From Magnetococcales bacterium (GTDB taxonomy: Bacteria > Pseudomonadota > Magnetococcia > Magnetococcales > UBA8363), in assembly GCA_015228925.1 (NCBI GenBank), contig JADGCQ010000003.1:1-64000 (forward strand): a stretch of DNA of 64,000 nucleotides, written 5' to 3'. The position numbers were made by a program, and so were the translations under genes. The notes under the pieces are model-generated. The model saw only the letters and a list, made by a program, of their open reading frames with translations, ran no database searches and was not told the origin of the DNA. Below are positions 1-64,000 of the stretch, one piece after another. Each line of letters opens with the position of its first letter. Positions within the stretch are counted from its first letter, which is position 1.

Positions 1-51
1 AAAGTCAAAAGCAAAACCCTGGGGGCAATCCCCCAGACCCCTTTTTTCTTT
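1..51. repeat. Dispersed hairpin repeat, copy A
   Basis: A G-run/C-run palindrome (CTGGGGG, short loop, CCCCCAG) flanked by A/T-rich arms. Its reverse complement matches a second copy at about 8346-8394 almost base for base outside the loop, including the flanking TTTTGACTTT. It sits downstream of the vanZ-like gene on the minus strand, so it may also act as its terminator. Whether the repeat is mobile is unknown. Confidence 0.6.
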
Positions 52-98
52 CAATAGTTTTTCTTTTGTCAACATGTCCTGAAACGGTAGCCGGGAGT

Positions 99-647
99 TC
101 ATCCACGCTTTTTGAACGCGGCGACCAATCCCAATCCCAAACTCCCCCCCACGACATTCATGAAGACATCCCGCAGGTCAAAATAACGGTCGGGAAGCAG
201 AAACTGGAAAATTTCATCCCCCATCCCCACCATGGCAACCATGATCAAAATGTCCAGATAGCCTTCCCGATTGTGCGCCGGGTGGGCATTATGAATCAAC
301 ATCCCCAGGATGGCGTACTGGACAAAATGGACCCGTTCGTCGGGATTGGTGGTGATGGTCAGGGCGGTCAAGGCGGCGATGGCGAGAAATCCCAGAGCCA
401 TCAGCGGTCGTGTGGCCCGCAGCAGGACCAGCAAGACAACGGCGGCCAATACGATGGCTAAAACGGTATTGACGATTTTTTCAACATGCTCGACCCCATT
501 CATCACCTCATAGAGCCACATTTCCACGGTGGGAATCAGTGGCACCAGGGTGAAGTGCAGAGCCAAGTAGAGACCTACCCAGGTCCAAGCCAGGGGAGAA
601 CGACGGAGATGGCCGGGGAATGTTTTAAACTTGTGAATGATCTTCAT
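99..647 (-). CDS. VanZ-like family membrane protein
   Basis: A 182-residue integral membrane protein with about four hydrophobic segments (roughly residues 20-40, 62-80, 82-98 and 155-177). The stretch ERVHF near residue 105, followed by GDEIFQ and a D-x-R-D-x-x-x-N motif (LRDVFMNVVGG), is the usual VanZ-family pattern of conserved charged residues between helices. The family is named for a teicoplanin-resistance accessory protein, but most members, including lone copies like this, have no established role. It starts at an ATG with only a weak ribosome site (TGGA). The gene stands alone, divergent from the propionyl-CoA operon. The family call is fairly secure; the function is unknown. Confidence 0.7.
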   Translation of the reverse strand: MKIIHKFKTFPGHLRRSPLAWTWVGLYLALHFTLVPLIPTVEMWLYEVMNGVEHVEKIVNTVLAIVLAAVVLLVLLRATRPLMALGFLAIAALTALTITTNPDERVHFVQYAILGMLIHNAHPAHNREGYLDILIMVAMVGMGDEIFQFLLPDRYFDLRDVFMNVVGGSLGLGLVAAFKKRG

Positions 648-797
648 AGTTCCACATAAAAATTAGTTGATGTGAACAATTTGATTTTATGGATCATTTA
701 TCAACGAAGTGCAAGTTTTTTAACCAATGATTGCAAAAAGGGATGACGATTTCGGCAACATGCATTACATTCGTGCAGCCTAAGTTGAGAATGTTTG

Positions 798-820
798 GCG
801 CCTGCCGAGGGTGGAGGCGC
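798..820. other. Leader hairpin upstream of mutase
   Basis: A perfect inverted repeat, GCGCCT at 798-803 and AGGCGC at 815-820 with an 11-base loop, about 70 bases before the mutase start. There is no U-run after it. It could be a leader structure of the operon; I see no cobalamin-riboswitch B12 box around it. Confidence 0.25.
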
Positions 821-889
821 AGCCTGAACTTGTGAAACCAACCATCTATTTCCTCTCAGAGTGACCTTCAAACGAGAAAGGTAACGTCC

Positions 890-3025
890 ATGCCCGAATA
901 TAAAAAACCCAGCCTTGCAGAGTGGAAAGCCGCAACGGAGAAAAGCCTGAAAGGGAAGCCCATCAGCTCCCTGGAATGGGCGACGCCCGATGGAATCAAC
1001 ATCAAGACGGTTTACACCCAAGCCGATGTCGAAGGGTTGCCCTATCAGGATTCCCTCCCTGGCTTTGCGCCGTATCTGCGCGGACCCCATACCACCATGT
1101 ACGCCGGTCGGCCCTGGACCATCCGTCAGTATGCAGGGTTCTCCACCGCTGAGGAGTCCAACGCCTTTTATCGTCGCACCCTGGCCGGTGGTGGGCAAGG
1201 GGTGTCGGTTGCCTTCGATCTGGCAACCCATCGTGGTTATGATTCGGACCATCCCCGCGTTGTGGGTGATGTGGGTAAGGCGGGTGTGGCCATCGACAGC
1301 GTTGAGGATATGAAAATCCTCTTTGACGGCATCCCCTTGGACACGACTTCGGTTTCTATGACCATGAACGGCGCGGTGTTGCCGATTTTGGCCGGTTACG
1401 TCATCGCCGCCGAGGAGCAGGGTGTCCCTCAGAACCAGTTGCGCGGTACCATCCAGAATGACATTCTCAAAGAATTCATGGTGCGCAACACCTTCATCTA
1501 CCCCCCAACCCCCTCCATGCGCATCGTTGGCGACATCATTGAATATGCCTCCAAAAACATGCCGTTGTTCAACACCATCTCCATTTCCGGCTATCACATG
1601 CAGGAAGCGGGTGCCGATGCCTCCTTGGAGTTGGCCTATACCCTGGCCGATGGCAAGGATTATGTGAAAACAGCGGTGGAACGGGGGATGGGCGTTGACG
1701 ATTTTGCCGGAAGACTTTCATTCTTCTTCGCCATCGGGATGAACTTCTATTTGGAAATCGCCAAGCTGCGTGCGGCGCGTATGTTGTGGTGCGAAATCAT
1801 GGAAGGTTTTGGTGCCAAGAAAGCCTCCTCCAAGATGTTGCGTACCCATTGCCAAACTTCGGGTTGGAGTCTTACTTTCCAGGATCCGTACAACAACGTC
1901 ATGCGGACCACCATCGAAGCGATGGCGGCGGTGTTTGGCGGTACCCAATCGTTGCATACCAACGCCTTGGATGAAGCCATCGCCCTGCCGACCGATTTTT
2001 CCGCACGGATCGCCCGGAATACCCAGTTGGTGTTGCAGGAAGAGGCCCATATCACCCATGTGGCCGATCCCTGGGCCGGTTCCTACATGATGGAATCGTT
2101 GACCCAGCAGATTGCCGACAAGGCCCGTGCCGTCATGAAGGAGGTCGATGAGGCGGGTGGCATGGTCAAGGCCATCGAAGCGGGTCTGCCGCAACGGCGT
2201 ATCGATGAAGCTTCCGCCCGCAGACAGGCGAACATTGATCGTGGTTTGGAGACCATCGTTGGCGTCAACAAGTACAAGTTGAAAGATGAGCAGGTCATCG
2301 ATGCCCGCAAGGTGGACAATAAGGCGGTCCGTTTGTCCCAGATCGAGCGGTTGAAAACCATCCGTGGCAAACGCGATGCGGCCAAAGTGCAAACGGCTTT
2401 GGATGCGTTGACCCAGGCGGCGCAATCGGGAACGGGCAATCTGTTGGAATTGTCCATCAATGCCATGCGGGTTCGTGCGACCTTGGGTGAAGTCACCGAG
2501 GCCATGGAAAAGATCTTTACCCGTTACACCCCGCATACCAGCACCGTTTCGGGTGTTTATGGCAAGGTGTGGGCGGACGATCCCGAATGGGCGGATCTCA
2601 AGAAGGATGTGGATTCTTTCACGGCTAAGGATGGCCGTCGTCCCCGTATGTTGGTGGTCAAGATGGGACAGGATGGTCATGATCGTGGTGCCAAGGTGAT
2701 TGCATCGGCGTTTGCGGACGCCGGTTTTGATGTGGACTTGGCCCCATTGTTCCAGACCCCGGAAGAGGTGGCCCAACAGGCGGTGGAGAACGATGTGCAT
2801 GTGGTGGGTGTTTCCACCCTGGCGGGTGCGCACACGACGTTGATTCCGCAGCTCATCGAAGAGTTGAAGAAGAAAAATGCGGGAGACGTGGTGGTGGTTT
2901 GCGGCGGCGTCATTCCCAAGCAGGATTATGATGAGTTGCGTGCGGCGGGTGTCGCGGAGATTTTTGGGCCGGGTACGTCGATTGCGGTTTCGGCCCGTGC
3001 GGTGATTCGGCGCATTCTTGGCTGA
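890..3025 (+). CDS. scpA: Methylmalonyl-CoA mutase, catalytic chain
   Basis: This enzyme interconverts (R)-methylmalonyl-CoA and succinyl-CoA with adenosylcobalamin, the last step of propionyl-CoA assimilation. The 711 residues match the usual length of the catalytic chain. The N-terminal substrate-binding TIM barrel covers about residues 30-530 and includes the [13 protein letters not shown] stretch, and the C-terminal B12 domain about 580-710. The lower axial ligand motif D-G-H-D-R-G (DxHxxG) lies near residue 594, followed by the glycine-rich [10 protein letters not shown] and VVVCGGVIP segments. No small beta chain is encoded next to it, which fits a homodimeric enzyme. It is the first gene of the operon. 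GAAAGG eight bases before the ATG serves as ribosome site. The double hairpin after the stop separates it from meaB. Confidence 0.97.
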
Positions 3026-3049
3026 GCGGACAAATTTGGAAAACAATTG

Positions 3050-3105
3050 CGGGGGTCCGGGGGGGATCATCCCCCCCGGCGGGGGTTTGGGGGCAGCGCC
3101 CCCAA
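3050..3105. repeat. Double GC-rich hairpin between scpA and meaB
   Basis: Two adjacent perfect palindromes lie between the mutase and meaB. The first has 9-base arms CCGGGGGGG/CCCCCCCGG (3057-3065, 3071-3079) around ATCAT. The second has 8-base arms TTGGGGGC/GCCCCCAA (3087-3094, 3098-3105) around AGC. No U-run follows, so it is more likely an mRNA-stabilising or attenuating element than a full terminator. The GGGGGTCC(G/A)GGGG..ATCAT core recurs at 17959-18002, so it belongs to a dispersed family. Confidence 0.65.
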
Positions 3106-3191
3106 GGTCTTGCCTCTAAAAGCCCCCGCACATTGTGCTTTTTATATTCTTTCCAAAGTGACCATGCGGATTGGTAAGCCGGGAGGTTGGG

Positions 3192-4175
3192 ATGGCGCGG
3201 TTTGATACAAAAACGTATGTACAGGGTGTTCTGGGTGGCGACCGGAGGATGATTGCCAAGACGATCACCCTGATCGAAAGCACCTTGTACCGGGATGAGG
3301 AGCAGTCCCAGGAGATTCTTGGGCAATTGCTGCAATATTGTGGCAATTCCCTGCGCATCGGCATTACGGGTCCGCCGGGGGCTGGCAAGAGTACGTTTAT
3401 CGATGCCCTGGGGCTGCACTTGCTGAATAATAACCATCGCGTTGCGGTTTTGGCGGTGGATCCTTCGTCCAAACTTTCGGGTGGCAGTGTGTTGGGGGAC
3501 AAGACCCGGATGGGTCGGTTGATGTCCAACGATAATATTTTTGTTCGCCCTTCGGCGGCGGGTGAAACCTTGGGTGGGGTGGCGCGGAAAACCCGGGAGA
3601 CCATGTTGATTTTGGAGGCGGCGGGATACGATACGGTTTTGGTTGAAACGGTGGGGGTGGGGCAGAGTGAAACGGTCGTGGCGGACATGACCGATTTTTT
3701 CCTGTTGGTGGCATTGCCGAATGCGGGCGATGAACTTCAGGGGATCAAGCGCGGCATCATGGAAATGGCGGATGCCGTTGTGGTCAACAAGGCGGATGGT
3801 CCTTTTGAGGAATCGGCCAAACAGGCGGCCCATGTGTTGCGTTCGGCGTTGCAAATGTTGGCCCATCCTCGGCCCGATTGGGAATTGCCGGTGTTTTTGG
3901 CCAGTGCCCGGACCGGCCTGGGGATTGATGAGGTTTGGAATGCGATGAAGCGGTTCCGGGAGGTGATGACCGCCAATGGGGAGCTTCAGGCGCGGCGGCG
4001 GGAACAAAGTTTGGAATGGATGACCGCCTTGGTGCATGATGAGTTGGCGCGTCGTTTTGATGAACATCCCGAAGTGCGCTATCTGATGCCCGATTTGCGG
4101 CGCAAGGTGAGCGATGGCCGGATCACGGCGGTGAATGCGGCCAGCCAGCTGATGCAAGCCTTTACGACGGTATAG
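3192..4175 (+). CDS. meaB: MeaB-type GTPase, mutase chaperone
   Basis: A G3E-family GTPase that guards methylmalonyl-CoA mutase, gating cofactor loading and protecting it from inactivation. The 327-residue product has the P-loop G-P-P-G-A-G-K-S-T near residue 55, a switch-region D-P-S-S, the E-T-V-G-V-G-Q-S-E motif typical of MeaB/ArgK near residue 155, and the guanine-specifying N-K-A-D near residue 205. The C-terminal arm that mediates dimerisation is present. I place the start at the ATG at 3192 because GGGAGG lies five bases before it; the frame is also open from a TTG at 3171. Its position directly after the mutase gene is the classic arrangement. Confidence 0.95.
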
Positions 4176-4204
4176 ACCTTTCCAAATCACGGATACGTCA
4201 GACC

Positions 4205-5749
4205 ATGCGGGAGATTGTCGAGAAATTTGAGCGGTTGCGTGCCGAAGCCCGGTTGGGGGGCGGTTTGGAGCGGATTGAGGCGCAGCACGCACGCGGTAAA
4301 TTGACGGCACGGGAATGCATTGAAGTTTTGTTGGATGAGGGTTCTTTTGAAGAACTGGACATTTTTGTCCAGCATCGTTGCCATGAATTTGGGATGGAGA
4401 AGAAAAACATTTCCGGCGATGGGGTCGTGACCGGTTATGGTGAGATCAATCGGAGAAAAGTTTTTGTTTTTGCCCAGGATTTTACCGTTCATGGCGGTAC
4501 GTTGTCGGAATCCAATACCCAGAAGATTTGCAAGATTTTGGATTTGGCCATGCGGACGGGGGTTCCGGTCATTGGCTTGAATGATTCGGGTGGTGCCCGT
4601 ATTCAGGAGGGTGTGGCCTCCCTGGCGGGTTATGGGGAGATTTTTCAGCGCAATGTTCTGGCTTCGGGGGTGATTCCGCAACTTTCGGCGATTTTGGGTC
4701 CGTGCGCCGGGGGGTCGGTGTATTCTCCCGCCTTGACCGATTTTATCATGATGGTGGAAGAAAATTCCTACATGTTTGTCACCGGTCCCGATGTCGTGCG
4801 GACGGTGACGCATGAGGAGGAGACGTTTGAATCTTTGGGGGGGGCGCGGGTTCACGCGACGCAATCGGGGGTTGCCCATTTTGCCTTTCCCAATGGGATG
4901 GTCCTTTTGACGCAGTTGCGTCGATTGCTCTCTTTTTTGCCGTCCAACAATCGGGAACAGCCGCCGGTGGTGAAGGTTGGCGATCCCCCAGAGCGGCAGG
5001 AACATTCCCTGGACCATCTGGTCCCCGACGATCCGCTCAAACCGTATGAGATGCGGGAATTGATCGACAAGGTGGTGGATAGCGGCGATTTTATGGAGGT
5101 ACACCGGGGGTTTGCCCGTAATATTCTTGTCGGTTTTGCCCGGATGGATGGGGGGACGGTGGGGATTGTGGCCAATCAACCGATGGTATTGGCGGGTTGT
5201 TTGGATATCGATGCCAGTGTGAAGGCGGCGCGATTTGTCCGGTTTTGTGATTGTTTTAATATTCCGCTGGTGACATTTGTGGATGTACCGGGTTTCATGC
5301 CGGGGAGGGGGCAGGAATCGGGGGGGATTATCCGGCATGGGGCCAAGTTGTTGTATGCCTATGCCGAGAGTACGGTTCCCAAGGTGACGATCATCACCCG
5401 GAAAGGTTATGGGGGGGCGTATGATGTGATGTCATCCAAACATCTTCGGGGGGATTTAAATTTTGCTTGGCCCAATGCGGAAATTGCGGTGATGGGGGCC
5501 AGGGGGGCGGCAGAGATTATTTTTCGTGGTGAAATCAAGAAATCCGACGATCCCGAAGCGATGTTAAAATCGAAAACCGAGGCTTATGCGCAACGGTTTG
5601 CCAATCCGTTCAGTGCGGCGCGGCGCGGTTTTATCGATGACATTATCATGCCCAGTTCCTCGCGTTGGAAGATTATCCGGGGATTGCGGATGTTGAAGGA
5701 TAAGCAGTTGACCAATCCGTGGAAGAAGCACGGCAACATCCCCCTGTAG
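4205..5749 (+). CDS. pccB: Propionyl-CoA carboxylase beta subunit
   Basis: This is the carboxyltransferase subunit of propionyl-CoA carboxylase. It moves the carboxyl group from biotin to propionyl-CoA to form (S)-methylmalonyl-CoA. The 514 residues carry both crotonase-like halves: the N-terminal half with [13 protein letters not shown] near residue 125 and [13 protein letters not shown] near 165, and the C-terminal half with DVPGFMPG near 360 and the [13 protein letters not shown] oxyanion stretch near 400. Acyl-CoA specificity (propionyl rather than acetyl) is inferred from the mutase, MeaB and epimerase neighbours. It follows meaB by 29 bases and precedes pccA by 16, so it is co-transcribed with them. 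Confidence 0.95.
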
Positions 5750-5765
5750 GAGGGGTGGGGACTCC

Positions 5766-7727
5766 ATGAAGAAGATTTTGATAGCCAATCGTGGTGAGAT
5801 TGCTTCCCGCATCATTCGGACGGCCCGGAGGATGGAGATTGGGACGGTGGCGGTGTATTCGGAGGCGGACAAGGATAATTTGTTTGTACGGCAGGCGGAT
5901 GAATCTTACTTTTTGGGACCGGCCCCCAGTGCCCAATCCTATCTGAACGTGGATCGCATTTTGGAGGTTCTTGACCGGAGCAAGGCGGACGCGGTGCATC
6001 CGGGTTATGGATTTTTGTCGGAGAATGCCGAATTTTGCCAAGCTTTGGAGGATCGAGGGATTATTTTCATTGGTCCGGCGGTGGAGTCCATCCGGGCCAT
6101 GGGCGATAAAATTCACTCCAAGCGGGTGGCGGCGCAGGCGGGTGTCCGAACTATTCCGGGATATGATGGCGCGGTTGCGAGCGCGGCGCAGGCGGTGGAG
6201 ATTGCACGCGGCGTGGGTTATCCGGTCATGGTCAAGGCGACGGCGGGGGGGGGTGGCAAGGGGATGCGGGTCGCTTGTGACGATGGCGAGGTGATGGCGG
6301 CGTGGGAAACGTGTACACGCGAGAGCCGCGCTTCGTTTGGCGATGATCGTGTTTTTATCGAGAAATTTATTGAGAACCCGCGTCATATTGAGATTCAGAT
6401 TTTGGGTGATCGGCATGGGCATGTGGTGTGGCTCAATGATCGGGATTGCAGTATTCAGAGACGCAATCAGAAGGTGATTGAGGAGGCCCCGTCGAAGTTT
6501 GTGGATCCCAACATGCGGCGTGCCATGGGGGAACAGGCGGTCAAGTTGGCTGAGGCGGTGGGATATTATTCGGCGGGTACGGTAGAGTTTGTGGTGGGGG
6601 GGGACAAGAGTTTTTATTTTTTGGAGATGAATTCACGGTTGCAGGTGGAACATGCGGTGACGGAGATGGTCACGGGGTTGGATTTGGTGGAGCAGATGAT
6701 CCGGGTTGCGCGGGGGGAGGTGCTGGGGTTTTCGCAGAAGGATGTCAAGATCAAGGGTTGGGCGATGGAGAGTCGCATTTATGCGGAGAATCCCTATCGC
6801 AATTTTATCCCTTCGACGGGGCGTGTGGTTTATTATCGCCCACCACGGGAGGGTCCGCGGGTTCGGGTGGATTCGGGGGTATCTGAGGGGGGTGAGGTAT
6901 CGATGCATTATGATCCGATGATTGCCAAGTTGGTGACATGGGGTCACAATCGTGAGGCGGCGTTGTTTGAGATGGAATATGCGTTGGATGAATTTTTAAT
7001 TTCGGGGGTCGATCATAATATTGACCTTCTCAATAGTATTGTCCGGCATCCCAGGTTTATCGCGGGGGATTTTACGACGGGTTTTATTGAGGAAGTTTTT
7101 CCCGATGGTTTTAAGGGGGCCAAGCCGACGGAGGATGGGACACGGGCGTTTGCGGTTGCGGCGGCGATGATTTTATTGGTGGAATCTTCGTTGTATTTGC
7201 AGGTTCCCGACCTTCAGGATTTGGTGGTGATGGTGGATCATGAGGAGTTCCGTTTGACGGTCGAGCGGAAGAAGGGGAGTCAGTTGGTTGCGTTTGACGG
7301 GGAGGATCCGGTGGTTGTGACGCATGATTATCGGGCGGGGAGTCGTTTGGCCTCGTTGATGATTCATAATCAGCCGGCGACATTTCGGATCCGGCGTTTG
7401 GCGGAGGGATGGTTATTATCTCAGGGTGGGCGGACGGTTACGGCGATAGCGCGGACGCCGAGGCATCATGAGTTATCGCGGCACATGTTACGCAAGAGGC
7501 CTCCCGACACGTCGCGGCAGATTATTTCTCCGATGCCGGGTGTGGTATTGAAGGTATTGGTGGGGATTGGTCAGACGGTGAATTGGGGGCAGACGGTTTG
7601 TATTGTGGAGGCGATGAAGATGGAGAACACCATCCGTTGTGAGCAGGACGGCAAGCGGGTGCGGGCCATATTGGTTCAGGCTGGAGATACGATTGAGGCG
7701 GATGCGGTATTAATTGAATTTGAGTAA
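5766..7727 (+). CDS. pccA: Propionyl-CoA carboxylase alpha subunit
   Basis: The biotin carboxylase subunit fused to its biotin carrier domain. The 653-residue protein has the biotin-carboxylase N domain (about 1-115, starting KKILIANRGEIASRII), the ATP-grasp domain with K-A-T-A-G-G-G-G-K-G-M near 158-168 and E-M-N-S-R-L-Q-V-E-H near 290, and the C-terminal domain to about 445. A linker of about 130 residues that contacts the beta subunit follows. The C-terminal biotinyl domain carries E-A-M-K-M-E-N-T near residue 618, with the biotinylated lysine in the middle. The ribosome site AGGAGGGG lies about 10 bases before the ATG. It is the usual partner of the beta subunit just upstream. Confidence 0.96.
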   Translation: MKKILIANRGEIASRIIRTARRMEIGTVAVYSEADKDNLFVRQADESYFLGPAPSAQSYLNVDRILEVLDRSKADAVHPGYGFLSENAEFCQALEDRGIIFIGPAVESIRAMGDKIHSKRVAAQAGVRTIPGYDGAVASAAQAVEIARGVGYPVMVKATAGGGGKGMRVACDDGEVMAAWETCTRESRASFGDDRVFIEKFIENPRHIEIQILGDRHGHVVWLNDRDCSIQRRNQKVIEEAPSKFVDPNMRRAMGEQAVKLAEAVGYYSAGTVEFVVGGDKSFYFLEMNSRLQVEHAVTEMVTGLDLVEQMIRVARGEVLGFSQKDVKIKGWAMESRIYAENPYRNFIPSTGRVVYYRPPREGPRVRVDSGVSEGGEVSMHYDPMIAKLVTWGHNREAALFEMEYALDEFLISGVDHNIDLLNSIVRHPRFIAGDFTTGFIEEVFPDGFKGAKPTEDGTRAFAVAAAMILLVESSLYLQVPDLQDLVVMVDHEEFRLTVERKKGSQLVAFDGEDPVVVTHDYRAGSRLASLMIHNQPATFRIRRLAEGWLLSQGGRTVTAIARTPRHHELSRHMLRKRPPDTSRQIISPMPGVVLKVLVGIGQTVNWGQTVCIVEAMKMENTIRCEQDGKRVRAILVQAGDTIEADAVLIEFE

Positions 7728-7751
7728 TCCAACCCATAAGGAGAGAGTTCG

Positions 7752-8165
7752 ATGATTGGACGTTTGAATCATGTTGCCATTGTGGTCCCCGATTTGGATG
7801 CGGCGGCGGCGAAGTATCGTGATGATTTGGGAGCCAGGGTGGAGCCGGCGAAGGATTTACCGGAGCATGGTGTTCGTGTGGTGATGGTTCGTTTGGACAA
7901 CACGACGGTTGAGTTATTGCATCCGATGTCGGACAGCAGCCCGATTGCGGGATTTTTGAAGAAGAATCCGGGCGGTGGGATGCATCATGTGTGTTATGAG
8001 GTTCAGGATGTGGTAGCGGCGACGAAGCAGATGATGGACAAGGGTGTGAAGGTATTGAACGAGAAGCCCAAGATTGGTGCCCACGGTAATCCCGTTGTGT
8101 TTTTGCACCCCAAGGATTTTTACGGCGTTCTCACGGAACTGGAGCAGGTACCCGACGCCAAGTAA
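7752..8165 (+). CDS. mce: Methylmalonyl-CoA epimerase
   Basis: This enzyme converts (S)- to (R)-methylmalonyl-CoA, linking the carboxylase to the mutase. The 137-residue protein is a single VOC-fold (glyoxalase-like) domain of the usual size. It shows the first metal-binding His in GRLNHVAIVV (residue 7), a central H-H-V-C-Y-E-V block near residue 77 and a C-terminal V-L-T-E-L-E-Q with the catalytic/metal-binding Glu. AAGGAGAGAG provides a strong ribosome site. It is the last gene of the operon and is followed 24 bases later by a strong terminator. All five steps and the chaperone therefore lie in one transcription unit. Confidence 0.95.
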   Translation: MIGRLNHVAIVVPDLDAAAAKYRDDLGARVEPAKDLPEHGVRVVMVRLDNTTVELLHPMSDSSPIAGFLKKNPGGGMHHVCYEVQDVVAATKQMMDKGVKVLNEKPKIGAHGNPVVFLHPKDFYGVLTELEQVPDAK

Positions 8166-8189
8166 CCATTGCGGCTAGGGATGAACGTG

Positions 8190-8223
8190 ACCGGCGGTCC
8201 TTTTGGGGCCGCCGGTTTTTTTT
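8190..8223 (+). terminator. Rho-independent terminator of the propionyl-CoA operon
   Basis: An 11-base-pair stem with one G-T wobble (ACCGGCGGTCC pairing with GGGCCGCCGGT) and a 5-base loop is followed by a run of seven or more T. It lies 24 bases after the epimerase stop codon. Confidence 0.9.
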
Positions 8224-8345
8224 ATAAACGGTTATAATTTATTGATTGACTTTCGTGGTTGGTGTTCTTATGATCCTTTGATCATGTTTAGGCTTTGATT
8301 CTTGATTCCGATCACCTGACCGTGTTCACAGGTTTAAAAACTGTT

Positions 8346-8394
8346 AAAAAGAAAGAAGGGGTCTGGGGAATTCTTTCCCCAGGGTTTTGACTTT
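8346..8394. repeat. Dispersed hairpin repeat, copy B
   Basis: A palindrome (CTGGGGAA, TTC, TTTCCCCAG) flanked by AAAGAAAGAAGGGGT on the left and GGGTTTTGACTTT on the right. It is the same unit as the reverse complement of bases 1-51, differing mainly in the loop. Its location between genes and its conserved flanks argue for a repeat family rather than chance hairpins. Confidence 0.6.
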
Positions 8395-8440
8395 AAATAA
8401 AAAGGTTTCCATGCTCTTCTTTTGATTTTTGTTTTTGAAT

Positions 8441-8469
8441 TTGACAAGTTTGCAATGATGTTAGAAAAT
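8441..8469 (+). promoter_or_regulatory. Candidate sigma-70 promoter for the 102-residue protein
   Basis: A perfect -35 box TTGACA (8441-8446), a 17-base spacer and a weak -10 GAAAAT (8464-8469, four of six matches). It lies about 105 bases before the ATG of the small gene. Confidence 0.35.
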
Positions 8470-8573
8470 TTCTGAAACATAATATTAAACTCGGGTGAGT
8501 TGTGTATTGTGTTCTAGGGATTTTCGATTTCTCGTGTGTTATATCCCCCGAATTCTTACAGGAGGCTTTAATA

Positions 8574-8882
8574 ATGCCAACACTAACGATAAAATCACTG
8601 CATTGCGTAGAAACGCAAGGTATTGGAGATGATGATACATATATCACCATAGGAGGTGAGAAAGTTTGGGGGGTTGTTGTTATGGGAGAAGACGATAAAC
8701 AACCTGTCAATATTGATTATCATTTTTCTCGTAAAGCATGGGTGCAGATATGGGAAAAAGACTCTGGTGGTGATGATTTAATCGGTGGGTTTGAAGTTCA
8801 ATCGACCCATAGAGGCGAGAAACGCCACAATATAAAGGGTGATGGTTCTGAATATTGGGTATATTATTCTGTCAAAGGTTAA
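8574..8882 (+). CDS. Small hypothetical protein (102 residues)
   Basis: I do not recognise this protein. It is 102 residues long, acidic, without signal peptide or membrane segment, and rich in beta-prone stretches. A cluster of Asp/Gly-rich loops (GIGDDDTY, MGEDDKQ, KDSGGDDLIGG) alternates with strands ending in YWVYYSVKG. That pattern would suit a C2-like or other small beta-sandwich that binds calcium or a ligand; this is inference only. AGGAGG lies eight bases before the ATG at 8574, which is a better start than the upstream in-frame ATG at 8502. Its A/T-rich surroundings and solitary position next to toxin-antitoxin debris suggest a recently acquired accessory gene. Confidence 0.6.
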   Translation: MPTLTIKSLHCVETQGIGDDDTYITIGGEKVWGVVVMGEDDKQPVNIDYHFSRKAWVQIWEKDSGGDDLIGGFEVQSTHRGEKRHNIKGDGSEYWVYYSVKG

Positions 8883-8927
8883 ACCGCAGCTAATTTGGGA
8901 CTCGTAGTTTTTCCACATCGGAATTCT

Positions 8928-8951
8928 GGGGACACGGAGTGCCGGGGACAC
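8928..8951. repeat. Paired GGGGACAC direct repeats
   Basis: Two exact copies of GGGGACAC, at 8928-8935 and 8944-8951, preceded by GAATTCT. Sequences of this kind flank REP-associated or IS200-like transposase remnants in many proteobacteria. No transposase is present here. They abut the headless antitoxin gene that follows, so an insertion or excision may have removed its 5' end. Confidence 0.35.
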
Positions 8952-8961
8952 AATATCAGAT

Positions 8962-9195
8962 TTGGTGACTGATGACTTGGCGGAAGAGTTTCAATCCATG
9001 GCTGATGCGACCGGAAAGACTCTACCTGAATGCGTCATTGGGACCATCCGTCGTTATTTGGAGGAACGGGAAGACCGGCAGGATGCCGAAGATGCACGGA
9101 AGGTATTGGAGGAGTACCGTCGTGATCCTGGCAGGGCCGTTAGCATGGATGAGGTGTTGAAGGAATATGGCTTGACCAGGGAAGCATTGCTATGA
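8962..9195 (+). pseudogene. RelB/RHH-type antitoxin, probably 5'-truncated
   Basis: The 77-residue reading frame has no ATG and would need a TTG start. The body is typical of a ribbon-helix-helix antitoxin of the RelB-like group: a helix pair ending RRYLEEREDRQDAEDA, followed by the conserved tail SMDEVLKEYGL. Intact relatives begin with a short DNA-binding beta strand, which would lie just upstream of residue 1. Here that stretch is replaced by the GGGGACAC repeats. The cognate RelE-type toxin, normally overlapping the antitoxin stop, is also absent: the ATG overlapping the 3' end stops after two codons. I read it as an orphan remnant, though a TTG-initiated product cannot be excluded. Confidence 0.6.
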
Positions 9196-9293
9196 CCTAA
9201 ACTTGTCATCAAGATCGGTCATCGGCGCGAAATTCATCGATAGGTCAACCGGGGTTTTGGATTCCCCGTAGGGGGGGCGGAGAAAGATGGACA

Positions 9294-9647
9294 TCAACCT
9301 GCCTGATGCCGCCCCAATCCTTCCGCCAGCAGTGTGGCTGCCAGGGTGTTCAGGCTGACCCCCTCCGATTGGGCCTGACGTGCCAAGTCTGCATGGAGGC
9401 TTTTGGGAACACGCATACGCCATTGGCCGCTGAATTTGCCAGCAGAGCGCGGTTCGGGAATGGGACGATTTTGTTCATGAGCGACTTCTAACCAGGAAAG
9501 CATGGCCTCCTTTCCGCTGGCGATGGCCTCTTCGACGGTTTCTCCATCGGAAATGCAACCAGGAAGGTCAGGAAATTCAATCAAATAGCCACCACCTTCA
9601 TCCGTATTGAGGGGCCGGACGCTAAAAGGAAAATCCATCTCAGCCAT
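9294..9647 (-). CDS. hicB: HicB-family antitoxin
   Basis: This is the antitoxin of a type II HicAB pair. It neutralises the HicA mRNA interferase and represses the operon. The 117-residue protein has the N-terminal HicB fold (partially degraded RNase H fold, about 1-60) with the characteristic G-G-Y-L-I-E-F-P-D-L-P-G-C-I-S-D-G and EEAIASGKEAM segments. The C-terminal ribbon-helix-helix DNA-binding domain (about 70-117) has RMRVPKSLHADLARQA followed by a second helix. It overlaps the 3' end of hicA by eight bases, so translation is coupled. Toxin-first order is common for hicAB. Confidence 0.9.
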   Translation of the reverse strand: MAEMDFPFSVRPLNTDEGGGYLIEFPDLPGCISDGETVEEAIASGKEAMLSWLEVAHEQNRPIPEPRSAGKFSGQWRMRVPKSLHADLARQAQSEGVSLNTLAATLLAEGLGRHQAG

Positions 9648-9888
9648 TTTCGTTGTCCTCCAAAATTTCGATCATCGCGACCAGTTTACGAACATAAACC
9701 GGTTTCACTGGTTTGTGTGCCGGAATGCTCAAGGCTTCTGTCAAATGGGGATGAGTCACAATCACATGGCTGCCACGGGGATTTCGAATATCCATACCAT
9801 ACCGTTGGGCAATGGCTTGGATGTCTTCGATCCGCCAATCCCGGGGATTGTTCCGCATTTTTTGGATAATCTTGTCGGCCTTTGCCAT
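9640..9888 (-). CDS. hicA: HicA-family mRNA interferase toxin
   Basis: A small dsRBD-fold endoribonuclease toxin. The 82 residues give the usual HicA size. The expected pattern is visible: an N-terminal helix (KADKIIQKM), then a strand and loop with G-S-H-V-I-V-T-H-P near residue 40 containing the catalytic His, and a C-terminal I-P-A-H-K-P-V-K-P with following helix. I chose the ATG at 9888 because upstream in-frame codons to 9951 add a hydrophobic stretch absent from the family. No clear ribosome site is visible. The pair appears complete and probably functional. Confidence 0.88.
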   Translation of the reverse strand: MAKADKIIQKMRNNPRDWRIEDIQAIAQRYGMDIRNPRGSHVIVTHPHLTEALSIPAHKPVKPVYVRKLVAMIEILEDNENG

Positions 9889-10097
9889 GGCTGAATGATA
9901 CCGTATTTGGAACCACATTTTCAATACCGCAAAAGTATCCTGAAGGATCATCCGTGGTAGTTTTGATCATCGTTTCGGCCAAGTCTCTTTGAACGTGCTG
10001 GAAAAACCGTGATATGTGCAGGGGACAGCATGGGTATTCCTGTGTTATTCTTTTGGCGTTGGAATCGTGTTATTAACCAATGATTTTGGGTGTCGCC

Positions 10098-10280
10098 ATG
10101 AATATCAAGGAACATGTGTTGGAAATAACGCGCAAAATGCCAGAGGATGTCACGATTGAGGATATCATGGCGCGGTTGTACCTGTTGAAAAAGGTCCAAA
10201 AGGGGATCGACCAAGCTGATCAGGGGCAAATGGTTTCGCAGGAGGAGGCAAAGCATCGGATGGGAAGATGGCTCAAGTAA
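10098..10280 (+). CDS. Antitoxin-like protein paired with a ParE/RelE remnant
   Basis: A 60-residue helical protein with the run L-P/M-P-E-D-x-T-I-E-D-I-M-A-R-L-Y, typical of short antitoxins that precede ParE/RelE toxins. It ends with the HRMGRWLK tail. It overlaps the start of a truncated ParE-like reading frame by 13 bases in another frame, which is the normal operon layout of these pairs. An in-frame ATG exists 18 bases upstream (10080); the chosen ATG fits the length of relatives better. With its toxin broken, it is probably an orphan antitoxin. The family assignment rests on pattern and context rather than a catalytic motif. Confidence 0.6.
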   Translation: MNIKEHVLEITRKMPEDVTIEDIMARLYLLKKVQKGIDQADQGQMVSQEEAKHRMGRWLK

Positions 10281-10366
10281 ATTGGACGTTGCAGGACTTG
10301 GACGATCTGGAATCCATCTTTCTTTTTATTGTCTGGGATTCTATCCATTACGCCATGAGCAGATAG
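10268..10366 (+). pseudogene. Truncated ParE/RelE-type toxin
   Basis: A 32-codon frame begins MAQVNWTLQDLDDLESI, the standard opening of ParE-family toxins (beta strand, then the helix L-x-D-L-D-x-I). It stops at TAG after about one third of the expected 95-100 residues. The C-terminal two thirds, which hold the toxic surface, are missing; the next bases already belong to the minus-strand nucleotidyltransferase gene. The overlap with the antitoxin frame is intact, so the truncation came from a 3' deletion. Confidence 0.6.
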
Positions 10367-10378
10367 GTTTCCGCTTGG

Positions 10379-10708
10379 TCAGTGTCGCTCATAGAGGGGT
10401 CTCCCCTCCCGAAGGGCATGGGTGATGATGTGGTTGGCAGAGTGTTGCCAGCGTGCCACCTCATCCCGGCTGTAGAGCAGGATATCCTTGGGCATGGGGA
10501 AGGGTGCCAATAGCTTGCGAATCTTCAAAAGCTCGCGCCATCGGCTTCGTTCCTGAAACCCCTCATCCACCACCACCAACAAGTCGATGTCCGAATCTTC
10601 GTTGGCGGTGCCCCGTGCCAGAGAGCCAAATAGGATGATCCGCTCTGGGTGGATGGTTTCCACAAGGGTGGCACTCATGGCGGATAGGTCGGCGTCGGTG
10701 ATGGTCAT
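10379..10708 (-). CDS. MNT-type minimal nucleotidyltransferase
   Basis: A 109-residue minimal nucleotidyltransferase domain of the pol-beta superfamily. The helix-turn signature G-S-L-A-R-G, followed by D-S-D-I-D-L-L-V-V with the two metal-binding Asp residues, is intact near residues 28-45. Related proteins act as antitoxins that AMPylate or otherwise modify a HEPN toxin partner. No HEPN gene lies on either side, so it is either an orphan or acts elsewhere. I chose the ATG at 10708 because the frame upstream to 10768 adds 20 atypical residues. The truncated ParE remnant ends just beyond its 3' end, another sign of decay in this patch. Confidence 0.75.
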   Translation of the reverse strand: MTITDADLSAMSATLVETIHPERIILFGSLARGTANEDSDIDLLVVVDEGFQERSRWRELLKIRKLLAPFPMPKDILLYSRDEVARWQHSANHIITHALREGRPLYERH

Positions 10709-10919
10709 GGAATCGGTGCCCCATTGAATGCCTTCATGTTCGCATCTTCCTGTCCCGCGCATCGCCAATTTCCTCGATCAGGCGTTGATTCGGATTGAAC
10801 ACTATCCAGTCTTCCAGTATATCGTTCGGGATAACGTGGGGGCAACGCATAACATTTCTTGGCCTTGCCGTGGGTGCGCACTGTGCGGTTGATCAGCCGA
10901 TGACCAGGATGCTAAAATC

Positions 10920-11831
10920 GTGAATAACCTAAAAAAAACTGTCGGTCTCTTCGTTGGTGTTACCACCTTGGATATTCAATATCGGATCGATGGCTTCCCA
11001 TCCCCCAATACAAAACACTATGCCGATGAATGGGGTACCTTCGTCGGGGGGCCGGCAACCAACGCCGCAACCGTTTTTTCTCACCTTGGGGGAACCAGCA
11101 AACTGTATACAGGTGTGGGAAATAATCCCTTCACCGCACGCATCGCCGAAGATTTTCATAACTCCAAAATTCAATGGGAAGATATCTTTCACCAGCAATC
11201 AACGACCCCTCCCATCGCTTCAATCTTTACCAATCGACACAATGGGGATCGTACTATCGTGACCTATTTGCCCGACAAAACCACCGTCGATCCCGGTCTC
11301 CTCAATCTGGAATTTCTTGAAGAAGCCCACATCCTCATGGCCGACGGATTCTTTCTGGATGTGGCGATCCCCCTCGCACACAAAGCCAGAGAAAAAAATA
11401 TCCCCGTCGTGTTCGATGGGGGCAGTTGGAAGCCTGGTCTGGAAAACCTGATCCGACTGACCGATATCGCCATCGTATCCGAACGATTTTTATCCCCAAA
11501 TTCGGCGGTAAACCAAGATGTCATCGCGTCGTTGCATGATTGGGGATGCACCAAAGTGGCCGTGACCCGGGGAGAAAAACCGATCATCGTCTCCGAGGGG
11601 AATGGGCGGTTTGAACTGGCCGTGGAACCCATCCATGCCGTGGATACGTTGGCGGCGGGAGATTTCTTCCATGGTGCATTCTGTTATGATTATCTTAAAA
11701 CAGACGATTTCGTTGCATCGCTCAAACAGGCCGCCCATATTGCGGGACTCTCCTGCCAATCCTTTGGGACACGAGGGTGGTTGCAGAAACTTGCTCATCT
11801 GGAAAAGTCAGGAAGTGATGGCGGCCAGTAG
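10920..11831 (+). CDS. PfkB-family sugar or nucleoside kinase
   Basis: A ribokinase-fold kinase that phosphorylates a small hydroxylated substrate with ATP. The 303-residue protein shows the N-terminal PfkB pattern (F-V-G-G-P-A-T-N-A-A near residue 41, where the sugar-binding Gly-Gly lies), a central FDGGSWKPG segment and the C-terminal signature D-T-L-A-A-G-D-F-F-H-G-A-F near residue 245 with the catalytic Asp. The substrate cannot be told from sequence. It starts at GTG without a strong ribosome site. It converges with the ATPase-like gene on the other strand and the two coding regions overlap by 24 bases. It is not obviously part of the PqqD/ATP-grasp set. Confidence 0.8.
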   Translation: MNNLKKTVGLFVGVTTLDIQYRIDGFPSPNTKHYADEWGTFVGGPATNAATVFSHLGGTSKLYTGVGNNPFTARIAEDFHNSKIQWEDIFHQQSTTPPIASIFTNRHNGDRTIVTYLPDKTTVDPGLLNLEFLEEAHILMADGFFLDVAIPLAHKAREKNIPVVFDGGSWKPGLENLIRLTDIAIVSERFLSPNSAVNQDVIASLHDWGCTKVAVTRGEKPIIVSEGNGRFELAVEPIHAVDTLAAGDFFHGAFCYDYLKTDDFVASLKQAAHIAGLSCQSFGTRGWLQKLAHLEKSGSDGGQ

Positions 11832-12752
11832 GCGTTGGCCCATCTCCCGGATACATCCACTTCTCCAAACCAACGTGTACTCCTTGGCTTTCACGATCCC
11901 TTGCCAATATAGCTTTTGCAGCAAAGAATCCCCGACCCAGGCCAGGGTAATCTCCCCCAGATCCTCTTGCGTAAGCAGGTCAGACAAACGTTGATGATCG
12001 GCTGGGTTGGACAAAACATGCGACCAAACGCGGGCCATGAGCGTTTGATCACGCAGCAATAATTCATGAAATAAAATATCCTGGTCTTGCCCCCAAGCGT
12101 GCAGGCACTGCATCGATAACCATCCATGCCCTCCGGTCACTTCCAGAATCGAATCGCTGACCGGGGGTGGCAAGGAGAGGGATTGATGACTGGCCCGCTC
12201 CTGCAATTCCATCGAGGAAAAACCCGGTAGTTCACAGACCGTGGCACTGTTGAGCAGAGAAGATTCACCATCCGCATGGGCCAGATGGTATAACCGTTCG
12301 CCACCGCAGAATACCACCCGGAACGGATCATAGATGGCGGTGGCACGATGCAGCAGGGCGGCCAGATCATACCGCAAGGATTCAGAAATGGTCTCAATGC
12401 CCATAACCAGGAAAAAGGCTTGACCCTGCTTGTCGGCCAAAAAATCCAATAACCCCTGTTCAAAATCGGACCGGGAATCAATCTTCCGGGTGATGCCAAG
12501 CTGCTGGGCCAGCGATGGGAAAAAACGGTCGTCCGCATCATCCCGACTGGCGGCTGGGGTGAGCAGCCAAGTATGACCTTCGGGAAAACGGGGTTGTACG
12601 CGCTCCAGCAAAACCCGAATGACCGTATCCGGGTCTCGATCCGCTTGATGCAGAATCAACAGCATCTTGGCAAGCCAAAGATATTCCTCCACGTCGTCAA
12701 GGAACGTCCGTTCGTTGCCACAAGGAGACCGCTCGGAAATTTTATGTGTCAT
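11808..12752 (-). CDS. AAA/STAND ATPase-like protein lacking a P-loop
   Basis: A 314-residue soluble protein whose general layout resembles STAND or AAA_35-type ATPases. A central block QAFFLVMGIETISESLRYDL occupies the place of a Walker B strand and following helix (near residue 120). A later AVVFCGG-like strand, a GGHGWLSMQCL helix and a C-terminal winged-helix-like stretch (LLQKLYWQGIVKAKEYTLVW) complete the pattern. No GxxxxGK[ST] P-loop is present and the Walker B acidic pair is not conserved, so ATP hydrolysis is unlikely. It follows the urea-transporter/M23 fusion by 121 bases on the same strand. Its function is unknown; a regulatory or scaffold role for the neighbouring set is possible. 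Confidence 0.5.
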   Translation of the reverse strand: MTHKISERSPCGNERTFLDDVEEYLWLAKMLLILHQADRDPDTVIRVLLERVQPRFPEGHTWLLTPAASRDDADDRFFPSLAQQLGITRKIDSRSDFEQGLLDFLADKQGQAFFLVMGIETISESLRYDLAALLHRATAIYDPFRVVFCGGERLYHLAHADGESSLLNSATVCELPGFSSMELQERASHQSLSLPPPVSDSILEVTGGHGWLSMQCLHAWGQDQDILFHELLLRDQTLMARVWSHVLSNPADHQRLSDLLTQEDLGEITLAWVGDSLLQKLYWQGIVKAKEYTLVWRSGCIREMGQRLLAAITS

Positions 12753-12873
12753 GGCGGATGATCACGCGATGGAAAACCATGATGGTCCCAGAAAAATCGT
12801 TTCTATTGTACTCAAACCGACACCATAACAGTCATCCCAAGGAATTTCCATGGCTGCCAAACCGGAATGCCCC

Positions 12874-15033
12874 TCAGGTTGTTTCGCCCACCCCCGTTTC
12901 CCAGCCGCTGATGCCGTGATCCGCTTGCATTCCATGGCGAACCAGCTCGCCTTGAAGGGTTCGCTTGGCGGTATGCAGGCGGAAACGGGTCCACCCCAGG
13001 CTTTCGGAAAGTTCGGCACTTCCATGGCATGACCAGACGATGTGACCGCCCCAAGTGATCACGCGATGATGAACATCTTGGACCCAACACAGACGCATCG
13101 GTTGCCATTGGCGGGTATAACGGCTTTCACCCTTCAGGATGCCTGGAAAACACCAATGGACGATGCGCAACCACCAGGGGGCCGGTAACCAATGGATGGG
13201 AATGGTATCCCTCCAGGAGATCGCCTCTTCACACAGCGGCGTTAAAGCGGTGGTCAACAGGAGGGCATCCAGGGATGGATCGGCCCCCCCCTGGCGTCCA
13301 TGGAGGGCGATGAGGGTATCGGTTTGAACAAAGGCGATTTTGGCGTTTTTGTCGGAAACCAGCCATAGAGTTCCCGCCAGGTCAATATCCACTTTCACGG
13401 TGAGCTGGGCCGGGAGATCCTGCATGGCATAGGTGAATGTCCGTCCGACATCCCGCCGTAGGGATAGGGCCAGGAGGGGATTGGGGCTGGGGTGTTGCAG
13501 GCTTTCTTGTTCCTGGGGAATATGGTCCAGCATCAGATGGTTTTCTCCCCCCTGCACAACGATGACATTGGCCAGGTGAAAGGGGCGGGTAGGATTGCCC
13601 AACCATGGCCCTTGTTGCACATGCAGATGAATGTGGGGTTGGGGTGAACGGCCCGAATTACCGCAACGGGCCAGGATTTGTCCTACGACGACAAAGGCGT
13701 TGACGCCAATGGTGAGGCTACCTTGTTGTATGTGGGACAGCAGGACATGATGGCCATCGGTGAGGGCGATGAGCAAAAAATTACCCCAACAATGCTCGGA
13801 ATCGATCTGGCCGGGGGGATTGTCGGGGAGGTCGTCGCGGCAGGCACTGACAGTGCCGGTGACCGGGGAACAAATGGCCGCACCAAAGCAATGATAATCG
13901 GTCAGTTGGCGTCCGTCACCGTGATGGGCCGAACCGCCCTGTATTTTGTGAAAATCCAGCCCGTGACGCCATAGCCCCTGGTGGGTATGGGGTCCATCCC
14001 ACCCTTGATACACCTGCCAAGTGCCCAAAAAAGGGGGTCTAAGGCCCACACTCCCCTCGGAAACCCCACGGGCCTCCGCCATAGCCATGACTTCGGCAAC
14101 CGTTTCCGGGATTTGGGGGGGGGAAATCCAATAGCGGCCCCAGGTTTCTCCCGCCCATGGTCCCAGGGCGGTCATCAACAACCAGGTGGTTGTGATAAAG
14201 GCCAGCGATAGGGGGGGGAGACCCAGGTAATAAAAAATATTATAGGTACCGAGAGAGACAAATCCGACGACCGCTGCGCCAACGATGGTTACCAGAAAGG
14301 TGCGTCCAACGGGGCGGGCAAAAACTCCCCCTGCCATCAGGGCGGTCAACATGGCGGCGGTCCCCGCGAGCGACAAGGGGATGGTGTAGGGCAACACCCC
14401 CAGCATCCGTAATTCCCCGGTGACGACGATGAATGCCAGGATGATCATCAAAAACAGGCGTCGGGAGGAGAGCAGTATGGCCAAGCCAATCAACACCCCG
14501 CCACTGGGCGACGGGGAAAAATAGATCTGCCCCATGGAAATCAACCAAGCAAGGATGGGGCTGGCAACCCATTGATAGAGAAAAAGGTCAACGGGGTTGG
14601 GGAGGTGGGGCACGGCTCCAGGGAGGACCAAGGCACGTCCAACGGCATAAAGCCCCACGCCAATGATGAACAAGGGCGATGAAAGGATGGGCAAGCCCCA
14701 GGGTAATGCGACGGTGGCATAAATCAAACGGCTTACCAAAGTTGCCAATAATCCCGCCAGGAGAGTCAAGGTGATGGTCGCGGGGGTGGGGGCAAAAAAT
14801 GTCCCCACCATCAAACCCAACAAAACCCCATTGACCACATCCAGGTCTGCCACCTGGTTGGGCAAGGCCAAAAGCCGACGACAGCTCAAGCTTGCCGCCC
14901 CTCCCAGCAGACCCATGAGTCCGACGGGGGGATTGAGCAAGGTGGCCGCAACCAAAAGCCAGTGGGCCTTACGGGATTTAAAATATAAAAATGAGCCGTA
15001 AGCACCCAGCAAGGTGTGGAAAAAAGGCCACAA
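12874..15033 (-). CDS. Urea-transporter/M23 peptidase fusion protein
   Basis: A 719-residue two-part protein. Residues 1-300 form about ten hydrophobic segments matching the urea-transporter (UT) fold; the half-repeat signature DLDVVNGVLLGLMVG and a second, related half near residue 180-260 are visible. After a short linker, residues 335-490 form an M23 (lysostaphin-type) zinc metallopeptidase domain. It has H351 in GPHTHQG, D360 in HGLDF, the APV-like CSPVTGTV turn and the H467-I-H469 motif in PHIHLHV, so all zinc and catalytic positions are present. About 230 further residues of unknown fold follow. I chose the TTG at 15033, two bases past the decarboxylase stop and preceded by GGAAG. A GTG at 15117 would overlap the decarboxylase by 82 bases. 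The peptidase part probably faces the periplasm. Confidence 0.8.
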   Translation of the reverse strand: MWPFFHTLLGAYGSFLYFKSRKAHWLLVAATLLNPPVGLMGLLGGAASLSCRRLLALPNQVADLDVVNGVLLGLMVGTFFAPTPATITLTLLAGLLATLVSRLIYATVALPWGLPILSSPLFIIGVGLYAVGRALVLPGAVPHLPNPVDLFLYQWVASPILAWLISMGQIYFSPSPSGGVLIGLAILLSSRRLFLMIILAFIVVTGELRMLGVLPYTIPLSLAGTAAMLTALMAGGVFARPVGRTFLVTIVGAAVVGFVSLGTYNIFYYLGLPPLSLAFITTTWLLMTALGPWAGETWGRYWISPPQIPETVAEVMAMAEARGVSEGSVGLRPPFLGTWQVYQGWDGPHTHQGLWRHGLDFHKIQGGSAHHGDGRQLTDYHCFGAAICSPVTGTVSACRDDLPDNPPGQIDSEHCWGNFLLIALTDGHHVLLSHIQQGSLTIGVNAFVVVGQILARCGNSGRSPQPHIHLHVQQGPWLGNPTRPFHLANVIVVQGGENHLMLDHIPQEQESLQHPSPNPLLALSLRRDVGRTFTYAMQDLPAQLTVKVDIDLAGTLWLVSDKNAKIAFVQTDTLIALHGRQGGADPSLDALLLTTALTPLCEEAISWRDTIPIHWLPAPWWLRIVHWCFPGILKGESRYTRQWQPMRLCWVQDVHHRVITWGGHIVWSCHGSAELSESLGWTRFRLHTAKRTLQGELVRHGMQADHGISGWETGVGETT

Positions 15034-15035
15034 CT

Positions 15036-16445
15036 CTAGTCTTCCATGGGTTGGGGGAGGGGGAGCCAGGAACCGGGATTGGGAGTCAGGCGCGCAGGGA
15101 TCCGTTCGGGTTCGCACAGGGTCGATAAGGTTTCGCCCTGGCGGATGATTTCATGGGTGCCGTTGGGTGAGAGGAGTATAATGGCGGGACGCAGTTCGAT
15201 GAACTGGAGCCATTGGGTGTTGTTGTAGGCCCCGACCGGGGAAAAAACCAGCCGATCTCCTACTTTCAAGGGGGGGAGACTCACCAGTTGGCGCATACAG
15301 TCGATATTCATGCACAATGGGCCGTAGAGAACCGTTTCTTCGGGAATACCCCCATTGGGTTGAACCAACCGGACCGGATGGTGATACCATAGAGCCGTCA
15401 GCATCAGGTTGATTCCCCCATCCAAAATGACCCCACGCTTGCCATCGACCAACCGTTTGGTCCCGACCACGGTGGCGACCAACGATTGAGCATCGTCGAT
15501 CACGGCGCGTCCGCTTTCGATGATCAAGACTGGCGGCGGTCCAGGACGATCCGATAACCCTTTTTTCAGGGCCTTTCCCACCGTCTGGGCAAATTCTTCA
15601 ATCTCTGGGACCGCCTGTTCGGGGGGGGCGTAGACCCCTTGGAGGGCGTTGCGCGATGGAAAACCACCGCCGATGTCCAGATAGGTGATGCGGGTGTTAC
15701 CATCTTTTTCCATCTCTTGCATAAAATCGGTCATGAGGCGGATCTGTTCCCCATAGGCGCGGGGATCGAGGATGAACGTCCCCAAATGGCTGTGCAAGCC
15801 GTTGAGGGTCAGGTGTGGGCTACAGCGGATGCGGAGGGCCGCTTCGTGGGCTTGACCATTTTCCAGGTTAAAACCAAACCGGCTCCAGGGTTCGGTGTAG
15901 CCGGTATTGAAATTCAAACGCAAGGCGACGGGTACCACACGGTTTTGCTCTTTGGCGATGGCCTCGATAAGGCTGAGTTCATCCAGATGATCACAATGGA
16001 TATGGGCACCTTCGGCGATGGCCCGTTCCAAAATTGGACGTGGTTTATAAGGGCCGTTGAACAAAATACGATTGCCGGGTACACCCAAAAGGCGGGCTTT
16101 TTCGTACTCCGGTTTGGAAACGACCTCGGCCCAGGAGCCTTCCTGGTGGAGAATGCGGCATACGGCACTGAGGGTATTGGTTTTATAGGACCAGCCATGG
16201 ATCACGCTGGGGTGATGGCGTTCAAAGGCTTGGCGAATCGCCCGCACATTGTGGCGCAGCCGCTGTTCCGAGGTGATAAAAAGTGGCGATCCGTAGAGAT
16301 TAACGAGGTCATCGATGGGAAGGCCATCAATCTCGGAGCGGGATGAGTCGCTGCGGCGATGACCAAATTTGTTGATGGCCCCCAGATGCAGGGGTTGAAT
16401 CATGGGGGGTTCCCAGATGAGTGTCAAAGGTGACGGTTGATTCAT
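15036..16445 (-). CDS. PLP-dependent decarboxylase, alanine racemase fold (DAP/ornithine type)
   Basis: A fold-type III PLP enzyme of the diaminopimelate/ornithine/carboxynorspermidine decarboxylase group, 469 residues. The PLP-binding lysine is K88 in SYKTN. Further hallmarks are H-S-H-L-G near residue 215, the phosphate-binding D-I-G-G-G-F-P near 260, E-S-G-R near 320, and the second-subunit G-P-L-C-x-x-x-D near 385 that supplies the catalytic Cys and Asp. The substrate-specificity helix does not match a standard LysA or SpeC/NspC that I can name. Its company (PqqD-like protein, ATP-grasp ligase) points to a specialised product rather than lysine synthesis. It sits 30 bases after the ATP-grasp gene in the same operon. 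Confidence 0.82.
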   Translation of the reverse strand: MNQPSPLTLIWEPPMIQPLHLGAINKFGHRRSDSSRSEIDGLPIDDLVNLYGSPLFITSEQRLRHNVRAIRQAFERHHPSVIHGWSYKTNTLSAVCRILHQEGSWAEVVSKPEYEKARLLGVPGNRILFNGPYKPRPILERAIAEGAHIHCDHLDELSLIEAIAKEQNRVVPVALRLNFNTGYTEPWSRFGFNLENGQAHEAALRIRCSPHLTLNGLHSHLGTFILDPRAYGEQIRLMTDFMQEMEKDGNTRITYLDIGGGFPSRNALQGVYAPPEQAVPEIEEFAQTVGKALKKGLSDRPGPPPVLIIESGRAVIDDAQSLVATVVGTKRLVDGKRGVILDGGINLMLTALWYHHPVRLVQPNGGIPEETVLYGPLCMNIDCMRQLVSLPPLKVGDRLVFSPVGAYNNTQWLQFIELRPAIILLSPNGTHEIIRQGETLSTLCEPERIPARLTPNPGSWLPLPQPMED

Positions 16446-16475
16446 AACGATGCCTTTCCCTCATGCAAGGGGTGG

Positions 16476-17549
16476 TCAATGGGTGCCGGTGGTGGCGATG
16501 GCCGCCAGTTGGTCGAGACTGACGATGACATCCTGGGCATGACGAATAAACAGGGTGCCGGTCACGGGTGCGGCCAACCCAGGGCAAGCCTCCTGGGCCA
16601 TCAGGTGCATCAGGATGGCGGGTAGGTTGCGTCCCACGGCATGGCTCAAGTAAACCCACGAGGGGAAACGGGGGTTGATCTCCACCAGATAAAGTTTGCC
16701 ATCTTCACCTTTGAGGGCTTCAACCTCCAAAGGACCGTGCCAGGATAAATGGGTGGCCAGCGTTTGTGCCATGGCCAAAAGATCATGATCTTCGATGCTC
16801 ACCCCGGCCCAAGCCTTCCCTTTGTCGGTGATCGCCCGTTTGCGCATCATCACCGCCCCCAAAAGGGTGCTGTCTGCATCACACACAGCGGTCAGGTTGA
16901 TTTCATGGCCGGGGATAAACCGTTGTACCAGCAGGGGATAACCCCACTGTTGGGCGATGCGCCAGCAGGCGGCTTTGGCCTCGGCGGGATGGTGAACCAC
17001 CTGGGCATCATAGAACAGCCCTTTGACCACCAGGGGATAGTGCCAACCCGACTCATGGCATTCTTCAAAAAAACGGAGATCGTTGATGGTACGGGTTTCC
17101 GGGGTATCCACACCCGTTGCATGGCACAGGGCGGGAAGGCGATCTTTACCCCGTTTGGCAAGGCTGTGCCGACTGGGGAGCAATGTGGTGATTTCCAGTT
17201 GGGACAAGGTGGCTGATAAACAGAGAAAATTGATCAATTCCGAGTCCAGACAGGGGATGATGGCGTCCATGTGGTCTCTCGCCTGTATTTCTTGCAAACG
17301 CTGTCTGAGCGATTCTTCCCCCGTGGAGGGGTAGGGGAGGAGATAGGCGGTATCGCACGATGAATCATGGTAGATCCCCGCATCCAGGCTGTCATAGCCC
17401 AGGCCGATCAAACGCCCGTGGAATTCGGGATGTTCGCGCAAGCAGCGGGCTACCGCCATGCCAGGACCGGGATTATCCGGGCGGGCGTTCATTCCGGTAA
17501 TGGCAATGGACCAAGTTCGCCAATCGTTTCTTGGGTGGCTGGTATTCAT
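16476..17549 (-). CDS. ATP-grasp carboxylate-amine ligase
   Basis: A 357-residue ATP-grasp enzyme. It activates a carboxylate as acyl phosphate and joins it to an amine or thiol. The preATP-grasp Rossmann-like domain (about 1-115) opens WSIAITGMNARPDNPGPGMAVA. The ATP-binding block PLVVKGLFYDAQ lies near residue 170, LVQRFIPGHEINLTAV near 205 and the metal-binding LYLVEINPRFPSW near 285, so the active site looks intact. The closest general style is the CarB/PylC-like stand-alone ligases. Its ATG overlaps the stop of the PqqD-like gene (ATGA), implying coupled expression. The substrate is unknown; a peptide or protein-bound substrate presented by the PqqD-like partner is an inference. Confidence 0.85.
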   Translation of the reverse strand: MNTSHPRNDWRTWSIAITGMNARPDNPGPGMAVARCLREHPEFHGRLIGLGYDSLDAGIYHDSSCDTAYLLPYPSTGEESLRQRLQEIQARDHMDAIIPCLDSELINFLCLSATLSQLEITTLLPSRHSLAKRGKDRLPALCHATGVDTPETRTINDLRFFEECHESGWHYPLVVKGLFYDAQVVHHPAEAKAACWRIAQQWGYPLLVQRFIPGHEINLTAVCDADSTLLGAVMMRKRAITDKGKAWAGVSIEDHDLLAMAQTLATHLSWHGPLEVEALKGEDGKLYLVEINPRFPSWVYLSHAVGRNLPAILMHLMAQEACPGLAAPVTGTLFIRHAQDVIVSLDQLAAIATTGTH

Positions 17550-17821
17550 GGCAGATTTCTGGCCAATTGACGCAGAAAACCTTCCACTCCCCCCAATGCG
17601 ACTTCTAACGGCACACGGTAAACCTCTGCAAGTTTTACGGCGATTTCACGCGCCGATATCCCCCCTTGCAACAGTTCCAGGGTTGTAAGTCCGGTGGCAT
17701 TGACAGTGAAGCTTTGGCCACTTTTGGGGTCAAAGACAAAGCCATTGCGGCTGACCGCCAGGCTTCCCAGGCGGCTCATGTCCACGGTTTGAGAGAAGAC
17801 GGATTGGGCAGAGGCAGACAT
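17546..17821 (-). CDS. PqqD-like (RRE-type) small protein
   Basis: A 91-residue protein with the PqqD/RiPP-recognition-element pattern: beta strands GFVFDPKSGQSFTVN, then the turn A-T-G-L-T-T-L-E-L-L-Q-G-G and two helices (AREIAVKLAEVY and EVALGGVEGFLRQL). In characterised systems such domains bind a leader peptide and deliver it to a modifying enzyme. It is the first gene of a minus-strand unit and overlaps the ATP-grasp gene by four bases. No obvious precursor peptide with a leader and core is seen nearby, and there is no radical SAM enzyme. The 25-residue N-terminal tail before the domain is Ser-rich and probably disordered. Confidence 0.72.
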   Translation of the reverse strand: MSASAQSVFSQTVDMSRLGSLAVSRNGFVFDPKSGQSFTVNATGLTTLELLQGGISAREIAVKLAEVYRVPLEVALGGVEGFLRQLARNLP

Positions 17822-17958
17822 GATGTTTTCTCTTGGATGTAACGGTAGTCAGGAATGGCTAAAAAATGTGTAAGCAAAAAGAAGACCAGAAATTTCGGAG
17901 ACGATTGAAGAACATCACAAGAGGTACCACTGGGGATAGCACTGTATTCCAGCCCAAC

Positions 17959-18002
17959 GATCACGGGGGTCCAGGGGATCATTTCCCCGAACCCCCGTGA
18001 TC
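17959..18002. terminator. Long intergenic hairpin
   Basis: A near-perfect inverted repeat: GATCACGGGGGT..GGGG pairs with CCCC..ACCCCCGTGATC around an ATCATTT loop, followed by ATTTTCCCC. It lies between the TPR gene and the PqqD-like gene, both on the minus strand. It could end the barrel-TPR transcript. Its core resembles the GGGGGTCC..ATCAT element at 3050-3080, so it may also be a repeat-family member. Confidence 0.55.
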
Positions 18003-18074
18003 ATTTTCCCCATCATGTTATGTCGGCAAACTTTATTTTTCCAATGTATCCGGTTGTCAAAGGCACCTGAGCAA

Positions 18075-18758
18075 TTATTGTTTCAGAAAGGCCGTTGCCT
18101 CAAGATGGCCCGGAATTCGGTTCAAAACCTTCACATAAGCATCCCGGGCAAGGTTTTTATGGTTCAGCCACAGGTGCGCACGCGCCATGTAGACCAGGGC
18201 ATCGGTATCGGTTGGATAATGGCTAGCCAGAGTTGTGGCATAACCCAGCAAGTTTTCCCATTGTTTTTGGCCTTCGGTGGCGACCATCATCCGTTGAAGG
18301 GCGGTTTGGTTAAGACGGGAAAGTTCCAGCACCGATCCGGCAAAAGCTGCCGTTTCACGATAGCGTTGTTGCGCCAGGAGCGGCAACGTGATCCCCAGGA
18401 GGGCGTCGATGGAGTGGCCGTTGGTACGGAGTGCCAACCGATAATAATGGATGGATACATTGTGCTGGCCTTGGAGATAGTTCAACCACCCCAGGCGGAG
18501 CATGACCAACTCCTGGTCACCATTTCGGGTTTCATGCAGGGGGAGAATGACCTCGGCGGCTTCGACGTACCGACCTGCCGTTTCCAGGGCATAGGACCGC
18601 TTGAACAGTTCGGCGGCGGTTGCGGGAACTTGGCTGGAAACCTTCGGCAGCGTAGAATTCTTGTCGCTTACGGTGTTTGTGGCACTTTGGGCGTCTGTGG
18701 TATGCCATGCGACAAACCAACCCATGATGGCTGCAAGAACAATAACAGATCGGGTCAT
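18075..18758 (-). CDS. Periplasmic TPR protein
   Basis: A 227-residue exported protein with a signal peptide (MTRSVIVLAAIMGWFVAW, cut near the SATN that follows) and about four tetratricopeptide repeats from residue 50 onward. Typical TPR positions can be read, such as LGWLNYLQGQHNVSIHYYRLAL, AALLGI-like turns and ALVYMARAHLWLNHKNLARDAY. The frame is open further upstream, but the ATG at 18758 has GGTG before it and gives a proper signal peptide. It starts four bases after the stop of the beta-barrel gene, so the two are co-transcribed. The pairing suggests a periplasmic adaptor for the outer-membrane barrel. Confidence 0.72.
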   Translation of the reverse strand: MTRSVIVLAAIMGWFVAWHTTDAQSATNTVSDKNSTLPKVSSQVPATAAELFKRSYALETAGRYVEAAEVILPLHETRNGDQELVMLRLGWLNYLQGQHNVSIHYYRLALRTNGHSIDALLGITLPLLAQQRYRETAAFAGSVLELSRLNQTALQRMMVATEGQKQWENLLGYATTLASHYPTDTDALVYMARAHLWLNHKNLARDAYVKVLNRIPGHLEATAFLKQ

Positions 18759-18762
18759 GATA

Positions 18763-19686
18763 TCACCAGTTGTAGGAATAGGAAAGATAGAGTGAACGGC
18801 TGTCGTATTTGTCGCTGATTGTTTTGTTTTCGTAGGCTTCGTAGCCGCCAAGGAGGAGGATGTTGGCATGGGTTCCCACGCGCCATTCCAGACCCATGGA
18901 GGCGGATCCTTTCTGGGTATCGGCGAGATTATAAACCGAGGCACCATCCAAATCGACATTCAGAATTTTTTCGCCCACCATCCCGTTGGCCTTCAAGCTG
19001 TTGAGACGCAGAAAGTTATCGGGATCGAACCAGTGGCTCCATTTGATGTCGAGCGCGACGGTATCATCCATTGTCTGACCTGCGACGGGATTGACGACAT
19101 CGATCAGGGTGGGCCTCAGGGAGACCCAGTCCGATTTGTCGTTGAAGGCCATGCCGACGGCGGGTGAGAATTGTCGTGCCGACAAGTCGCTGTAGTAGTC
19201 GCTATAAGCACCCGCCACTTCCAGAGACCATGTTTGATCAAACGGGGAGAAGGAGACGACGGGGGCGGCCACTTTGACATCATCGGAATTGCGGGTTGAA
19301 TCATCGTTGTTGATGAGGTGTCCATCCACCCGCAGACCAAGACGACCGCCCCAATGGTCGGGTGTTAGGTTTGCCCGGAGGCTGGCAAAAAAGGCGTCTT
19401 GTGAGATATCCTGGGTGGGTGCGACGAACGTGACTTCGGCATGATTATAGCCCAGGGTGAAGCCATAACGCTCGTAATAATCGGAACTGAAGAAGATCCC
19501 TTCGCCGTGAAACCGTTCGCGCAGACTGGAACCGGAATAATCCCCGACCACCCCTTGCAAGGAGACGCCGGGATACCACGGGCCTTCCAGAGGGGGGCCG
19601 TGCGGTGCTTCCATCGCAACGGCGTCCACGGCGAGCAGGCTCAAAGCAGTACTCAATGCGCAGGGGAGAATGGACAATTGGCGCAC
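18763..19686 (-). CDS. Outer-membrane beta-barrel protein
   Basis: A 307-residue exported protein. From a GTG start with GGGAG seven bases upstream, it gives a clean signal peptide (MRQLSILPCALSTALSLLAV, then DAVA). The mature part alternates aromatic and polar residues in the manner of transmembrane beta strands (YGFTLGYNHAEVTF, LGLRVDGHLI, WSLEVAGAYSDYY). It ends in a C-terminal aromatic residue (LYLSYSYNW), the signal for BAM-mediated insertion. About 12-14 strands seem likely. An in-frame ATG at 19818 would add 44 residues that fit a signal peptide poorly. The specific family is not recognised. Confidence 0.72.
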   Translation of the reverse strand: MRQLSILPCALSTALSLLAVDAVAMEAPHGPPLEGPWYPGVSLQGVVGDYSGSSLRERFHGEGIFFSSDYYERYGFTLGYNHAEVTFVAPTQDISQDAFFASLRANLTPDHWGGRLGLRVDGHLINNDDSTRNSDDVKVAAPVVSFSPFDQTWSLEVAGAYSDYYSDLSARQFSPAVGMAFNDKSDWVSLRPTLIDVVNPVAGQTMDDTVALDIKWSHWFDPDNFLRLNSLKANGMVGEKILNVDLDGASVYNLADTQKGSASMGLEWRVGTHANILLLGGYEAYENKTISDKYDSRSLYLSYSYNW

Positions 19687-19894
19687 AACAAGGCTCCCGT
19701 CAAATAGGTTTTTGAACACGGTTTTGATCACAAAAAGCGCAACAAGCAACCGGACACCGCCTTGCTCCAGGAATTTCCCGACTGGCCCAATGCGTGAACG
19801 GTGAATCTTATTTCTCAAAAGGTAACCAAGCGTGGCCTTATCTCACATTCTTATGAATATGTCAAGAAATTTATTGCGATAATTGTCGATGGTG

Positions 19895-20794
19895 CTATGC
19901 GTTGAGAAACACATCATCCCATGAGTGGGCGTCCAAGATGCGATCAGTCCATGTTTCGATCTCGCCCAAAGTTGCGGCGGCCAGTTTGGATTCCACTTCG
20001 GCGGTGAGCGGTGATCCAAATTTTTTTTGAAGTAAACGCCGGAGGATGGCAACCTCACCTTCCCGACGCCCCTTTTCTTCCCCCTCTTCCAGGGCTAATT
20101 CAATGGCACCACGGGCGTCGGTAATGGCCATCCCAGCTTTGTCATAATACCTCAGCTCCGCACGGCTCATGTTGGCCACACGCGCTTTTTCAAAAGCATG
20201 TTGAATGGGGGCATCGTGAAGATTGGAAGGGATTTCATCCAGGATGCCGGCACTTTTGATAAAATAGATCCATTTGTCCAACATCGATGTCAGGGTATCG
20301 ATCGGCTTGTCAAATTTAGATAGTTCGACAAAATAATAGACAATTTCCTTGAGTAAGGACCGGCCACCCGATGTTTCTACCGTCTGATGGTGAGAGACAT
20401 AGCCCGGAATATCATCGAACAGAGTAAAATCGGTAATGGTGACGGCAATTACCTGATTCAGTTTGGGATAGTCCTCGGCACTGGCGATCTGGTTGACGTA
20501 GGCTTTGGCGGCGTTGTACTGAATCCGTTTGAGAAACGCCCGAACTTTGCGAATCTGCATTTCCACAAGATAGGTGACACCGCGATAATCGACGCAGTGA
20601 ACATCCAATACCGACTCTTTCATCCCTTCAATACGTGGAGCCAGCGTGGGATCAAGCAACGTGATTTCCCTGATTCGCCGGTCGCCCTCCAGGTTCATGA
20701 GGCTTTCCAAAAAACTGATCAAGATATCCTTGGCGTCTTCGCTGCCAAAGATTTTTTTGAAGGCAAAATCAATCCTGGGATCAATAAATCTCAT
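19895..20794 (-). CDS. Rpn-family PD-(D/E)XK nuclease (transposase-like)
   Basis: A 299-residue member of the Rpn/YhgA-like group, which act as DNA endonucleases linked to recA-independent recombination and were earlier annotated as putative transposases. It begins MRFIDPRIDFAFKKIFGSE, the family hallmark. The degenerate PD-(D/E)XK core is visible as D64 (VLDVHC) and E78-x-Q80 (YLVEMQ). The C-terminal half contains an acidic/basic helix (ALEEGEEKGRREGE) and a short helical tail DAHSWDDVFLNA. The same type of tail occurs in the second, diverged copy at 60303-61265. It is a single gene, not flanked by inverted repeats. Confidence 0.82.
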   Translation of the reverse strand: MRFIDPRIDFAFKKIFGSEDAKDILISFLESLMNLEGDRRIREITLLDPTLAPRIEGMKESVLDVHCVDYRGVTYLVEMQIRKVRAFLKRIQYNAAKAYVNQIASAEDYPKLNQVIAVTITDFTLFDDIPGYVSHHQTVETSGGRSLLKEIVYYFVELSKFDKPIDTLTSMLDKWIYFIKSAGILDEIPSNLHDAPIQHAFEKARVANMSRAELRYYDKAGMAITDARGAIELALEEGEEKGRREGEVAILRRLLQKKFGSPLTAEVESKLAAATLGEIETWTDRILDAHSWDDVFLNA

Positions 20795-20900
20795 GGTCTG
20801 ACCTCGGTGTCATCTGAACGGATGAAAAATTTTCCACGCACCCCATTCTACCATATAAAATTTAAAAAGTGGGGCCTGTTGTGATCTTTCAGGTCTCCGG

Positions 20901-20929
20901 TTGACGCATGAAAGGGGGCGGGGCATAAT
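20901..20929 (+). promoter_or_regulatory. Sigma-70-like promoter of the glycan operon
   Basis: A -35 box TTGACG, an exact 17-base spacer and a -10 box CATAAT, each five of six to consensus. It is located about 125 bases before the first gene of the plus-strand envelope-glycan operon. No other promoter of similar quality is seen in the 260-base gap. Confidence 0.5.
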
Positions 20930-21054
20930 TCGCAGCAAGGACGGGTTTTTGGGAGGGCGGGGGTGGGTCGCGAACCGCTTTCTTTGGAAGTCGCGGTCCG
21001 TCTCAACTCCATTCATGTTCGACTTATCGCCCGTCGTGGCGGTTGCACGGATCC

Positions 21055-23799
21055 ATGGTCGCCTTCTATCGCACTACCGTCAAGGCCATCCCAACCAACG
21101 TCCTGCCGTTCGTGCTGCTGGCCGTGTTTGGCACCGTCCTGAAAACCTCCCATGGGCATCTCCATCCGACACAACTGCCGATTCTCACCATCGCCCTGTT
21201 CGGCATCGGTTGTCATTGTGCCATGCAAGGAGACAGGCTCAGTGGTTTAAAAACCATGGAACGGTGGTTGGCAGGGCTGTGGCTGTTGTTCGCACTCTTC
21301 CTCGCCCTGAACAATCAAACCATCTATGCCGAAACCGGCGGTCCCCTGATGTGGTTGAACATGGGGTTGTGGCTCAATGCCCTCATGGCCCTTTATGTCT
21401 GGGCCGGCGTCACCTTTTCTAACCTTCATGATCCCCACTGGCACCGATTGACTCTGCTCGCTTTGGGCCTGATGTCGGGCCTCCTGGCGGTCCTCCTGTT
21501 GGCATCACCCAACCCCAACATCGATGTGTTCCAAATCGCCATCGAAGCGGCCAACTACTTGGTGGAAGGGAAAAATCCCTATGCCGAACCCCTCTCCGAT
21601 TTCTACCATGGGGCCTATGGATACGTCCCCGGTTATATCTACCTCCCCATCGTCTTGATCACCAATACCGCAGCGGTCATTTTCCTCGGCGATGTTCGCT
21701 ATACGTATCTCTTTTCTCTCCTGATGATCCTGTTTTTCCTGGGATGGTTGGGGCGTGATCGGGGACTTTCGCGGTTGTCGAGTACCTTGCTGCCGTTGGT
21801 TTGGATCTCCTTTCCAGTTACCTTGTTCGTTTTGGAACAAGCCTGGAACGATACCCTTCTGATCGCCTTTTGTGCCCCCTTGGCGTGGAGTCTCAACCGT
21901 CAGACCACCCGCTCTCCCCATCCATTCTGGATCCCCACCGGACTTTTCCTGGGGTTGGCCCTGGGAACCAAACAATATGCCCTGATCATCGCCTGGATGA
22001 CCTTCCTTTACCTGTGGAAACGCCTGGGGAGGGGGACCGCTTTCCGGGTTATCGGGTTGGCAATGGCGGTTGCAATGCTATGTATTCTCCCCTTCTTCCT
22101 CAATGATCCCAACGCCTTTATCGATCATGCCTTCCGTGAGATTGCCGGGTACCGCATCCGTTCCGATTCCATGTCCTGGATCGCTTATATCCTGGCGGTC
22201 ACCGGATTTGAAACCTTTGGAGAGATGATCCTGGAAATCTATCTCTTGTTTGTGGCCGTGGTCTCGTTCTGGTTTGTCCGCCAGCCCAGGGTTACCCTGT
22301 TTCATTGGGCCTGGTCCTTGCTGTTGATTTATGGTGGACTGTTTCTCTTTGGTAAACAAGCTTTCTGTAATTATTACTATTTTTTAGCTTTTTTTGTTTT
22401 ATTGGCCATCCTTTTTGCCCAGGGCGGCGTGCAGGATGAAGCGGTCGAACGACCGGAGCCTGTCGTGCCGTCCGGTTTTTCTCAAGGGGGGATACTCCCG
22501 CCCACCCTGTTTTGGGTTTTGTTGATGGCCGTCGTGGGGGTGCGCGTTTCGTTCATGGATGGCATTGAATTCAAGGAGGATGAATTCAATACCATTCTTT
22601 TGGCCTATCGCCAGGTGACCGGGGATGGGGGGTTGGCACAGGTTGGCTTGAAATCTTCTACCGGCCTGTATAATCCACCCTTCTTTGTCTACCTCATGGC
22701 GTTGCCGGTCGCTTTTTCCACCGATCCCCGCATGGTGACGATGTTTGTGGCGGGTTTTAACTTGTTGGGCATCTTTGCCCTGTATCGCTTGCTGAAATGG
22801 ACCTTTTCGACCCATTTTGCCGCAGTGACGACCGTGTTGTTTGCCGCATCTCCCTGGCCAATCCTCTACTCCCGAAAAATTTGGGCGCAGGATTGCTTGT
22901 TCACCTTCATGATGGGGTTGGTGGCCGTCCTCATCTCCCTGAGCGAACGGTATCGCCCATGGAAGGTATGGCTGTTGTTCGTGTTGTTGGCCATCGTGAC
23001 GCAGTTGCACATGAGTGCTTGGTTTCTCCCTCCGGCGATCCTCCTGTTCATGGTCCGGTATCGGGTGGGGGTCCGTTGGCAAGATCTGGGAATCGGTGTC
23101 ATCGTGGTACTCGTGGCTTATTTCCCTTACCTTCAGTTTCACATGCAGACCCATTTTCAAAATGTGTGGGATGCGGCGAGCCTCATGTCCCAAAAAGGGT
23201 ATGTCCTGCCCGCTGGAAACTTTCTGTGGATGTTCCTGATTTCGGCGGGGTTGGGCTATCAGTATGTCCTTGGCAATGAGGGGTTCAGTCGTTTTTGGGA
23301 TAGCTATCTCATCCTGATGCCCTATCCATTTTTCTTGCTGTTTTTATCCTTGAGCGTTTTGGGTTTTGTCTGGGTTTTGGGCAACCATTGGCCTTTCCAA
23401 CCCCTGTCTCTGGCCTGCAACAGACAGGCAACCCGGACGCAAAAAACCACGGCATTGTTTTTACTGATTCTGGTGACGATTCAGGGGTGCTATTGGTTCT
23501 TGAACATCCCCTCTTTTCCCCATTATGGCATCATCATCTATCCCTCGTTGTTTGTCTTTGCCGTGATGATTTTGGAGGTGATCCATGGCCGGTTGCCGGT
23601 GACGTGGCGCAACAAGGCGGTGCTGGTGACGGTGACGGGAATGGTCATCGCCAATCTTTATTTTGTGCTGACCTTCCAAAACTTTGTCCGCTATACCCCC
23701 CAGTCCATCACCGGCGATTATGGAATACCCTACTTTGTCCTCGAAGAAAAATGGCAGCAGTTGTTTTCGGCGATGGAGAAGGGGCAATCCAAACGATAA
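21055..23799 (+). CDS. Tandem GT-C glycosyltransferase fusion membrane protein
   Basis: A 914-residue polytopic membrane protein with more than 20 hydrophobic segments. Two GT-C-type halves can be recognised. The first (about 1-465) has a luminal loop NIDVFQIAIEAANYL followed by GKNPYAEP, the style of GT87-like mannosyltransferases. The second (about 480-914) has the loop DGIEFKEDEFNTILLAYR and later GLYNPPFFVYLMALP, in the style of GT39/PMT_2 enzymes whose acidic residue in this loop is catalytic. Such enzymes use polyprenyl-phosphate sugars outside the inner membrane; the polyprenol-phosphate sugar synthase in the same operon would supply the donor. I use the ATG at 21055; a TTG lies four codons upstream. 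The two halves are usually separate proteins. Confidence 0.75.
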   Translation: MVAFYRTTVKAIPTNVLPFVLLAVFGTVLKTSHGHLHPTQLPILTIALFGIGCHCAMQGDRLSGLKTMERWLAGLWLLFALFLALNNQTIYAETGGPLMWLNMGLWLNALMALYVWAGVTFSNLHDPHWHRLTLLALGLMSGLLAVLLLASPNPNIDVFQIAIEAANYLVEGKNPYAEPLSDFYHGAYGYVPGYIYLPIVLITNTAAVIFLGDVRYTYLFSLLMILFFLGWLGRDRGLSRLSSTLLPLVWISFPVTLFVLEQAWNDTLLIAFCAPLAWSLNRQTTRSPHPFWIPTGLFLGLALGTKQYALIIAWMTFLYLWKRLGRGTAFRVIGLAMAVAMLCILPFFLNDPNAFIDHAFREIAGYRIRSDSMSWIAYILAVTGFETFGEMILEIYLLFVAVVSFWFVRQPRVTLFHWAWSLLLIYGGLFLFGKQAFCNYYYFLAFFVLLAILFAQGGVQDEAVERPEPVVPSGFSQGGILPPTLFWVLLMAVVGVRVSFMDGIEFKEDEFNTILLAYRQVTGDGGLAQVGLKSSTGLYNPPFFVYLMALPVAFSTDPRMVTMFVAGFNLLGIFALYRLLKWTFSTHFAAVTTVLFAASPWPILYSRKIWAQDCLFTFMMGLVAVLISLSERYRPWKVWLLFVLLAIVTQLHMSAWFLPPAILLFMVRYRVGVRWQDLGIGVIVVLVAYFPYLQFHMQTHFQNVWDAASLMSQKGYVLPAGNFLWMFLISAGLGYQYVLGNEGFSRFWDSYLILMPYPFFLLFLSLSVLGFVWVLGNHWPFQPLSLACNRQATRTQKTTALFLLILVTIQGCYWFLNIPSFPHYGIIIYPSLFVFAVMILEVIHGRLPVTWRNKAVLVTVTGMVIANLYFVLTFQNFVRYTPQSITGDYGIPYFVLEEKWQQLFSAMEKGQSKR

Positions 23800-23837
23800 C
23801 CTCCGCCAACCTTAATCCGAACAGATCGACTCCCGAC

Positions 23838-25733
23838 ATGGACTCTGCGCTATCCCTGGCTCAACAACGTTTTGAAGGTGCCGTGGCCCATCATAGGGCA
23901 GGTCGGCTGTCGGAGGCGGCGACCCTCTATCGCCAGATCCTTCAAGAGAATGCTCACCATGTGGATGCTTTGGGGATGTTGGGTATCCTGGCCCATCAGC
24001 AGGGGGATAACGCCATGGCGGTGGAATGCCTGGGCAAGGCGGTGGCGTTGCGACCCGATTGGATTGAGGCCCATTATAATCTGGGCAATGTTTGCAAGGC
24101 GTTGCAACGTGCAGATCAGGCGGTCGCCAGTTATCGCAAAGTTTTGGAACTGGGTGCGGATATGCCGGATGCCTGTTTTTTTGCGGGCAATGGCTTGAAG
24201 GAATTGGGCTATTTGGAAGAGGCGGTGACCTGTTATCGCAGGGCCGTTCAGGTCAAACCCGATTTTACCGATGCCCTGGCCACCCTGGGGCTGACATTGT
24301 TGGAATTGGATCGGGTCCGGGAGGCGGTCGATAGCTTGGAGCGGCTGCTTGTCATCGCACCCCATCATGGGGAGGCCCTGGCCAATTTGGGGGTGGCCTA
24401 TCAGGAGTTGCGACGCTTTGATGAGGCCATCGATCACTATGCGCGTGCGTTGCGCGTGAAACCGGAAACCCCGGAAATTGTGTCCAACATGGGATTGGCT
24501 TTCCAGGAGTTGGGGCGTTTGGATGAGGCGGAACAGTGTTTCCAAAAGGGGTTGCGGATCAAACCCGACGATCCAACGGGCTTGAATAATCTGGGTAATC
24601 TTTACAAGCAGCAGGGAAACTTTGACGAGGCTTATCGGGTTTATCGGCAAGCCCTGCAATTGGCCCCCAATTCCCCCGAAGTGACTACCAATCTGGGGGC
24701 GATGTTGTTTGACCAAGGGTTGTTGGAACCGGCGGGGGCGGCGTTTCATCAGGCTTTGGGGCTTCAGCCGGACTACCCCGAAGCACACCTGGGGTTGGGA
24801 TTATTGCATCTGCTTCAGGGAGACTTTGAAGTCGGCTGGCGTTATTTTGAATGGCGTTGGAAAACAAGAAATTTTATCCATAATCAGTATCCACAACCCC
24901 TGTGGCATGGCGGTCGCTTGGAGGGGGGGACGATTCTTCTGCATTGTGAGCAGGGTTTTGGCGATGGCATCCAGTTTATCCGCTATGTCCCCCTGGTGAA
25001 AGAAAGAACAGGTGCCCGCGTTGTCGTTGTTTGTCCCGAACCGCTCAAACGTCTTTTTGCGACGGTGGCAGGGGGCGATGCCTGGGTGACCAGCCCGGGC
25101 GCGGTGTTCGGATGTGACTGCCAAGCCCCCTTGATGAGTCTCCCTTATCTGATGGGGACGACAGTGGCGACGATCCCGGCGACGATCCCCTATCTGGCGG
25201 CGGAAGCGGGGGCGGTGGCGGTTTTTCGGGAGCGGTTGCAATCATGGCCCGGTTTGAAGGTGGGGATTGCGTGGCGGGGGGATCCCCGACACAAAAATGA
25301 TCGCAATCGTTCGATGGATCCTTCATGGTTGACCCCTTTGTGTGCCATGGCGGGGGTTCGTCTGGTCAATCTGCAAAAAGATGCTACGGCGGCGGAACTT
25401 GCGCTGTTTGCCGGGAAGGGGGACGTGATCGATATGGCAGGTCTGCTGGACGATTTTTCCGCGACGGCGGCCCTGATATCCAATCTGGATGGGGTGATTG
25501 CGGTGGATACGGCGGTGATCCATCTGTCGGGAGCGTTGGGGGTGCCGACTTGGGTGCTGTTGCCGCATGTGGCCGATTGGCGGTGGATGCTGCGGCGGAC
25601 CGATAGCCCGTGGTATCCCCGGATGCGGTTGGTGCGGCAGGCGGTGGCTGGGGAATGGCAGGGGTGTGTCGCTGCGGTGATGGCCGATTTACGCGATAGG
25701 GTGGGTGTCGTGGACGGGGGAGACCGATCATGA
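23838..25733 (+). CDS. TPR protein with GT9-like glycosyltransferase domain (1)
   Basis: A 631-residue cytoplasmic protein. The first about 330 residues are nine or so tetratricopeptide repeats with the usual 34-residue period (A-H-Y-N-L-G-N-V-C-K-A-L and related turns). The C-terminal 300 residues look like the heptosyltransferase (GT9) family: ILLHCEQGFGDGIQFIRY as nucleotide-sugar Rossmann entry, KVGIAWRGDPRHKNDRNRS in the middle, and VIAVDTAVIHLSGALGVPTWVLLP near the end, which matches the donor-binding D-T-x-x-x-H-L-x-G. The open frame extends further upstream through unrelated sequence; the ATG at 23838 is the first sensible start. Its last codon overlaps the start of a second copy of the same architecture. 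Confidence 0.8.
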   Translation: MDSALSLAQQRFEGAVAHHRAGRLSEAATLYRQILQENAHHVDALGMLGILAHQQGDNAMAVECLGKAVALRPDWIEAHYNLGNVCKALQRADQAVASYRKVLELGADMPDACFFAGNGLKELGYLEEAVTCYRRAVQVKPDFTDALATLGLTLLELDRVREAVDSLERLLVIAPHHGEALANLGVAYQELRRFDEAIDHYARALRVKPETPEIVSNMGLAFQELGRLDEAEQCFQKGLRIKPDDPTGLNNLGNLYKQQGNFDEAYRVYRQALQLAPNSPEVTTNLGAMLFDQGLLEPAGAAFHQALGLQPDYPEAHLGLGLLHLLQGDFEVGWRYFEWRWKTRNFIHNQYPQPLWHGGRLEGGTILLHCEQGFGDGIQFIRYVPLVKERTGARVVVVCPEPLKRLFATVAGGDAWVTSPGAVFGCDCQAPLMSLPYLMGTTVATIPATIPYLAAEAGAVAVFRERLQSWPGLKVGIAWRGDPRHKNDRNRSMDPSWLTPLCAMAGVRLVNLQKDATAAELALFAGKGDVIDMAGLLDDFSATAALISNLDGVIAVDTAVIHLSGALGVPTWVLLPHVADWRWMLRRTDSPWYPRMRLVRQAVAGEWQGCVAAVMADLRDRVGVVDGGDRS

Positions 25734-28093
25734 GGCAAACCCTTGAGTTGGCGTTGCAACATCATGCGGCGGGACGGCTGGCGGAGGCGGAGGCGTTGTA
25801 TCGGGCGGTATTACAGGTCGATGACAATCATCCCGATGCCCTGCACTTGTTGGGCGTGATCGCCCATCAGGTGGGCCAGGATGCGATGGCGGTGACGTTG
25901 ATGACCCAGGCATTGGCGGTCAAGCCCGATTATGCCGAGGCGCACAATAATCTGGGCAATGCACTGCGGCGATTGGGACGGTTGGCGGAGGCGTTGGCCA
26001 GTTATCAAAACGCTTTGGCGGTTCGGAGCCAGTATCCCGAAGCGTCGAATAACGTGGGCAATATTTTGATGGCCATGGGCGATGTCCATGCGGCTATTTC
26101 TCATTATCAGCAGGCGTTGGCGATGCATCCCGATTATGCCGAAGCTGCGATGAATCTTGGCAACGCCTTGAAGGGGCAGGGGCGGTTTGCGGAGGCAGAG
26201 GTGGCCTTTGAGAAGGCGTTGGCCATCAAGCCAGAATTGGTGGAGGCGGGGGTCGGTTTGGGGCAGGTGTGGTGCATCCAGGGACGGTGGCACGATGCCG
26301 AGGTGGTGTTGCAACGGGTCTTGCGCTTGCACCCCGATCATCCCGAAGCGTTGATCACCCTGGGCTTGATTGAGCAGGACAGGGGGCGGTTCGAGCAGTC
26401 CGTGGCACTGTTTACCCAGGTATTGGCGATCCGCCCCAATGATCCTGTTATCTTGTTCCATCTGGGGATCAGCTTGGAGCAGTCGGGGCGGGAAGAGGAG
26501 GCTTTGGAAGCCTTTCGGGCTGCTTTGGCGGTGCAACCCGATTTTCCAGAAAGTCTTCTCCATAGGGGCAATATCCTCCAGAGGCAGGGTCATTCCCAAG
26601 AGGCTATCGCGTGTTACCAGGAGGCGATTCGGTTAAAGCCGGACTATGGCGAGGTGTATACCAATCTGGGCAATGTGTTGAAAGCCATGAATCGCCTGGA
26701 TGAGGCGATTGTCCATCACCAAAAATCATTGTCTCTTTGTCCCGATAACCCCAAGGGGCATCTTAATTTGGGCAATGTTTTTTTTGAACAGGGGCGTTTG
26801 GAGGAGGCCGCCGCCAGTTATGCCACGGCGATGGCTTTGGACCCGAACGGCGTTGAGGCGATTTCCAATTGGGGTAACGTGATGTTGGAACAGGGGCGTC
26901 CCCATGAGGCCATGGCGTTGTATCACAAAGCCTTGGCCATCGATCCGCGTGCGACCGATCCCCTGGCCAATTTGGGGGTTGCCTTGCAGCGGGAGGGGCG
27001 TTTGGCGGATGCGGTTGCCTGTTATCGGCAGGCTCTTGCCATCAATCCTGGGTTGGCGGAGGTTCTTTCCAATTTGGGTAACGCATTGCATTACCAAGGA
27101 CATTATGATGAGGCCTTGGAGGCGTTTCACCAAGCACGTCAGATCGTGCCGGGGTTGGCGGATGCTTGGTTCAACGAGGCGATTACCCGTCTGCTCCTGG
27201 GGGAGTATCCTTTGGGTTGGCGGCTTTATGAATGGCGTTGGCAGACCAAAGCGTTTGCATTTCATGGTCATGGGGAGCCGCTGTGGGATGGCTCGCCATT
27301 GACGGGAAAGTCCATCCTACTGCACTGTGAGCAGGGATTGGGGGATAACATCCAGTTTGTCCGTTATGCGGGTTGGGTCAAGGAGGCGGGGGGGACGGTG
27401 GTGTTGTATTGTCCGCAGCCGTTGCGGCGATTGTTTGCGACCGTGCCGGGTATCGACCGCATGATTGGCCGGATGGAAGAAAAGCCGTCATGCACGTTTC
27501 AAGCCCCTTTACTCAGTCTCCCTTTGTTGCTGGCGGATCGGTTAGACACCATCCCGGCCCCTGTCCCTTATTTACGGGGCGATTCTGGGTTGGTTGCGAT
27601 GTTTCATGATGAGCTGGCACGGTATCCCGGATTGAAGGTGGGCATTGCCTGGAGGGGTAATCCGACGCATAGGAATGATTGGAGTCGTTCCATGGATCCT
27701 GCGGTATTGGCGGTTTTGCATGAGGTTCCTGGTGTCACTTTGATCAATTTGCAAAAAGATTCCACGGCGGAGGAAAGGGGTGTTTTCAGCGATGGCTTGG
27801 TTGACATGAGCCATCGGTTGCATGATCTTGCAGACACCGCCGCCATCATTGCCAACTTGGATGTGGTGGTTGCTGTGGATACGGCGGTGTTGCATCTGGC
27901 GGGTGCTTTGGGATGTCGGACGTGGGCGTTGCTGGCGTTTGTCCCCGATTGGCGTTGGTTGTTGGGGCGCAGCGACAGCCCCTGGTATCCGCACATGCGG
28001 CTGTTTCGGCAAAAAGCCCCCGGTGAATGGGATGGCTGTATGGATGAAGTGGTGCAGGCTTTCAAAGAATTCAGCGTTCATGGATGCTCGTGA
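25730..28093 (+). CDS. TPR protein with GT9-like glycosyltransferase domain (2)
   Basis: A 787-residue relative of the preceding gene, to which it is joined by an ATGA overlap. It has about 13-14 tetratricopeptide repeats (residues 1-480) and the same C-terminal GT9-like domain, with ILLHCEQGLGDNIQFVRY, KVGIAWRGNPTHRNDWSRS and VVAVDTAVLHLAGALGCRTWALL. Similarity in both halves shows tandem duplication followed by gain or loss of TPR units. Such proteins may glycosylate proteins bound by the TPR arm, or build a glycan on a lipid; the acceptor is not known. G/C-rich third positions match the rest of the operon, so it is native rather than imported. Confidence 0.8.
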   Translation: MRQTLELALQHHAAGRLAEAEALYRAVLQVDDNHPDALHLLGVIAHQVGQDAMAVTLMTQALAVKPDYAEAHNNLGNALRRLGRLAEALASYQNALAVRSQYPEASNNVGNILMAMGDVHAAISHYQQALAMHPDYAEAAMNLGNALKGQGRFAEAEVAFEKALAIKPELVEAGVGLGQVWCIQGRWHDAEVVLQRVLRLHPDHPEALITLGLIEQDRGRFEQSVALFTQVLAIRPNDPVILFHLGISLEQSGREEEALEAFRAALAVQPDFPESLLHRGNILQRQGHSQEAIACYQEAIRLKPDYGEVYTNLGNVLKAMNRLDEAIVHHQKSLSLCPDNPKGHLNLGNVFFEQGRLEEAAASYATAMALDPNGVEAISNWGNVMLEQGRPHEAMALYHKALAIDPRATDPLANLGVALQREGRLADAVACYRQALAINPGLAEVLSNLGNALHYQGHYDEALEAFHQARQIVPGLADAWFNEAITRLLLGEYPLGWRLYEWRWQTKAFAFHGHGEPLWDGSPLTGKSILLHCEQGLGDNIQFVRYAGWVKEAGGTVVLYCPQPLRRLFATVPGIDRMIGRMEEKPSCTFQAPLLSLPLLLADRLDTIPAPVPYLRGDSGLVAMFHDELARYPGLKVGIAWRGNPTHRNDWSRSMDPAVLAVLHEVPGVTLINLQKDSTAEERGVFSDGLVDMSHRLHDLADTAAIIANLDVVVAVDTAVLHLAGALGCRTWALLAFVPDWRWLLGRSDSPWYPHMRLFRQKAPGEWDGCMDEVVQAFKEFSVHGCS

Positions 28094-28115
28094 ATCATCA
28101 AGATTGGAGTGGGTT

Positions 28116-29951
28116 ATGCCGGAAATAGAGGGTGGTCGGGGGGCGGGTGTTGATCGGGAAAAATTGGGGATTTGGTTGACGTGTGCCGTGGTATTGGGGG
28201 CGTTATGGGTGACGTATGGTCCGGTTTTGCCCTTTTCCAACGGTGATCTTGGCCATGATTATAGTTTATTCATTCCCAATCTGGTCGCGGGATTGATCAA
28301 GTTCAAGGCGAATGGTTTGTTTTCCATCCCCTGGTTTTCCCCGGCCCAGTGCGGTGGGTTTCCATTTTTCCCCGATGCTAACGTCCCCTATTACAGCCTC
28401 CCCCAGTTTTTGACCTTGGTTGTGGATCCGGTGACCGCCATTCAGGTCTCGTTTATCGTTTTTGGGGCCATTGGGTTTCTTGGAGGCTATCTGTTGCTGC
28501 GCAAAGGGTTTGGGGTGAGCTACCAGGCCAGTTTGTTGGGGGCGTTCATTTTTGCCTTGAATGGATTTTATGCCCATCGGTTTGTCAACGGCCATTTGGC
28601 GTTTCATGCGTTTGCTCTGGCTCCATTGACTGTTTGGGCAACGTTGACGGGTATCCAAAAAGGGATGCGGGAGCATCTGATCGGGATATCGGTGATTGGG
28701 GTGACCTTTGCGGTGATGTTTCATGCCGGTATGGTCCATGGGATACCGCCGATTATTGTGGGGATGGTGATTTTGCTGTTGGTGCATGGGATCCTGGGAA
28801 CATGGATGTGGGGACCGTGGATCCGTTTTGCTTTGGGTGGTTTGTTGGGTATTGGCCTGTCCGCGATCAAGCTGGTCCCCCTGATGTCATTGTTGCAGCA
28901 ATTTCCTCGGGATCAATATCTTTTACCGGGATTTGATAGTATCTCCAACGCAGTTTGGTTGATGGCTCAGGCTTTGTTCGTCTATCCCCCCATGGCGGAA
29001 ATCCATGCCCATATGGCGGCTAACGGTTCTATTTATTTGATGGATCACGAATTTCAATATGGTATTGGGATCGTGCCAGGGTTGTTTTTGTTTTTGTTTT
29101 TGACGCGGCAACTGTGGCAACCTGAAACCAAGATGGATGCGACCAAGGTGAGGGCTGTTTGGTTGATTGGGGTGTTGTTGGTGATCCCCATCTTGTTGAA
29201 TTATTATACACCGTGGTGGAATAGCGTTCTTAAAAGCTTGCCTTACTTTAAAAATAGCTCCAGCTTGGTTCGCTGGTTTGCCCTGTATGTATTCGTGTTG
29301 CCAGTTCTTGCAGCCATTGCCTTGGATCATCTGGAACTGCCTAGAAAAAGGTTTATACTTCTTTTTGGACTGGGGATGGTGGTGACGTTGGGGCAGGCGA
29401 TCAACAGCAATCTGGAATATATGACGACCGCATTGGGGCGTTATAGTTCGCATAAGCAGGTTGCGTTTTGGCGTAAGGTTAAGTTTGGCGATGAAGCCCC
29501 CAGCATCAAGTTTATGGCGATTGCCTACGACAGCAAGACCTTGGATCCGGTCTTTTTGATCGATAGAAATGATTCCATGACCAACTATTCCAGTCAGATT
29601 ATGTGCTATCAATCGATGATGGGGTATGGGTTGGAGTCGTTTCCTTTGGGATTGTTGAAGCCGATGGCACCCATGAGTATTGTGGGTGACGGGTTTTTGA
29701 ACGTAAAGAGACCGGAATGTTATCTCTATCCAGAAGAAAACGGATGCAAACCGGGGGATCATTTCCGGGTGGATGAAGAGCGGACGGCCAAGGAGTTTTT
29801 GTTTTACCGGGATTATGAATTCAGCAAACCGCATATGCACGACATGGCGGAGGTGGTGAATGGGCTTGCCCTGTTATTGACGGTGGGGATGGTTGGTTAT
29901 GCGTTGACCCGCAGTTCTCGGCCTGATGCTGCTGAAACACCTAAGACGTGA
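28116..29951 (+). CDS. YfhO-like polytopic membrane protein (GT-C superfamily)
   Basis: A 611-residue membrane protein with about 12-13 hydrophobic segments. A long periplasmic loop after the first helix carries NGDLGHDYSLFIPNL with an acidic pair, in the place where GT-C enzymes keep a catalytic Asp. LNGFYAHRFVNGHLAFHAF and LPYFKNSSSLVRWFAL resemble the YfhO/GtrB-like group. The C-terminal periplasmic part (about 470-580) is soluble and is followed by a last helix. The ATG at 28116 follows a GGAG-containing leader. The specific sugar or acceptor is unknown. It sits between the TPR-GT genes and the donor synthase, so a role in the same glycan pathway is likely. Confidence 0.65.
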   Translation: MPEIEGGRGAGVDREKLGIWLTCAVVLGALWVTYGPVLPFSNGDLGHDYSLFIPNLVAGLIKFKANGLFSIPWFSPAQCGGFPFFPDANVPYYSLPQFLTLVVDPVTAIQVSFIVFGAIGFLGGYLLLRKGFGVSYQASLLGAFIFALNGFYAHRFVNGHLAFHAFALAPLTVWATLTGIQKGMREHLIGISVIGVTFAVMFHAGMVHGIPPIIVGMVILLLVHGILGTWMWGPWIRFALGGLLGIGLSAIKLVPLMSLLQQFPRDQYLLPGFDSISNAVWLMAQALFVYPPMAEIHAHMAANGSIYLMDHEFQYGIGIVPGLFLFLFLTRQLWQPETKMDATKVRAVWLIGVLLVIPILLNYYTPWWNSVLKSLPYFKNSSSLVRWFALYVFVLPVLAAIALDHLELPRKRFILLFGLGMVVTLGQAINSNLEYMTTALGRYSSHKQVAFWRKVKFGDEAPSIKFMAIAYDSKTLDPVFLIDRNDSMTNYSSQIMCYQSMMGYGLESFPLGLLKPMAPMSIVGDGFLNVKRPECYLYPEENGCKPGDHFRVDEERTAKEFLFYRDYEFSKPHMHDMAEVVNGLALLLTVGMVGYALTRSSRPDAAETPKT

Positions 29952-29969
29952 CGGAAAGGATGGATCAAG

Positions 29970-30680
29970 ATGCCCGATTTGGCGATAGTCGTTCCAACGT
30001 ATAACGAAAGCAAGAATATCCGCGAGCTTGTGGGACGGCTGGATGGGGTATTGGCGGGTATTGATTGGCAGGTGCTGTTTGTGGACGATGATTCTCCAGA
30101 TGGGACGGCGGATGTTGTCCGGGCGTTGGGGGAGGAGCATTCGCGGGTATCGTGTTTGAAGCGTGTGGGACGTCGGGGATTGTCATCGGCGTGCATCGAG
30201 GGGATGCAACAGGTTCGGGCACCGGTGTATGCGATCATGGATGCCGATTTGCAGCATGACGAGACGCGGCTGCCGCTGATGTTGGCGAAGGTTCGTTCCG
30301 CCGGGGTGGATATTTGCATTGGTACCCGATATGCGGAGGGGGGGAGTGTTGGGGCGTGGGGATTGGGGCGAAGGTTGATCAGTCGAGCCGCCACCTGGAT
30401 GACCAATTTTTTGCTTGGGACGCGGATGTCAGACCCCATGAGTGGTTTTTTCATGGTGACCGATGGGATTATGCAGCAGGTGTATCCCAGGCTGGACGGG
30501 CAGGGGTTTAAAATTTTATTGGATATCGTCGTCAACGCCCCCAAGGGGGTTGTGATCGGCGAGGTGCCGTTTACTTTTCGTCCACGGATAGCGGGGGAGA
30601 GCAAACTGGGGATTTCGGTGATTGTGGCGTTGTTGGTATTTTTGATGAAGAAGGCCCCGGGGCGACTGATGGGACGCTGA
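29970..30680 (+). CDS. Polyprenol-phosphate sugar synthase (DPM1-like, GT2)
   Basis: A GT2 enzyme that moves mannose or glucose from a nucleotide sugar to polyprenyl phosphate, giving the donor for GT-C enzymes. The 236-residue protein has A-I-V-V-P-T-Y-N-E at the N-terminus, V-D-D-D-S-P-D-G-T near residue 38, D-A-D-L-Q-H-D-E near 93 as the metal-binding motif, and TRYAEGG near 118. The length and the lack of long C-terminal helices match the soluble, peripheral DPM1 type, with only one hydrophobic stretch (VIVALLVFLMKKA) near the end. It is 18 bases downstream of the YfhO-like gene, with AAAGGA as ribosome site. Confidence 0.85.
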   Translation: MPDLAIVVPTYNESKNIRELVGRLDGVLAGIDWQVLFVDDDSPDGTADVVRALGEEHSRVSCLKRVGRRGLSSACIEGMQQVRAPVYAIMDADLQHDETRLPLMLAKVRSAGVDICIGTRYAEGGSVGAWGLGRRLISRAATWMTNFLLGTRMSDPMSGFFMVTDGIMQQVYPRLDGQGFKILLDIVVNAPKGVVIGEVPFTFRPRIAGESKLGISVIVALLVFLMKKAPGRLMGR

Positions 30681-30709
30681 GTGTGTTGACGAGAAGAAAA
30701 GGAAATAAC

Positions 30710-31288
30710 ATGTCCACAACCGATCTTGAAGAACTATTGCGCAATAAAAAAAGAGCCGAGGGTCCGACGATCAACTGGGAGGGCCGGAAAACGGTATGGT
30801 TGGGAAGAATCGAAGAGCTTTTTCGGGATATCAAAGATTGGTTGGCTTCTCTGTGCCAGGATGGTCTTCTAACAATCGAAGAAGATACGGATAATCTTAA
30901 CGAGAGACATATTGGCCCCTATTTGGTGCCAACACTCAGAATCACCAATCGGGCAGGAGAGGAAGTGCGGTTGTCTCCTGTGGCAACGCAGATCGTTGCT
31001 GGCTATGGACGGATCGATATGCTAGGTCCAAATTGGCGGAAGCTGACGATTGTTTTGTCAAGCTCGGACAGACCCGCAGCTTTTCACACCAGGGTTTTTG
31101 TTGGCGATGGGTCCGATGTGAAAAAGGTAACGTCTACGGATCATGATATTCCCAAATTGTTATCCATTGTTGAAATCATGGACAAACATTGCCGATGGTA
31201 TTTTGTTGATCCATCCGACGGAAGTCATAAGCGATTGGTTACACAGAAGTCTTTTGAAGACGCCCTGATTGGAATGTTCGAGCCGTGA
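30710..31288 (+). CDS. Hypothetical soluble protein in the glycan operon
   Basis: I do not recognise this 192-residue protein. It is hydrophilic, with no signal peptide or membrane helix. An N-terminal helical part (LEELLRNKKRAEG, WLGRIEELFRDIKDWLASL) is followed by a beta-rich region (about 60-192) containing GPYLVPTLRITNRAGEEVRLSP and GYGRIDMLG. The latter stretch looks like an SMODS- or restriction-associated beta domain in style, but I cannot name the family. AGGA lies about seven bases before the ATG at 30710. The frame is also open from a GTG 27 bases earlier. Its lower G+C than the genes upstream suggests separate origin. Confidence 0.5.
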   Translation: MSTTDLEELLRNKKRAEGPTINWEGRKTVWLGRIEELFRDIKDWLASLCQDGLLTIEEDTDNLNERHIGPYLVPTLRITNRAGEEVRLSPVATQIVAGYGRIDMLGPNWRKLTIVLSSSDRPAAFHTRVFVGDGSDVKKVTSTDHDIPKLLSIVEIMDKHCRWYFVDPSDGSHKRLVTQKSFEDALIGMFEP

Positions 31289-31353
31289 AAGCTCCAAATC
31301 TTTCGGGGTTGAACCCAGAAATTGCTCTTATTTGGAATTTAGGGGAAGTATGA

Positions 31354-31842
31354 ATGGGTGAGCGTAGGGAAGTGTTGGAACGTATTGTCGGGGTGGCGTC
31401 GCATGTGCGGTTGGGTTGGGATCCCCAAGATCGGCCCCTGGTAGAACTTAAAATCGATGAACGCGACGTTCATATCGAGTTTTTCTTTGTGAGAGCCAAT
31501 GGCAGTGAAATCGCGGATGGGGATACGATTGTGGCGGCGGGCATTTCCCACGACGGTATCTTTCGGGCGATGGCCTATTACAATGTCACACAGGGCAACT
31601 CCAAAACAGAAAAAATAGCCAAATATCTGACATTGATCGGTTTCCTTGGGTTTGGATTTGCATTTCTTAGTTTGGTTGCGTTGGTGACGGGTGTGACGGC
31701 GGCTGTCGGGATCACCAGCAATCTTGCGGTTGCTATTGTTGCGGTCATCTTTTTGTTTGGGAGTATTATTTTTTTTCTACGGGGGCGGCAGATGGCCAAA
31801 GCCATCGCTTTGGTTAAAACGTTTCAAATCAAGTCCAATTAA
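31354..31842 (+). CDS. Hypothetical membrane protein (162 residues)
   Basis: Not recognised. The first about 85 residues are soluble: a beta-rich domain with LVELKIDERDVHIEFFFVRANGSEIADGD, which reads like a small OB-like or NfeD-like strand set. Two hydrophobic helices follow (about 92-118 and 122-142), ending in FLRGRQMAKAIALVKTF. The topology would put both ends in the cytoplasm. It lies 65 bases after the soluble hypothetical protein and 18 bases before the DUF2079-like gene, so it probably belongs to the same unit. Function unknown. Confidence 0.5.
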   Translation: MGERREVLERIVGVASHVRLGWDPQDRPLVELKIDERDVHIEFFFVRANGSEIADGDTIVAAGISHDGIFRAMAYYNVTQGNSKTEKIAKYLTLIGFLGFGFAFLSLVALVTGVTAAVGITSNLAVAIVAVIFLFGSIIFFLRGRQMAKAIALVKTFQIKSN

Positions 31843-31860
31843 GTTTGGCAATCCAGGGAG

Positions 31861-33360
31861 ATGGCCTTGTTGGAAAGATCGTCTGGTTTTTCGGGTTATG
31901 GGAGGAATACCATCCGGTTTGGTCTTCTTTTTATCGCTTTTTTTATTGTTTTCCTTTTAAACAGAACCCTGATTTTGAATCATTTTTATTATTATGGTGC
32001 CTATCTTCTGGATAGCGGCCTGCTTGCTGATTTATTTTATCACAACACCTTCAGTCCAGAACGTGCCCCGATTCTGGGGGGGGGAGAGTATAACGGAAAC
32101 CATTTTTCACCATTGTTGAATTTGGTCAATATCGTTTCCTATATTGTGCCGGTAGATTTCATCGCCTATTATGCGATTTTTCAGGGGCTTGTCTATGCTA
32201 CTTTGACGGTGGCTATTTTTTTGGTATTTTTAAAATTTTATCAATTGACCGATCTCTTTTCTTTGGTATTGGCATTTGTTGCATCGATTTCATTTTCTTT
32301 TAACGGAGTGGTGATTTCTTGTATTGGCTATCCCCATTTCGAGGCGTTGACATCGGGGTTGGCCATTTTATTCTTTGTTTTTTATTTTAAAAGACAAATG
32401 ATTCATGCAACCTTGTTTTTTGTTTTATGCCTCAGCGTTCGTGAAGATAGCGGTTTTCATCTGTTTGGTATTTTACTGACGCTGTTTATTTTTAATGTGC
32501 TGCATGGGAAAACAATGCGTGAACAGCAAGATCTCGTGATGTATTCTCTGGCCAGTTTCTTTTATAGCGTGGCCGCACTTGCGATGCAAAAATTTTATTA
32601 TAAGGCGGGGGGGACGTTCAAACAGGTGTACATGGATGGCCATGATGATTTTTCCTGGTTGACCTGGGGGCATGTTGTTTCCAGGCTGGAGAAATATGCG
32701 GTCACTTTGGAATATATCTGGGTTCCTTTGCTTATTTTGGTAGTTTGGTCTTTTTTTTCGAGAAAACCCATTCTTTTGTTGGGCTTTTTGGCGCAAATTC
32801 CTTGGTTTTTGTTGCACGTTTTTTCCACCGGAGGTATTTCGGAACTGAGTACCTATCGCCTTTTCCCGTTTATCATCGCATTGGCGTGGCCATTCATTGT
32901 GGTGGCCAAGGATTTTGAGAACGGGTTGGAGAGGGGGGTGGGCAAGGTGGTTCTCTCTGGGGCCATTATTTTATTTTCTTTATCATTCTATTTGCATGTT
33001 CATGATGCTGCCGGGGCGGTTTCGTTTGCGAAACAATTACTGCCCAAGGATTATTCGGTGGAAAAGTATGCCATTTTGCGCGACAAGTTTTTGCGGGGTG
33101 ATTTTGGTGCGTCTATTCTGGTGGACCATTCGGTTGCTTCATTGGAACCGAGAGCTTTTAAACATTGGCAGGTATTGGGTAATCAGAAAGAAGGGCAGCG
33201 GGTTGACCTTTTTTTCCATTGGAAAGATAATCATTTCCAGGGAGACCAAATCATGGCGGAGGTGTTGAAACAGGATCTTCGTTATCATTACTTGATTGAT
33301 GACGTGAATATTTTTATCTTCTCCCGCGTGGAACTGCCCATCGGTGCGGTGAGCAAGTAG
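31861..33360 (+). CDS. DUF2079-like polytopic membrane protein
   Basis: A 499-residue protein with about ten hydrophobic segments. It follows the DUF2079 pattern: an initial helix, a loop with DSGLLADLFYHNTF, then GNHFSPLLNLV, and a later VREDSGFHLFGILL that corresponds to the conserved acidic cluster of the family. A C-terminal soluble part (about 380-499) with ILVDHSVASLEPRA follows. DUF2079 proteins are distant GT-C relatives of unknown substrate. Its codon use is more A/T-rich than the upstream GT genes. The GGGAG touching the ATG is too close for an ideal ribosome site, so the true start may be a TTG a few codons later. Confidence 0.65.
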   Translation: MALLERSSGFSGYGRNTIRFGLLFIAFFIVFLLNRTLILNHFYYYGAYLLDSGLLADLFYHNTFSPERAPILGGGEYNGNHFSPLLNLVNIVSYIVPVDFIAYYAIFQGLVYATLTVAIFLVFLKFYQLTDLFSLVLAFVASISFSFNGVVISCIGYPHFEALTSGLAILFFVFYFKRQMIHATLFFVLCLSVREDSGFHLFGILLTLFIFNVLHGKTMREQQDLVMYSLASFFYSVAALAMQKFYYKAGGTFKQVYMDGHDDFSWLTWGHVVSRLEKYAVTLEYIWVPLLILVVWSFFSRKPILLLGFLAQIPWFLLHVFSTGGISELSTYRLFPFIIALAWPFIVVAKDFENGLERGVGKVVLSGAIILFSLSFYLHVHDAAGAVSFAKQLLPKDYSVEKYAILRDKFLRGDFGASILVDHSVASLEPRAFKHWQVLGNQKEGQRVDLFFHWKDNHFQGDQIMAEVLKQDLRYHYLIDDVNIFIFSRVELPIGAVSK

Positions 33361-33486
33361 ACAATTTATATGAGTGATTACTATGTTTTTCGGTTATCTC
33401 AGTGCCATTGCGCCGTGCAGCCACCTTCTTGACTTGCCCCCATCTTTGCAGTACGCTTTAAATGAGTACACTATAAGGAAGAAGCC

Positions 33487-33759
33487 ATGCCAAGAGCGAT
33501 GATCAGAGACAACAACCGAATAGCCCTGCGAATCCGCCCAGACGACAAAGCAACCCTGATGCGTGCCGTCGCGTTGGAAAATACCGATTTGACGGACTTT
33601 GTTATTAAAAATGCACTGAAGGCCGCAAAATCTGTCATTGACCAATCCGAGCAAGTTAAACTTTCTGAACGCGACAGCCTGCGCGTGCTTGAACTTCTGG
33701 AAAATCCACCCGCCCCGAACGCAAAGTTGCTGGCAGCGGCTCAGGCCATGCCGACATAG
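33487..33759 (+). CDS. TacA/DUF1778-type antitoxin
   Basis: A 90-residue antitoxin with an N-terminal ribbon-helix-helix (RIALRIRPDDKATLMRAVALENTDLTDFV) typical of DUF1778. The C-terminal tail (SERDSLRVLELLENPPAPNAKL) is the segment that wraps the acetyltransferase toxin. It ends three bases before the toxin gene. A palindromic stretch GTAC(11 bases)GTAC about 25-45 bases upstream could be its autoregulatory operator, in line with the known repression of such operons by the antitoxin-toxin complex; that is an inference. AAGGAAG provides the ribosome site. Confidence 0.82.
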   Translation: MPRAMIRDNNRIALRIRPDDKATLMRAVALENTDLTDFVIKNALKAAKSVIDQSEQVKLSERDSLRVLELLENPPAPNAKLLAAAQAMPT

Positions 33760-33761
33760 CT

Positions 33762-34322
33762 ATGAGTCTTCCGACTTGGCACGAAGAAGCTATTGTCAGA
33801 GGGTACGATAGGGAATCTTTTGACTGTGGCGATAACGCTCTGAATGATTATCTCCGTCACAATGCCCGCAAAAGCCATGAACGCGGCGGCGCAAAAACGT
33901 TCCTTGCGATCTCGGAGGATGACAATAAAACAATTCTTGGATTTTACAGCCTTAGCCCAGCGTCTGTTGAATATGCCCGTGTTCCTAACATGGTAAAACG
34001 CGGCTTGGCACGATATGACGTGCCTGTTTTTCGCCTCGGTCGTCTTGCCGTACACCGCACGGTTCAAAACAATGGCATGGGGGGGCAACTTCTCCTGTCC
34101 GCTGGTCGGCGGTGCCTTCTGGCGGCGGAGGAAATTGGAGGTGTCGCCCTTCTGATTGATGCCAAACATGAACGGGCTGCCAACTGGTACATGGGCTATG
34201 GTGCTTTTCCGTTGCTGGATACGCCGCTCTCGTTGCTTCTACCTCTTTCCACCATCAAGGCAGCATTGCAAACAAGGAAATTCCCCCCCCTTTCGGCGAC
34301 GCAATCACAATCATTTTCATAA
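33762..34322 (+). CDS. TacT/AtaT-type GNAT acetyltransferase toxin
   Basis: A 186-residue GNAT-fold toxin of the kind that acetylates the amino group of charged tRNAs and blocks translation. The opening FDCGDNALNDYLRHNARKS is the strongest family hallmark. The acetyl-CoA-binding loop Q-N-N-G-M-G-G near residue 105 and the C-terminal A-N-W-Y-M-G-Y-G-A-F, holding the catalytic Tyr, are intact. It follows the DUF1778 antitoxin by only two bases, which is the standard order. The last about 25 residues (ending SATQSQSFS) extend beyond the usual fold and are probably disordered. The pair seems functional. Confidence 0.85.
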   Translation: MSLPTWHEEAIVRGYDRESFDCGDNALNDYLRHNARKSHERGGAKTFLAISEDDNKTILGFYSLSPASVEYARVPNMVKRGLARYDVPVFRLGRLAVHRTVQNNGMGGQLLLSAGRRCLLAAEEIGGVALLIDAKHERAANWYMGYGAFPLLDTPLSLLLPLSTIKAALQTRKFPPLSATQSQSFS

Positions 34323-34436
34323 GATAATTCTTTAATAATACAAAGGTGGCATAGATCCTGCGGAAGCTGAAATGAAGATCATGTCGCAGCATTTCACGTT
34401 GGATTTGTGGTATTTGACTTAGGCCGCATACTTGGT

Positions 34437-37133
34437 TTAGCCATCCAGATGGCCACTTTGCCCGTCCGTCTGGATGGGGATACGGATGGTAAAAATGACC
34501 CCCTCACCCTGGGAGCTTTGGCAGGTTATGGTCCCCTGCAACAGGTCCGTCACCAGCGTGTGGACGACATGCATCCCCAAACCGCTGTGATCTGTCCCCG
34601 GTTGGGTGGTGAAAAACGGTTCAAAGACCCTTTTAACCACCTCCCGGTCCATCCCTTTGCCATTGTCGCGGTAAACAAAAACCAATTCTCTCGAATCCAT
34701 CGTGATGGTGATGGTAATCCGTTCGCCCTCCTTGTTCTTGAATCCATGAACGATTGAATTCATGACAAAATGGGTCACAATCTGCGAAAACGCACCAGGA
34801 TAGGTGGTGATGGTAAGATCGGGTGGACAGTCGAGTTGGACGGTTTGCCGGGTCTCCTTCAATGCCGGATGCAAATGAAGCAATACCCCCTCCAAATAGC
34901 GCAAAAGGGCGATGGACCGTTTTTCTTGTTGGGTCTGATCCACCGCCGCGACCTGGAAACTTTTGATTAAATCCCAGGCGCACTGGATGTTGGATTGAAT
35001 GATCTGGGTGGACTCTTGGGCAGAAAGGAGAAATGGTTCCAATCCCGCCAGATTCAGAGTGGCACTTTGCCGTTGCTGTTCCAGCGTGTGAATACGCTCG
35101 GTGAGCGACGTGGCCGCAGTAAAACTCATCCCCAGAGGGGTGTTGATCTCATGGGAAATGCTCGCCACCCTATTGCCAAGTGTTGCCATGCGCTCAGAAC
35201 GGACCAATTGTTCTTGATAGTTTTTCATGGCGTTGAGATGATTTTCAAATTCCTGGTTCTGCCGTGCCATTTTATCTTCCAATAATTTTAACTGACAGCG
35301 CAGAGTCTCCTCGCCATGGTGCCGGTGGATCATATTGGCAAGTGCTTGGCCGACAACCAGTAAGAATTCTTCTTCGCGTGGATTGGGGGGGTGCCCTTCG
35401 TCCAGATAAAGTGCCAAAACACCCAATGTCATATGCTCTGAAACCAGGGGAACGACATAATGGTCGTGATCCTCTTTCCCAGGAAAAGTCACCTCATGAT
35501 GGGCATCGTTGGCATTGGCATGTAGAAAACGTTGGGTTTGCGCGGCCCGGCCACACAGACAAAACCCGAGTGGAATGCGCGAGCAACGGGTCAGAATTTC
35601 TGTACTGAGTCCCTGGTGGACATGCAAAACCAAATCCTCGGAAACACAGTCTTTCAAAAAAATCGCCCCCCGACTTTGGTTGACCAGCCAGGAAATGGTG
35701 AGAATTTCACGCAACCCCTTTTGCAGTTGTGTGGAAAGTTCATCATCGGTAAATGCAATGTGGTACAGGTTGGTGATGATTTGCCGATAACGGACCTCTT
35801 GTTTGTGCGCCTGCTGCATTTTCACCCTTTGGCTGATATCGCGAAAGGAGACGACGACTCCGTGTATGTGGTTGTCGTGGAGGATTGGGGTGGCGGTGTA
35901 TTCCACGGGAAAGGAAGAACCATTACGTCGCCAGAAAGTGTCCTGGATCAGGGGGCGGGGTTGACCATCAGTAAGGGTAGCAAGAATGGGGCAGTGTGAT
36001 GAGGGATAATCACTGCCGTCGGCATGGGCGTTGTGGATGATCGCATGGATTGGTTTTCCCATGAGTTCATTGCTTGTCCATCCCAGCATGGATTTCGCTG
36101 CGGGATTGATGAAGGTCAGCCGTTCTTGTCTATCGATGCCATAAACCCCTTCGCCCAGGGATTCCAATAGCAGTTGGTTACGGTGCTGCAAGGCATTCAT
36201 GGTCACTTGGGTCTGGTGAAATGCGTTGGCTTGGTCTTGCAGGGCGATGGATCGTTCCTGAACGGTGCGTTCCAGTTCCTGATAGGATTCATTCATGGAA
36301 TCGATCATTCGGTTGAAAGCCTTGGCCATGTTGCCGAATTCATCATGGGTTTCCTGGGGTAACCGTTCTTTGCGGCGAAAATCATCCCCCATGGTATGCA
36401 TGATGGCGGTCAGGCTGGCAAAGCGGTCGGAAAATAATCTTTTGAATAAGAGGTGGTGCAGACCCGATAGCAGCGAGAACAGTAAGAGGGTGCAGCCGGC
36501 GAGGACAAAATAGCGGGAATTTTGCGCTGCGATTTCAACCCCCATGGGTACGGTGATGATGGTGGCACTCACCACCTCACCGACCGGCCAGTTGAAACCG
36601 CTCTCCTGGCCATAGGTATCGCGTAGGCGGGCTGGAGCGTGATTGGGATCGCCGTGGCAGGGGAGGCATTTCTCCTCCATAATGACGGGATGCGCCATGT
36701 AGAAAAACATGTTCCCTTGAATTTGTTGATAACCTTCCTGAACGGAAAGGGATCTGTTATCGTGAAATTTTTGAATAATATCGGCCTCGAATGGGGTGGC
36801 AAGGTTGGTGGGATTCAGGGGGGTGCGTGCCGGTTGACGATAGCTGTACTCGGGAAATTCCTGGTTGAAACGCTTGAAAATCGCGTTGGTGACAAAAGAA
36901 CTGGATTTCCCTTCTGGAATGTATTCGGGTATCCAATGATCAAGGGCGGGGCGCAGTGTTTTGGTGACATAATCGCGTGAAGCGTCGGCAAACTTGGCCA
37001 GCAGTTTGGTGCGGTGATGGATCTGTTGCTCCATCTGTTTTTTTTCCAGGTGTCCCAGGAGGAGGGCAGTCAACAACAGAATGAAGGCCATGGAAAACGA
37101 TATGGCGAACAAATAACGACTTTTTATGGACAT
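34437..37133 (-). CDS. Sensor histidine kinase with heme-motif DUF3365 sensor
   Basis: An 898-residue membrane-bound kinase. An N-terminal helix (7-27) precedes a periplasmic DUF3365 (Tll0287-like) domain, about 35-205, which contains a CxxCH c-type heme motif (CLPCH, 156-160). A second helix (209-227), HAMP (228-282), PAS (about 325-435) and GAF (about 455-600) domains follow. The dimerisation box has the phospho-accepting H661 in S-H-E-I-N-T-P-L-G, and the HATPase has the N box near 792, DNGKGMD near 823 and GLGM near 851. The short dimerisation box is of the non-orthodox HisKA type. No response regulator is adjacent. The tetraheme/Fe-S pair next to it makes redox sensing plausible. Confidence 0.85.
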   Translation of the reverse strand: MSIKSRYLFAISFSMAFILLLTALLLGHLEKKQMEQQIHHRTKLLAKFADASRDYVTKTLRPALDHWIPEYIPEGKSSSFVTNAIFKRFNQEFPEYSYRQPARTPLNPTNLATPFEADIIQKFHDNRSLSVQEGYQQIQGNMFFYMAHPVIMEEKCLPCHGDPNHAPARLRDTYGQESGFNWPVGEVVSATIITVPMGVEIAAQNSRYFVLAGCTLLLFSLLSGLHHLLFKRLFSDRFASLTAIMHTMGDDFRRKERLPQETHDEFGNMAKAFNRMIDSMNESYQELERTVQERSIALQDQANAFHQTQVTMNALQHRNQLLLESLGEGVYGIDRQERLTFINPAAKSMLGWTSNELMGKPIHAIIHNAHADGSDYPSSHCPILATLTDGQPRPLIQDTFWRRNGSSFPVEYTATPILHDNHIHGVVVSFRDISQRVKMQQAHKQEVRYRQIITNLYHIAFTDDELSTQLQKGLREILTISWLVNQSRGAIFLKDCVSEDLVLHVHQGLSTEILTRCSRIPLGFCLCGRAAQTQRFLHANANDAHHEVTFPGKEDHDHYVVPLVSEHMTLGVLALYLDEGHPPNPREEEFLLVVGQALANMIHRHHGEETLRCQLKLLEDKMARQNQEFENHLNAMKNYQEQLVRSERMATLGNRVASISHEINTPLGMSFTAATSLTERIHTLEQQRQSATLNLAGLEPFLLSAQESTQIIQSNIQCAWDLIKSFQVAAVDQTQQEKRSIALLRYLEGVLLHLHPALKETRQTVQLDCPPDLTITTYPGAFSQIVTHFVMNSIVHGFKNKEGERITITITMDSRELVFVYRDNGKGMDREVVKRVFEPFFTTQPGTDHSGLGMHVVHTLVTDLLQGTITCQSSQGEGVIFTIRIPIQTDGQSGHLDG

Positions 37134-37205
37134 TGGATTTTCTTAAGATGCCTGTGAAAAAATATCGTTACCATGGAAATCATGGATGATCTTAACATGA
37201 TCTCC

Positions 37206-38132
37206 TCATCCGACAAAATACCAGAATGCTGGGGAAGTCCCCATCTCTTCTTTGAGTCGGTAGACGGGTTTGTTTTCGATGAGATAACGAATTTCCGATG
37301 TGGGATCGAGAAGATTGCCAAAGATTCGGGCACCGGTGGGACAGGCTTCAAGACATGCGGGCAATAATCCTTTGCGGGTTCGTTGCAAGCAGAAGGTACA
37401 TTTTTCCATGACGCCGGTGGGGCGTGGGCGATTGCTCAGATAATCGGTGACGGGTTGATAATCGTCTGGGGGGATATGGGGTTGTCCCCAATTGAAATGG
37501 CGGGCACCGTAGGGGCAGGCGATGGCGCAATAGCGGCAACCGATGCACCAATCATAGTCGATGACGACGATGCCATCGGGTTCTTTCCAGGTGGCTTGGA
37601 CGGGGCAGGCTTGCACACACGGTGGGTTATCGCACTGTTGACAGGCGATAGGGAGATAGCGATGGCCCGGTTCGGGAACGGTTGGGGGATTGAAATAAGG
37701 GTCCGCCTGGGTCAGATTGGTGGCGGTTTGGGGCATGGAGAGGACGCGGATATTTTCCAAGGCACCGCCGCGTCCGCAATTATTTTCCCGGACGCACGCT
37801 TCGACGCAGCGGCGTGTCCCTTTGCAGGCGGTCAGGTTCAAGGCTTGGGCAAACTGGACGTTGGGCAAGGGGGGGGTGACGGTACACTGGAGAGCAATCT
37901 TATGGGTCCGTTGCGCCTCGCGTTGAATCCGCGCCAAGGCTTGTTGCACCTCTTCGGGGGACATTCTTTTAAAATGGTTTTGTAACAGGTGATCCAGGGT
38001 GTCGGAAAGGGTTGGGGTATCGATGATCCCCAGGGCGTGTGCGGTCCCGGTGGCGATGGAGGCGGTCGCCCCTGCGGCCAACCCTTTGAGGAGGGTGCGG
38101 CGGGATGGGGATGGGGGTGCATGGTGTTTCAT
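37206..38132 (-). CDS. Tat-exported four-cluster ferredoxin (DsrO/HybA-like)
   Basis: A 308-residue electron-transfer protein with a Tat signal (S-R-R-T-L-L-K-G at residues 10-17), so it is folded with its cofactors before export. Sixteen Cys residues can be placed in four [4Fe-4S] motifs: C103/C109/C113/C119, C164-x2-C167-x4-C172-x3-C176, C196-x2-C199-x2-C202-x3-C206, and C245-x2-C248-x11-C260-x3-C264. This is the layout of the periplasmic Fe-S subunits of DsrO, HybA, NrfC and similar complexes. The gene order is tetraheme cytochrome then ferredoxin, with an ATGA overlap. No membrane quinol subunit (NrfD/DsrP) or molybdopterin catalytic subunit is in the window. Confidence 0.88.
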   Translation of the reverse strand: MKHHAPPSPSRRTLLKGLAAGATASIATGTAHALGIIDTPTLSDTLDHLLQNHFKRMSPEEVQQALARIQREAQRTHKIALQCTVTPPLPNVQFAQALNLTACKGTRRCVEACVRENNCGRGGALENIRVLSMPQTATNLTQADPYFNPPTVPEPGHRYLPIACQQCDNPPCVQACPVQATWKEPDGIVVIDYDWCIGCRYCAIACPYGARHFNWGQPHIPPDDYQPVTDYLSNRPRPTGVMEKCTFCLQRTRKGLLPACLEACPTGARIFGNLLDPTSEIRYLIENKPVYRLKEEMGTSPAFWYFVG

Positions 38133-38671
38133 GGCTGGGTCTCCGGTGTTTTAACGGGGATCAGGGGGTGCCAGGGTTGTTGGGTTCCAGGGGGGGCGGG
38201 TGGGGTGGATGGGGCCAGGGGGAGCCAGGCGGGTTCATGGGGGTTGTGGCAGGTGCTGCACGGGTGAATCTGGCGTTCCCCTTGCCAACGACCGCTACGT
38301 TTTCCGTGGATGCCAAACTGCCAATCGGTCACTTTGCGACCATGGCATTGGGCGCATAGGATGGTGGCTTGAGATAGGGGGATGGTTTGGTCGTGGTGGA
38401 GGGTCAGTTGATAGGGTTCCTGGGGATCATGGCACCGTTCGCACCAGGGTCCGGGCTGGGGCCAATGGGTGAAGTTCATGGTCTCATGCGGTTTGATTAA
38501 GGTACGCGGTGTGAGATCGGGTTGCCGCCAAGCGTGACAGGAGACACATTTGTCGGTCAATTCTGGGCCGGTTAGGGTAAACGGGGGCGGCTTTGGAGCG
38601 GCCCAAACGGGGGATGCCAAAAATATCCCCATGAAGCTTGTCAGGATCACGATTGCCGCATGTGCCGCCAT
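38129..38671 (-). CDS. Periplasmic tetraheme cytochrome c
   Basis: A 180-residue protein with a signal peptide (AAIVILTSFMGIFLASPVWA, cut near residue 24) and four CxxCH heme motifs: CVSCH 42-46, CERCH 77-81, CAQCH 106-110 and CSTCH 138-142. Several extra His residues (such as H62, H69, H92, H93, H122) could serve as distal ligands. The spacing fits small NrfH/cytochrome c3-like or DsrJ-type carriers, but I cannot name one. The C-terminal 35 residues are Pro-rich and unstructured. It overlaps the four-cluster ferredoxin by four bases, so the two proteins are very probably partners. Confidence 0.88.
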   Translation of the reverse strand: MAAHAAIVILTSFMGIFLASPVWAAPKPPPFTLTGPELTDKCVSCHAWRQPDLTPRTLIKPHETMNFTHWPQPGPWCERCHDPQEPYQLTLHHDQTIPLSQATILCAQCHGRKVTDWQFGIHGKRSGRWQGERQIHPCSTCHNPHEPAWLPLAPSTPPAPPGTQQPWHPLIPVKTPETQP

Positions 38672-38774
38672 GGGTCTTTCTCAAAAGGTTGAAGTTCTCG
38701 GGTTGTTTTTGGCATGTTTGGCGTCGAGAATCAATGGGTGGTCACGACCTGGGGGGATTGATCGGGAACCTCCA

Positions 38775-41129
38775 TCATTTTTCTTGTTCATGCTGTCGGG
38801 CTACGACGATCCGTACCGTCTCCAAGGCCGATGTCGGCAGACTCATCCGTAATAACCCCCCGTTGCCATCGGTCTCCCGGGAAATCCGATTCAAGGATCG
38901 CCCCTTGGCGTCAAACGTCTCAATCGTGAAATGCCCCCCCACCGGCACGCGCCACGTCATATCTCCGCGGCCAAATCCCTGGGCCTGAAACTCAAAGGAG
39001 TCCACAGCCCTTTTTACCCCAAAAACCTGCCACCGCCCATCCACCAGATAGGGCACCGAAGCAGGGGGGGAGAGTGCCGGCGTGTCATAAGGGATGATTA
39101 CAATGCGCGGTTCCAGGATCTCCTGATCCAAGGCGACATACAAGCTCCCCTGATAATGTCGTTGGCCGACAACCCCTGAAGATTTCTCCATGTCCACCTG
39201 CAACAGGGTGCCATGATCAAAACGGATGGTCTGTAATTGCCCACGGTTGCGAATCGACCACTCCCCCGGCGAAAGTTTGAAAATTTGTGCCTCGACCGTC
39301 CCCTGGGCAATGGCCGAATAAAAACTTGCCGCAACCGGTGCCAAACTCTGCGATCGGGCATAATCCAGATTCTCCTTCAACGCATTCAAACTCGCCTGCT
39401 TTTCTCCCGAATAAAAATGATAGTAAATATTAAAGGCGACCAATCGCCTGGGCGATTCGGTATTTTTGATGGTATGAATCAAATGTTTGAATCCAAAAAA
39501 TTTCTCTGTCCATAAACTGGTGTAGGTGTTTTCATTGCTCGCTGAGGAATAACACTGCCACTCCTTTCCCACCGTGCGTCCTAATGGTGCTACCCACGCC
39601 ACCGATGGAAATTTGGCATCAAAACGGGTGTCACCACCGTTGATGTTATTCATCCCCGACAAACGCGCCACCCGAATCGCTTGCTCAAAGGGGAGGGTGT
39701 TTCCCGACCATTGTATGAGCTTGACTTTTTTTCCAGAGGGCAACACTTGTTGAATAGTCTGTTTGGCTCCCCGTATTTCGGCATCCAGATTAAATGGTTT
39801 GATGCCGTATGCCCGTGGTGTTTTGTAGTCATTATAACGTTCTCTTTTTGTTTCTTTTTTTTTGTCAGGATCATCCACCCGGGCCGGGATTTGTTTCCAC
39901 AGGGAGGTATCCAGAGAAACCGTTGGCTTTTTTTTCATCAATCCCAAGGCTTCCAACAAGCGATTGGTTGCGCTGAATTCATCTTTTTTGGGATAGTTTT
40001 TAAGGAACGGAACTTCATCCGCTTCCCGATAATCATCAAAAAATGACCAATCCAAGGGATGGCTCAAGGTATGACTGGCCGCCTCAACCTGGGGTGGTGC
40101 CAGGAGTTTTCTAGCGATTTGAATAGTTTTTTTAGAACCATACCAAGCGGGGTCGATATCGCCCACCACAGGCCCGACAGAGACGGGAAGATCGGGATAC
40201 CCTTCGATGGCCTCCTTGAGGATCACTTCGGCGGCAGTCATCTCTTTGTCTTTATAGGGTCGCACCTCGGTCAGATTGCGCAGACCATCACCATCGATAT
40301 GACTATAATAAATCCGTCGATTGGAAAGGGTGCTGGCATCAGGTTTGGGTAGTTCGTCGGTGGCAAAGGAAAGACGAAAAAATGCAAATGGATTGACGAT
40401 CCATTGTACGAATTCATGATCTTCCTCAGGATCGGGTGCGGTGAACAATAAATAATCGGGTGCGGCATAACCACCTCTGGGATTGGTTGCCACAAGGCTG
40501 TTTTCTTGTTGCGTCCCGTTGACGCCACGGACAGATAAATGCAACCGGACATCGGAACTGTTGGGGATCATTTGCGGAAACTCAGGGAGAACTTTGGGTA
40601 GGGGATGTTCAAAACCGATCATTTTGGGATCTTGCTGAACAATTTCCAGATTATGGGTAAAAGAGATCCACTCTTCACTGTACTGAAATCCGAAGGCACG
40701 CCAAAGTTTTTCCAATATTTCAAAAGGTGTTGGTTCCCCTTGATTGTTGGCTGACCATGGGGGATTGCCCAGAACGACCAGACGTTTACCCTGGGTGACA
40801 GCCTGGGTGATCCACTCCGCAAAGGGGATGGGATTGTCCATGCGGTCGGCGATGGTCCAAAGAATAATCCCACGCACGTCGGTCAGGGTGGCGGGATCGG
40901 GGAGGGGGGCGTTAAGATCCAGATAGCGGACCACCAAGCCAAGATGGTTGAGGGGGAGTTCGGCAAATTTATGGGTTTTGCTGAACCAGGGTTCGCCGTT
41001 ATGTTGTTTGGAATCGTAAAAAGAGAGGATGACCCGGGGGACGATGATCCCTGGGGCATCCTCGGCCCGGCCTGGGGGGCTGAGGATCACGATCATCAGC
41101 AGGGTCATGAAAAATAACTTGATTTTCAT
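38775..41129 (-). CDS. PelA-like polysaccharide deacetylase
   Basis: A 784-residue exported protein (signal peptide MKIKLFFMTLLMIVILSPPG) that corresponds to the central and C-terminal parts of PelA from the Pel exopolysaccharide system. After an N-terminal Rossmann-like domain (about 30-260; GLVVRYLDLNAPLPDP), the deacetylase domain shows the metal-binding Asp pair in S-H-I-D-G-D-G near residue 280 and the two His in A-S-H-T-L-S-H-P near 350, then the conserved NNINGGDTRFD near 480. A beta-rich C-terminal domain follows. Its ATG overlaps the stop of the upstream hydrolase gene by four bases. In Pseudomonas the two domains form a single chain. Partial removal of acetyl groups from GalNAc-containing polymer is the inferred role. 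Confidence 0.78.
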   Translation of the reverse strand: MKIKLFFMTLLMIVILSPPGRAEDAPGIIVPRVILSFYDSKQHNGEPWFSKTHKFAELPLNHLGLVVRYLDLNAPLPDPATLTDVRGIILWTIADRMDNPIPFAEWITQAVTQGKRLVVLGNPPWSANNQGEPTPFEILEKLWRAFGFQYSEEWISFTHNLEIVQQDPKMIGFEHPLPKVLPEFPQMIPNSSDVRLHLSVRGVNGTQQENSLVATNPRGGYAAPDYLLFTAPDPEEDHEFVQWIVNPFAFFRLSFATDELPKPDASTLSNRRIYYSHIDGDGLRNLTEVRPYKDKEMTAAEVILKEAIEGYPDLPVSVGPVVGDIDPAWYGSKKTIQIARKLLAPPQVEAASHTLSHPLDWSFFDDYREADEVPFLKNYPKKDEFSATNRLLEALGLMKKKPTVSLDTSLWKQIPARVDDPDKKKETKRERYNDYKTPRAYGIKPFNLDAEIRGAKQTIQQVLPSGKKVKLIQWSGNTLPFEQAIRVARLSGMNNINGGDTRFDAKFPSVAWVAPLGRTVGKEWQCYSSASNENTYTSLWTEKFFGFKHLIHTIKNTESPRRLVAFNIYYHFYSGEKQASLNALKENLDYARSQSLAPVAASFYSAIAQGTVEAQIFKLSPGEWSIRNRGQLQTIRFDHGTLLQVDMEKSSGVVGQRHYQGSLYVALDQEILEPRIVIIPYDTPALSPPASVPYLVDGRWQVFGVKRAVDSFEFQAQGFGRGDMTWRVPVGGHFTIETFDAKGRSLNRISRETDGNGGLLRMSLPTSALETVRIVVARQHEQEK

Positions 41130-41968
41130 GGCTTGTTCTCAAAAACAACCTGATCCAGTTTTTGGGTGGCGACGTAGGGGATGAATCCGTGTTCCCGTTG
41201 TTGGCGATAGATGTTTGTCCGTCCTTTCAGGTCGGCGGGATCCCAATAATCGATGGAATACAGGCCGATGTGTGGGCGGATCTCTTTGTAACGGCGCAGT
41301 TTGGTGGTGATGGCTTCATAGTCGGCATCCGGGGTGAGGATGGCGGTTTGGGTTTTCGGATCGATGGTACTGCGGGTGGATTCGGCCAGAATGTCATCTA
41401 CATCGTAGATCAGGTGATCAAGCAGATCAAAGCCACGGTTGATCATGATGGGAATATCGGGATAATTGCGCCGTATCGCCTTGATCAGGTTGATCCCCCC
41501 CTGGCGCATCCCTTTGTATTTTTTGGGGTCTAAATCTTCCAGGTAGCCGGGATTATCCATCGTATCGATGAACAGACCATGAAACCCTTGTTGCAGGATA
41601 TCGGGGATGAGGGTTTCGATCACCATCTTGGTCCACAGGGGATTTCTGCAATCGACGAAAAAGCTTCCAGGCCAATCTTTGTTCTCAAAAAACAGCAAGT
41701 TCTGCCCCTTGGCATCGGCAAAGTGGTGTCGATGGTCTTCCACCTCTCCCAGGCTGAGGTAACCGAGGATGGTTTTTCCCCGTTCCTTCAGACGTTCCAT
41801 GGGAGGGTGGTAGAGGGTATCGAAGACGATGAGATCGAAGGGTTCAAAGTGGGTCACGGGTGCTTGGTCACTATAATAGATGACGAAGGAGGCACCGCTG
41901 GCTGGGGTTGTGGAGGCGAAAAGGGCCATGATGGGCCACAAAAAAGTTCGGAAAAGGAAATGGCGCAT
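41126..41968 (-). CDS. GH114/TM1410-type glycoside hydrolase (PelA N-terminal domain-like)
   Basis: A 280-residue exported hydrolase with a signal peptide (MRHFLFRTFLWPIMALFAST). The TIM-barrel fold of the GH114/TM1410 (endo-alpha-1,4-polygalactosaminidase-like) family is evident from LGYLSLGEVEDHR, GFHGLFIDTMDNPGYL with the catalytic Asp, IPIMINRGF and ILAESTRS with the second acidic residue. In PelA this domain forms the N-terminus of the same chain as the deacetylase; here it is a separate gene just upstream, with a four-base overlap. The open frame extends another 97 codons upstream without signal-like character, so I use the ATG at 41968 (41977 is an alternative). Confidence 0.78.
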   Translation of the reverse strand: MRHFLFRTFLWPIMALFASTTPASGASFVIYYSDQAPVTHFEPFDLIVFDTLYHPPMERLKERGKTILGYLSLGEVEDHRHHFADAKGQNLLFFENKDWPGSFFVDCRNPLWTKMVIETLIPDILQQGFHGLFIDTMDNPGYLEDLDPKKYKGMRQGGINLIKAIRRNYPDIPIMINRGFDLLDHLIYDVDDILAESTRSTIDPKTQTAILTPDADYEAITTKLRRYKEIRPHIGLYSIDYWDPADLKGRTNIYRQQREHGFIPYVATQKLDQVVFENKP

Positions 41969-42132
41969 GGTATCCATCCAGAAAAATAAACGTTGATGCA
42001 TAGGATGCCTTGTGACAAACCCTGGAGACAAGGGGAGGAACGCTGCCAGGAGATTTTTATATTTTTTATCGCCATTCCATCCGAAAAGATGTTGATGCGC
42101 GGCTTGGTTTTCAGATACTTCGGGAAAATGGT

Positions 42133-44868
42133 GTGTTTCGATATTATTTTTTAGGTTTCGTGTTGTGTTTGTTGGGAATCGCTCTGGGGATGATGTTGTT
42201 GCCATCCCTGGAGACGTTGGCGTTGATGCATCTGCGTGATCAGGATTATTCCAAGGCATTGGTCTATTTTGAACGTGAAATGGAAGGGGGAAAAAAACTC
42301 CCCGATTCGGCTGTCGTACCGCTATCCAACCTTTATTTGCAGAACGGCGATGTGGATCAGGCGATTGCGGTATTGGAAACGTTTTTGACAGGCCAGCCGG
42401 ACCATATCGAAGGGCGCAAGGAGTTGGGAAAACTGTATCAATATGCCCAAAGACCCATGGATTATCTGGCGAATTTGGAAATATTGCATCGTTTGGATCC
42501 CACCATCGATGTATTGCAACAACTGGCGCATTTGTACAGCTTTAACGCCGATATCACCAAAGAGACGAAAATTTTGGAGGAGATGCTGCGACGTTATCCC
42601 GAACATGCTTCGGGGTATCGTGATTTGGCGCGGTTGTTGATGTCCGGGGGGGATTATGGGCGGGCGGTCGAGGTATTATTGACCTTGAAGAAGCGGATCT
42701 CCCGAGGCTTGGATCCCGATACGATGCAGATGCTAATCTATGCGCTGCTCACCCTGGGGCGCAAAGAGGATGCCTTGGCCGAGGCGCGGGTATGGCTCAC
42801 ATGGCAGCGGGATGACCGTTCGTTGTCGGTGGTGACCGATATGATGCTTCAGGGGGGATCGCCGACGTTGGCGTGGGTTTGGGTGGAAGAATTGCGGCGG
42901 TTGATGCCCGATTCCTTGGAGGTGGCGTTGCAATGGGGACGGGTGGCGGCCAGAACAAAACGGGAAGCGGTCGCTTTTCCGGTCTTGGAAGGCTATTTCC
43001 GCCAGGGTCGATTGCCGGTGATTGGGGTGGCCTTATTGTCGGAGTTGGCGATTGGGATGGGACATTATGGCATGGCGACGCGGGTTATGGCGACCTTGCC
43101 GGAGGGGGAAAGACCTTTTTGGTTGCAGCGGGCGTTGGGGGATGCCATCGTCAACCATGGGGGGGGCTTTGTGGCGCGGGGTGCGTTGGAAACCATGGCG
43201 AAAAAATTTTTGACATCGTTTCCGGTGTTGGTGGCCGAGTTGCAATTGCGGGCCGGGTCCAGTTTGGAGGTGCTTGAGGAATGGTTGCAGCGGGGACGGA
43301 TGGCAACGAAGGAACCGGAATGGCGGTTACGTCTGGCGGCGTTATTGGTGAAAATAGGAAGGGTGGAGGAGGGGGGGGCGATGATGATGGCCATGGCGCG
43401 GGATCCGCAGGTGGCCGATACCTTTCTGAGGGATTTGGCGGGTTATTTTATCCAGGTGAAAAATGTGGCGGGTGGATTGCTCTTTTTCGAACAACTCAAA
43501 AATGTTCGGCATGGTCCACGTTTTGAGGAGGCCCGGTTGATTCTGATGGTGGGGAGCGGGGTGCGTCAGGAAGCGTGCATGGCCTGGGTTTCCGAACGGT
43601 CTTCCTTACCCAATGATTTTCTGGCCGATATCGCCAATCGCGCCTTGGATACGCAACAATTGAAACTGGCGGAAATGGCGGTGGGAAGATTGATGGCGCA
43701 ACCGATGAATGATCCGATGAATCTGTTGGGTCGGGAGGGGTTGGGGCGGCTGTTGTTGTTGGCGCGGTTGGATTTGGCCAAAGGTCAGGCGATGGTGGCG
43801 TTGCAACGGTTGAAGTCGGTTCAATTTTTGTTGGATGAGGATGGCCAACGGTTTTATGAGGAGGTGGTCATCGCTTCGTGGCGCGCCAAACAGCCGGTAC
43901 GGACGGAGATGATGGGTATTTTGCAATCACGGCTCCATACCCCCGGGCAGGGGGGGGATGCGGAAAGCCGTCGGCAGTATGGGATGTTGGCGTTGGAGGT
44001 GGGGGAGAAGAAAATGGGGATCCGGGCCTTCCTGGAGGCCGCTTCTCTCGCACCACCCGATAGCCCGGAGATGGCGCAGTTGTTGTATGTTCTGGGTCCG
44101 CGTCCCGACAAGGAGGCTTTGGATTGGTTGCTGGAACGGGCCAACCGTTCCAAGGATCAGGATCTGGGGGGGTGGGTGGAAATTCTGACCGGTGTGGGGG
44201 CGGCACGGCAGGCGGTGTTTTTGGCGGGACCGCGTTTACCGCAGCCGGGGAGCCATCCTGGGTTGGTGGATGCCTATTTGCGGGCGTTGGCGTGGGTCGG
44301 GGAGACGCACAGAATGGAAGAAATTTTGGAACATGAACTCAAGGCAACCAAGTCTATTACCCGGTTGAAAGCGTTGGCGAATTTGGCGGAGGAAAAAAAT
44401 CTTCCCAAGAGTGCCGGTGCGATTTACAAGGAAATTGTCAGACAGAAACCGGATGATCGGATTGCGTTGAAGCGGTTGGGGTACATGGCTTTTTATGCGG
44501 GCGAATGGGAGAGTGTGGTGGGTTATTTGGGGGGGTATCTGGCGCGGTATGATGATGGTTACGAACCTTTTTTCTATCTGGCGGAGGTCTATCGTTCCTT
44601 GGGGATGGTGGAAAAGGCCAAACCCTATTATCTCAAGGCGATGGCGCGGATGAAAACGGTAGAAAACCCGACCTATGCCGAACGGATGACTTGGGTTCGT
44701 ATGCTCCAACGGGTCGGGCGGTGGGCGGAGGCTTTGAAGGGTTATGCGGGATTGCTGCGGGAAAAACCGGATGATGCCCGTCTCAAGGCCGATTATGTCG
44801 AATTGCTTTTGGTTCAGGGAATGTCCAAGGAGGCCCAGAACGTATTGCAGTTGGCGGGGGTGCGGTAA
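42133..44868 (+). CDS. Membrane-anchored TPR protein (PelB-like TPR part)
   Basis: A 911-residue protein with one N-terminal membrane helix (residues 3-28) followed by about 20 degenerate tetratricopeptide or alpha-solenoid repeats that fill the rest (for example DYSKALVYFEREM, DVDQAIAVLETFL, PEHASGYRDLARLLMSGGDYGRAVEVL, EPFFYLAEVYRSLGMVEKAKPYYLKAM). In PelB, a TPR scaffold of this type binds PelA in the periplasm and is fused to an outer-membrane barrel. Here there is no barrel after the TPR. The gene is divergent from the split PelA genes, which supports, but does not prove, a Pel-like role. It starts at GTG. Confidence 0.65.
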   Translation: MFRYYFLGFVLCLLGIALGMMLLPSLETLALMHLRDQDYSKALVYFEREMEGGKKLPDSAVVPLSNLYLQNGDVDQAIAVLETFLTGQPDHIEGRKELGKLYQYAQRPMDYLANLEILHRLDPTIDVLQQLAHLYSFNADITKETKILEEMLRRYPEHASGYRDLARLLMSGGDYGRAVEVLLTLKKRISRGLDPDTMQMLIYALLTLGRKEDALAEARVWLTWQRDDRSLSVVTDMMLQGGSPTLAWVWVEELRRLMPDSLEVALQWGRVAARTKREAVAFPVLEGYFRQGRLPVIGVALLSELAIGMGHYGMATRVMATLPEGERPFWLQRALGDAIVNHGGGFVARGALETMAKKFLTSFPVLVAELQLRAGSSLEVLEEWLQRGRMATKEPEWRLRLAALLVKIGRVEEGGAMMMAMARDPQVADTFLRDLAGYFIQVKNVAGGLLFFEQLKNVRHGPRFEEARLILMVGSGVRQEACMAWVSERSSLPNDFLADIANRALDTQQLKLAEMAVGRLMAQPMNDPMNLLGREGLGRLLLLARLDLAKGQAMVALQRLKSVQFLLDEDGQRFYEEVVIASWRAKQPVRTEMMGILQSRLHTPGQGGDAESRRQYGMLALEVGEKKMGIRAFLEAASLAPPDSPEMAQLLYVLGPRPDKEALDWLLERANRSKDQDLGGWVEILTGVGAARQAVFLAGPRLPQPGSHPGLVDAYLRALAWVGETHRMEEILEHELKATKSITRLKALANLAEEKNLPKSAGAIYKEIVRQKPDDRIALKRLGYMAFYAGEWESVVGYLGGYLARYDDGYEPFFYLAEVYRSLGMVEKAKPYYLKAMARMKTVENPTYAERMTWVRMLQRVGRWAEALKGYAGLLREKPDDARLKADYVELLLVQGMSKEAQNVLQLAGVR

Positions 44869-44888
44869 CAAATCTATCGCAACGTCCT

Positions 44889-44917
44889 TTGACTTTCTTT
44901 TTTCCGAAGTGCATTAT
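44889..44917 (+). promoter_or_regulatory. Promoter of the small secreted Cys protein
   Basis: TTGACT (five of six), an exact 17-base spacer and CATTAT (four of six). It lies 60 bases before the ATG of the 105-residue secreted protein. Together with the downstream terminator it defines a monocistronic unit. Confidence 0.45.
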
Positions 44918-44976
44918 CCCCCTCTCTTCGGTCAGTCGGACCGTGGCCCTTGAACCCTTATAGGATGTGACATACC

Positions 44977-45294
44977 ATGAAGAAAACTGTGCTTGCGATT
45001 GCATCCGTTTTAACCCTTGGCGTCACCAGCTTGGCCTTTGCCGCTGGCAGTTATAATGATGTCCCCAGCAGTGATCCTCAATATCAGGCTTGCTTGGCCT
45101 ATTCCACCAAGAATTGGGAAGGTGGTAATGATCCCAGCCCGATCGCTGGTCAGACCAAAATGGCGGCTTTTTGCGAGTGTGTGTGGAATGAGACCCCTGA
45201 GGACTTCAAGGGTGACCTTGCGAAGTTCTCGGAGTCAGAAAAAGGGGCAAAAATTAATAAAATCTGTGAGAAATACTCGAACTGGGGTAGCTGA
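44977..45294 (+). CDS. Small secreted four-cysteine protein
   Basis: Not a family I can name. The 105-residue product has a clear signal peptide (MKKTVLAIASVLTLGVTSLA, cut after FA-A near residue 22). The mature chain of about 83 residues is acidic and contains four Cys (YQACLAY, AAFCECVW, NKICEKY), enough for two disulfides. The helix-prone spacing C-x(27-28)-C-x-C-x(30)-C recalls small periplasmic disulfide-locked helical hairpins. It has its own promoter-like sequence and a strong terminator, so it may be abundant. A role in envelope stress or as a secreted carrier would be a guess. Confidence 0.6.
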   Translation: MKKTVLAIASVLTLGVTSLAFAAGSYNDVPSSDPQYQACLAYSTKNWEGGNDPSPIAGQTKMAAFCECVWNETPEDFKGDLAKFSESEKGAKINKICEKYSNWGS

Positions 45295-45327
45295 TCACGC
45301 TGTTTGTCTGGAATTTCTTGGAAAAAA

Positions 45328-45354
45328 GGCCGCGCTGTTTGCGGCCTTTTTTTT
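45328..45354 (+). terminator. Strong rho-independent terminator
   Basis: A perfect six-pair GGCCGC/GCGGCC stem with a 7-base loop and eight T after it; a run of A precedes it, so it may also work from the other strand. It lies 34 bases after the small secreted protein gene. Confidence 0.9.
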
Positions 45355-45404
45355 GCTGCCTGTCTTTTATGGACTGGGTGCTACATCTTGGGAGGTGGCA
45401 GACG

Positions 45405-45627
45405 ATGAGTGAAATTCTCGACATTGTTCACGATATGGCCCGCGATTTGGTGAGGGTCGGTGCCATGGACGACATCGCCATGCACAAGCTGAACGCGCTG
45501 TCCCTGCCGACTCGGCATCGGCAAAACGACGGTACAACAATGGGAACAAGGGAAGAAAAAACCGAGCGGTCCGGCGCAACGGTTGCTTGATCTCGTTGAT
45601 CGCAAAGGGCTGGCTGTACTTGGATGA
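45405..45627 (+). pseudogene. HigA/XRE-type antitoxin with internal deletion
   Basis: The reading frame starts at ATG 45405 with GGAGG nine bases upstream and gives MSEILDIVHDMARDLVRVG, the N-terminal arm of a HigA-like antitoxin. After about 36 codons the frame is wrong. Another frame then resumes the C-terminal end of the same protein, TTVQQWEQGKKKPSGPAQ followed by RLLDLVDRKGLAVLG and TGA at 45627. The missing part is most of the helix-turn-helix. A single internal, frame-shifting deletion explains it. No toxin gene is next to it. Confidence 0.7.
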
Positions 45628-45806
45628 GGGATTTCCGCCAAACCGTCAAATCTGGGGATGCTGCATTGTTTTCCCTTGGGTATTCATAAAATATTTTTTT
45701 TATTGAAAAAACGGATGCCTATCAGAGGCCAGAAACGGCTGAAGCCGCCCCGAGGGACGGCTTCGTATGCTCCTTCCGCAACATGGCGGATGAGACTAAG
45801 TGCGAG

Positions 45807-45824
45807 TATACATAGCGGTGTATA
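45807..45824. promoter_or_regulatory. Palindromic operator-like site
   Basis: A perfect TATACA(6 bases)TGTATA inverted repeat between the decayed antitoxin and the beta-lactamase gene, in an A/T-rich stretch. Palindromes of this style are antitoxin-autoregulated operators in several HigBA-type systems. It may be a remnant, or control the beta-lactamase gene 50 bases away. Low confidence. Confidence 0.25.
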
Positions 45825-45872
45825 AAATTCAATACAATAATATGGTATATATTAAGCTGGATGATCCTTTGA

Positions 45873-46724
45873 ATGGAGAGATTCGTGCGAGAACGTGTGT
45901 TTGGCTTTATCGGTATGATACTGTTCACGGCATCGGTGGGATGGGCGGCCCCGGTTGTTGATGCGCGTTTGGCGCATGTTCTCCACCAGGCCGGAGTCGA
46001 AGGGTGTATTGCCGTAGTCCAAATCTCTCAGAATCGTACTCTGGTTTCCGACGTATCCCGGTGCCAGGAACGGTTGATGCCCGCTTCCACATTTAAAATT
46101 GTCCACGCTGTGATCGCTCTGGAAACCGGGGTCGTCCGGGAAGATGAGATATTTCTTTGGGACAAAAACGCCTACTCCTTCAAAGCCTGGGAACAGGATA
46201 TGACGCTTCGCCAAGCGATGGCCGTTTCTGCTGTCCCTGTTTTCCAACAGATTGCCCGTAGGATTGGTCTGGAACGGATGGCCCAATGGGTGGTCACGCT
46301 GGACTATGGCAACACAAAGATTGGTGGCGTCGTGGATCGGTTTTGGTTGGATGGCCCTTTGTCCATTTCCCCGTTGGAACAGGCCAGATTCATGGCGCAA
46401 CTGGCTACTGGGAAATTTCCGGTGTCACCATCCTCCATGATGGCCCTCCGGCGCGTCATGCCGCAAGAAGAGGTGGAAGGGTGGCATCTTTTTGGCAAAA
46501 CGGGCTGGGCGGTGGCCGCATCGCCAAAGGTTGGCTGGTACGTTGGATGGGGAGAACGCCAAGATGAACGCCTATCCTTCGCGCTCAAAATTCCCATGCC
46601 TTCCTTGGAACAAGCCCCGTTGCGGATATCCCTCGCCAAAGATGCGTTGCGCACCCTGGGTATCTTGGCCACACAAGAACCCATCGCAAAAGCAGGTGAT
46701 GACATTCCAGGGATGCCACATTAA
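45873..46724 (+). CDS. Class D (OXA-type) beta-lactamase
   Basis: A periplasmic serine beta-lactamase of class D, 283 residues with an N-terminal signal peptide (hydrophobic VFGFIGMILFTASVGWA). All signature motifs of active enzymes are present: S72-T-F-K75 with the nucleophilic Ser and the lysine that becomes carboxylated, S119-A-V121, Y145-G-N147, W158 in the omega loop, and K209-T-G211. The lysine environment is hydrophobic, as in active OXAs. A GTG seven bases into the frame with GGAGAG upstream is an alternative start. It is chromosomal with no integron or transposon features nearby, so it is likely intrinsic. Substrate range cannot be read from sequence. Confidence 0.88.
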   Translation: MERFVRERVFGFIGMILFTASVGWAAPVVDARLAHVLHQAGVEGCIAVVQISQNRTLVSDVSRCQERLMPASTFKIVHAVIALETGVVREDEIFLWDKNAYSFKAWEQDMTLRQAMAVSAVPVFQQIARRIGLERMAQWVVTLDYGNTKIGGVVDRFWLDGPLSISPLEQARFMAQLATGKFPVSPSSMMALRRVMPQEEVEGWHLFGKTGWAVAASPKVGWYVGWGERQDERLSFALKIPMPSLEQAPLRISLAKDALRTLGILATQEPIAKAGDDIPGMPH

Positions 46725-46736
46725 ATCTGTGGCGTG

Positions 46737-47435
46737 TCACGACAGGACCAAGCGGTATCCAACCCCCGATTCTGTAACAAGGTGCTGGGGGGTATTGGGA
46801 TCGCGTTCCAATTTGCGGCGTAGGTTGGACATGTAAACCCGCAAATAATGGATATGATCGGTCTGATTGGGTCCCCATACCTCCCGCAACAAAGTACGAT
46901 GGGTCAAGACGCGCCCGGCGTTGGCGATCAATAGGCCCAGAAGCCGATATTCCAGGGTCGTCAAATGGATCACGGTGCCATCGCGTGTGACCCGGCGTTC
47001 CGCCAAGTTGACCTCGATCCCGCTGAAACAAACCAGGGGTGATGCTTCCGGTTCAGACCGCAACGAACGGCGCAGCAAGGCGCGTACCCGGGCCAAAAGT
47101 TCCGGTACACCAAATGGTTTGGTTAGATAATCATCGGCACCGGCATCGAGTGCCGTGACCTTTTCCGACTCCTGGATGCGTGCCGAAAGAATCAGGATGG
47201 GAACGTTGCTCCAGGAACGTAGATCCCGGATCACCTCGACGCCATCACGATCCGGCAGGCCAAGGTCGATGATGACCAGATCGGGACGGCGGGTGCTGGT
47301 CTCCATCAAGCCCCGGACACCCGTTTCCGCCTCGATGGCGATATGGCCCGCCTCTTTCAATGCCATGCACACAAAGCGGCGGATTTGTGGTTCATCCTCG
47401 ATCAGGATGATTTTGTATGGAGGTGCGTTATCCAT
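46737..47435 (-). CDS. kdpE: Response regulator KdpE
   Basis: An OmpR-type response regulator that activates the kdp operon under K+ limitation. The 232-residue protein has a receiver domain with the acidic pocket (IEDE near residue 12), the phospho-acceptor D57 in IIDLGLPD and K106 in T-K-P-F-G. The C-terminal winged-helix domain (about 135-230) shows LTTLEYRLLGLL and VLTHRTLLREVWG, then HYLRVYMSNLRRKLE. The ATG at 47435 overlaps the end of kdpD by eight bases. The open frame extends further upstream within kdpD but without homology. It is the last gene of the kdp operon. Confidence 0.95.
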   Translation of the reverse strand: MDNAPPYKIILIEDEPQIRRFVCMALKEAGHIAIEAETGVRGLMETSTRRPDLVIIDLGLPDRDGVEVIRDLRSWSNVPILILSARIQESEKVTALDAGADDYLTKPFGVPELLARVRALLRRSLRSEPEASPLVCFSGIEVNLAERRVTRDGTVIHLTTLEYRLLGLLIANAGRVLTHRTLLREVWGPNQTDHIHYLRVYMSNLRRKLERDPNTPQHLVTESGVGYRLVLS

Positions 47436-50124
47436 CGACTGGTTCTTCCGGCAGTGCGGGGGGGAGGCCCAGGGGGAGGTGGAGGATGAAGCAAGCACCC
47501 CCTTCTTGACGATTTTCGGCACGGATGGTGCCACCATGTGCCTCGACGATGGAACGGACAATAGCAAGTCCCAGGCCGAATCCAGAAACTGTCCCCTCCA
47601 GCCGACCCCGACTGAATTTTTCGAACAATTTTTTTTCAATGCTGGGCGGAAATCCGGGACCGTTATCTTCCATCGTGATTTTCATGGTATCGTCCGTCAC
47701 CTCGGCATGGATGGCCAGGGAAGTTCCCGGAGGGGTGTGGCGGGCGGTATTCTCCAGCAAGTTGTTAAAAACCCGTTCCATGAGTCCGGTATCGATCTCG
47801 ATGAGCGGCAGATCGGCAGGCAGATCGATGCGGACGGCATGGCCAGTCAGTACCGAGGCGCAATGTTCCAGCGATAGTCCAAGAACCTCTTCCAGGGTTT
47901 GCCATTGCCGATTGAGCGTCACCTGTCCCATCTGCATCCGTGCCATATCCAGCAGGTTATTGACCATGGCGGTGGTGCGCATGACTTGGTCGCGGATGCT
48001 ACGGGCTATGCCAAGATGGGGTTCCATAAGGGCCGGTGTGGCGAGAACCATGGCTTCGGCCAGACCGGAAATGACGGTCAAAGGGGTGCGTAGGTCGTGG
48101 GAAATGGCAGATAACAGCGCGTTGCGTAACCGCTCCGATTCGACGTTCACTTGGGCATCCCGGCTCAGGGAGGCGTAATACATCCTCTCCAGCGCAATGG
48201 CGATCAGGGTAGCACTGGTATCTAGCAGTTGTTGTTGATCGGGGGGAATCTTCCACGTCCCATCTGCGGGGATGATGGCCAATACGCCGCATCTTCGGGT
48301 GGGGGCCTTGAGTGGAAGGTAGATCGCTTGCGCCGAAGGGAGGGTATCGGTTCCAAGACCGGCGACATGTCCCTGGTCAAAGGTCCATTGGGCAATGCCA
48401 ACGTCTGTGAGCGTGTGGGTGAAAGAATCCTCTGCCGGAGCGACATGCCCCTCTTTCCCCGGCAGAAAAACAACGATCTTGGCGTTGAATACCTGCGTGA
48501 AGAAATGGTGGCTGATTTCGATGATATGTTCGACGCCCAATGCGCTGGAAAGATCGCGAGCCATTTCATACAACGCGCGTGTCCGTTTTTCCCGTTTACT
48601 GGAAGCGGTGGCCTGGAAGCGCAGACCGGCGGTCAGTTGGCCGATGACCAGGGCCACGATCAGCATCACGGCGAAGGTCACCAGATATTGGACATCATGG
48701 ACTGCAAAGGTGAAACGCGGCGGTACACAGAAGAAATCAAAACATCCAACCGAAAGAAAGGCTGCCAGGATTGCCGCCGGTCTTCCCGAACGCATGGCGA
48801 CGAATACCACCGCCAACAGGAAAAGCATGACGATATTGCTTTTGTCGAGGATATCGTGCAGCGGCGCACTGAGTGCTGTGACCAGCGCGACAATCAGGAC
48901 CGTCTGGCTCAAGGGTCGCCAATCAAGGGATGGGCCGGTCTTTTTGGCGGGGTGGTGGGGGGGCATTTTGGGATTTGCGTCTTCCCGGGCGATCTGTAGC
49001 AATTCCAGATCTGGGGCCAGACGGCCAAGTTTTTCGGCAAAGCCATGTTGCCAGGGGAGTCGGCGATAACGGTCCCGTCCCACCAGCAGGGTGCCCAGGT
49101 TGTTCTCCCTGGCATAGGTGATGGCAGCCTCCACGGCATTCGATGCCGACAGGTTGGCGGTACGTGCCCCCAGTTCTTGGGCCAGCTTGAGAACTTCCAG
49201 CACTCGGGAATTGATCGCATCTGTAGGGGGGTGAGCCGATGGGGTTTCGATGGCCAGGGCATGCCATGGCGCACCGGTCTGGTTGGCCCGCCGGGCCGCC
49301 CGGCGTACCAATCGTTCACTGTCTGGTCCGGGGCCGACGCAGACCAAAACCGCTTCCCGGGTTGGCCAGACGGTGGAAACCGAGGTATCGCGCCGCCAGG
49401 CACGCACGTCTCCATCCACCCGGTCCGCAGTGCGGCGTAGGGCGAGTTCGCGCAGGGCCAACAGATTGCCCTTGCGGAAAAAATGTTCGACGGCCCGTTC
49501 CGCCTGCTGGGGAATATAAACTTTGCCCTCCAGCAATCGTCGTATCAAATCTTCGGGCGGAAGATCTACCAGAACCATCTCATCCGCCTGATCGATGACG
49601 TGATCGGGAACCCGTTCCCAGACCTGTATTCCGGTGATCTGACTGACGACATCTTTAAGGCTTTCGACATGTTGGACGTTGATGGTGGTATAGACATCGA
49701 TGCCCGCTGCCAGCAATTCTTCGATATCCTGCCACCGTTTCGGGTGTCGGGAGCCTGGCGTGTTGGAATGCGCCAGTTCGTCCACCAAAATCAGCGAGGG
49801 TTTGAGAGCCAGGGCGGTATCCAGGTCAAATTCTTTCAACTGGTGACCTTTGTAGGTTACCGCCCGGCAAGGGAGGATCGTCAATCCCTCCAGAAGCATG
49901 GCGGTTTCTTCCCGCCCATGGGTTTCCACCACCCCCACCATCACGGACGCACCCTGCTCGCGCAGTGTCCGGGCTGCGGTGAGCATGGCGTAGGTCTTAC
50001 CGACGCCGGGACAGGCACCGAAAAAAATTTTCAGTTTGCCCCGGTGTTCCCGGATATCGGCGTCTTCCAGTCGGGCCAAGAGTGCGTCTGGATTGGGACG
50101 GCTATTGTCACTGTTCATGGCCAT
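47428..50124 (-). CDS. kdpD: Sensor kinase KdpD
   Basis: The K+/turgor sensor kinase that acts through KdpE, 898 residues. The cytoplasmic KdpD domain (about 25-235) starts with the P-loop-like F-F-G-A-C-P-G-V-G-K-T (residues 34-44). A UspA-like domain (about 250-370) follows. Four membrane helices form the DUF4118 region (about 405-510), and a GAF domain lies at about 530-650. The kinase has the phospho-accepting His in A-I-S-H-D-L-R-T-P-L near 680 and the HATPase with DNGPGFP and GFGLGLAIV near 840-870. It overlaps kdpC upstream by 17 bases and kdpE downstream by eight. Confidence 0.96.
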   Translation of the reverse strand: MAMNSDNSRPNPDALLARLEDADIREHRGKLKIFFGACPGVGKTYAMLTAARTLREQGASVMVGVVETHGREETAMLLEGLTILPCRAVTYKGHQLKEFDLDTALALKPSLILVDELAHSNTPGSRHPKRWQDIEELLAAGIDVYTTINVQHVESLKDVVSQITGIQVWERVPDHVIDQADEMVLVDLPPEDLIRRLLEGKVYIPQQAERAVEHFFRKGNLLALRELALRRTADRVDGDVRAWRRDTSVSTVWPTREAVLVCVGPGPDSERLVRRAARRANQTGAPWHALAIETPSAHPPTDAINSRVLEVLKLAQELGARTANLSASNAVEAAITYARENNLGTLLVGRDRYRRLPWQHGFAEKLGRLAPDLELLQIAREDANPKMPPHHPAKKTGPSLDWRPLSQTVLIVALVTALSAPLHDILDKSNIVMLFLLAVVFVAMRSGRPAAILAAFLSVGCFDFFCVPPRFTFAVHDVQYLVTFAVMLIVALVIGQLTAGLRFQATASSKREKRTRALYEMARDLSSALGVEHIIEISHHFFTQVFNAKIVVFLPGKEGHVAPAEDSFTHTLTDVGIAQWTFDQGHVAGLGTDTLPSAQAIYLPLKAPTRRCGVLAIIPADGTWKIPPDQQQLLDTSATLIAIALERMYYASLSRDAQVNVESERLRNALLSAISHDLRTPLTVISGLAEAMVLATPALMEPHLGIARSIRDQVMRTTAMVNNLLDMARMQMGQVTLNRQWQTLEEVLGLSLEHCASVLTGHAVRIDLPADLPLIEIDTGLMERVFNNLLENTARHTPPGTSLAIHAEVTDDTMKITMEDNGPGFPPSIEKKLFEKFSRGRLEGTVSGFGLGLAIVRSIVEAHGGTIRAENRQEGGACFILHLPLGLPPALPEEPVDG

Positions 50125-50689
50125 ATTGATCCAGGGCCAGGTTGAGGGTCAGGACGTTGACCCGTGGTTCACCCAGAAGGCCGAAGGTGCGGCCCTCGCT
50201 ATAGTGTGCCACCAGATCGCGTACTACCAGTTCCGGCAGGCCGCGTGTTCGTGCCACCCGTGGAACTTGCCATTGTGCCGAAGCTGGACTGATGTGAGGA
50301 TCGAGTCCACTGGCCGAGGCGGTGACCAGATCCACCGGGATGGGGGTAGTCTGGCCGGGTGCGGCGGCTTTCAGTGCTGCGATGCGCTCGCGTACCGCCT
50401 GCTCCAGGGCGGGGTTGCGCGGCCCTTGGTTGGAACCGCTGGAGGCTGCGGCATTGTATGGCATGGGCGCGGTGGCCGAAGGGCGTCCCCAGAAATAGCG
50501 GGGATCGGTGAATGACTGTCCAACCCATGCCGATCCCACCGCTTTGCCATGGGATTTTAGTATGCTGCCGTGGGATTGAAAGGGGAAGAGCCATTGCGCC
50601 AGACCGGTGACAAGTGATGGATAGATCCCTCCGGTCAGCAGGGTCATCACCAACAGAAAGAGCAGCGCGGGTTTGAGTTCCTTGATCAT
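50108..50689 (-). CDS. kdpC: K+-transporting ATPase subunit KdpC
   Basis: The small membrane-anchored subunit that stabilises the KdpFABC complex and raises ATP affinity of KdpB. The 193-residue protein has one N-terminal helix (8-28), TGGIYPSLVTGLAQ, the conserved G-S-x-x-x-G-Q-S-F block near 52 followed by YFWGRPSAT, SGSNQGPRNPAL near 85, and the C-terminal I-S-P-A-S-A near 135 with VARTRG following. GAGGAG lies before the ATG. It follows kdpB by nine bases. Confidence 0.95.
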   Translation of the reverse strand: MIKELKPALLFLLVMTLLTGGIYPSLVTGLAQWLFPFQSHGSILKSHGKAVGSAWVGQSFTDPRYFWGRPSATAPMPYNAAASSGSNQGPRNPALEQAVRERIAALKAAAPGQTTPIPVDLVTASASGLDPHISPASAQWQVPRVARTRGLPELVVRDLVAHYSEGRTFGLLGEPRVNVLTLNLALDQYGHEQ

Positions 50690-50698
50690 GTGATCTCC

Positions 50699-52762
50699 TC
50701 ATGCCAGATGGAAAGCGACCAAAATCAGGTCGATGGCTTTGATGCCGATAAAGGGGACGATCAATCCGCCGACGCCGTAGATCAGCAGGTTGCGCCGCAA
50801 CAGGGCCGCAGCACCCATCGCCCGGCAGGATACCCCTTTCAGGGCCAGCGGGATCAGGGCGATGATGATCAGGGCGTTGAAGATGACCGCCGACAGGATG
50901 GCTGAGGAAGGTGTCGCCAACCTCATGATATTGAATACGTCCAGGGCCGGATAGGTGGAGGCGAAGGCGGCTGGGATGATGGCGAAATATTTGGCAATGT
51001 CGTTGGCGATGGAAAAGGTGGTCAGGGCACCCCGGGTCATGAGCATCTGTTTTCCGGTCTCTACCACCTCGATCAGTTTGGTGGGGTTGGAATCCAGATC
51101 CACCATGTTGCCCGCCTCTTTGGCGGCCTGGGTACCGGTGTTCATGGCCACGGCTACGTCGGCCTGGGCCAGGGCGGGGGCATCGTTGGTTCCATCCCCG
51201 GTCATGGCCACCAGGCGTCCTTCCGCTTGGTAGTGCCGGATCAGCTTCAGTTTGGCCTCAGGTGTCGCCTCGGCGAGGAAGTCGTCTACCCCCGCTTCGG
51301 CGGCGATGGTCGCCGCCGTGAGCCGGTTGTCGCCGGTGATCATCACGGTTTTGATCCCCATGCGCCGCAATTCGGCAAAACGTTCCTTGATCCCCCCTTT
51401 GACGATATCCTTTAATTCCACGATCCCCAGGGGTTGGTTTCCCTCCGCCACGACCAAGGGTGTGGATCCACGGAGGGCAATTATCTCCACGTTTTGTTGT
51501 AGAGACGACGGCCAGCGTCCTTTCTGTGCCTCGATATGTTGGCGTACTGCGTCTGCTGCCCCCTTGCGGATGCTGCGTCCGTTCCAGTCGATGCCGCTCA
51601 TGCGGGTCTGGGCGGTGAAGTGGATGAAACTGGCCCCTTCGGGATGGATGTCTCGTCCACGCTGATGCAATTTTTCCTTGGCCAGGGCGACGATGGAACG
51701 TCCTTCCGGGGTTTCATCGGCCAGGGAAGAGAGAAGGACCGCCTCCGCCAATTCTTTTTCTCCAACACCGGCGATTGGAACGAAGGCGGAGGCTTCACGA
51801 TTACCCAGGGTGATGGTGCCGGTCTTGTCCAGCAGAAGTACATCCACGTCGCCTGCCGCCTCCACGGCCCTACCGGAGGTGGCCAGCACATTTTTTCCCA
51901 ACATACGGCTCATCCCTGCGACGCCGATGGCCGACAGCAGGCCACCGATGGTGGTGGGGATCAGGCAGACCAGGAGTGCCGTCAATACGGTGACCGTGAC
52001 CGGCGTACCCGCTTGGGCAGCCTCCACGCTATAGATTGAAAACGGTAGCAGCGTCACGGTCGCCATCAGGAAGACCAAAGTGAGCATCACCAGCAGGATG
52101 GTCAGGGCGATTTCATTGGGAGTTTTCTGCCGTTTGGCCCCCTCGACCATGCCAATCATGCGGTCCAGGAAGGTGTCGCCGGGATTGGCTGCGATGCGCA
52201 CCACCAACCAGTCGGAGAGTACCCGGGTGCCGCCGGTGACGGCGGAAAAATCGCCACCCGATTCGCGGATGACCGGTGCCGATTCGCCGGTGATGGCCGA
52301 TTCGTCCACCGAGGCGACCCCATCCAACACTTCGCCATCGCCGGGGATCATATCGCCGGTGGCAACCAGTACCACGTCTCCCCGACGCAAGGATTCGGAG
52401 GGGACGGTTTCCCATGCGGCGTCGTGGCGTGGTTCCCGGAGTTTTTTGGCTGGGATGGTGCGTCGCAACCCTTTGAGTGCGGCGGCCTGGGCTTTGCCAC
52501 GCCCTTCCGCCACCGCTTCGGCAAAATTGGCGAACAATACCGTGAACCATAACCATAAGGTTATGGCCAGGATAAATCCAACGGGGGCTTCGCCTTGGCC
52601 GATCAGTGCCTGGACAAACAGGCCGCTGGTCAGCAGACTACCCATCCAGACGACGAACATGACAGGGTTGCGGATTTGATGGCGTGGTGAGAGTCGTTTG
52701 AAAGAGTCGATGACCGCTTCCCGCAAGATGGCGACATCGAAGAGTGCGCGTTGTGTTTGCAT
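50699..52762 (-). CDS. kdpB: K+-transporting P-type ATPase subunit KdpB
   Basis: The catalytic P-type ATPase subunit, 687 residues, about the usual length. It shows the actuator T-G-E-S-A near residue 160, [10 protein letters not shown] with the phosphorylated Asp near 310, and the hinge G-D-G-T-N-D near 520. The terminal helices with [24 protein letters not shown] are intact. A start at ATG 52762 has AAGGA at good spacing. An ATG five codons upstream (52777) overlaps the kdpA stop by four bases (ATGA) and is equally possible. Confidence 0.96.
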
Positions 52763-52773
52763 GAGTATTTCCT

Positions 52774-54513
52774 TCATCCCTGTCCGTTGATCATGAGTAC
52801 GTGTTCCACGATTGGCCCCAGGGCCAACGCAGGGAGAAACGTCAATGCGCCGACGATGATGACTGTGCCGATGAGCAGAACGACGAACAATGGGGTGTGG
52901 GTGGGGAGGGTTCCCGCCGAAAGAGGGATGGTTTTTTTGGCGGCGAGCGATCCGGCGATGGCCAATACCGGGATGATGACCCAATAGCGGGCCAACAGCA
53001 TGGCGATCCCCAGCATCATATTATAAAAAGGGGTGTTGGCCGAAAGTCCGGCAAAGGCACTGCCATTGTTGTTGCCCGCCGAGGAGAAGGCGTACAAAAT
53101 TTCCGAAAAACCGTGAATACCCGGATTGGCGATACCTGCCCGTCCAGATTCCGAGGCCACGGCGATGGCGGTACCGAGAAGCACTGCCAGGCAGGGGACG
53201 AGAATGGCTACCGAGGCCATTTTAATCTCGAAGGCTTCTACTTTCTTGCCCAGATATTCGGGGGTACGACCGATCATCAATCCAGAGACGAAGACAGCCA
53301 CCAGGGCGAAGATGATCATGCCGTAGAGTCCCGATCCTACCCCGCCGAAGATCACCTCACCCAATTGCATCAACCCCATGGGGACCAGACCACCCAGGGG
53401 GGTAAAGGAGTCGTGCATGGCGTTGACCGAACCGTTGGATGCCGCCGTGGTTGCGGTGGCCCAAATGGCGGAATTGACGATGCCGAAGCGGACCTCTTTA
53501 CCTTCCATGTTACCTCCAGGGGTGGTATCGGAGGCGGTGACCTCCAGTCCGAGCCGTTGGAAGAGCGGATTGCCTGCCTGTTCCGCGCTGGTACACAGTA
53601 TCAGAAGCGCGGTAAAAACGAGGGTCATGGCGGCAAGGATGACGATCCCCTGCCGATGATCTCCGACAATGCTGCCAAAGGTGAAGCAGAGTGCTGCGGG
53701 AATCAGAAGAATAGAGAGCATCTCCAAAATGTTGGAAAATGGTGTTGGATTTTCCAGAGGGTGGGCGGAGTTGACGTTGAAAAATCCACCGCCGTTGGTT
53801 CCCAATTGTTTGATGGCCACCTGGGAGGCTGTTGGACCCAGGGCGATGACTTGTTCTGTCGCCCCTTTTTCTATCGGCTGCACCAGATGGACGGAACGAT
53901 AGGGTTCAAAGGTTTGCACCACCCCCTGACCGACCAACGCCAGGGAGAGCAGCAGGCTGAGGGGTAGGAGGATATAGAGGATGGAACGGGTCATATCGAC
54001 CCAAAAGTTGCCGATGACCCCCGATTCCCGGCGGGTGAAAGCCCGCATCAGGGCTGCCAAAACCGCCATGCCGGTGGCGGCTGAGAGAAAGTTTTGTACG
54101 GTCAGACCGCACATTTGGGTCAGATAGGACATCGTGGTTTCACCCCCGTAGCCCTGCCAGTTGGTGTTACTGGCGAAACTGATGGCTGTATTGAGGGCGG
54201 AGTCTGGGGTAATGTTGGCCATGGCCTGGGGGTTGAATGGTAGCCAGGACTGAACCCGTTGGAGCAGATAGACCGTCAGCAACCCAAGCAGATTGAGTGC
54301 CAGCATTGCCAGGGCATAACGGCTCCAGGACATTTCCTGATCGGGGCGGATACCGCACAGACGGTAGATTCCGCGTTCCAGGGGGGTGATCCAGCGCATC
54401 CAGGGGGGGATGGCATCGCCATAAATTTTGGCCATGGTGATTCCCAATGGCCAGGCGAGGAGCAACAACAGGGCAAGATAGAGGGTTATTTGCAGGAGTG
54501 CGTTGAGGGTCAT
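52774..54513 (-). CDS. kdpA: K+-transporting ATPase subunit KdpA
   Basis: The K+-selective channel-like subunit, 579 residues with ten or more membrane helices. The four filter-like loops can be located: [14 protein letters not shown] near residue 115, [22 protein letters not shown] near 230, [17 protein letters not shown] near 345 and [16 protein letters not shown] near 470. Each has the glycine at the selectivity position. The ATG at 54513 has GGAG upstream and overlaps the kdpF stop. It is one of the most conserved genes in the window. Confidence 0.96.
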
Positions 54514-54602
54514 GAGAATTTCTCCGGTACAAACAGCACAAATCCCAAGTAAATGAACACTACCACCGCCATGATGATTCCGATAAGATAGAGGGTGGAC
54601 AT
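54510..54602 (-). CDS. kdpF: KdpF small membrane subunit
   Basis: A 30-codon gene for a single-helix peptide (MSTLYLIGIIMAVVVFIYLG and then [10 protein letters not shown]). KdpF binds KdpA and stabilises the KdpFABC complex. The size, the hydrophobic helix and the terminal P-E-K-F match the family. Its TGA overlaps the kdpA ATG by four bases. It is shorter than usual gene-calling cutoffs. Confidence 0.9.
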   Translation of the reverse strand: MSTLYLIGIIMAVVVFIYLGFVLFVPEKFS

Positions 54603-54604
54603 GA

Positions 54605-54694
54605 TTATCGCCTCCGCAAGTGGTCAAGCATGGGGATGAGGAACGCCGACCCGGCGAAGAAACCAACCGCCAGAACAACCCAGAACAGATCCAT
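54605..54694 (-). CDS. 29-residue membrane peptide upstream of kdpF
   Basis: A 29-codon gene (MDLFWVVLAVGFFAGSAFLI and then PMLDHLRRR) with an ATG preceded by GGGAG. It encodes one membrane helix with a basic C-terminal tail. It ends two bases before the kdpF ATG. A peptide of this kind precedes kdpF in other proteobacterial kdp operons, so it is likely real and possibly an additional subunit or leader peptide. Its function is not established. Confidence 0.65.
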   Translation of the reverse strand: MDLFWVVLAVGFFAGSAFLIPMLDHLRRR

Positions 54695-54823
54695 GACAGG
54701 TACTCCCGATTGAGAGGAAAACGGATGGTCGTTATTCTAGGAGGTCGATGATCAAAATGGGGTATAATGTGGCGATGAAGAGCTAAAAATTTTATCAATG
54801 AAAACGACTCAAGGAGGAGAAAG

Positions 54824-55148
54824 ATGGATCTTGACCGCTATGATCCTGTCCCGCACACGAAAGAGGACACCGCCCGATGGATGTTAGATCTGGAATTCAA
54901 GTCTGCCTATGACGCTCTCGAAGAAGAGTATGCGACCTTGACCACGTTTTTGGAGGCACGCAAGGCTGCCGGGTTGACCTAGGAAGAGATCGCCAAACGC
55001 ATGGACACCACCAAGAGTGCCATTTCTCGTCTGGAATCCTCTCTCGGTAATGGCCGTATCTGGCTCTCCCTGGCCCTCCCTGGCCACCCTGCGCCGTTAT
55101 GCCGCCGCAGTCGGATGCCGTTTGGAGTTGAAGTTGTTGCCCCGCTGA
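54824..55148 (+). pseudogene. HigA/XRE-type antitoxin with nonsense and frameshift mutations
   Basis: AAGGAGGAG, seven bases before the ATG, is an excellent ribosome site. The first 52 codons give the acidic N-terminal part of a HigA-like antitoxin, ending ARKAAGLT. An amber TAG (54980-54982) stands where relatives have Gln, and the helix-turn-helix continues as EEIAKRMDTTKSAISRLES. A 10-base tandem duplication (CTCCCTGGCC, 55066-55075 and 55076-55085) then shifts the frame, after which the normal ending LATLRRYAAAVGCRLEL resumes. The gene is thus broken twice. No toxin gene remains upstream. A TATAAT box at 54763-54768 may be its old promoter. Confidence 0.8.
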
Positions 55149-55166
55149 CTCGCGGAACGCACCGTC

Positions 55167-55883
55167 TCATCCTTGGGAAGAGACCAAGCAGGTTTTATCT
55201 GCCTTGGGTCGGTCCGAGGTCAACTTGTCACCGGTGATCCGATAATACAGATCCTCGGCAATGTTGGTGATGTGGTCGCCAATCCGTTCCAGATTTTTGG
55301 CCATGAACAACAGATGGATACATGAACTGATATTTTTCGGCGATTCCATCATATGGGTTAAAAGTTCACGAAACATGCCGTCGTACAAGGTATCGACCGC
55401 CTCATCCCCCGCCCAAACCGCCATGGCCAGTTCCGTTTTTTCCTCGATCCAACCTTGGCGCATCCGTTCCAACTGTTCCAGAACCATGATTCCCATGACC
55501 CGCAAACCACCCGCCGCCTCTGGCAAAGGATGCAATGCCAAGGTGCCCACCCGTTTGCTGATGTTTTTACTGAAATCACCCATCCGTTCCAATTCGGAGG
55601 AAGCCTTCTGAATGGCTATCACCCAACGCAGATCATCCGCCATAGGGCTGCGTAACGCCAGAATTTTGATGGAACTATCCTCAATCGCCCGATCCAGATC
55701 ATCCACCTTGGAATCCCTTTGAATGACCTCCTGTGCCAGTTGCGGATCAAAGTGGGACACCGCCGTCATGGAATCGTGAATCATGTCATAAACCAGATCA
55801 AACTGACGGACGAGCATCTCGTCCAAGAATTTAAGTTCCTGATCAAAAGAGGCCACCGTATGGGGTGATGAATGTCTCGGCAT
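55167..55883 (-). CDS. phoU: Phosphate signalling protein PhoU
   Basis: A 238-residue all-helical protein of two three-helix PhoU bundles. It restrains the PhoR/PhoB response and the Pst transporter. Metal- and partner-binding motifs E/D-x-x-x-D occur in both halves: DSKVDDLDRAIED near residue 60, ELERMGDFSKNI near 95, and the second-bundle equivalent NLERIGDHITNIAED near 200. The length is normal. It is transcribed after pstB with 36 bases between them. Confidence 0.95.
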   Translation of the reverse strand: MPRHSSPHTVASFDQELKFLDEMLVRQFDLVYDMIHDSMTAVSHFDPQLAQEVIQRDSKVDDLDRAIEDSSIKILALRSPMADDLRWVIAIQKASSELERMGDFSKNISKRVGTLALHPLPEAAGGLRVMGIMVLEQLERMRQGWIEEKTELAMAVWAGDEAVDTLYDGMFRELLTHMMESPKNISSCIHLLFMAKNLERIGDHITNIAEDLYYRITGDKLTSDRPKADKTCLVSSQG

Positions 55884-55919
55884 GGTTGAATTCCTTATTA
55901 GGAGAAGTGTTCTCCGCCA

Positions 55920-56666
55920 TCAACCAAAGCGGCCGGTGACGTAACCTTTGGTACGTTCTTCTTTGGGGTTGGTGAAAATAACCTCCGTTGGGCCGAATTC
56001 TACCAACTCTCCCAGATGAAAGAAACCGGTATGATGGGCAACCCGTGCCGCTTGTTGCATGGAATGGGTGACGATGACGATGGTGTAGTTTTGGGACAGA
56101 TCATCGATCAATTCCTCCACACGGGCGGTTGCGATGGGATCCAGGGCGGAACAAGGTTCATCCATCAAGACCACTTCGGGATTGACCGCAATGGCGCGGG
56201 CAATGCACAACCGCTGTTGCTGTCCCCCGGAAAGACTGGTCCCAGGCTCTTGCAAACGGTCTTTGACTTCGCCCCATAATCCCGCCTTGATCAGGCTGGA
56301 TTCGACCACCTCGTTCAATTGGGCATGGCTGTTGGTCATGCCATGAATACGTGGGCCGTAGGCGACATTGTCAAAGATGGATTTGGGAAAGGGATTGGGT
56401 TTTTGAAATACCATCCCAACCCGCGCCCGCAATTGTACCACATCCACCGATGGGCCATAGATATCCTCGGAATCCAGTGTGATGGAGCCTGAAACCCGGC
56501 AGCCGACTACGGTATCGTTCATCCGGTTCAGGCATTTGAGATAGGTACTTTTTCCGCAGCCCGAAGGACCAATCAAGGCAGTTACCCGATGCTGCCGGAT
56601 GGGGAGAGAGACCGCGCTCAATGCTTGTTTGTTGCCGTAATAAACATCGACATTGCGGGAATCCAT
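55920..56666 (-). CDS. pstB: Phosphate ABC transporter ATPase PstB
   Basis: The ATPase of the high-affinity phosphate transporter. The 248-residue chain starts [16 protein letters not shown], has the Walker [10 protein letters not shown] near residue 36, Q-loop VFQKPNPFP near 92, the ABC signature L-S-G-G-Q-Q-Q-R near 150, Walker B V-V-L-M-D-E-P near 170 and the switch His in T-H-S-M. The ATG at 56666 has GAGAGGTG upstream. The frame also extends from a TTG at 56762, which would add 32 low-complexity residues. pstS, pstC and pstA are not beside it: upstream is a divergent gap and the LTXXQ gene. Confidence 0.93.
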
Positions 56667-56883
56667 CTTGATCACCTCTCCACCATCCTCAGGTGATTCG
56701 GAGGAGCAATCTGTGGTGGATGACGTATTGCCAGAATGTTTGAAAATCAATGGACTTTTCAATGGAATGATCCTATCTGGGATTCATCGCTTTCTCGTGG
56801 TAACGACCGCAAGCCTTGGGCAAAATGCCCCAGAGTGCCACGAAGAGCCACGATACCGTCATGGCGTTGTGACACGCCATGCT

Positions 56884-56903
56884 ACCATACGCAAGGGTAT
56901 GGT
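56884..56903. promoter_or_regulatory. MerR/CueR-type dyad
   Basis: ACCATAC(GCAAGG)GTATGGT: 7-base arms around a six-base centre. Copper-responsive CueR operators have the same ACC..GGT ends and commonly a GCAAGG centre. The site lies 170 bases upstream of the LTXXQ/copA pair, further than usual, and no MerR-family gene is in the window. It is a hint only. Confidence 0.3.
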
Positions 56904-56977
56904 ATGGAAGGGATCATCCGCTAGGTTGAATTTTTTCATCAACAGGGTAAATTGTGAAAGATGATTCATTTTTACTT

Positions 56978-57005
56978 TTGATAATCGGAACGTTGAGAGT
57001 ACGAT
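56978..57005 (+). promoter_or_regulatory. Candidate promoter of the LTXXQ-copA unit
   Basis: TTGATA (five of six), a 16-base spacer and TACGAT (four of six), about 70 bases before the start of the LTXXQ protein gene. Confidence 0.3.
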
Positions 57006-57073
57006 ACGATGACCATGACGGGGTGCAGAATGGGAAAGAGATCGGGACAACGTTTTGTAATGGATGAAAATCG

Positions 57074-57847
57074 ATGAAAATATCAAGAGGGAAGATATTG
57101 GGCGTGACGGGGTGTTTCATGCTGTTGGCCATGACGGTGGCCAAATTCCCCCTGGCAGGGGACCAGACGGAGCCTTCCGCAGTATCGCCTGCCATGGAGG
57201 TGAACAAGGTGGATCACGCGATTGCGGCAAGTCCGCAGAGTGGTCCGGCAGTTTCCGAGGGGAAACCAGAGGTGCAGCCCCAGATCCCGGTGACGGTGGG
57301 AACACACCCCGGGCCAGGAGCGATGCCAGGAGAAGTGCCAGACATGCCACAGAATTCCGGACCTATGGGGCACTATCCCGGTATGATGTCGGGGGGGCCG
57401 GGTTCCATGAACCATCAAGCCATGGGGATGACCGGTTTTATGGTCAACCGGAACTCTGGAAACTGGAGCCAGGGGCGGGGGCGTGGTTTTCCCATAGGTT
57501 CCATGGGGTTTACCCGTTTGGCGACCGATACCGAGGCGGTGGAACGGTTTTTGTATGATCAAAAGCAAAGGATTGCCATCACCAGCGGGCAGGAAAATGC
57601 GTGGAATGCCTTTGCCCGGTCGATTTTAAACCAGATTTCCGTCTCTATCGAAGCGATGAACACCATGCGGCAAGCAGCGGCGGATAATCCCATGGATCGG
57701 ACCGATCAACAATTGACCGCCATGGAAACCATGGTCAAACAGCGGCGTGCCCTGTTTCAGGATTTTCGTACCCTGCATGGGCAATTGACTGCTGAGCAAA
57801 AACCTTTCGTCGAACAGTTGTATGTGAACGCCAGCGAATCCTTGTGA
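57074..57847 (+). CDS. Spy/CpxP-type periplasmic LTXXQ protein
   Basis: A 257-residue exported protein. The signal peptide ([18 protein letters not shown]) is followed by about 120 residues of Pro/Gly/Met-rich low-complexity sequence ([18 protein letters not shown]). The helical C-terminal domain (about 150-257) holds the LTXXQ motif, L-T-A-E-Q, near residue 240, with [15 protein letters not shown] in the first helix. Spy/CpxP proteins are envelope-stress chaperones, often metal-induced. The Met- and His-rich middle could bind copper; this fits the copper ATPase gene that starts seven bases downstream. The two genes are probably one unit. Confidence 0.72.
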
Positions 57848-57854
57848 AGAATCC

Positions 57855-60311
57855 ATGAACGATACCGATATCCCTTCTGAGCCGATGGTGACGTTGCCTG
57901 TCAGCGGCATGAAATGCGCATCCTGTTCCGGTCGCGTGGAGCGGTGTCTGAACCAGTTGCCCGAGGTACGTCAGGCGCAAGTCAATCTGGCCATGGCCCA
58001 GGTGACGGTTACGGGGACGATTGGATTGGAGAACCTGGTGGTCGCGGTGGAACAGTTGGGTTTTCGCGTTCCAGCGACCACCGAAACGTTTTTGATGGAA
58101 AAAGTTTCGTCGGCACTGGAGGGATTACCGCTGGCGGAGGCCTTGCGGGGCGTCGTCGGGGTGCGTGGCGTGGTGTTGGATGAAAACTTGGCGACCATCA
58201 CCTATATTCCGGGAACGGTGACCCTGGAAAAATTACAGGATGTGGTGCAAGGATTGGGTGTCCGTTTGCAGCGGACCGATGCGCCACAGGATGGGATGGA
58301 TGTGGTGGATGCCGAAAGGGTGGAGGAATATCGGGCCATCCGCCATCGACTTGGGCTTGGCGCGGTTTTGGTGGCGGCGACCTTGGTGCTGGTTCACTGG
58401 GATATGTGGGGGTTGGGGAGTTTGGTTGCGTTATCCCAGGTGACCAATCAATGGTTGCAGTTTCTGTTGATCTTGCCGGTGCAGTTTTGGTCGGGCTGGT
58501 TGTTTCACGAAAACGCCTGGGTGACCGCCCGTCATGGTTCTACGAACATGCACAGTTTGGTCTCTCTCGGAACGTTCAGTGCTTTTTTCTATTCGGTATT
58601 GGTGTTGGTGGTTCCCGATCTTTTTGCGGTCAAGGGGATTCATGCTGAGGTCTATTTTGAATCATCGGGGTCGATCATCGTCCTGATCCTGCTGGGAAGA
58701 TTTTTGGAAATTCGTGCCAAGGGGAAAACGTCTCAGGCGATCCGTTCCCTCATGGCGTTGGCCCCCAAGATTGCCCGGGTGGCGCGGGATGGCGTGGAGA
58801 TTGCCGTTTCGTTACGCGATGTGGTGGTTGGTGATCGTGTCATCGTGCGACCTGGGGAAAAAGTTCCGGTGGATGGGGTGATCCTCCAAGGCAGTTCGGT
58901 GGTGGATGAGTCCATGTTGACGGGAGAATCCATCCCCGTCAGTCGGGGGGTCGGAGAACCCGTCACGGGTGGTACCCTCAACACGTCAGGGGCCTTTACC
59001 TTTGAAGCGACGCGGGTTGGCCAAGAGACGGCATTGGCCCGGATCGTGGATATGGTGCGTCAGGCCCAGGGGGCCAAACCCCCCATTGCCAGATTGGCGG
59101 ATCGTATCGCGGCCATTTTTGTACCGACGGTGTTGGGTATTGGGGTGGTGACATTTTTGGCTTGGTGGCTTTTTGGACCCGAACCGGCGTTGACTTATGC
59201 GTTGTTGAATTTTGTTTCGGTATTGATTATCGCCTGTCCGTGCGCCCTGGGATTGGCGACTCCCACTTCCATCCTGGTGGGGACGGGGAAGGGGGCGGAA
59301 AATGGGATTTTGGTCAAGGGGGGGGATGCCCTGGAAAGGGCCTGTGGGTTGGATGTGGTGGTGTTTGACAAAACCGGTACGCTGACCCGTGGAAAACCCG
59401 TGTTGACCGATTGGACCGGAAATGATGCGCAATTGGCCTTGGTGGCCGCTGCCGAGGCCCGTTCCGAACATCCCATTGCTCAGGCAATCGTGCGTTGGGC
59501 GCGTCAGAAGAAGCTGGAGCTGCCGCCGGTCAACTCTTTTGAGGCCATGGCGGGATTGGGGATCCAGGCGGATGTCGCGGGTCATGATGTGCGGGTGGGG
59601 ACTCGTCGATTCATGAAAAATGCTGGGATTGTGTTTTCCACGGAAGAGATGTTCCTCGATCACTGTGAGCAGGGGGGCAAAACCGCCATGCTGGCGGCGG
59701 TGGATGGGGGGGTGGTCGGCGTGATCGCGGTGGCGGATGTGGTGAAAGAAGAGAGTGCTGGGGCGGTATCACGGCTGCGGGCTTTGGGGTTGGAGGTGGT
59801 GATGCTGACGGGAGATAACCGTCGCACCGCCCAGGCCATCGCTGGGGAAGTGGGAATCGCGCACATTCTGGCCGAGGTGCTGCCGGAACAAAAATCGGAT
59901 GAGATTCAAGCTTTGCAAGCGCAGGGGAAGAGGGTTGCCATGGTTGGCGATGGGATCAACGATGCCCCCGCTTTGGCCCAGGCCGATGTGGGAATCGCTT
60001 TGGGGACGGGGACCGACGTGGCCATGGAGAGTGCCGATATGACCTTGATCTCCGGGGATCCCCGGGGGGTGGCGACCGCCATTGAGCTTTCCAGGGCAAC
60101 CATGCGCAATATTCGTCAAAATCTGTTTTGGGCTTTTGCGTACAACATTATTTTGATCCCTTTGGCCGCAGGGGTATGGTTTCCTTGGTTTGGGATTTTA
60201 TTGTCGCCAGTGTTTGCGGCGGCGGCCATGGCCCTTTCGAGTGTTACGGTGGTCACCAACGCCTTGCGATTGCGCCACTTTAAACCATCGGTCTGTCACC
60301 CCTCATTGTGA
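57855..60311 (+). CDS. copA: Copper-translocating P-type ATPase
   Basis: An 818-residue P1B-type ATPase that exports Cu(I). The first HMA domain (about 12-73) has the C21-A-S-C24 metal site. A second HMA-like domain (about 79-140) has no CxxC motif, so it should not bind metal. Eight membrane helices follow; the transport site C461-P-C463 is in helix six. T-G-E-S (356-359), D505-K-T-G-T with the phosphorylated Asp, S-E-H-P (537-540) and G-D-G-I-N-D near 702 are intact. The M-A-L-S-S and N/Y residues of the last helices fit the copper group. It lies seven bases after the LTXXQ gene. Confidence 0.93.
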
Positions 60312-61265
60312 AAAAACGTCGTCCAGGGATTGGGCATCAAAAATGTGAAGGCTCCAATTTTCCAAAGAAGGCATTGGTGCCTTGGTGATTTTTTCACAGA
60401 CCCAACCAGGTAACACGCCAAAGCGGCGTTGCAACAAACTGATCAATAGGGCGGCTTTGCCCTCTCGCAGTCCCTCTTCGCGCCCTTCCTCGCGCCCTTC
60501 CTCGCGCCCTTCCTTCCGTCCTTCCCATTTTCCAATGCCGTATGTGGACTGTACCATGCTGGCCTGATCGTGAAGATCATCCTTGTAACGCTCGTAGGAT
60601 TCTCTCTCTGCTCCAGACAATTTTAATATATCCAGCTCCTTTTTGGCCTTATCAAGGCCACGCGCGGTAAACTCCTCCCGAATTTTCTCATTTTTCAGAA
60701 AATAAATCCACTCATCCAAGGTGTCCCGTGCGACATCGTTGAAGCGATTAATTTTGATAAGATAATATTCGGGGAAAAGCTCAGGGACCGAGTCCCGATG
60801 AAACAAAGCCTTCTGCCCTTCGCTGAGATTAAGTTCGTCCTGGGTATGTAATCCCTTGAAGATGGAACGCCCTACGTAGACATAATCGGTTCCCTGACCA
60901 AGATCGAAATATAAAATGCTGACGGAAATCACTTTGGGGACGTTTGAATAAGGTTCGCCTTCATCGATATGTTCGGTAATGGTTTTGGCTGTTCCATACA
61001 AAAGACGTTGCAGATAGTCCCATTCACGTTGATATTGGAGTTCGATGAGGATGAACTCGCCGCGCATGTTTTTGACTTTGATATCGACCCTGTTGAACTT
61101 ATCACGATGGTTTTCTTGGTTGCTTTCACTTTCCAGGATTTCCTGAATATGGATATCATCCTTCAGCAGTTCACTCAGGAAACCTTCCAGGATTTCAAAA
61201 TTAGCTTTGCTGCGCAAAAGCCGTTTCAAGGCCCAATCAAAGCTGATCAATTGACGCTGTTTCAT
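60303..61265 (-). CDS. Rpn-family PD-(D/E)XK nuclease (transposase-like), REEG repeat type
   Basis: A 320-residue nuclease-like protein of the Rpn group but a different subfamily from that at 19895. It starts [20 protein letters not shown]. The core residues are D61 (RVDIKV) and E75-x-Q77 (LIELQYQ). The C-terminal region has a run of GREE-G repeats (about 240-262) encoded by 12-base tandem units, followed by [12 protein letters not shown] and the tail [11 protein letters not shown], close to the DAHSWDDVF tail of the other copy. Its stop overlaps the end of copA (convergent) by nine bases. No terminal inverted repeats or target duplications are visible. Confidence 0.8.
60479..60514. repeat. 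12-base tandem repeat inside the Rpn gene
   Basis: Three perfect copies of CGCGCCCTTCCT (on the plus strand) with diverged units at both ends. They encode the R-E-E-G repeats of the protein. The 12-base period keeps the frame, so copy number can change without breaking the gene. This is a slippage-prone site. Confidence 0.8.
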
Positions 61266-61569
61266 AATGGGCGATTCTCCTCAAGGATTCAATCTGGACT
61301 CAAGCCTGAGAAGATTAACATTGATGGGGGTTTTACCGCAAATATTTATTGGATATTTTATTAAATTCCAAGCGTTTAGGAGAATATGCCGATGTATTCG
61401 AATGCCCTCGGGACGGTTATCCTGGAAACCCATCGATGTTTCGTATATTTTTGTAAAATATATCATTGCTTGGTCTTTGCGTGATCGGTTTGCGGGCGTT
61501 GGTCATGCCTGTCAAATCTTGATGGGTGTTGGAAATCCTTGGCGTCGGGGAAGGAAAGAGAGGATATCG
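61266..61569. other. Divergent leader between the Rpn gene and nhaA
   Basis: About 300 bases, A/T-rich for the first 200. The frame is open into nhaA from 61267 but the translation shows no homology. The last 70 bases before nhaA are G-rich and could form leader structure. I cannot recognise an nhaA-type riboswitch by eye. Confidence 0.4.
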
Positions 61570-62778
61570 ATGAGAGCGATGATTCTACGGTGGCTTCATA
61601 AGCCCGCGACCAGCGGTATTTTTATCTTTCTTGCCGCAGTCGCTGCGATGATGGTGGCGAATTCCGATTGGAGCCACCTGTATGATGGTTTTCTGAATAT
61701 CCAGGTCGTCGTGCAATTCGGTGCTTTGAAAATTGACAAACCCTTCTTGCTTTGGATCAACGATGGGCTTATGGCGATTTTCTTCTTGCAGGTGGGGCTG
61801 GAGCTGAAACGGGAGTTTTTGGAGGGGCAACTCGCCAAACCTGCCAATGTCATCCTTCCCGTCATCGGTGCTGTGGGTGGCATCGTGGTTCCTGCCTTGA
61901 TCTACGCGGTGATCAATCATGCCGATCCCGCCGCTTTGCAGGGGTGGGCTATTCCGACCGCTACCGATATTTCCTTCGCCTTGGGCATCCTGGCGTTATT
62001 GGGGAAGCGGGTGCCGGCGGCACTCAAGCTATTCCTCCTGACATTGGCGATTATCGACGATCTTGTCGCTATTGTCATCATTGCCCTCTTTTATACCAGT
62101 GATCTGGGAATGGGGGCTTTTACCATCGCCGGTGGGGCCTTGTCGGTCTTGATGATCATGAATGTGATGGGGCACCGGGGAATCGCCGCCTATGGTTTGG
62201 TCGGGGTGGTCTTGTGGGTGGCACTGCTGAAATCCGGCGTTCACGCGACGCTTGCTGGTGTCGTCATCGCCATGGCTATCCCCCTCAAAGGGGCTGAGGG
62301 GACGCCATCGCCTCTGCATCAACTGGAAACCGACCTCCATTTTCTTGTCGCTTTGGCCATCCTGCCGCTTTTTGCTTTTGCCAATGCTGGGATTTCCCTG
62401 ACAGGGCTTTCCCCTTCGGTGATGCTGCAACCCGTTCCCTTGGGTATCTTCCTGGGATTGTTCATCGGAAAACAATTGGGCGTGTTCAGTTTTGTCTGGG
62501 GGAGTGTCCGTATGGGATTGGTCAAAAAGCCGGAATCTTTGGCTTGGTGGCAACTCTATGGCGTGGCGGTGTTGTGCGGCGTTGGGTTTACCATGAGCTT
62601 GTTTGTCAGCACCCTGGCTTTTGAACACGCGCAAGCCGTTGCCAGTATGCCCCCCGATATGGGAAGTGCGCGATTGGGTATTTTGGTAGGATCCATGACA
62701 TCGGGTGTTCTGGGGTGGTTGATACTCCTGTTTGTTCTGCCCAAGACAACAGAGAAAAATATGGAGTCGCCGGGATAG
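61570..62778 (+). CDS. nhaA: Na+/H+ antiporter NhaA
   Basis: The 402-residue electrogenic antiporter, which exports Na+ or Li+ in exchange for two protons. It has 12 membrane helices. The signature of the transport site, L-A-I-I-D-D-L-V-A-I near residue 160 with the two adjacent Asp, is intact. WINDGLMAIFFLQVGLELKRE near 65 and PTATDISFALGILALLG near 130, with the unwound-helix TDI, are conserved. I use the ATG at 61570, which has GAGAGG six bases upstream. NhaA is typically active at alkaline pH, in line with a marine or brackish life. Confidence 0.95.
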   Translation: MRAMILRWLHKPATSGIFIFLAAVAAMMVANSDWSHLYDGFLNIQVVVQFGALKIDKPFLLWINDGLMAIFFLQVGLELKREFLEGQLAKPANVILPVIGAVGGIVVPALIYAVINHADPAALQGWAIPTATDISFALGILALLGKRVPAALKLFLLTLAIIDDLVAIVIIALFYTSDLGMGAFTIAGGALSVLMIMNVMGHRGIAAYGLVGVVLWVALLKSGVHATLAGVVIAMAIPLKGAEGTPSPLHQLETDLHFLVALAILPLFAFANAGISLTGLSPSVMLQPVPLGIFLGLFIGKQLGVFSFVWGSVRMGLVKKPESLAWWQLYGVAVLCGVGFTMSLFVSTLAFEHAQAVASMPPDMGSARLGILVGSMTSGVLGWLILLFVLPKTTEKNMESPG

Positions 62779-62850
62779 CGGCATATCCATGGGAAAACTG
62801 GTGCGGATCTTGTGATTAGGGATAAAAAACGGATACCTAATGGATAGAAA

Positions 62851-63354
62851 ATGATCAACAGAATTGAAACCCTGATTGAAAAATGGTTGTTTGTGAGCCG
62901 GTGGTTATTGGTTCCCCTTTATTTGGGTCTGACACTCATTTTTGTTGCCCTTGGGGTTAAGTTTTTTCAAGAAGTTCTTCACTTGGCACCACAACTTCTT
63001 GCCATGAAGGAAACGGATCTGGTACTCGCGTCCCTGACACTGATTGATCTGGTCTTGGTTGGTAACCTATTGATTATGGTTGTTCTTTCTGGTTATGAAA
63101 ACCATGTTTCCCAGATCAATCTTGACGCAGGACAAGAACGTTTATCCTGGCTTGGAAAACTGGATGCCGGATCTCTGAAGGTCAAGCTGTCCGCCTCCAT
63201 CGTGCTGATCTCATCCATTCATTTACTCAAGGCGTTTATGGATGTCCAGCAGATGGCAAATGATAAATTGATGTTTATGGTGATCATTCATCTTACGTTT
63301 GTCGTTTCAGCGATTTTGATGGCGTATGTCGATAAAATATCAGGCTCTCACTGA
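62851..63354 (+). CDS. YqhA/UPF0114-family membrane protein
   Basis: A 167-residue protein with four membrane helices (about 17-38, 58-82, 110-127, 140-160). It shows the family pattern E-K-W-L-F-V-S-R-W-L-L near the start, then LTLIDLVLVGNLLIMVVLSGYENHVS and KVKLSASIVLISSIHLLKAFM. The family has no assigned biochemical role. It follows nhaA by 72 bases on the same strand and may be co-transcribed. Its end overlaps the convergent PHP-domain gene by 15 bases. Confidence 0.8.
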   Translation: MINRIETLIEKWLFVSRWLLVPLYLGLTLIFVALGVKFFQEVLHLAPQLLAMKETDLVLASLTLIDLVLVGNLLIMVVLSGYENHVSQINLDAGQERLSWLGKLDAGSLKVKLSASIVLISSIHLLKAFMDVQQMANDKLMFMVIIHLTFVVSAILMAYVDKISGSH

Positions 63355-64000
63355 AGCTTTTTTGTTTGGATGGGGCATGGCTTCACGCAGCACCCGTTGC
63401 GCCAAACCAATTTCTTCGGGTGTGTGGGCGTTGGAACCCGGCGAGATCAATACCCCGTGACGTTGGCACATGGCGATATAGGGTTCCATGGGTGACAGAT
63501 AGGCGGGGTTTAATTCAATGGCCATTTCCTTTGTGACGGCCCTTTGTACCACATCTTCAAAAAGTTCCTGGGGAAATGGGGTGACGAAGCGTGTGCAAAC
63601 CCCTCCCGGATGCGCGATGGCATCGACCAGGGGGTTGTCCAAGAGTGCCAGTAACCCACGGTATTCCAAATGGATTGCCTCGTCGGGCGTGATCCCCCGC
63701 ATATCCCAGCCATGGCCCGGATAGGCATGTACCGCCCCCAGGACAAATTCTGCATTGTTTTTCATCGCCTCATCCCACAACAACCCCCCGGAAAAATCGG
63801 TGATGGGAACCTCAAGCCCCATGATCAGCTCCAGATTATGGGCTTGGAGCGTTTCTCGAATCGTTTCCCCTTCCCGCATATAAGCAGAAAACCAACCTTC
63901 TCCGTGCGTCAGACTGGGTTCGGTATGTTCCGTCATGATTAATTGTGTGATTCCCCGGCGCAAAGCGGTCCCGACCATCTGTTCCAAAGAACCCGATCCA
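63340..64000 (-). CDS. PHP-domain phosphoesterase, 5' end outside the window
   Basis: The 3' portion of a PHP-domain (histidinol-phosphatase-type) protein; about 220 codons are present and the frame runs through the right edge. The visible part has MTEHTEPSL (PHP motif II-like) near the first third, ELIMGLEVPI with the bridging Glu, FVLGAVHAYPG with a metal-binding His, and D-A-I-A-H-P-G-G. The C-terminal I-S-P-G-S-N-A-H-T-P-E-E-I has the final His. The PHP motif I (HxH) must lie just beyond 64000. Substrate not determined. An internal TTG start at 63987 is unlikely because GSGSLEQM upstream continues the family pattern. Confidence 0.8.
   Translation of the reverse strand, partial: GSGSLEQMVGTALRRGITQLIMTEHTEPSLTHGEGWFSAYMREGETIRETLQAHNLELIMGLEVPITDFSGGLLWDEAMKNNAEFVLGAVHAYPGHGWDMRGITPDEAIHLEYRGLLALLDNPLVDAIAHPGGVCTRFVTPFPQELFEDVVQRAVTKEMAIELNPAYLSPMEPYIAMCQRHGVLISPGSNAHTPEEIGLAQRVLREAMPHPNKKASVRA

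Follow-up and report, generated by a model that had tools for sequence, protein, structure and literature searches.

In butirosin synthesis, the ATP-grasp ligase BtrJ is paired with the decarboxylase BtrK. BtrK is an AR-fold enzyme that acts on a carrier-bound amino acid, and together with FigC, SbnH, AcsE and MccE it belongs to clade 2, a group of AR-fold decarboxylases for conjugated substrates that is set outside polyamine synthesis (PMC7857480). The FigA/FigC (FslA/FslC) rhizoferrin pathway of Francisella follows the same logic of ligase first, then decarboxylase, on a conjugated amino acid. RiPP systems such as those for lasso peptides and PQQ place an RRE-type protein beside a modifying enzyme. 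The dvUT/SLC14 urea channels and the M23 (LytM) peptidases have the folds of the two main domains of the fusion protein described below.

The window analyzed in the current study, a stretch of 64,000 nucleotides from a Magnetococcales bacterium, carries a gene set (the cassette) in which elements of all these systems are found side by side. No description of this combination was found in the open-access PMC literature, although subscription journals could hold one. Neither the combination nor its fusion protein matches any described system found there. Judged from its characterized relatives, it may be a dedicated biosynthesis-and-release system, a reading that we hold tentatively and put somewhat short of an even chance.

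Organization and conservation of the gene set

Four genes follow one another on the minus strand, and all ORFs were present with the domains originally predicted. The first encodes a small PqqD-like (RRE-type) protein (17546..17821; 91 aa; PF05402, 38.9 bits against a cutoff of 23.4), and shares a 4-bp ATGA overlap with the gene of the ATP-grasp ligase (16476..17549; 357 aa; PF15632, ATPgrasp_Ter, 42.2 bits). These are followed by an AR-fold (fold-III) PLP decarboxylase of the FigC/FslC-like type (15036..16445; PF02784, Orn_Arg_deC_N, 101 bits), and by a 719 aa fusion of a UT channel, an M23-like domain and a C-terminal domain (UT-M23; 12874..15033; UT PF03253, 97.3 bits). The mechanical ORF of UT-M23 spans 12874-15117, and the gene probably starts at the TTG at 15033, immediately past the decarboxylase stop codon.

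Among the source genome and its relatives, the ATP-grasp gene was found in 17 of 61 genomes, and all 18 loci also held the PqqD and PLP genes in identical order. A scan of 84,980 GTDB species genomes gave at least 568 related ATP-grasp stretches, 80 of which were examined. After removal of duplicates there were 94 distinct loci, and adjacency was counted over the testable loci only. The gene order is shared by these loci across several phyla, the hosts being Magnetococcales, Zeta-, Gamma-, Beta- and Alphaproteobacteria, Obscuribacterales/Melainabacteria, Eremiobacterota, Geothrix, Desulfobulbaceae and one Anaeromyxobacter MAG. PqqD adjoins the ATP-grasp gene in every testable locus (91/91, with a 4-bp overlap in 55), the decarboxylase comes next in 84/86, and UT-M23 is nearby in 75/79. 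Four loci hold the first three genes without UT-M23, one of them in a 97%-complete genome, and minimal four-gene forms occur amid unrelated flanks (L105, L118). In the two decarboxylase exceptions (L052 and L112) the gene is present, with an overlapping ORF call.

Within the phylum, 31 of 399 genomes carried both ATP-grasp and UT-M23, while five had ATP-grasp alone and four UT-M23 alone (Fisher p 1.2e-36, a value that overstates independence because the genomes are related to one another). Pairwise distances of the four proteins were correlated over 74 loci (r 0.67–0.88), with a permutation maximum of 0.18. These data show that the four genes are inherited together as a single conserved unit, to which genes for an outer-membrane barrel and a TPR protein are often added. 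The original prediction of a single uncharacterized unit, with no radical SAM protein, ABC exporter or detectable precursor in the cassette, was thus borne out. The four genes proved to be neighbours in other genomes, which had been set there as a test of the prediction. A chance neighbourhood of housekeeping genes, for which nothing was found to speak, is refuted by the conserved order, the co-occurrence, the correlated divergence and the separation from LysA described below, and its probability is practically nil. A set whose order is preserved in several bacterial phyla must do something useful.

Upstream of the four genes, also on the minus strand, lie a TPR protein with a likely signal peptide, which would place it in the periplasm (18075..18758), and an outer-membrane beta-barrel-like protein (OMP; 18763..19686, start approximate; ORF 18763-19818). 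The barrel-like protein has no Pfam family, and a Pfam search of 26 homologues gave no match. TPR homologues were found near the cassette in 36 and barrel homologues in 33 of the 59 testable loci; one or the other was present in 40, and about a third had no recognizable OMP or TPR. They lie either ahead of the cassette, as in this window, or downstream of it, after UT-M23, and in some Magnetococcales a fused TPR-barrel protein replaces the separate genes. The wider set includes both the OMP and the TPR gene, which had been overlooked in the original prediction, as had the fusions of PqqD to a TetR domain and the two-component neighbours discussed below. A perfect inverted repeat without assigned strand (17959..18002; -45 kcal/mol, z -6.8), single copy in the genome, separates the TPR and PqqD genes.

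Downstream of the set, an ATPase-like ORF (11808..12752, minus strand), for which only a sub-threshold AAA_35 match was obtained, had been counted as a member. It was seen beside the cassette solely in a 97%-identical relative, and is therefore not part of the set. Asparagine-synthase genes recur near seven loci.

The ligase, the decarboxylase and the PqqD-like protein

The ATP-grasp ligase has the invariant residues K135, K176, E290, N292 and R294, typical of the fold, and its nearest solved chain is 2pn1. The decarboxylase scored 205.8 bits against the LysA model TIGR01048 (cutoff 297.9). The LysA proper of the same genome is encoded elsewhere (526 bits, CESGD loop), and the LysA proteins of the cassette genomes score 518–538 bits. 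The catalytic-Cys loop of the cassette enzyme reads C-M-N-I-D, with CMN where LysA has CES; there is no acidic residue beside the catalytic Cys, and the CM loop is FigC-like. Helix residues T350, W353 and Y354 are invariant in 25 sequences. In a tree built without SbnH, AcsE, MccE and BtrK, all cassette decarboxylases formed one clade, joined to FigC (100/99), with the LysA proteins of these genomes outside it; the FigC placement is less certain than the LysA separation because of long branches. A LysA-like housekeeping role was rejected on the sub-cutoff score, the CMN loop and the separate clade. Clustering with housekeeping LysA, suggested originally as a sign of chance assembly, was thus not seen, and the set stands.

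The closest solved relative is FigC (7kh2), an N-citrylornithine decarboxylase. In FigC, M355 occupies the site of the acidic residue that binds the side-chain amine in enzymes for free basic amino acids (PMC7857480). Since the CM loop matches M355, a free diamino acid appears unlikely as substrate. The citrate-contacting His357 of FigC (Lys347 in SbnH) corresponds to Ile381, and citrate therefore seems an unlikely moiety of the substrate as well. This residue bears on a small-molecule metallophore, similar to the NIS siderophores, in which common metabolites would be turned by the enzymes into a decarboxylated amide chelator and exported through UT and the barrel. The grouping of the decarboxylase with FigC of rhizoferrin synthesis speaks for such a product, but the citrate contact is lost, and no NIS synthetase, MFS exporter or TonB receptor is recurrent beside the cassette, so that a metallophore is judged improbable.

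Although the CM loop is common to both decarboxylases, the Fig ligase is an NIS synthetase rather than an ATP-grasp enzyme, and the Fig system has neither an RRE nor UT-M23. The BtrJ/BtrK pair resembles the pairing proposed here, but butirosin synthesis uses an acyl carrier protein, none of which was found in the cassette, and BtrK is only a moderate relative of the cassette decarboxylase (about 130 bits).

The nearest solved relatives of the PqqD-like protein are the lasso-peptide RREs TfuB1/TbiB1. This likeness is consistent with a RiPP-type pathway with a genuine RRE, in which a ribosomal precursor, its gene located elsewhere in the genome, would be modified by the ATP-grasp ligase and the decarboxylase, with the M23 domain as leader peptidase. 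The related decarboxylase MccE works on a peptide antibiotic (PMC7857480), in line with this idea. On the other hand, a search for conserved small ORFs within 2 kb of the cassettes gave none, contrary to the suggestion that one always accompanies the set; what families there were turned out to be shadow ORFs or a DNA element resembling an operator. A recurrent short 'ORF' upstream in Zetaproteobacteria, considered as a precursor, is better read as this element, a short conserved DNA stretch that precedes TetR-PqqD. An N-terminal TetR domain is fused to PqqD in 16 distinct loci, which is unusual for an RRE, and there is no RiPP exporter. Unlike lasso-peptide and PQQ systems, the cassette has no detectable precursor, and no radical SAM protein, B2 peptidase or cyclase. 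A RiPP-type pathway is accordingly considered unlikely.

The UT-M23 fusion protein

The AlphaFold2 model of UT-M23 had a mean pLDDT of 94.7, and Foldseek matched its first 300 residues to dvUT and its middle part to LytM/M23. The UT channel domain (residues 1-300; 14134..15033, minus strand) aligned with 3me1 (E 1e-12) and 3k3f at a target-normalised TM-score of about 0.8, and the solved relatives of this part are urea channels. The pore Thr positions are conserved in dvUT, UT-A2 and UT-B (PMC4357013). Here the filter positions are altered: the dvUT Thr130 site is Ser, Gly or Cys in 53/53 sequences, and the Thr294 site is Thr in just 8/53. Judged from these changes, plain urea is therefore doubtful as cargo of the channel.

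In the M23-like domain (residues 330-484; 13582..14046, minus strand), the Pfam score of 27.2 bits is slightly under the cutoff of 28.7, and the metal/catalytic set H351, D360, H434, H467 and H469, assigned to the metal site by alignment only, is invariant in 53/53 sequences. The C-terminal all-beta domain (residues 485-719, 235 residues; 12874..13581, minus strand) matches no Pfam family and shows a weak likeness to the LolA/YmcC fold (E 5e-3, TM about 0.3). While the two main domains have the folds of dvUT/SLC14 channels and LytM, they differ from these in being one chain, in the changed pore Thr residues, in a first metal motif of H-x8-D instead of HxxxD, and in the extra C-terminal domain. 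No full-length solved relative of this architecture was found.

The M23 domain had been predicted to be a periplasmic endopeptidase. The UT loop between T5a and Pb is on the outer side (PMC4357013), which together with the UT inverted repeat places both termini inside. Arg and Lys residues lie on the side of the membrane that also holds the C-terminus (positive-inside bias), and the C-terminal 400 aa contain on average about 6.4 Cys. Because of this topology, charge bias and Cys content, a cytoplasmic M23 domain is favoured, though not proven. Against this location, proteins with M23 or LolA-like folds are as a rule found in the periplasm, and M23 proteins of similar sequence around H-x8-D exist as separate, apparently secreted proteins with a signal peptide. 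A C382-C457 disulfide was rejected as proof of a periplasmic domain, as there was no strict covariation.

Proposed function and regulation

In the proposed biosynthesis-and-release system, the PqqD-like protein would present a substrate (a peptide or another carrier) to the ATP-grasp ligase, which would join it to an amino acid by an amide (or ester/thioester) bond. The decarboxylase would then act on the conjugated rather than the free amino acid, as do FigC, SbnH, MccE and BtrK, giving a conjugate that is decarboxylated and bears an amine. At the cytoplasmic side of UT, the M23 domain may cut the product free, and the altered channel, followed by the TPR/barrel pair, would pass it out of the cell. 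Gene order, co-occurrence, correlated divergence, the FigC-like loop, the invariant ATP-grasp residues, the altered pore and the variant loci described below all argue for this system, whereas the lack of a precursor or carrier in the cassette, the four loci without UT-M23, and the third without OMP/TPR speak against it. It is possible, but rather unlikely, that the set represents a new class of synthesis-coupled export, in which the RRE-guided ligase/decarboxylase pair builds the amine-bearing conjugate, a hydrolase domain fixed at the inner, cytoplasmic opening of a repurposed urea channel sets it free straight into the channel, and the periplasmic/outer-membrane pair completes the path. The complete six-gene form is present in the isolate Mariprofundus sp. 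EBB-1, which opens the product to direct search.

Histidine kinase genes were found near 29 of 98 loci, and OmpR-type regulators near 24 of 98. Either such a two-component pair or the TetR domain on PqqD probably controls expression in many lineages. The same regulators would suit a system for sensing or uptake, in which barrel, TPR and UT import a small amide or amine that M23 and the enzymes process in the cytoplasm, and UT proteins are passive channels. However, the characterized relatives of the ATP-grasp ligases and of the clade-2 decarboxylases are biosynthetic, and the enzymes occur without UT-M23 in several genomes, making uptake quite an unlikely role.

Two genomes (G027 and G033) possess UT-M23, TPR and barrel genes, and the cassette ATP-grasp gene is absent from both. 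In these (loci L149 and L150), UT-M23-TPR-barrel lies beside an AAT-fold OKR decarboxylase (OKR_DC), a PRK06524-type ATP-grasp protein and a C45 acyltransferase/hydrolase. Eight further genomes hold this trio, and UT-M23 was not found in the surroundings examined there. It resembles the cassette in combining ATP-grasp with an amino-acid decarboxylase, but its decarboxylase has a different, unrelated fold (AAT). The channel and envelope genes are thus joined to two unrelated modules of ATP-grasp plus amino-acid decarboxylase, indicating that they follow this chemistry, and this is the strongest hint that the UT-M23 channel serves its product.

Sequence elements beside the PqqD genes

A conserved element, TGTGAAAGTAAACACTCTCATTT, lies a short distance upstream of the genes for PqqD proteins with an N-terminal TetR domain at three loci (L062, 8617-8650; L073, 9133-9165, where the copy differs by one base; and L082, 1809-1845), and is likely to be an operator. 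In the window, a perfect inverted repeat (17959-18002; -45 kcal/mol as RNA, z -6.8) separates the TPR and PqqD genes. It is present as a single copy genome-wide in the source genome, and may be the boundary of two transcripts. A putative transposase of the Rpn/PDDEXK_2 family (19895-20794) adjoins the barrel gene.

Variant and reduced gene sets

A variant operon (L149, 1411-10583; L150, 8967-18233) contains UT-M23, TPR, an OKR_DC decarboxylase, a PRK06524-like ATP-grasp, a C45 acyltransferase/hydrolase and the barrel. The OKR_DC, ATP-grasp and C45 trio was also found without UT-M23 (L187-L194). In a Legionella MAG, the three-gene core without UT-M23 (L075, 9663-12540) is directly preceded by large conjugation-type genes, suggesting that it is mobile-element cargo.

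Related domains outside the cassette

Two stand-alone M23 proteins (L152, 6061-7122; L153, 6431-7528), apparently secreted, resemble the UT-M23 fusion in sequence around the first metal motif. The source genome encodes a second PqqD domain, which is N-terminal in a multi-pass membrane protein of 714 aa (L038, 7667-9811; G000:C184); the gene for this protein adjoins a SecA-like gene.

Follow-up and report, generated by a model that had tools for sequence, protein, structure and literature searches.

A urea-transporter-fold domain fused to an M23 peptidase, and the decarboxylase and ligase genes encoded beside it

What purpose might be served by placing a urea-channel fold and a peptidase of the cell-wall-cutting kind in a single polypeptide? 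The window considered here, a 64-kb stretch of DNA from a Magnetococcales bacterium, encodes such a protein. The original prediction offered two uses for the join, namely local peptidoglycan cleavage coupled to transport or a channel repurposed for a small product of the neighboring enzymes. The fusion, its domains, and the adjacent genes are as follows.

12874..15033 (stop codon included), minus strand: UT-M23-half-barrel fusion, 719 amino acids, TTG start at 15033
14071..15033, minus strand: UT channel domain, fusion residues 1-321, from Pfam PF03253 and a VIA match to 3k3f
13519..14049, minus strand: M23 peptidase domain, fusion residues 329-505 (H351, D360, H434, H467, H469), from a fold match with Z 13.9 and residues invariant in 86/86 fusions
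12877..13518, minus strand: C-terminal LolA/lipovitellin-like half-barrel domain, fusion residues 506-719, predicted from a model with weak to moderate fold matches
15036..16445, minus strand: fold-III PLP decarboxylase (FslC/DAP-decarboxylase-like), Pfam Orn_Arg_deC_N 101 bits, 2-bp gap to the fusion
16476..17549, minus strand: ATP-grasp ligase (carbamoyl-phosphate-synthase-like), Pfam ATPgrasp_Ter 42 bits, 2pn1 60 bits
17546..17821, minus strand: PqqD-like small protein, Pfam PqqD 38.9 bits, overlapping the start of the ATP-grasp gene
18075..18758, minus strand: exported TPR protein, with TPR Pfam matches, a start chosen within ORF 18075-18959, and a signal peptide recognized by eye
18763..19818, minus strand: predicted outer-membrane beta-barrel with C-terminus -YSYNW, no Pfam match, start within the ORF uncertain

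The proposed TTG start fits the gene order, lying 2 bases past the stop codon of the upstream decarboxylase and yielding a chain of 719 residues. That both domains occupy one chain is borne out by the open reading frame, the Pfam UT match, the fold matches of the AlphaFold model, and recurrence in other genomes. The model of the full-length protein, built from 22 aligned rows, has a pLDDT of 89.1 and a pTM of 0.79, and its geometry gives a UT fold for the N-terminal region (Z 35.8) and an M23 fold thereafter (Z 13.9). The full architecture recurs at 25-68% identity across independent genomes, including that of a pure culture, Mariprofundus sp. EBB-1 (L075), and is therefore neither a chance event nor a local assembly join; the closely related counterpart in Magnetococcales bacterium DCbin2 (L052) is 98% identical. 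The belief that a few such proteins are annotated was an underestimate: in a single scan of genome contigs, tblastn confirmed 157 relatives. Hosts among the best 80 of these 157, the most similar relatives and the ones used for all neighborhood counts, include Magnetococcales, Mariprofundaceae, many Gammaproteobacteria, Accumulibacter, Sideroxydans, Polaromonas, and Geothrix, together with a Desulfobulbaceae bin, a Nitrospirae bin, Obscuribacterales/Melainabacteria, and Eremiobacterota. The UT-M23 architecture is thus widespread in bacteria and found in several phyla. Searches of open-access PubMed Central texts found no paper on the fusion or its gene cluster. Residue conservation was assessed in an alignment of 102 rows, reduced to 86 by dropping 16 near-copies that shared a 60-residue stretch. 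A related M23 domain lies behind several N-terminal membrane helices, without a UT domain, in another locus (L048:7338-8342).

The N-terminal part of the fusion retains the architecture of a urea transporter. The Pfam UT model (PF03253) matches at 97.3 bits against a cut-off of 25, and modeled residues 1-318, which have the UT/SLC14 fold with its two inverted halves, superimpose on dvUT (3k3f) over 301 residues (VIA Z 35.8, rmsd 2.4). The equivalog model TIGR03441 (urea_trans_yut) scores 60.9 bits, below its curated cut-off of 274.6. Comparison with seven stand-alone UTs of the same phylum, used as controls, places the urea filter of the fusion at S14, S118, Q169, and S276. All seven controls carry Q, T, Q/E, and T at these positions, whereas the corresponding counts in the fusions are 0/86, 0/86, 6/86, and 6/86, with mostly Ser or Ala instead; the protein in the window, which retains Q169 at the third position, is one of the six exceptions there and lacks the complete polar set. 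The Asn of the first UT signature is retained in 81 of 86 fusions and the final Phe in 80, and in the branch that holds the fusion of the window the second signature is changed as well (T225, A226). The fusion therefore resembles dvUT and human UT-B in its whole two-half fold and, for the most part, in its hydrophobic slot residues and signature Asn, but differs from them in its replaced Q/T/Q/T filter and its added soluble M23 and half-barrel domains. The fold is thus that of a UT, but the urea filter has been lost.

The peptidase domain, by comparison, seems fully equipped for catalysis. Its Pfam M23 match (27.2 bits) falls slightly below the cut-off of 28.7, and the AlphaFold model supplies the fold assignment, with a VIA Z of 13.9 to 7qrl, 13.9-13.8 to LytM/lysostaphin domains, and 13.8 for residues 330-494 against lysostaphin 4lxc. 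The H(x)nD and HxH motifs, with an upstream catalytic His, are present in every fusion, and H351, D360, H434, H467, and H469 are invariant in 86/86 dereplicated sequences. According to a review of the family (PMC9662197), the zinc ligands of M23 enzymes are two His and one Asp, and the first His of HxH, with another His about 30 residues upstream, is catalytic or water-activating. By those roles, H351, D360, and H469 are the zinc ligands and H434 and H467 the catalytic residues. Of the four zinc positions originally proposed, three thus stand and H467 is reassigned as the first, catalytic His of HxH; the list also lacked the other catalytic His, H434, about 30 residues before that motif. Loss of zinc ligands in homologs would have told against an active enzyme, and none of the 86 has lost H351, D360, or H469. 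The description of the site as active-looking is upheld by all five residues, and catalytic activity is predicted. The domain shares its fold and these five residues with LytM, lysostaphin, DipM, and Csd2; it differs from them in being channel-fused and predicted cytosolic, and in having 8 residues between the first His and the Asp.

The remaining C-terminal part, previously described simply as extra, is a separate domain whose 214 residues, modeled alone, fold at a pLDDT of 94.1. Among solved folds, it comes closest to vitellogenin/lipovitellin and to YmcC/LolA-type half-barrels (VIA Z from 10.2 to ~5, with LolA/YmcC kin at about 5-9). Foldseek returned no match under E 0.001 (best 1.7e-3), and the relationship is therefore described as a likeness to LolA/lipovitellin half-barrels and not as membership; the resemblance of the predicted structure to LolA-type domains is weak. 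A PDB sequence search with this domain found no near relative and one match at E 0.08.

The side of the membrane on which the peptidase resides bears directly on its function. Loops were assigned to one side or the other from the order of the helices and the topology of known UTs, in which the first helix of each half is re-entrant. On the side of both termini, which is also that of the M23 domain, the loops contain 0.097 Lys plus Arg per residue, versus 0.017 on the opposite side. This positive-inside bias toward the M23 side holds in 84 of 86 fusions, with two ties and no reversals, and agrees with the bias in all seven stand-alone UTs. In Cys content, the M23 (1.90%) and C-terminal (1.50%) domains resemble the cytosolic enzymes (1.27% and 1.47%) and differ from the barrel (0.05%) and TPR (0.45%) proteins. 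In human UT-B, an intracellular pocket is formed by Q68, L116, L121, Y122, N165, V175, L364, and V367 (PMC10541013). By the aligned ranges of the fold match, Q68 of this pocket corresponds approximately to S14 of the fusion and L364-V367 lie just ahead of the M23 domain, so the C-terminal end of the UT domain should be inside. Taken together, charge bias, homology to UT-B, and Cys content predict that the M23 domain is probably on the cytoplasmic side, and local cutting of peptidoglycan, as first suggested, loses its support.

The reading that survives best among the alternatives retains a wall-directed enzyme: the UT domain would be an unusual membrane anchor, the M23 domain a periplasmic peptidoglycan endopeptidase, and the neighboring enzymes modifiers or recyclers of wall peptides. 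To our knowledge, the M23 enzymes described so far hydrolyze peptidoglycan, and half-barrels of the LolA kind mostly reside in the periplasm; both soluble domains therefore look exported by kind, which counts against cytosolic placement. The intact active site, the M23 fold, and the exported TPR and barrel genes that often adjoin the fusion agree with this assignment. It is nevertheless unlikely, given that all three topological indicators place the peptidase inside and that the Pfam matches include no wall-binding domain.

The genes surrounding the fusion offer further clues to its role. On the minus strand, the PqqD-like, ATP-grasp, decarboxylase, and fusion genes follow one another in that order at spacings that suggest a single transcription unit, with the TPR and barrel genes (18075-19818) just upstream; the barrel was called by eye from its C-terminus and signal-like N-terminus. 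Homologs of the TPR protein adjoin the fusion in other loci. The best solved relative of the decarboxylase is N-citrylornithine decarboxylase (7kh2), and BtrK is another relative in the PDB. In place of the 'CES' of DAP decarboxylase, the enzyme has the 'GPxCM' motif of FslC, and it scores 219.4 bits against the FslC model NF041039, below the cut-off of 500. Its FslC likeness at the CM motif hints at an amide-linked substrate. A gene on the other side of the fusion (11808-12752) was left out of the system, having a match in only 1 of the best 80 loci, and PADLOC gave no defense-system match for the four operon proteins.

Profiles seeded with the proteins of the window were run on the best 80 of the 157 loci, many of whose contigs end early. 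Detection was highest for the decarboxylase (72 loci), followed by the ATP-grasp (67), PqqD-like (63), and TPR (54) proteins and the barrel (51); the association of the PqqD-like gene with the fusion, which had been singled out for checking, is thus common. ATP-grasp and/or fold-III decarboxylase genes occur in 72 of the 80 loci and a fold-I set in 7, one contig starts inside the fusion gene, and the fold-III and fold-I decarboxylase sets were found together in 0/80. Where 3300 or more upstream bases are available (65 loci), the PqqD-like, ATP-grasp, and fold-III decarboxylase genes occur together in 59; the other six carry an unrelated fold-I Orn/Lys/Arg decarboxylase in their place, four of them also with another ATP-grasp protein. 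This second neighborhood type comprises seven loci (L118-L122, L126, L129), the six together with L122, with the fold-I enzyme and TPR and barrel genes; five also encode a PRK06524-like ATP-grasp protein and a C45 acyltransferase, and two of the seven contigs end in or near the decarboxylase. A quick tree unites the fusions of this type with relatives from a single Magnetococcales genus in one clade (8 rows, SH-aLRT 100), and the exchange of decarboxylase and ligase was therefore probably a single event. In 299 genomes of the phylum, counted regardless of kinship after three with M23-only matches were dropped (G070, G138, G174), the fusion (any part) occurs in 36, the ATP-grasp gene in 36, and both in 32. 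In three Magnetococcales genomes (G057, G161, G121; loci L132, L133, L134), the PqqD-like, ATP-grasp, and decarboxylase genes are present but the fusion is missing; the fusion is thus dispensable for that part of the system.

A cytosolic M23 enzyme might instead act on peptidoglycan precursors or recycled muropeptides, with the decarboxylase working on a diaminopimelate-type residue. Stem peptides are present in the cytosol, M23 enzymes prefer such peptides, and the decarboxylase is related to DAP decarboxylase. This possibility is improbable, as the decarboxylase is nearer to FslC and lacks the CES motif, and the remodeled channel and the fold-I Orn/Lys/Arg decarboxylase variant are left unexplained. 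A RiPP pathway, in which the PqqD-like protein would bind a precursor, the ATP-grasp and decarboxylase enzymes modify it, and the M23 domain remove its leader, draws on the Pfam PqqD match and the presence of that gene in most of the best 80 loci. No conserved small ORF turned up in the stretches searched beside the cluster, however: among 686 small ORFs around the clusters, no family occurs in more than three loci. In addition, PqqD matches are lacking in the fold-I variant, and in two scanned proteins the PqqD-like domain is C-terminal, behind a TetR-like DNA-binding HTH (L117:5567-6370, L063:5655-6482), as would fit a regulator; a RiPP role seems correspondingly improbable. ORFs of this TetR-like/PqqD kind, ~260-280 amino acids long, recur in Mariprofundaceae. 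An ordinary urea or amide channel joined to a peptidase by accident would account for the full UT fold and is very unlikely, considering that the filter is changed family-wide, the M23 site is invariant in 86/86, and the architecture is maintained across phyla.

The repurposing of the channel for a small product of the neighboring enzymes, the second use originally proposed, gains support from the conservation of those neighbors and from the loss of the filter in fusions but not in stand-alone UTs. The fusion is more likely to finish and pass out a small product than to cut the cell wall, and our preferred reading, which falls somewhat short of an even chance, is that it matures and releases, at the membrane, the product of a small biosynthetic pathway. 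The ligase and decarboxylase would yield an amide or a peptide containing a decarboxylated basic amino acid, for example an N-acyl-diamine. At the inner mouth of the channel, the cytoplasmic M23 domain would cleave a peptide or amide bond within this product or, alternatively, free it from a peptide or protein, perhaps assisted by the half-barrel domain, and the remodeled channel would pass it across the inner membrane. On the outer side, the exported TPR protein and an outer-membrane barrel would contribute in many Proteobacteria. A changed channel, an intact peptidase at its inner mouth, conserved ligase and decarboxylase genes, and outer proteins fit such a path of making, trimming, and release. 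Against release stands the fact that a UT channel is without an energy source, and the two decarboxylase types may indicate different products, which counts against one shared product.

A broader proposal, possible but on balance doubtful, is that a cytoplasmic M23 domain at the inner mouth of a non-urea UT-fold channel serves as a shared hub for the production and release of diamine-type amides across phyla, and that the decarboxylase and ligase were on one occasion replaced together by unrelated enzymes with the same chemistry. The non-homologous swap beside a constant channel-peptidase would narrow the product to one containing a decarboxylated basic amino acid. If correct, UT channels would gain a non-urea cargo and M23 enzymes a cytosolic role, and an undescribed conserved pathway would exist in iron oxidizers, Magnetococcales, methanotrophs, Accumulibacter, and relatives.

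The cluster bears some resemblance to known systems. Its FslC-like decarboxylase resembles that of the fsl (rhizoferrin) operon, which has a similar layout of ligase, decarboxylase, and inner- and outer-membrane proteins but with an NIS synthetase in place of the ATP-grasp protein and an MFS exporter in place of the UT-M23 fusion; the cluster described here gives no siderophore evidence. In butirosin biosynthesis (BtrI/BtrJ/BtrK), an ATP-grasp ligase likewise works with a fold-III decarboxylase on a bound amino acid, but the present cluster has a PqqD-like protein where that system has an acyl carrier, and adds a membrane peptidase-channel. The sfz stalk cluster of Zetaproteobacteria (PMC8250860) belongs to the same organism group and consists of different genes; the main text mentions no PqqD, urea, ATP-grasp, or decarboxylase.

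Several minor features were also observed. A long GC-rich inverted repeat, present once in the window, lies between the TPR and PqqD-like genes (17960-18003), and a PD-(D/E)XK transposase-family gene (PF12784) is present at 19895-20794. Elsewhere in the window are adjacent small genes that by eye resemble a HicB/HicA toxin-antitoxin pair (9294-9951) and genes for an acyl-CoA carboxylase carboxyltransferase and a biotin carboxylase, followed by a glyoxalase/epimerase-like gene, the last assigned by eye (4205-8165). In two other loci (L054:12214-14262, L057:5109-7094), a second protein encoded ~1.1 kb after the fusion begins with a UT half and continues, within a single chain, into TPR repeats and further membrane helices. 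The Q and T of the urea filter appear by eye to be kept in its UT half, and the arrangement is consistent with TPR repeats on the outer side.
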